The notes beneath the pieces were generated by a model. That model did no database searches, was not told the origin of the DNA, and saw only the letters and a list, made by a program, of their open reading frames with translations. A program made the position numbers and the translations under genes. A stretch of 17,364 bases of DNA from Candidatus Pelagibacter sp. TMED118 (GTDB taxonomy: Bacteria; Pseudomonadota; Alphaproteobacteria; Pelagibacterales; Pelagibacteraceae): contig NHFT02000004.1 in the NCBI GenBank assembly GCA_002170205.2, positions 24,153 through 41,516 on the forward strand. The letters run 5' to 3'. Of the stretch, positions 1 through 17,364 are shown piece after piece; within the stretch, counting starts at the first letter, position 1; each line of letters starts with the position of its first letter.

Positions 1-410
1 CATTTTAAATTACAGGTGTTACCAAAGTTGAGATCCATGTGTCTCAAATTCATCGGAGCTTCAGCTTGATATTCATACGGGTTTGGTTTATTTTGTACTT
101 TTTCAAAAATCCAATGGCGTCTACTGCTACCCAAACTATCTTCTGTTTTCCAACACTTTTGACACCTGTCAGGCTTTTCACCTCGAATCATTTGTTCTCT
201 TAATTCGTCCCAGTGTTTCCATGCTTCTTCAAATGTATTACCGTCGTATATGTTAAAATCTCTATTGCTACGATAATTACAACAAGGTTTTATATCTCCA
301 TTTGCACTCAAACAGATACTGGTCCATGGTACTATACAAGTTGGATAACCATCTGGAAATGGATCTCCTGCTCTATATCTCGGTTGATTTGGATGTGGTT
401 TATCTGTCAT
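1..410 (-). CDS. Radical SAM protein with N-terminal twitch-like domain (partial, 3' end missing)
   Basis: The visible 136 residues are the N-terminus; the frame runs off the low-coordinate edge. A Cys-rich block comes first: C25 in CIVPW, the pair C43-C44 in GDIKPCC, then C83 and C86 in RCQKCW. This matches the twitch/SPASM-type auxiliary Fe-S cluster region that in some proteins precedes the radical SAM core. The last residues, NTCNLK followed by a codon beginning TG, are the start of a CxxxCxxC radical SAM cluster motif (C133), so the edge cuts the catalytic core. The ATG overlaps the stop of the upstream gene in an ATGA, implying translational coupling. The block closely resembles that of the next protein upstream (407-1813), so the two are probably paralogs. 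Substrate unknown. Radical SAM assignment is firm; the twitch label rests on pattern. Confidence 0.85.
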   Translation of the reverse strand, partial: MTDKPHPNQPRYRAGDPFPDGYPTCIVPWTSICLSANGDIKPCCNYRSNRDFNIYDGNTFEEAWKHWDELREQMIRGEKPDRCQKCWKTEDSLGSSRRHWIFEKVQNKPNPYEYQAEAPMNLRHMDLNFGNTCNLK

Positions 411-1813
411 AATATCTCTGCCAATATAGGAAACACTTGAGGAAATTTATTTCCCCAATTACGTTGTTGATTAATTACATTAATCCATTCTTTCATTTCA
501 GGTAAACGCTGACTCCAGTCTTCACTGTTCATAAAATTAATAATACCTTGATAGCGTTTTATTCCATATGGATTTTGATCGAATGTTGCTTTGTCTATAC
601 CCAACTCTTGTACGCCAGTAAATCTATGCCAGTTTTCATCTATCCAAGGATAAAATTCATTTTCATATTTGTCACTGATTTTTTGTTTTATATGTGCTGG
701 TAATACTTTCAAGTTAAGTTGTGGTGGCCAATAAGCAAAATGCATGTTAATACCGCCTGCACCCAAGGGCCATTTGTTGATCTTTTTAAAGTTTTGATCT
801 ACTTTCCACTTGACAAACTCTGGTATATAAGCTACATTGAGTGCCATAATAGTAGTTGCTGTAGTAACTTCTACTTGTGGTGCAGTATTATCCAACAAAT
901 GAAATACCTTTTCTTGGTGAGCCCATTGAGTTGGATAGCGTATATAATCGTTGTGTTCGCCATGTGCATCTATGCTGTAGTGAAAACGTACACGTTTGAA
1001 CTCTGCCCATAAATCAAATAAATCATCACGCCATTCAACTGCATTTGAGTTATAGCGTAATTCAATATTTTTAGCATAGCCCTGACGTATACATTCTTCT
1101 AATAGGTCATAGTGTTCGTCAATGATCAAACTCTCACCACCAGCAAAGTATAACTGATACATGTGCGGAATTTGTTCCATAAGTTCCTTCCAGAAGCGTG
1201 GATTGTTTTTGTGCCAGTTGTAGCTGGCTCCATCATTGCGTCCTTTGTTTTCCCATGCTTGACTCTTTTGTAGATTTTTATTTTGTAACTGTGGATATAT
1301 ACTTTGCCATTCTTTGATCCAACCACTGCTATCATGTGGACTACACATAACACAAGCCAGTTGACACTTGGTTCCCATACGCAAATCAATGTAGCGTATT
1401 TTAGGATCTATACTGCCATCTTCTGCTGTTTCTTTAGCCATGTCAAATAGATCATAGCGTTTTAACCAATAGTTTGTTTCCCAATTACGTTTTGATAGAT
1501 GTCCTGCTTCTTCCTCTTTGTAGCATTTAAGACAAGGTGCTGGCTTTTCACCACGCAACATCATTTTGCGAACATTACGCATGTAATCCGAATTCCAAGC
1601 ATCAGCCAAACTGGTATGATTGAAGTTTGCTGGAACTCCATCATCATTTTTAACAACGCCGACTTCTCCGCCGCCTACTTTTTTACTACTGTCTGGATCT
1701 TGTACACTACTGGCATTGCTTGTACAACAGGTACGCATCTTACCGTCGGGTCTTGAACTCAAGTGCAACCAAGGTAATGCACAAAATGTCGGACTTATTT
1801 TATCCGTTTTCAT
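407..1813 (-). CDS. Radical SAM protein with N-terminal twitch-like Cys domain
   Basis: 468 residues. The N-terminal block has C11 (FCALPWLHL), C29-C30 (GKMRTCC) and C94/C97 (CLKC), the expected ligands of an auxiliary Fe-S cluster placed before the core. The radical SAM signature CQLACVMC gives C150, C154 and C157. YFAGGESL near residue 240 is the GGE-type SAM-binding strand, and a strand with SIDAHGEH follows, as in the usual partial TIM barrel. Radical SAM enzymes make a 5'-deoxyadenosyl radical from SAM; twitch/SPASM members act on peptides, sugars or cyclitols, and nothing here fixes the substrate. The gene follows 1828-2910 after a 14-nt gap and has only a weak ribosome site. It probably belongs to the transcript starting at the promoter near 5373-5401. 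The C-terminal 150 residues are rich in Trp and aromatic residues and were not assigned. Confidence 0.9.
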   Translation of the reverse strand: MKTDKISPTFCALPWLHLSSRPDGKMRTCCTSNASSVQDPDSSKKVGGGEVGVVKNDDGVPANFNHTSLADAWNSDYMRNVRKMMLRGEKPAPCLKCYKEEEAGHLSKRNWETNYWLKRYDLFDMAKETAEDGSIDPKIRYIDLRMGTKCQLACVMCSPHDSSGWIKEWQSIYPQLQNKNLQKSQAWENKGRNDGASYNWHKNNPRFWKELMEQIPHMYQLYFAGGESLIIDEHYDLLEECIRQGYAKNIELRYNSNAVEWRDDLFDLWAEFKRVRFHYSIDAHGEHNDYIRYPTQWAHQEKVFHLLDNTAPQVEVTTATTIMALNVAYIPEFVKWKVDQNFKKINKWPLGAGGINMHFAYWPPQLNLKVLPAHIKQKISDKYENEFYPWIDENWHRFTGVQELGIDKATFDQNPYGIKRYQGIINFMNSEDWSQRLPEMKEWINVINQQRNWGNKFPQVFPILAEIL

Positions 1814-1827
1814 ATTATTACTTATTT

Positions 1828-2910
1828 CTATCTAAACTGCTCAGCAAATGGATCGAATTCAGTTCCGCACTTCATAGCACATACTCCAAGTTTGCCTTGC
1901 TCAATGCTGGGTAAGTTCCAACTTTGTTGTATATCCTGTAATAAATTACCGTCTATTACAGATTTTAAATCATTATCAATTACATCTATTCCTTCTTTAC
2001 CACCAGCTCTATCAATAAAATCCCATATTTGTTCTACTCTTGGATCTTTATGCCACCACTTGTACATGCGTCCTGCTGTCCAACAGCAAGGCATTAGCAA
2101 GCCTTCTGCTGTAATAAAGATGTTTTTTTCTTCTACTACTTTGCATTTAATTGAACATTTATCATAATAGCCCATCATAGTACCGTAGGTTTTTTCTATT
2201 TCTTTTTGTTTTAATAGTGCTAGATTTTGGTTGTCCAACTTTTTAGGTTTTTCTAATAGTTGTGTTTGACTTCCTTTTCTATTTACTGCTTGATGTGTGT
2301 CTTTCTTTTTACTGGTAGCACTAAAGAAACGACCTGACTTCTTTTTTTGAAAACGTTCAACTCCCCAGTCGTGTGCTAACTGCTCTGCTTCTTCAACTTG
2401 ATGTTCGTTGTGTCCAAATATAATAAAGTCCCAACGAGCTCTACCACCAGCATCTATAAACGCTCGCATGTTGCGTTCTACATTATCCCAATTTACATTT
2501 TGTCTGTACAAATGATTTGTGTCACGCAAGCCATCAACACTAAAGATTACTGCACCTCTGCTTCCAATTATTTTGGCTAATTCACGCCACCATTCAGCAC
2601 TCTTGGCTCCAGCATTTGTATTCATGCTCAACCACATTTGTTGATTGTTGTGTCTGAATAAATCAAATACTTCCAATGTATCTTTGGCTACTATAGGATC
2701 TCCCAAGTTGCCACACATGTACATTGTGTTCAACTGTTCAATAAAGTCTGAAGGAAATATTGCTTGACAGTCAGCTAGACTTAACTCACTGTTATCTATA
2801 TGACGGTTATCAGCACCACCATTTTCATTTCGATCGCACATTGGACAAGCGGCTTGACAGCGTTGTGTTATTTCTAAATGTACGGTCCTAATATCTTTAT
2901 AGCTATACAT
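1828..2910 (-). CDS. Radical SAM protein with C-terminal SPASM/twitch-like domain
   Basis: 360 residues. The signature CQAACPMC near the N-terminus gives C18, C22 and C25, preceded by a HLEITQR strand. The core continues with CGNLGDP, where radical SAM proteins of this type carry a G-x-GEP-like loop, and VIFSVDGLRDTNHLYR, a strand typical of MoaA/SPASM-type enzymes. The C-terminal region has C252 and C256, C275-C276 in LLMPCCW, and C344/C348 in VCAMKC, consistent with one auxiliary Fe-S cluster. The domain order is thus opposite to that of its downstream neighbour at 407-1813. A Lys-rich insert (about residues 188-225) separates the core from the cluster domain. The ATG overlaps the preceding 74-residue gene by 8 nt. 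Substrate unknown; peptide, sugar or cyclitol are all possible. Confidence 0.88.
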   Translation of the reverse strand: MYSYKDIRTVHLEITQRCQAACPMCDRNENGGADNRHIDNSELSLADCQAIFPSDFIEQLNTMYMCGNLGDPIVAKDTLEVFDLFRHNNQQMWLSMNTNAGAKSAEWWRELAKIIGSRGAVIFSVDGLRDTNHLYRQNVNWDNVERNMRAFIDAGGRARWDFIIFGHNEHQVEEAEQLAHDWGVERFQKKKSGRFFSATSKKKDTHQAVNRKGSQTQLLEKPKKLDNQNLALLKQKEIEKTYGTMMGYYDKCSIKCKVVEEKNIFITAEGLLMPCCWTAGRMYKWWHKDPRVEQIWDFIDRAGGKEGIDVIDNDLKSVIDGNLLQDIQQSWNLPSIEQGKLGVCAMKCGTEFDPFAEQFR

Positions 2911-3127
2911 CGTATATCAATTTGATCTCTTTTCCGGGTCCAGCTTTGGAAGGCAAGTCTCCATATTCTTTAATATACCATTCTATAACTGCTTTATACC
3001 ATAATTGGCTATTGTGATGTGCTTTTTTGTTAAATTGATGAATATTATTATTGGTTGCTTGCATACTATTTAACGCTCTAGCACATTCTTTTTGCAAGTC
3101 ACGTAGGCTGAGATCATCTAAATTCAT
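2903..3127 (-). CDS. Small conserved-looking protein of unknown function
   Basis: 74 residues, charged and largely helical in character, with no signal peptide, membrane segment or Cys motif beyond a single Cys. The first half looks amphipathic (NLDDLSLRDLQKECARALNSM); a Trp/Tyr-rich stretch follows (LWYKAVIEWYIKEYGDLP). The start ATG overlaps the stop of the upstream methyltransferase-like gene in ATGA, and its end overlaps the radical SAM gene by 8 nt, so it is embedded in a coupled translation series and is very likely expressed. I do not recognise a family. A precursor peptide for the adjacent radical SAM enzyme was considered, but there is no leader/core layout or repeated core residues. 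A small structural or regulatory phage protein is equally possible. Confidence 0.7.
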   Translation of the reverse strand: MNLDDLSLRDLQKECARALNSMQATNNNIHQFNKKAHHNSQLWYKAVIEWYIKEYGDLPSKAGPGKEIKLIYDV

Positions 3128-4104
3128 TTTTTGCCAATCAACATAAACCTATTGTAAAGTTCTGTATCTATTTCACCTTCATAATAAAGTGTGCTCATTG
3201 GATATTTTTGTTTAGCTTCATCGACTCCATGTACACAATTACTGTGTTGTGGATTATCAAAATAATCATTTGTTTGTAAACACACCAACATACCATCTGG
3301 CAAGTTGTGGAACCAACTGTCAGTCATGTGTTCACAACTGGTATTAATAATTAAATTGGGTTTTACGTTTATACTAATTGTTTCATCATGTCTATTTTGC
3401 ACCCAAGTATCAAATCCACCATTCTTATATTCAAGGCTGTCACAGTCTTGCATACTGGCTTTGAATTGCCATTCATTTTGATGTTGCACTCTATTAAAGT
3501 GTTCACTGATTCCTATACAATCAGCATCTATTTCTAAATTCCAATATTTCTCAATTTCAAAATGTTCAAACAATAATTGTGCAATAGTGGCATACCAGCC
3601 TCCATAGTGTACAACTGTACCCAGTTCTTTGCCAAACAATTCATTGAATTGATCTATCATCCACAGTTTACTCAACACCTGACCTCTGCTGAAATGATCA
3701 TTTACATTGGCTTTTTCCTGCCACTTGATACTCCAAATACTAGCTGTTCTCAAATATTCGTCGTCTATACAATGACACATGTAACGCAAAAGTTTTCTAT
3801 GATTAACATGTTTGTAATCAATAAACTTTGCCATAATTATATTAACCCATTCCTGAGTTAGTTCTGTTTCGCCTCGTTCAATTTCACGCATTACACAATT
3901 TTTTAATGCCCAAGGGTTTGCATATAAAATTACCTTTTTAATGTCTTGAAAAACATCCAGCTGTGGATGATTCCTATGCTGTAGATATTCTTCAATACCA
4001 TTTAACCAATAAAAGTTTTTAGCATGTTTGTGTTCTTCAATCATTGCTTTGGTTTTATCCAAACTAATGTCTAGTTCTTGCTCTTGTTTTGTATTGTCTG
4101 TCAT
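3124..4104 (-). CDS. Putative SAM-dependent methyltransferase-like protein
   Basis: 326 residues from the chosen ATG. The frame stays open to a TTG at 4113, but the ATG at 4104 forms an ATGA overlap with the upstream stop, as at many other junctions here. Residues 1 to about 150 are mostly helical. Then HYGGWYATIAQ (166-176) resembles glycine-rich motif I of class I methyltransferases, followed after a helix by NLEIDADCI (189-197), where the acidic residue would bind the SAM ribose. NLIINTSCEHM (250-260) and a LPDGMLVCLQTND strand fit later strands of the Rossmann-like fold. The family therefore looks right but the motifs are divergent and the acceptor is unknown. It lies between a 2OG-Fe(II) oxygenase and the radical SAM block, so a role in modifying the same product is a reasonable inference. 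Confidence 0.65.
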   Translation of the reverse strand: MTDNTKQEQELDISLDKTKAMIEEHKHAKNFYWLNGIEEYLQHRNHPQLDVFQDIKKVILYANPWALKNCVMREIERGETELTQEWVNIIMAKFIDYKHVNHRKLLRYMCHCIDDEYLRTASIWSIKWQEKANVNDHFSRGQVLSKLWMIDQFNELFGKELGTVVHYGGWYATIAQLLFEHFEIEKYWNLEIDADCIGISEHFNRVQHQNEWQFKASMQDCDSLEYKNGGFDTWVQNRHDETISINVKPNLIINTSCEHMTDSWFHNLPDGMLVCLQTNDYFDNPQHSNCVHGVDEAKQKYPMSTLYYEGEIDTELYNRFMLIGKK

Positions 4105-4649
4105 CTTCCCCAACCTTTTTCGTCTAGCCTCATTTGTTTCATGTGTATATTACCAGCTAAAACCCAACGATCTCCATCACCATTGGCATCTACTCTATGA
4201 CGCATACATGCTGGAAATATAATAAGTCTACCAGTTTCTGCTTCTACTTTATAGTCTTGTTCACCTTCAAAAATCAGCGGACTGGGATTGCCTGTACAAT
4301 TTAAATAATATATAAAACTCAACTGAGCTGGTACATGTTCATGTGGTTTTGTAATTTCATCTTTGCTGTAACGAGCTACCCAGGCATTGGTAATTACCCA
4401 TTCTTCCATTTCTATTGCATATCTATGTTCATTGACCAACTTTAAAATTTTTGTCAGCATGTTATCAAATGCTGGAGTGTCTCTGAACACATCAAAATTG
4501 GTCATGTCAGCTTGTACGTTTGTACGTTTTTTCATAGTGTCTTGAAAACTTCCGCAGTATTCAAAAATTTCTTTGGTTACAAGTTCATTATCTGTATCAA
4601 TTATTACCACAGGCAATGTACAAGGTATTTGTGGTTTATGTACTTTCAT
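4101..4649 (-). CDS. 2OG-Fe(II) oxygenase-like protein (prolyl-hydroxylase-type fold)
   Basis: 182 residues. The double-stranded beta-helix signature is visible: KPHEH (H103, H105) followed by a LSFIYYLN strand, then GRLIIFPACMRHRV (H151) and RWVLAGNI with R161. In the phage/bacterial 2OG-Fe(II) oxygenase family these supply the two His iron ligands, an intervening acidic ligand and the Arg that binds the 2-oxoglutarate carboxylate. Which of H103, E104 and H105 bind iron cannot be settled by eye. Such enzymes hydroxylate or otherwise oxidise a C-H bond using O2 and 2-oxoglutarate; the substrate is unknown. The ATG overlaps the upstream stop in ATGA, with AGAGG only about 4 nt upstream. It is the second gene after the promoter near 5373-5401. 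Confidence 0.82.
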   Translation of the reverse strand: MKVHKPQIPCTLPVVIIDTDNELVTKEIFEYCGSFQDTMKKRTNVQADMTNFDVFRDTPAFDNMLTKILKLVNEHRYAIEMEEWVITNAWVARYSKDEITKPHEHVPAQLSFIYYLNCTGNPSPLIFEGEQDYKVEAETGRLIIFPACMRHRVDANGDGDRWVLAGNIHMKQMRLDEKGWGR

Positions 4650-5350
4650 CCGGCCTCTTTAAACGTTTGTTCTAACCATTCAAAATCATTAATTAAACTT
4701 AAAGTTTTGATATTGTTTCTATATGCTCGACCAAAGTCAGCACCTTGTTGAGCACCTTGAACGGCATATTTTCCATTTTCTCTATCTGCTCCTTTGGTCT
4801 GCCAAACTTTTAATCTATATTCGTTATCAGTGTTATCACCATTGGGTATAATAGCACTGGCTAGTTTGGTACACTCTCTGAACGCACTTCTCCATGCGTT
4901 GAAAGGATCTGTATTAAATGCTGTAACGTTACTTACCTGAAATTTAGGCACAAAAGGACAACCTATTGTAGTAGTCATATCCACCTGCCAATCATCTGCT
5001 TCCAACAATTTCTTGCGTGGAAAAAGTTTTGCTCCGCCATATCCATATAACAAATCATTTACAGGATTACGGCTACGCCATACATAAACACAATCTGTTT
5101 CAGGTACGCCGGGCCATTGATCTCTAGTACTCAATGGTCTGAACTTAAAACTAAACTCTTCTTCCATAATAGCATCAGCGTCAATCACATAAAAATGACT
5201 GGTCTCTGCCAGTTCAGCCGCGGCTTTGTGTGCTTCAAATATTCCTTTTACACCTTTGACTTGCTTTGCCAATGGTGCATAAAACTGTAGTGTCTCGAAG
5301 TTATCATCAGCATACGATTCATAGTAGCTGATTTGAACAACATCTAACAT
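4646..5350 (-). CDS. Putative GT-A-type glycosyltransferase
   Basis: 234 residues. HFYVIDADAI (DAD at 57-59) resembles the DxD-type nucleotide-sugar/metal site at the end of a Rossmann-like strand in GT-A glycosyltransferases. The preceding segment has the expected helix-strand pattern. VYVWRSRNPVNDLLYGYGGAKLFPRK (split as VYVWRSRNP at 88-96 and YGYGGAKLF at 102-110) looks like a conserved active-site region, and several Trp residues follow. The start is clear: GGAG at 5357-5360 lies 6 nt upstream of the ATG, and a consensus promoter ends about 20 nt further upstream, making this the first gene of its transcript. Its 3' end overlaps the oxygenase gene in ATGA. Donor and acceptor are unknown, and the family call rests on the DxD motif and context. 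Confidence 0.6.
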   Translation of the reverse strand: MLDVVQISYYESYADDNFETLQFYAPLAKQVKGVKGIFEAHKAAAELAETSHFYVIDADAIMEEEFSFKFRPLSTRDQWPGVPETDCVYVWRSRNPVNDLLYGYGGAKLFPRKKLLEADDWQVDMTTTIGCPFVPKFQVSNVTAFNTDPFNAWRSAFRECTKLASAIIPNGDNTDNEYRLKVWQTKGADRENGKYAVQGAQQGADFGRAYRNNIKTLSLINDFEWLEQTFKEAG

Positions 5351-5356
5351 GCATTT

Positions 5357-5360
5357 CTCC
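5357..5360 (-). promoter_or_regulatory. Ribosome binding site of the GT-A-like gene
   Basis: GGAG on the minus strand, 6 nt before the ATG at 5350. It falls inside the short leader expected from the promoter just upstream and supports this start over an out-of-frame ATG at 5354. Confidence 0.75.
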
Positions 5361-5372
5361 GTAGTTGTTTAG

Positions 5373-5401
5373 ATTATATATGGTTTTTGCAGTCGTGTCA
5401 A
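5373..5401 (-). promoter_or_regulatory. Consensus sigma70-type promoter
   Basis: On the minus strand TTGACA (5401-5396) and TATAAT (5378-5373) are separated by exactly 17 nt, a full match to the bacterial housekeeping promoter consensus. It lies in the only sizeable intergenic gap of the window, directly before the gene at 4646-5350. Transcription would start near 5366, giving a leader of roughly 15 nt carrying the GGAG ribosome site. The -35 box overlaps the stop codon of the 37-residue gene. It should read the genes from 5350 down to the window edge with host RNA polymerase. Confidence 0.85.
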
Positions 5402-5511
5402 TCATATATAAATGGATCTTTTTCTCGTAATTCTTTTAGTTTCTTTTTACGCCAACGATACTCTTTGTATTTGGTCCATGGCAGTAAAATAAAATCAATT
5501 ATTGCTCGCAT
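5398..5511 (-). CDS. 37-residue basic protein with hydrophobic N-terminus
   Basis: The predicted protein starts MRAIIDFILLPWTKYKEY, continues with a strongly basic run (RWRKKKLKELREK) and ends DPFIYD. The layout is a short hydrophobic/aromatic segment followed by a basic amphipathic helix, suggesting a peripheral membrane or nucleic-acid-contacting peptide. The ATG lies inside the end of the epimerase gene (13-nt overlap) and is preceded by AAGGGA with about 6 nt spacing. The stop overlaps the -35 box of the promoter at 5373-5401. From memory, very short proteins with this layout and a DPFIY-like ending occur in marine T4-like phages; that recollection is not a database result. Function unknown. 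Confidence 0.7.
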   Translation of the reverse strand: MRAIIDFILLPWTKYKEYRWRKKKLKELREKDPFIYD

Positions 5512-6443
5512 AGTTTTTCCCTTATATATTCAATTGTTCGTTCAAGTCCTGTTTGCCTATCAACAGTAGGTGACCATGCAAGTTGTCCAATAGCTTGACT
5601 GATATCAGGACAACGTCTCTGAGGATCATCAACTGCACTGTCTTGATGTACTATTTCACTTGTACTGTTGGTTAAATCAATGATTTGTTCAGCTAGGTCA
5701 ATAAGTTGTATTTCATCTGGATTGCCTATATTAACAGGTCCCTGAAGATCACTGTTCATTAATTCAATTAATCCACTGGCAGTATCTTCAACATAACAAA
5801 AACTTCTTGTTTGTTTTCCATCACCGTGCATGGTAATTGGTTTGTTTTGTAATGCTTGAATTATAAAATTGCTTATTGCTCTACCATCATTTAATGCCAT
5901 ACCAGGCCCATATGTATTGAATATTCTTGCAATGCAAGTGTTGGCAGTACTGATAGTACACATGGTTTCAGCTACACGCTTGCCTTCGTCATAACAAGCT
6001 CTAGGACCTAGTGCATTTACATTCCCCCAATATTCTTCTTTTTGTGGTGTTATCAATGGATCACCATACACTTCGCTGGTGCTGGCTTGTAGCATTCTCG
6101 ATCCTGATTGCAAGCTCAATGATAGCATGTTGCGTACACCATCTATATTTGTCATCAGTGTACACCATGGATCTGTTTGATAGTGTACAGGACTGGCTGG
6201 ACAAGCCAAGTTGTATATTTGTTTTAAAGGATTTAATAAACCCATTGGGCGAGGATATTCTGTTGAATCTCTTACATCACGCTGTACAAAATAAAAACCA
6301 TTTCGTCCAAAAAATTGATCAATATTTGATTTACTGCCTGTGTAGTAATTGTCCAATCCAATTACTATTTCACCTCGATCTAAAAGTTGTCGAGTTAATT
6401 CACTGCCTAATAATCCTGCGGCTCCTGTTACTAATATTGTCAT
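5499..6443 (-). CDS. UDP-glucuronate decarboxylase-like NAD-dependent epimerase/dehydratase
   Basis: 314 residues of an extended short-chain dehydrogenase. The N-terminal TGAAGLLG (G7, G10, G13) is the NAD-binding GxxGxxG loop. YNLACPASPVHYQ (77-89) is characteristic of UDP-glucuronate decarboxylase, which converts UDP-glucuronate to UDP-xylose. STSEVYGDP (121-129) and YDEGK (Y151, K155) supply the catalytic residues, and DDPQRRCPDIS carries the conserved Arg region. Length fits the single-domain bacterial enzyme. The frame is open to a GTG at 6452, but ATG 6443 forms an ATGA overlap with the upstream stop and puts the NAD loop at the usual position. It would supply a pentose nucleotide, a 4-keto intermediate, or a related sugar for the neighbouring glycosyltransferases. 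A related decarboxylase/epimerase specificity cannot be excluded. Confidence 0.88.
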   Translation of the reverse strand: MTILVTGAAGLLGSELTRQLLDRGEIVIGLDNYYTGSKSNIDQFFGRNGFYFVQRDVRDSTEYPRPMGLLNPLKQIYNLACPASPVHYQTDPWCTLMTNIDGVRNMLSLSLQSGSRMLQASTSEVYGDPLITPQKEEYWGNVNALGPRACYDEGKRVAETMCTISTANTCIARIFNTYGPGMALNDGRAISNFIIQALQNKPITMHGDGKQTRSFCYVEDTASGLIELMNSDLQGPVNIGNPDEIQLIDLAEQIIDLTNSTSEIVHQDSAVDDPQRRCPDISQAIGQLAWSPTVDRQTGLERTIEYIREKLCEQ

Positions 6444-7192
6444 ATGTACCACAACCCTAACTGTTTTAAACTGTCAATTTTTGCACTGTCTCCTAGGAAC
6501 TGTTTGGTGTTGTCCCAATCCTCATAAGCATACTTACCTGTTACATGAAACACCTTCCAATCAGCATCTATATCAAAGTTGTGTCCAGTGGGAAATTCAA
6601 CGGGATCTAATAGTTTAATATAATTTTTTGGTAAATGTTTTAGATGTGTGTTTACAAACTTCTGACATGTTTGTGCTTGTCTATATCCGTTTGCATACAG
6701 ATAATCTGTTTCGCAAAGTGCAATGTTTTCTCTTGTACATCTCATACCAAACATACCTGTACCACAGTTGTATTCACTGTGTGCATCAATTGGATCACCT
6801 AACCAAGCATATTGTTTTACACTTTGACAGATCATATCAGTACCTTGTTTTAGCTGTTCTTTAATATGAACTGTAAAGTCTCGTTGAGCAACACAATCAA
6901 CATCTGTATAAAACCAGTTTAATCCACATTTCATAATCTGTTGTCCTACTATAAACTTGTAAACAAACACATGATGATTGCCTTGCGGTATATGTACAGT
7001 TGGTACTTTAGTCGCCATCACAAGATATGTTTTAAGATCCAGTGCAATATACAACAAAGGAATATTCAATCGTTGGCAATTTTCTACCCAATTCATTGTA
7101 AGTGGTAATACAGATTCATCACCCATACACCAAAACACTGTGTCCGTTCCGTCGGTTAAACTTCGACAATAGTCTTCAATTGACTTTAGCAT
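6440..7192 (-). CDS. Putative nucleotide-diphospho-sugar transferase (glycosyltransferase-like)
   Basis: 250 residues from the chosen start. WFYTDVDCVAQRD carries the D97-V98-D99 motif that binds metal and nucleotide sugar in the nucleotide-diphospho-sugar transferase family, and it follows the expected strand and helix (GQQIMKCGLN). YNCGTGMFGMR looks like the later donor/acceptor loop of such enzymes. The open frame continues to 7297, but AAGGAG at 7199-7204 sits 6 nt before the ATG at 7192, so the longer start is rejected. The start overlaps the end of the oxidoreductase/radical SAM fusion by 17 nt and the stop overlaps the epimerase in ATGA, placing it between two sugar-type enzymes. I infer transfer of a sugar made by these neighbours; donor and acceptor are unknown. 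Confidence 0.7.
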   Translation of the reverse strand: MLKSIEDYCRSLTDGTDTVFWCMGDESVLPLTMNWVENCQRLNIPLLYIALDLKTYLVMATKVPTVHIPQGNHHVFVYKFIVGQQIMKCGLNWFYTDVDCVAQRDFTVHIKEQLKQGTDMICQSVKQYAWLGDPIDAHSEYNCGTGMFGMRCTRENIALCETDYLYANGYRQAQTCQKFVNTHLKHLPKNYIKLLDPVEFPTGHNFDIDADWKVFHVTGKYAYEDWDNTKQFLGDSAKIDSLKQLGLWYI

Positions 7193-9506
7193 TTTGGTCT
7201 CCTTGATAAAATGCTTGAACACTAACGGTGTCTGTTGCTTGTGCCTTACTGGCGATTGGTCCAAGTGTTTCACCAATACCGTATTCATTATCAGCACGAC
7301 TTTGATTTATTATTAAACTTATTATATGTTCATAACTGTCCATAAACTCTGTGTCACCTTTTTGTATTTGCACTGGCTCACCTGTTTGAATCCACTGTTT
7401 AACAATAGTTTCCAAGGTTGTGTCGGCTGTTACTTGTCCAATGATATATCTATCGTTGCCTGGTCTATCCAAAAATCCTGCTTCTCTGCACAAAAACACA
7501 CAACCATATGCATCAACAACAAGGTCCACTTGCGGAAATCCTTTGGGCAACATTTCCTTTTCTGTAATACAATGCATTGTTGGTGCGTCAATACCTTTGC
7601 TGAGTGCATTCAAGGCATATCCATAGTCAATGTGCAAACGATTAAGATGTTCATCATGTCTACGCTGTTCTATTTTTTGAAACACCTGTTTAATTTTTGT
7701 TCTATCACCAAATGTATCCAGTTCGTTTGGCTTTTGAAAGTTTTCTCTCAGTGTAATAAAATCAATTTGATCGCCTGCTGTTTGATTTATTTCTTCAATT
7801 AAATCAATTACTTCATAAAGATCTTCTTCTAAACCTGGCAATATAACATAATTAAATCCAAAACGCAACCTTTTATTGTTTTGTTTTTTGTAACGCAAAA
7901 AATCTATAGCGTTTTGCTTTACACGTTCAAAACCTTTTTTGTGTTTGGTCACTTGCTCATACACCTGTTGATTGCTTCCGTAAAGACTTATACGCAATAC
8001 TTCTAGTTTAAACAAGTCTGGATTTGCATCAACAAATTTTTCAGTAAGTAAAAACCCATTGGTATACAAGCTAAATTTAAAACCTCTTTCATATCCTGCA
8101 CTGATTAGTTTCATCAAATCTGGATTGGTGAGTGTTTCTAATCCACCACTCAAATAAAATCTATAAGGATCATCGTTGGGTGCAGTTTTAATTAAATTTA
8201 CAATATGCGGAGTTGTTTCTCTTAGTGGAGTCTTTTTGTATGCGGCATTTGTTTCCATGTTGCGTCCGCAAAAATGACACCAAAACATACAGCTTTGTCC
8301 AATATGCAAACCTATTCTGTGTGGGTAACTGTATTCATTGTTGAGTACATTGCGTATTGTACCACTTTGTGTAAGAGGTACTATTGTGTTTTTCCAATAC
8401 TGCTGATTGCGTATGTCCTGTGTGATTACCTGTTGAACAAAACTGCTGTTTCTCATTATGGTGTTTATATCCAACAGTTGTGTTTGACTTATGTTGAGGT
8501 GTTCTGCTATAGTTTGTTGTGTAATAAAAGGATTTTCGCTGTATAAATCAATAATTTTTACAATGTTATTGATCATTTCAACAAGTTTACTGTCATACCT
8601 ACTGTCAGCAAATCCACAGTCAATGCTATCTCTTGCTGTATAAAGTCCTACAATACTGGATCTATCAAAATGTTTATCAAACCTCACATTATTTAAATGT
8701 TGTTGTTCAAGTTCTTGTACACTTTCACAAATTAACTCAGTAATCCAACGAGTATTTTTTGCTGTATTGTCTAGTATTTGTGTTTTATAATCTATTATTC
8801 CATGTACAAAGTTTTCCAGTTGTCTATCCAATGTAAGTCCATCATCTTGACTGAAGTCATATGTAAGACCATCAATGTTTATTTCTCTGGTGTTTTTACT
8901 GTCGCGTTCAAAACTTATGTCAACAATAGTACCTGCAAAATCCAATAACCATATAACGCCTGTCGGTGTTTGTGTTGTTTTTAATACTTGACATTGATCT
9001 GTTTTTAATATATGCCTCAGTATACTGAGAGCATGTGGACCAATATCTTCTAGTACACTTATAGTTGGATCACTAGCATAGTGTTCGCCATGACGTTCAA
9101 CGTTATTTTTGCTGTTCCATGTGATGTGGACAGCTTTGGGTTTGTGTTTAACTTGTAGTGCAATTTCATTTATTCGACTACTGTGTAACATTTCAAGTCC
9201 AACAAATAGTTTTGTGCCTTTTTGTTTGGCTAGTTTGACCAATTCATCATGCTGTTCAAGTGTTCTTACAAAAGGTTTTTCAACCATTAAATGTCTACCA
9301 TCTGAGATCAATTCTACTGCACTGGCATAGTGGTCATCAGGTAAATTTGCAATCCATACATGATTGCTATCCAAACTCAATAGATTATCAACACTTGGCA
9401 TACTAGTATTATGAGTGTAAAACTGTGTTTGATATTTGTTTTTACTGGCAACACGATCAATGATTCTAGCCCATCGACCACCACCTACTATTCCAAGGGT
9501 ACGCAC
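7176..9506 (-). CDS. Fusion protein: Gfo/Idh/MocA oxidoreductase plus radical SAM domain
   Basis: 776 residues from the chosen GTG. Residues 1 to about 275 form a Gfo/Idh/MocA-type NAD(P)-dependent sugar oxidoreductase: GIVGGGRWARI at the N-terminus is the dinucleotide loop, VEKPF (75-79) holds the family's EKP motif, and EDIGPH (153-158) matches the catalytic D-x-G-x-H region. A linker of about 120 residues follows; ITQQTIAEHLNISQTQL within it resembles a helix-turn-helix. The radical SAM core starts near residue 400 with CMFWCHFC (C406, C410, C413), then YLSGGLETL (GGE-like) and a LYTNGFLL strand. The C-terminus has a twitch-like patch with MHCITEKE and GCVFLCREAGF. The frame is open to a TTG at 9533, but GGAG lies 7 nt before the GTG at 9506, which puts the Rossmann loop at the very N-terminus. 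I infer paired redox and radical steps on one sugar or cyclitol, for example deoxygenation or epimerisation. Confidence 0.88.
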   Translation of the reverse strand: MRTLGIVGGGRWARIIDRVASKNKYQTQFYTHNTSMPSVDNLLSLDSNHVWIANLPDDHYASAVELISDGRHLMVEKPFVRTLEQHDELVKLAKQKGTKLFVGLEMLHSSRINEIALQVKHKPKAVHITWNSKNNVERHGEHYASDPTISVLEDIGPHALSILRHILKTDQCQVLKTTQTPTGVIWLLDFAGTIVDISFERDSKNTREINIDGLTYDFSQDDGLTLDRQLENFVHGIIDYKTQILDNTAKNTRWITELICESVQELEQQHLNNVRFDKHFDRSSIVGLYTARDSIDCGFADSRYDSKLVEMINNIVKIIDLYSENPFITQQTIAEHLNISQTQLLDINTIMRNSSFVQQVITQDIRNQQYWKNTIVPLTQSGTIRNVLNNEYSYPHRIGLHIGQSCMFWCHFCGRNMETNAAYKKTPLRETTPHIVNLIKTAPNDDPYRFYLSGGLETLTNPDLMKLISAGYERGFKFSLYTNGFLLTEKFVDANPDLFKLEVLRISLYGSNQQVYEQVTKHKKGFERVKQNAIDFLRYKKQNNKRLRFGFNYVILPGLEEDLYEVIDLIEEINQTAGDQIDFITLRENFQKPNELDTFGDRTKIKQVFQKIEQRRHDEHLNRLHIDYGYALNALSKGIDAPTMHCITEKEMLPKGFPQVDLVVDAYGCVFLCREAGFLDRPGNDRYIIGQVTADTTLETIVKQWIQTGEPVQIQKGDTEFMDSYEHIISLIINQSRADNEYGIGETLGPIASKAQATDTVSVQAFYQGDQNAKVN
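7199..7204 (-). promoter_or_regulatory. Ribosome binding site deciding the 7192 start
   Basis: AAGGAG on the minus strand, 6 nt upstream of the ATG at 7192. It is among the best Shine-Dalgarno matches in the window and shortens the sugar-transferase gene by 35 codons relative to the longest frame. Confidence 0.85.
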
Positions 9507-10972
9507 ACTTCTACTCCGTACTGTTTGGTCCAACGATCAGCATCTTCTCTTGTGTTAATCAAAGGTTCGCCTTTTATGTTTAAACTTGTATTGAGTAACA
9601 TAGGACAGCCTGTTGTTTCATACCATCGTTCTAGTAAACTCCTCAATCCTGGAGCACTTTGTTTGGTTACTGTTTGTACTCTACTGGTATTATCATAGTG
9701 TACGATTGCAGGAAATTTATCAGGATATTTGCATTCACTAACGTACTGCATAAAGTCTCCGGTTATTCCTTCAAAGTATTCGCTTGCATGTTCTTGGAGG
9801 ATTGCTGGTGCAAAAGGTCTGAATGCTTCTCTGTGTTTGATTTTGTTGACTCTGTCCTTAACGCTAGATCCACGGGGATCAGCAAGAATACTACGGTTGC
9901 CAAGAGCCCGAGGGCCAAACTCAGCACGACCAGAGGCAACCGCTGTAATTTTTCTTGTGTGTAATTGTTCGAGTAATTTTTCAACTGGATATTCTCCTTG
10001 TATATCATGTCCTAGAAACGCATGTGGCATTTCTAAAAATTGTTTTGTTTGTGCTAGTACACAACCAATGGCACTTCCAGCATCACCTGGATTGGCGGGA
10101 ACATGTATATTATCAAAGAATTGTTGTGCTAGTGGATTTGCAACACAATTTAAAGCACAACCTCCAACAATAATTAAATTATCTATTTTACGTTCAGTAA
10201 GATCACTGGCTTTTTTGCAAAATTCTTGAAACACTTCTTGATATACGGCTTGTGTCGCCGCGGCTATATCCGCATAATCCTGTGGTCGATTTATTCCAGG
10301 TAACCAATCCAAACAACCTCTGTGACTGTTCCTAGCAAAAATTACACCATGATTTTCATTTGGATAGCTTATAAAAAAATCTTTCTTTATACGATCATAA
10401 AGCCTTAAAGGATCACCTATTGCCGCCATGCCCATGAGTATGTATTCGTGTTCTTGTGGTTTTAGTCCTATACGCTGTGTCATAGCACTATACCAAATAC
10501 CCATGCTGTCAGGATACTTTTGACTCCATAGTTTTTTTAGCTTACCATCTTCTCCTGTCCATATGCTGGCTGTTTCCCATTCACCAATACTATCAATTAC
10601 TAATATTACTGCACGTTCATAAGGACCGGTGTAATATGCATAGGCTGAGTGGCTTAAATGATGACTAGTTGTAGTGCAACTAGGTGCCTTATTATAGAAT
10701 TTGCGTATATATGTAGTAGGTGATTCTTTCTTCAGTAGTGTGTATTGCTTTGCATACAACTGTCTAGTCTTTTTAAGCCAAGGACGCTCATAATAGCATA
10801 TTCTATCTGGTTCACCGTACTGTAATGCTTCATCGACTATGGATTGATTGAGATGTTTATCGTTCTTAATTCTACTGTAACGTTCACTGTGTGCCGCAAA
10901 TTCTAAACCATTATCTGAAAATACCGCAAGGCTGGCGTCATGTGACATTCCGGTCCAGCCCCATGTAATCAA
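9488..10972 (-). CDS. NodU/CmcH/TobZ-family O-carbamoyltransferase
   Basis: 494 residues from the chosen TTG. Members transfer a carbamoyl group from carbamoyl phosphate, through carbamoyl-AMP, to a hydroxyl of a sugar or antibiotic. The N-terminal GWTGMSHDASLAVF is the family's first phosphate-binding strand. HHLSH (H104, H105, H108), followed by AYAYYTGPY, carries the metal-binding His residues of the Kae1-like domain. GGCALNCVANP (270-280) and GRAEFGPRALGNRSILADPR (348-367) are hallmark segments, and FRPFAP lies at 384-389. Length is slightly below that of antibiotic carbamoyltransferases. The longest frame begins at TTG 10990, but the TTG at 10972 has GAGG 8 nt upstream and forms a TTGA overlap with the upstream stop. 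The 3' end overlaps the next gene by 19 nt. It likely carbamoylates the glycan product made by this cluster; the acceptor is unknown. Confidence 0.93.
   Translation of the reverse strand: MITWGWTGMSHDASLAVFSDNGLEFAAHSERYSRIKNDKHLNQSIVDEALQYGEPDRICYYERPWLKKTRQLYAKQYTLLKKESPTTYIRKFYNKAPSCTTTSHHLSHSAYAYYTGPYERAVILVIDSIGEWETASIWTGEDGKLKKLWSQKYPDSMGIWYSAMTQRIGLKPQEHEYILMGMAAIGDPLRLYDRIKKDFFISYPNENHGVIFARNSHRGCLDWLPGINRPQDYADIAAATQAVYQEVFQEFCKKASDLTERKIDNLIIVGGCALNCVANPLAQQFFDNIHVPANPGDAGSAIGCVLAQTKQFLEMPHAFLGHDIQGEYPVEKLLEQLHTRKITAVASGRAEFGPRALGNRSILADPRGSSVKDRVNKIKHREAFRPFAPAILQEHASEYFEGITGDFMQYVSECKYPDKFPAIVHYDNTSRVQTVTKQSAPGLRSLLERWYETTGCPMLLNTSLNIKGEPLINTREDADRWTKQYGVEVCVPLE
9514..9517 (-). 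promoter_or_regulatory. Ribosome binding site deciding the 9506 GTG start
   Basis: GGAG on the minus strand, 7 nt before the GTG at 9506 and inside the end of the carbamoyltransferase gene. The alternative TTG at 9533 has no comparable site. Confidence 0.7.
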
Positions 10973-11160
10973 TGTTGAGTCCTCACGCAAACGGCTTGTT
11001 GTCCCGGAGGAAAATATCCATCTTCATCACCAATCCTAGCTAGCATTTCATCTCTTGCTACAAAACATTCATACATCCAATCAAATGTTTTGCCCGTACC
11101 TGCACCATTAAATGCAACAGGTTCTGTGCCTGCTAGAAATATTACTACTAGTACCCACAT
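10969..11160 (-). CDS. Small exported-looking protein of unknown function
   Basis: 63 residues. The first ten (MWVLVVIFLA) are a short hydrophobic run followed by GTEPVAFNG, so a short signal peptide or anchored N-terminus is plausible; the run lacks basic residues before it, which weakens this. The rest has two Cys (C32 in MYECF and C58 in AVCVR) that could form a disulfide if exported, and a FDWMYECFVARDEMLARIG helix-like stretch. The ATG overlaps the upstream stop in TAATG, and the stop overlaps the carbamoyltransferase start in TTGA, so it is tightly coupled on both sides. Small secreted proteins with a spaced Cys pair and an F-D-x-W/Y-x-C-like segment are, as I recall, common in marine phage genomes. 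Function unknown. Confidence 0.65.
   Translation of the reverse strand: MWVLVVIFLAGTEPVAFNGAGTGKTFDWMYECFVARDEMLARIGDEDGYFPPGQQAVCVRTQH
10981..10984 (-). promoter_or_regulatory. Ribosome binding site deciding the 10972 TTG start
   Basis: GAGG on the minus strand, 8 nt upstream of a TTG whose last two bases begin the upstream stop codon (TTGA). This is the TTG counterpart of the ATGA junctions elsewhere in the window and puts the conserved GWTGMSHDAS strand at the usual distance from the N-terminus. Confidence 0.7.
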
Positions 11161-11555
11161 TAAAGCTCACCTCGCTCTCGCATTTCTGCACGGATTTTTG
11201 TAGCACTAATATCGTGTACATCTTTACCTAGGTCATGTTCAGTAAAAGTATAACCTACTCCTCGACCCCAGCTGATGTTTACTATATTAGGAACCTTCAT
11301 AACAATATATTCATGCCCATGCTCAAAACCGTGTTTTTTAAGTGCTAACCAAATTGGACTTACAACGTCTTGGTAGTCCCATGGATTATCTGTGTTGCCC
11401 ATGCCAGCATCAGCACCTTGTACATCTCTGACCATAATACATACCTGCCCGTGTTCAGCTTGTATACGTTTAAACAATTCAGTATGTCCATCATGCCAAG
11501 GTTGCCATCTTCCTAACATCTGAGCTGTGGGTTTTTTCCAATCAAATATTGTCAT
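11160..11555 (-). CDS. Small HxGH nucleotidylyltransferase (cytidylyltransferase-like fold)
   Basis: 131 residues. GRWQPWHDGH (15-24) contains the HxGH motif (H21, H24) that binds the nucleotide triphosphate, in the G-R-aromatic-Q-P-x-H context typical of nicotinamide-mononucleotide adenylyltransferases and related enzymes. ISATKIR (116-122) is the second conserved element, the ISxTKIR type. The family transfers a nucleotide onto a phosphorylated substrate, releasing pyrophosphate. The protein is shorter than archaeal-type NMN adenylyltransferases and has lost no obvious core motif. GGAG lies 8 nt before the ATG. The gene overlaps the preceding CysC-like kinase by 14 nt, so kinase and nucleotidylyltransferase probably act in sequence. 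NMN adenylylation, sugar-phosphate activation and an ATP-sulfurylase-like role are all open; the ATP-sulfurylase QxRN context is absent. Confidence 0.82.
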   Translation of the reverse strand: MTIFDWKKPTAQMLGRWQPWHDGHTELFKRIQAEHGQVCIMVRDVQGADAGMGNTDNPWDYQDVVSPIWLALKKHGFEHGHEYIVMKVPNIVNISWGRGVGYTFTEHDLGKDVHDISATKIRAEMRERGEL

Positions 11556-12033
11556 TTTCTATTCTCCATGCCATATATCCAACTGGTGTTGTATTTTGTT
11601 TTTTCATAAAACGTTCTACAACTGGTACTAGTTGTACATGTGTATCATTAAACCATTCAGCAACATGATAATCAACATCTGCTTTTTTAGGAGTTTCAAA
11701 CATACGATTTGTATCCTCGTATCTTCCTTCTGGTATTGTATCCATCCATACAACAAAATCAGGTTTAAACTTTTCTCGTGCCTCTCCAGTAGGACAAACA
11801 AAATCAGCTACAGCAATTTTTCCTGACATAACAATACCGTCTGCTAGATGACGCATACGGTCTGCTTGACGTATTCTACCTTCAGGACTAAAGTCCCATT
11901 TGCTCATATCATGCCCTTCGTACTTTCTGCGTACTTCGTCTGCGTTGATATGCACTCCACCTAATAGTTTTGCAAGCGGTTCTGCTAGTGTAGTTTTTCC
12001 ACTACCGGGCAGTCCGAATATCAAGATTTTCAT
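11542..12033 (-). CDS. P-loop kinase of the adenylylsulfate-kinase (CysC) type
   Basis: 163 residues. The Walker A loop GLPGSGKT (7-14) is at the N-terminus. HINADEVRRKY (about 32-42) matches the D-x-V-R segment of adenylylsulfate kinases, and ADFVCPTGEAREKF resembles the family's ISPYR/FVCPT substrate-binding stretch. VVWMDTI and GRYEDTNRMFETP follow as in CysC relatives. The C-terminal KGLYKKARAGEI-like segment of true APS kinases is not visible, so the substrate may be something other than adenylylsulfate. AAGGA lies 8 nt upstream of the ATG. The 5' end overlaps the upstream unknown gene by 32 nt and the 3' end overlaps the nucleotidylyltransferase by 14 nt. It may phosphorylate a sulfate donor or a sugar/alcohol that the next enzyme activates. 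Confidence 0.83.
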   Translation of the reverse strand: MKILIFGLPGSGKTTLAEPLAKLLGGVHINADEVRRKYEGHDMSKWDFSPEGRIRQADRMRHLADGIVMSGKIAVADFVCPTGEAREKFKPDFVVWMDTIPEGRYEDTNRMFETPKKADVDYHVAEWFNDTHVQLVPVVERFMKKQNTTPVGYMAWRIENDNI

Positions 12034-12547
12034 TTTTTGTTTCCTTAATAAAGGTATATGGTATACCTATTTCATCTAATTTTCTATTGAGCAATATTTT
12101 ACTGCCCTGCATTACAGTTGTAATTTCGTTGTTGTTTGTAAAAAATTGCAAGTACTCTGCTTGTCTTTCACTTACTGTCATATCATATTTTTCCAGTAAG
12201 TTATCTTTTTGTGAACTGGCAAAGTGAAATATGTTGTCTTGCCAAACCAGATACTTGGCATCAGCGGCGTAAAATTTAAAATTCTTTTTATCGCTAGGAT
12301 ATTCCAATAGATCCCTTATCCAGTCGTAGTGGTAAAAACAAAAATGTTTTTCATTTTTACCTTGTATAACTATATGTTCATACTGTTCTATTATATTACA
12401 TTCATAGATCCTTGTCAAGATATCATAGTAATTAATGTAGTTGCCATTGGGTATAATATAAAATGTATAATTGTCTTTCATATTTGCAGTTTCAAGCCAA
12501 CTGCTTTCTGGATTACAGTAACGATTTCCTATTACTAAAATATTCAT
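12002..12547 (-). CDS. Unknown protein, possibly a degenerate relative of the two upstream SGNH-like proteins
   Basis: 181 residues. It opens with a strand and glycine (MNILVIGNRYC) in the place where the two preceding proteins have LVLGCSF and LILGCSF, but the catalytic Ser context is not conserved. YEHIVIQGKNE also lines up with IIVQKTYEP and IIIQETFEP of those proteins. After this the sequence diverges, is rich in Tyr, Phe and Asn, and has no C-terminal His block. The ATG overlaps the upstream stop in ATGA and the end overlaps the kinase gene by 32 nt, the longest overlap accepted here. Homology to the SGNH pair is an inference from two short matches. It may be a non-catalytic partner or an unrelated Rossmann-like protein. 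Confidence 0.7.
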   Translation of the reverse strand: MNILVIGNRYCNPESSWLETANMKDNYTFYIIPNGNYINYYDILTRIYECNIIEQYEHIVIQGKNEKHFCFYHYDWIRDLLEYPSDKKNFKFYAADAKYLVWQDNIFHFASSQKDNLLEKYDMTVSERQAEYLQFFTNNNEITTVMQGSKILLNRKLDEIGIPYTFIKETKNENLDIRTAR

Positions 12548-13422
12548 GTGTATTTTTCCAACTGTTTGCGAATCATTTTACCAATTTTTTTGTTACCTTC
12601 GAATGTATAATGTCCAGTAAATATATCTTCTCCATCTCTGCTTATGCTAGCATCAATAGGACCAAACACATGATATTTTTTCTTGTACATCATATGTTTC
12701 ATTGCCCAATCACCAGCAAAAAAATTAGGTAAATCTAACTTAATACTGTTATCTAACTTTGTCCTACCTTGGCCGGGTTGGGGAGTAAATGAAAATTCGT
12801 ATACAGGTATGTTTTTGTTTTTACAAGTTTCATCAATATAAACATAAGCACTTTGCATTGCAGTTCTTGTTGTTGTACTATGATAAAGATCTTTTAACCA
12901 TTGGTCATATTGATCATTCTTAAAATGACCTCCTAGGTTTGCACCATTGGCGACACCATTCATTAGATTAATTCTTTTTGCATCATTTCTCCACATTATT
13001 ATATTTTCTACTTCAGGTGTAGGTTCTATTTTAAAATTTTCCATCCATCGATCGTAAAATCTTTGTTGTTTGCTTAAAACTAATCTTGGCTCATATGTTT
13101 TTTGTACTATTATATAATCAATATCATCTAGTGTACCTTCCATATCCATGTGTTTGACTATGGCGGCATGTTGTATAATACCACTTCCAGGAAGTGCAAA
13201 TATGGTATAATAATCTCTTGAATCTAACCATCTTACCCAAGTACCATTTGAGTCCATTCTTTCTCTGCCAAGACCTTGGTCAATGGTTTTATAAGTTCCA
13301 TCTGGCTGTAATGCCTCTGAATAAACAATATAGTCAGGATCCCAGGTGTAGCTTCCAGATGTAAAACTACATCCTAACACCAAAACATGTCTACGATATT
13401 TGAGACTGTTTTTATAGAACAT
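12544..13422 (-). CDS. SGNH-hydrolase-like protein (paralog A)
   Basis: 292 residues. HVLVLGCSFTSG (12-23) corresponds to SGNH/GDSL block I, with the candidate nucleophile S19. ALPGSGIIQ resembles the block II Gly region, IIVQKTYEPRLV is shared with the neighbouring paralog, and GHYTFEGNKKIG near the C-terminus (H271) resembles the catalytic His block; the usual Asp before that His is not obvious. SGNH enzymes hydrolyse or transfer acyl groups, often O-acetyl groups of polysaccharides. The body is longer than in the paralog, with extra segments around residues 40-65 and 120-185. AAAAGG lies about 8 nt before the ATG, and the start overlaps the upstream paralog by 11 nt. Acetylation or deacetylation of the cluster's glycan is an inference. 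Confidence 0.7.
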   Translation of the reverse strand: MFYKNSLKYRRHVLVLGCSFTSGSYTWDPDYIVYSEALQPDGTYKTIDQGLGRERMDSNGTWVRWLDSRDYYTIFALPGSGIIQHAAIVKHMDMEGTLDDIDYIIVQKTYEPRLVLSKQQRFYDRWMENFKIEPTPEVENIIMWRNDAKRINLMNGVANGANLGGHFKNDQYDQWLKDLYHSTTTRTAMQSAYVYIDETCKNKNIPVYEFSFTPQPGQGRTKLDNSIKLDLPNFFAGDWAMKHMMYKKKYHVFGPIDASISRDGEDIFTGHYTFEGNKKIGKMIRKQLEKYT

Positions 13423-14110
13423 TATCCAAACCTTTTTTAATCATTTGTCCTAGTATACGATTGCCGTTACGATTAAAATGTACAAAGTGGACATCTTTTT
13501 TGTAAAACAATTTTTCAGTTGCAGATTGGACATTCAAATACTTAATATATTTATATGGGTATTTAATTCCTGTAAAACTGTAAGCATATGTTGGTAGTCC
13601 TGTGCGTTCTGCAAGTGTATCCAAATGACTTGCACAGGCATTTGCAAGCATGTCCCATCCTGGTTTCTTTTCGTTCATTTCATAAAACCAACTGTTCATT
13701 GTATCCTGCCAAGTAAATTGATAACGTGTAGCCAGTTGGCTACTTTGATTGTGTAGTCCGCCTAACTTGTTGTGAAATATGTTTTGTATACGCCACAAAT
13801 GAACATTATGTCTTTGTCCTTGTTCATATAACAGTTCTTGTTGTATTACAATTCTAGGCTCAAATGTTTCTTGTATGATAATGTGACTGTATTTGGAAAG
13901 ATCTATTTTTGACAAACATTGACAATACGCCATAAGACCTCCACCTGGGTGTGCATATGCTGTATAGTTTATACCAAGTTCATCATACCAACAGTAATCT
14001 TGATGCAATTTTTCATTGCTGAATTCATCTGGTTCGAAATTGGTAATGCCTAGTTGAGCCCAGGTATAGTGACCAGCCGAAAAACTGCATCCAAGTATCA
14101 ATAGTTTCAT
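13412..14110 (-). CDS. SGNH-hydrolase-like protein (paralog B)
   Basis: 232 residues. LLILGCSFSAGHYTW (3-17) is the block I strand and nucleophile loop with S9 as candidate catalytic Ser. AHPGGGLMAY fits the block II glycine region, HIIIQETFEPRIV matches IIVQKTYEPRLV of the downstream paralog, and VHFNRNGNRILGQMI (H211) matches the C-terminal His block without a clear Asp. Both proteins share GCSF, PG-x-G, a signature IIxQxTxEPRxV and the His-block layout, so they most likely arose by tandem duplication. The ATG overlaps the upstream radical SAM stop in ATGA. Function is inferred to be ester hydrolysis or acyl transfer; a non-enzymatic role is possible. Confidence 0.7.
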   Translation of the reverse strand: MKLLILGCSFSAGHYTWAQLGITNFEPDEFSNEKLHQDYCWYDELGINYTAYAHPGGGLMAYCQCLSKIDLSKYSHIIIQETFEPRIVIQQELLYEQGQRHNVHLWRIQNIFHNKLGGLHNQSSQLATRYQFTWQDTMNSWFYEMNEKKPGWDMLANACASHLDTLAERTGLPTYAYSFTGIKYPYKYIKYLNVQSATEKLFYKKDVHFVHFNRNGNRILGQMIKKGLDNVL

Positions 14111-15354
14111 GTGTATCCAGGCCCTGTGTCCTTGCTGTGTGCTTGCTCTACAAATGTTGTCATGTTTCCATAGTCTGCGTATCTTCTGTATTTCATAAGT
14201 CTAGGGTCTTGTAATACTCGTAAAAAGTCTTCATGTTCAGGGTGTGTGTTTTTCCAAATTGCACGTTCGTCATAGTCTGACATATGACCCCAATCTAATA
14301 TCAAACTAAACGTAGCCATGCTTTCTTTTATGTTAGGCTTTACCCAACGCTCTACGACCATTTGTAAAAAGTCTGGAATCTCTTTGTAGTTACAAGTCTG
14401 TACAACAAAATTATGATTCAAATGAAACTTTTCATAGTTGTTATAATTGTTGAAAATATAATCTACATTCTTAATAAGTGGATCCCAATGACCTCCCAGT
14501 CTTGTTTGATTTTCGTATGTATCTTTTGTACCTGCATCAAAACTGAATATAATACTGCCTATATTGTTGTGTAATTTGCTAATGCTGTTCCATACTTTAG
14601 GAGTAAGCATAACTCCATTGGTTTGAAAATGTATTTCTGTATTTGGTCTGTCAGTCAAGTCCATACTTTGTAAACGTTCTCTAAAAATTTTACTGCCAAA
14701 AGGATCACCTCCACCTGTTACCCACATTTTAATTGGATAGTCTTTGGGCGTAGCAAGTATTTCGTCAAATATTTTATCAGTTAACCACTTGCGTTTTTCA
14801 TATATCTTACCACTAGTGTGCATGATTTTATCAGCTCTACAACTAGGACATTTAAGATTACAACTTTCATCTGTTCCGATTTGAATATCATGTGGAAAGA
14901 ATTCAGCTACAGTACTTTTATTTTTAATAGCATTAACTTCCCAGTCACTCAGCTGGTGATAGTCAAAATCTTCTGGATTGTTACTGAAACGTTTTGCATC
15001 AATATCTTTTATGTATATTAATTCATTTTGATTTATTTTAGGACAAGTTTTGTGTCTACACAAGGGCCAGTTATTGCCATCAAATAATTGTTGCCTTACT
15101 TTTTGTGCAGTAGGACCGTTCCACATTTCCTTGATGGTTTGTGTTTTTAAGTCACCTATAATTACAGGTAACCAATTTGGACAACACATAAACACTCTAC
15201 CAGAAGCGGCAATCTCTGCTCTATTGTAAAAATATCCGCAGTATCTTCCGTTTAGATTTTTATCGTCAGCACGGATTAAACTTTCGTCTAATTCTGCACC
15301 ACGTCCTAATCTAATCGAATCTTGCACTACATCTGCTACAGAGGTCGATGTCAC
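14107..15354 (-). CDS. Radical SAM protein with N-terminal twitch-like Cys domain; start uncertain
   Basis: 415 residues from the chosen GTG. An N-terminal Cys block (C39 in YCGYF, C57-C58 in FMCC, C99 and C104) resembles that of the radical SAM proteins at the low-coordinate end. CNLKCPSC gives the radical SAM ligands C165, C169 and C172. WVTGGGDP is the GGE-like strand and HFQTNGVML the next core strand, followed by SFDAGTKDTY. The frame is open to 15522, which would overlap the upstream gene by 212 nt; residues there read as an out-of-frame shadow. The GTG at 15354 has AAGGG 7 nt upstream and leaves a 44-nt overlap; a GTG at 15327 would leave 17 nt but has no ribosome site. The real start is probably one of these two. 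The stop overlaps the first SGNH-like gene in ATGA. Substrate unknown. Confidence 0.85.
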   Translation of the reverse strand: MTSTSVADVVQDSIRLGRGAELDESLIRADDKNLNGRYCGYFYNRAEIAASGRVFMCCPNWLPVIIGDLKTQTIKEMWNGPTAQKVRQQLFDGNNWPLCRHKTCPKINQNELIYIKDIDAKRFSNNPEDFDYHQLSDWEVNAIKNKSTVAEFFPHDIQIGTDESCNLKCPSCRADKIMHTSGKIYEKRKWLTDKIFDEILATPKDYPIKMWVTGGGDPFGSKIFRERLQSMDLTDRPNTEIHFQTNGVMLTPKVWNSISKLHNNIGSIIFSFDAGTKDTYENQTRLGGHWDPLIKNVDYIFNNYNNYEKFHLNHNFVVQTCNYKEIPDFLQMVVERWVKPNIKESMATFSLILDWGHMSDYDERAIWKNTHPEHEDFLRVLQDPRLMKYRRYADYGNMTTFVEQAHSKDTGPGYT

Positions 15355-16102
15355 AGCGTTTCCCTTCGGCCAACAAGGCTTTATATTTTGCGTATTGGTT
15401 GTTGTTCCAGACATCAACAGGACTTGTTTGCATGTCAACTTTACCCACAGGATTACGTTTACCAAAGTCCCATGGGCACAAATACATTGTACCATCGATG
15501 TATATAAATGCTTCATTTTCAACTTTTTTGCAGGGTAGATTTAAACTTTCAGTTTGATCTTCCCAAGGGTGTTGATATAATTTTGTTATCTTAGCACAGC
15601 CTGGTCTTACATTATTCCAATAATCCAAAAACTTTTCTTGTTCAGCTTCGGTGTCTGGTAAATCAATCATTCTAACTTCACAGTCTATTTCTGGATGGTT
15701 ATCTACAAACCTTGTTACGTTTTCGTACACTTTATCGAAACTTATTCCTCTGGTTTCATCAAAAGTTTTTTTGGTAAATCCATCAACACTAAAACGTATT
15801 ATGTCAACAAAAGGTGCAATCTTTCTTTCTGTTTTAAGTGTCATGGGTTCACCATTACTGTTTAATTCTACTTTTGCTGTAGGATCTTCTTTAATATATC
15901 TTGCTATGTCTGGAAGTCTTGTATCAACCAATGGCTCACCTAATCCAAAAGGTCTATAAGTTATACCCATGTCTCTAGTATCATCTATAATTTTATAAAT
16001 TAAATCAAGTTCCATGTGTTCTTTTGGAACTAAATGATTTGGACAAAACCAACAAGTTGCATTGCAAAATGTTGTTGTTTCTATTTGGAGGTATTTAAAC
16101 AT
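15311..16102 (-). CDS. Radical SAM protein with C-terminal SPASM domain
   Basis: 263 residues, compact for the family. CNATCWFC gives C13, C17 and C20, preceded by the YLQIETTTF strand. GLGEPLVD (53-60) is the GGEP-type SAM-binding loop, and IIRFSVDGFTKKTFDETR the typical following strand and helix. The C-terminal cluster region has C191, C209 in GTMYLCPWD, and C250, C255 and C258 in CDIDLCSRC, followed by the stop. This is the pattern of SPASM radical SAM enzymes such as those that modify peptides or aminocyclitols. The ATG overlaps the aminotransferase gene by 22 nt, so the two are probably co-translated. Radical dehydrogenation followed by transamination, as in some aminocyclitol pathways, is a tempting inference only; the substrate is not shown by the sequence. 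Confidence 0.9.
   Translation of the reverse strand: MFKYLQIETTTFCNATCWFCPNHLVPKEHMELDLIYKIIDDTRDMGITYRPFGLGEPLVDTRLPDIARYIKEDPTAKVELNSNGEPMTLKTERKIAPFVDIIRFSVDGFTKKTFDETRGISFDKVYENVTRFVDNHPEIDCEVRMIDLPDTEAEQEKFLDYWNNVRPGCAKITKLYQHPWEDQTESLNLPCKKVENEAFIYIDGTMYLCPWDFGKRNPVGKVDMQTSPVDVWNNNQYAKYKALLAEGKRCDIDLCSRCSARFD
15362..15366 (-). promoter_or_regulatory. Candidate ribosome binding site for the 15354 GTG start
   Basis: AAGGG on the minus strand, 7 nt before the GTG at 15354, inside the end of the upstream radical SAM gene. Those bases also encode part of AEGKR there, so the match could be coincidental. Confidence 0.45.
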
Positions 16103-17106
16103 ATTAGTTTCTCAAACTGATCCTTGGGCAATGTGGTCAACCTAATAGCTGTGCTACTAAACTCTGGTGCTTTGCCATACAATATCTTTTGAGAATCTAA
16201 TCTACTGATTATATCTTCAGTTGGCTCAAACACAACATGATTAATAGTTGGCTCGCTATAGATTTCACAGTTGCTAAAATATTTATGTGCAAAAGCTATA
16301 CCTTCTCTATTGCGTTCAAGACTCTTTTCTACTATATAATGATGTTTGTGCAGGTATTCTGCTAATCTAAGTGTAATACTGCTCACACTCATGATTGGTC
16401 TAATCTTTGTGATTTGTTGAATTGTATTTGCATGTCCTTGTAGTATACCTAATCTAGCACCCGCAAGCCCCCAACTTTTGCTATAACTAAATGCTAGCAA
16501 ACAATTTTCGTATTTGCATAAATCAAAATAATCTTCTGAGCAAAAGTGTCTATATGTGTTGTCAATAAGCACAGTCATATTTGGATATGCACCACAAATA
16601 TAATCTATAAATTTTGCACTATAGACTCGACCACTTGGATTGTTTGGACTACAAATATAAAATACGTCTGGTCTATGCTGTTCTATATGAGCAGTGATTT
16701 CGTCTTCGTCTTCTCCACATTCAATTATATTTGTAGTAAGGTCTATTGCATTTGTAACACTGCCTCTGTATGTAGGTGAGATTGTTAAAAATACACTATC
16801 GCTTTTTAGTGTTGCTTCAAATGTTAAACGTATTGCTTCGTCACAACCACCAGTAATTAATATATTATCCATGCTGGTATTGTAATAGTCAGCAAACATT
16901 TCATAGTAACGATAGTAGTCTTCGTACTTCATACTACTTGTTAGATCTAAAAAATGTTTAATTGCTTTTTGTATATGACCACACAATACTTCGTCTTGAT
17001 TTTCATTCCTATCAAGGTTAACATATCCTGCTTCAATTTTTTCTACTCTGTTCAACAAGCCTGACCAATGAGGTCTTTGTAATTGTTTTACACTATCTTT
17101 AATCAC
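16081..17106 (-). CDS. HisC-like PLP-dependent aminotransferase (class I/II)
   Basis: 341 residues. The fold-type I motifs appear in order: LDRNENQ near the N-terminus, ITGGCDEAIRL (84-94) for phosphate binding, SPNNPSGR (153-160) with the PLP-binding Asn, LIDNTYRHF with D182 and Y185, SYSKSWGLAGARLG with the Schiff-base K210, and IRLTTL near the C-terminus with the carboxylate/phosphate-binding Arg. Order and length match histidinol-phosphate aminotransferases and their relatives, including enzymes acting on phosphorylated or sugar-like substrates. No other histidine-biosynthesis gene is in the window, so a role in that pathway is unlikely. The start is a GTG with AGAGG 9 nt upstream; it overlaps the preceding gene by 8 nt. 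It probably installs an amino group on an intermediate of this cluster. Confidence 0.9.
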   Translation of the reverse strand: MIKDSVKQLQRPHWSGLLNRVEKIEAGYVNLDRNENQDEVLCGHIQKAIKHFLDLTSSMKYEDYYRYYEMFADYYNTSMDNILITGGCDEAIRLTFEATLKSDSVFLTISPTYRGSVTNAIDLTTNIIECGEDEDEITAHIEQHRPDVFYICSPNNPSGRVYSAKFIDYICGAYPNMTVLIDNTYRHFCSEDYFDLCKYENCLLAFSYSKSWGLAGARLGILQGHANTIQQITKIRPIMSVSSITLRLAEYLHKHHYIVEKSLERNREGIAFAHKYFSNCEIYSEPTINHVVFEPTEDIISRLDSQKILYGKAPEFSSTAIRLTTLPKDQFEKLICLNTSK

Positions 17107-17364
17107 TGAAAATTACCTCTGCTTTTTCTTTTTCTTCTTCAGTTCTTTCATGATAGTATTTGTGTTCTATATCTCTTCCATAGATAGGATAATAAAAAAT
17201 ATCTCTGTCTTTGGGTATAATGCGTTGCACTTTTTCAGCAAAAGGAGTATCTTCAAAACTCATGCACTTGACATTGATTTGTTCTTGTGGATAGTCTTGA
17301 ACAAGATTTGCAACTTTTTGTATAACCTTGTCTATGGTAAACTCAACATGAAAACTAAATTCTA
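17099..17364 (-). CDS. C-terminal fragment of an unrecognised protein
   Basis: The frame enters from beyond the high-coordinate edge and ends at TAA, giving 88 visible residues. The fragment includes FHVEFTIDKVIQKVANLVQD, KCMSFEDTPFAEKVQRIIP, IFYYPIYGRDIEHKYYHER and an acidic/basic tail (TEEEKEKAEVIFSD). The alternation of helix- and strand-like stretches suggests a globular cytoplasmic protein. No catalytic motif, signal peptide or membrane segment is visible. It overlaps the aminotransferase start by 8 nt, so it belongs to the same co-transcribed series. I do not recognise the family. Confidence 0.7.
   Translation of the reverse strand, partial: EFSFHVEFTIDKVIQKVANLVQDYPQEQINVKCMSFEDTPFAEKVQRIIPKDRDIFYYPIYGRDIEHKYYHERTEEEKEKAEVIFSD

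Follow-up and report, generated by a model that had tools for sequence, protein, structure and literature searches.

The locus examined here raises the question of whether a gene that appears to join an oxidoreductase to a radical SAM enzyme is real and, if it is, what the joined protein does. The gene lies in a 17,364-nucleotide stretch of contig NHFT02000004.1, filed under Candidatus Pelagibacter sp. TMED118; we refer to this whole stretch as the window.

One reading frame encodes two complete domains

A first-pass annotation of the window had proposed a single-chain fusion of a Gfo/Idh/MocA oxidoreductase and a radical SAM enzyme at positions 7176 to 9506. These coordinates were exact, and the gene sits on the minus strand, where a single 776-amino-acid (aa) frame runs from a GTG start (9506 to 9504) to a stop at 7176; the plus-strand frame over the same positions has many stops.

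7176..9506, minus strand: fusion gene of 776 aa, with an N-terminal Gfo/Idh/MocA domain and a C-terminal DesII-like radical SAM domain
9514..9517, minus strand: GGAG, likely ribosome-binding site from its sequence, 7 bases 5' of the GTG start

Pfam searches placed PF01408 (GFO_IDH_MocA) at residues 21 to 103 (41.3 bits; gathering cutoff, 24) and PF04055 (Radical_SAM) at residues 402 to 569 of the same frame (44.5 bits; cutoff, 29.5), in agreement with the proposed fusion. Structure prediction gave a confident model of the 776-aa protein with two complete folds, one Gfo/Idh/MocA and one DesII. A check of domain architecture found both domains in 42 of 54 homologues, and five viral contigs carry fusions with 57 to 72% identity. 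Since the fusion is thus present in many separate assemblies, we excluded both chance and an assembly error as what joins the two genes.

The C-terminal half has a predicted full-length DesII fold

Structure comparison matched the C-terminal half to DesII over its full length. The best PDB matches of the fusion by far were two DesII sequences, and the other 21 among the matches listed were Gfo-type proteins that align with the N-terminal half. The cluster-binding cysteines are where the first-pass annotation had placed them.

7242..8714, minus strand: complete DesII fold, residues 265 to 755, with helical N-domain, radical SAM barrel and C-domain
8268..8291, minus strand: C406-x3-C410-x2-C413, the SAM/[4Fe-4S] cysteines
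7482..7484, minus strand: E675, equivalent to DesII E408 by alignment and conservation
7338..7340, minus strand: D723, equivalent to DesII D456 by alignment and conservation

The three cysteines are invariant in alignment A1 (53 rows: the window plus 52 of the 54 homologues, with P0011 and P0026 left out) and in a wider alignment of 158 rows in six groups. All six groups of the wider alignment keep the GGE motif and the R/S of the ribose motif, and the ribose Tyr is missing in 2 of 158 rows. At the position of E675 the residue is Glu except for Gly or a gap in 1/27, 1/18 and 5/33 rows of three groups, and at D723 it is Asp except for a gap in 1/27 and 2/33 rows. In DesII, the D456A mutant is inactive, and E408 is the proposed general base even though E408A and E408Q remain active (PMC11434129). 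On the DesII equivalog model TIGR04426, the fusion scores 357.6 bits, under the cutoff of 450; the Streptomyces griseofuscus desII product, for comparison, scores 855.6 bits.

The first-pass annotation had also pointed to a C-terminal patch of cysteines (C646, C669 and C673), and this part did not hold, as the alignment shows no conserved cluster site there. Within the phage clade to which the window belongs, C646 is Cys in 24/24 rows of the 53-row alignment, C673 in 20/24 and C669 in 5/24, and each of the three positions is Cys in 0/29 nonclade rows. We therefore rejected an auxiliary Fe-S cluster at these cysteines; the DesII structure that the radical half matches has a single cluster (PMC11434129). 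The wider alignment showed further differences between this clade and the other rows at active-site neighbors. Residue N589 is present in 28/29 clade rows and is Asp elsewhere, E726 is present in 29/29 and is mostly Asp elsewhere, and C673 is present in 25/29 and is mostly Tyr or Phe elsewhere.

The N-terminal half keeps the Gfo/Idh/MocA catalytic residues

The nucleotide-binding glycines, the E-K-P lysine and the catalytic His are all present in the fusion, and the two catalytic motifs lie at the residues first assigned to them. No Pfam model for the Gfo C-terminal domain matched the window's fusion, but the fold, with its C-terminal alpha/beta substrate domain, aligned over about residues 1 to 270.

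8712..9506, minus strand: complete Gfo/Idh/MocA fold, residues 1 to 265
9273..9281, minus strand: E76-K77-P78, Gfo catalytic lysine motif, with K77 in 42/44 fused rows
9033..9047, minus strand: D154-x-G-x-H158, Gfo catalytic Asp/His, each in 44/44 fused rows

Every tested motif of both halves was kept in 40 of 44 fused rows. The misses were K77 in P0002, the N-terminal glycines in P0010 and P0048, and both the glycines and K77 in P0047, an N-terminally incomplete fusion that was counted as fused here and not in the DesII tree or its approximately unbiased (AU) test. In many clade rows, the second strand is followed by S/T and then R, N or H, and not by an acidic residue (exceptions include P0024 and P0036); judged from these residues, the putative cofactor leans toward NADP(H). 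The fold aligned with NDP-sugar 3-dehydrogenases and with the 3-ketoreductase KijD10. It also fits GnnA, WlbA, GenD2 and KanD2, which work in the oxidative direction, so the fold is compatible with either reduction or oxidation. The NCBIfam model for UDP-GlcNAc 3-dehydrogenase gave a weak match of 35.2 bits, far under its cutoff of 450.

The fusion gene is carried by a phage

The contig of 108,455 bp encodes a portal protein, a protease, a major capsid protein, baseplate proteins and an SbcCD-like protein, and its capsid protein is 69% identical to those of phages such as PA5oct. It is a phage contig that was placed in a 1.18-Mb bacterial bin, and the binning is wrong. We rejected a host chromosomal origin on the basis of these phage genes and the presence of the fusion in 0 of 150 related genomes, 11 of which gave weak part matches. 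The genes around the fusion and their homologues at the five loci of the phage clade are as follows.

5499..6452, minus strand: UDP-glucuronate decarboxylase (UDP-xylose synthase) homologue (4gll/2b69), in 5/5 clade loci
6440..7297, minus strand: next gene, PF03407 glycosyltransferase-like, an open frame with uncertain start that overlaps the fusion and adjoins it in 5/5 clade loci
9488..10990, minus strand: O-carbamoyltransferase homologue, overlapping the fusion start, homologue in 3/5 clade loci
15311..16102, minus strand: radical SAM/SPASM protein, homologue in 5/5 clade loci, placed immediately upstream of the fusion at L093 and L094
16081..17106, minus strand: HisC-like class I PLP aminotransferase, with a homologue in 5/5 clade loci

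The decarboxylase gene lies downstream of the fusion, past the glycosyltransferase, and its product matched UDP-glucuronate decarboxylase 1 (E value, 1e-93). In the flanks examined, the UDP-xylose synthase signature was found in 5/5 clade loci versus 0/100 other DesII-family loci (105 of 107 loci counted), the five clade loci being syntenic relatives and not independent. No UDP-glucose dehydrogenase that could feed this enzyme scored over the cutoff in the bin. The 108-kb contig, probably less than a whole phage genome, has no DegT aminotransferase, nor do the examined flanks of the sister loci (0/5), and the rest of the bin gave three weak partial DegT matches only. Taken with this UDP-xylose synthase context, the changed residues of the clade suggest from sequence an altered substrate, possibly a UDP-pentose.

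DesII-family genes are repeatedly paired with Gfo genes

We compared 107 DesII-family loci, 58 from named genomes and 49 from viral contigs; these loci are related, so the pairing counts are not independent. A local HMM check found 10 fusions (L032, L034, L040, L065 and L090 to L095). A locus of a cyanobacterial metagenome-assembled genome (L087) has a tblastn match to residues 51 to 758 that is broken into short frames; it may be a broken eleventh fusion and was not counted. A separate Gfo gene was no more than 60 bp away in 23 loci (14 Pelagibacteraceae, 8 viral and 1 archaeal), with the Gfo gene of the archaeal (thaumarchaeote) pair on the opposite strand, and a further 8 loci had one within 2.5 kb. 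Among 27 actinobacterial loci, a Gfo gene was found within 60 bp in none and anywhere in the flanks in 8, and DegT-flanked viral DesII-family loci had a Gfo gene in 0 of 18. Some viral contigs carry a Gfo domain fused to an FAD-dependent DAO domain, beside a DesII-like gene.

The fusion had no match at an E value of 1e-5 among 50,697 named phage records, and 72,556 plasmid records gave five with separate desII or separate Gfo matches only. A search for a standalone sister of the Gfo half found none, as all six matches look like fusion fragments: five are 182 to 249 aa long and lie on short contigs, and the sixth, of 456 aa, continues into the DesII half.

A DegT aminotransferase is the type of enzyme that produces the DesII substrate. 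A DegT gene abuts the fusions L034, L040 and L065, which are three of the five fused loci outside the window's clade and come from two organisms, L040 and L065 being from one strain. By local HMM, the DegT neighbor of L034 scored 481 bits and those of L040 and L065 scored 84 bits; the NCBIfam DesI model gave 98 bits for the L065 neighbor. Both L040 and L065 also have a dTDP-glucose 4,6-dehydratase-like gene. At L032 and L095, each of which has one short flank, no DegT gene was found.

Fused Gfo domains form one clade and fused DesII domains do not

Our trees were quick and unrooted, and the Gfo trees used chosen subsets of rows. In the first Gfo tree, 26 fused Gfo domains formed one clade (SH-aLRT, 99), the adjacent SAR11 and viral Gfo genes formed a second (100), and the archaeal copy fell outside on a long branch. 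With more outgroups, 16 fused rows still formed one clade (100), and the fused, adjacent and archaeal rows fell in a larger group (98) together with seven metagenome proteins (P0166 to P0172). Gfo genes from the Streptomyces clusters are not part of that larger group and clearly belong to a different Gfo lineage. An AU test rejected a clade of the known paired Gfo rows alone (P = 7e-6), a result that rests on P0166 to P0172, whose genomic context is unknown. We withdrew an earlier view of two or more origins for the pairing, since the fuller tree puts fused and adjacent Gfo rows in one group; the pairing may reflect one old event or several. This made us slightly less confident of the reaction that we propose below.

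For the DesII tree, the 158 rows were cut to 92 by removing sequences shorter than 320 residues and those sharing more than 80% identity with a retained row. The 28 fused rows in it did not form one clade by their DesII halves (8 changes; AU test, P = 4e-51), and classical actinobacterial DesII sits among the fused rows. A single old fusion from which some lineages later lost the Gfo domain would account for this tree, and so might transfer, or fusion of one Gfo lineage more than once. Speculatively, in one lineage of marine T4-like phages an old deoxysugar synthase with two activities could have become a radical oxidoreductase that modifies UDP-pentoses, needs no amine leaving group and relies on a clade-specific cysteine and the in-chain reductase. 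The standalone DesII of macrolide producers would derive from a fused ancestor of this kind that lost its reductase. We hold this history to be tentative and rather unlikely.

Proposed reaction and alternatives

The first-pass view that one protein combines an oxidoreductase with a radical step is supported. By analogy with DesII, we lean narrowly toward a bifunctional nucleotide-sugar enzyme that carries out radical elimination at C4 to a 3-keto-4-deoxysugar and then reduction of the ketone by the Gfo half. The radical half would cleave SAM at its single [4Fe-4S] cluster, abstract hydrogen from C3 of an NDP-hexose or NDP-pentose and expel the C4 substituent (ammonia in DesII) to give an NDP-3-keto-4-deoxysugar. 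The N-terminal half would reduce the 3-ketone with NAD(P)H as KijD10-type 3-ketoreductases do, with K77 and H158 as the predicted catalytic residues by comparison with KijD10. The labile keto intermediate would not need to leave the protein. The final product may be used by the adjacent glycosyltransferase and carbamoyltransferase and become part of the decoration of a surface glycan as the phage infects. This two-step reading is favored by the full-length DesII fold and PDB matches, the conserved equivalents of E408 and D456, the motifs kept in both halves, the 10 fused and 23 adjacent pairs, the DegT genes abutting three fusions, the Gfo alignment with KijD10 and 3-dehydrogenases, and the Gfo genes, though of a different lineage, in macrolide-type clusters with desII. 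Against it stand the subcutoff TIGR04426 score, the missing DegT gene on the contig and at the sister loci, the substitutions at N589, C673 and E726, the many relatives without a close Gfo partner, and a Gfo fold that suits oxidative enzymes as well.

Several of these opposing points would fit a different chemistry in the phage clade, one that would start from UDP-xylose or from the 4-keto sugar that precedes it and would release no amine. The DesII-like half would oxidize C3, or invert it with hydrogen supplied by a cysteine, and re-reduction of the ketone by the Gfo half would give a C3 epimer or other UDP-pentose. DesII itself oxidizes C3 of TDP-quinovose. There is precedent for both steps, as DesII dehydrogenates a 4-OH substrate (PMC11434129) and NeoN supplies a hydrogen atom from its Cys249 (PMC10991966). 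The clade-restricted UDP-xylose synthase, the lack of DegT on the contig and in the flanks, and the clade-specific C646, C673, E726 and N589 all point this way. However, the five loci are relatives, the UDP-xylose synthase may belong to another branch of the gene island, the conserved class I aminotransferase might provide an amine, and the bin yields no UDP-glucose dehydrogenase over the cutoff, so we regard UDP-pentose chemistry as possible but unlikely.

It is more doubtful that the Gfo half acts first, as an oxidant that supplies an aminotransferase with a 3-keto sugar in the manner of GnnA or WlbA, with the radical half working on a later intermediate. GnnA and WlbA are among the high-ranking Gfo fold matches, and the weak NCBIfam name agrees with them, but that score is far under its cutoff and DesII already gives a 3-ketone, which would make a prior 3-oxidation redundant. 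That the two domains serve one pathway at steps that have nothing to do with each other, and are tethered merely for coexpression, seems quite improbable: the scattered fused DesII domains mean that Gfo may be lost or dispensable in some lineages, but the pairing recurs widely, and both halves keep full motifs in most rows. The wrong binning could speak for an artifact that joins two genes, but recurrence in separate assemblies refutes this for the gene itself, and its probability is close to nil.

Relation to known enzymes and significance

Elimination followed by in-chain reduction, the reading that we favor, has several partial parallels. In the AprD4/AprD3 system, radical elimination to a keto sugar is followed by NAD(P)H reduction by a second protein, with an aminoglycoside as the substrate. 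The logic is like that proposed for the fusion, which is set apart by its single chain; in a comparison of profiles, the AprD4 family was absent from the fusion's 22 NCBIfam matches at E values up to 0.01. The fusion is 31% identical to DesII (TDP-4-amino-4,6-dideoxy-D-glucose ammonia-lyase; PDB 8hzv/8hzy) and differs from it in the extra N-terminal Gfo domain, the subcutoff equivalog score, the lack of a DegT partner on the contig and H727, which is Gln in 27/27 actinobacterial DesII sequences. KijD10 (3rc1 and others; a 3-ketoreductase of the Gfo/Idh/MocA family by PDB titles) is a standalone protein with 14% identity to the Gfo half, and many other Gfo enzymes match the fold as well or better. 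A plasmid cluster of S. griseofuscus combines macrolide genes with annotated genes for DesII, a DesI-type aminotransferase and a Gfo/Idh/MocA protein, an arrangement that we take to resemble the chalcose (lankamycin-type) route with its 3-ketoreductase; unlike in the fusion, these are separate genes, with the Gfo gene about 2.4 kb away and of another lineage.

At the level of sequence, a DesII-family enzyme covalently joined to a Gfo/Idh/MocA oxidoreductase is real and recurrent, and we met no description of such an enzyme: searching titles and the starts of abstracts, mostly in literature outside subscription, returned no paper on a Gfo/DesII fusion. Which factors steer DesII toward deamination, dehydration or dehydrogenation is still being worked out (PMC11434129). 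As DesII is a model radical SAM lyase, the fused family, with its candidate 3-keto reductase, and the phage branch, with altered active-site neighbors and a pentose-type gene context, are natural variants with which to test its choice of reaction. These genes suggest synthesis of 4-deoxy sugars, or of rare sugars of another kind, by marine phages and SAR11 bacteria.

Phage contig and gene island

The 1.18-Mb bacterial MAG (G000) in which the fusion gene was binned includes a T4-like phage contig, C3 (108,455 bp), which includes the window and carries 18 of the bin's 26 Radical_SAM matches. Two features accompany the fusion gene on this contig.

Window 407-2910 and 14107-16102; C3, about 10-51 kb: gene island rich in radical SAM
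Window 11160-12033: two adjoining genes; one product is small and P-loop kinase-like, the other contains the stretch G-R-W-Q-P-W-H-D-G-H

The island holds numerous additional radical SAM genes, the product of one of which belongs to the twitch-domain family NF033640 with a strong score of 422.8 bits, together with glycosyltransferase-like, 2OG-oxygenase, and carbamoyltransferase genes. Homologues for the small gene pair are present in the fused loci L090 to L092, and we take the G-R-W-Q-P-W-H-D-G-H stretch to be a nucleotidyltransferase-like motif. Another contig of the bin, C12, has radical SAM, 2OG-oxygenase, and HAD-nucleotidyltransferase fusion genes at positions 1-20000 (locus L140), a region that is perhaps a further part of the same phage.

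Partners of DesII-like genes

In the DesII-family alignment, position 727, four residues past the essential Asp, is Gln in all 27 actinobacterial DesII sequences (27/27) and His in most non-actinobacterial members. A compact Gfo/Idh/MocA (Gfo) family of about 240 amino acids, with 116 database matches, accompanies DesII-like genes in SAR11 genomes (the Pelagibacteraceae loci within L036 to L086). At six viral-contig loci, the DesII-like gene adjoins a fusion of a Gfo domain to an FAD-dependent DAO domain, identified with Pfam for L096 and with local HMMs and NCBIfam for L097, L101, L105, L121, and L137. The DAO gene in SAR11 and in one archaeon is unfused but lies nearby.

At 18 further viral-contig loci, the DesII-like gene adjoins DegT aminotransferase genes, the type that makes the DesII substrate.

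DesII-like/DegT viral loci: L098-L100, L102-L104, L106-L109, L111-L116, L119, and L120

Several of these loci have two DegT genes, and an epimerase/dehydratase-like SDR is present in 16 of the 18. The DesII-like/DegT loci of these phage contigs may represent a cassette for a desosamine-like amino sugar.
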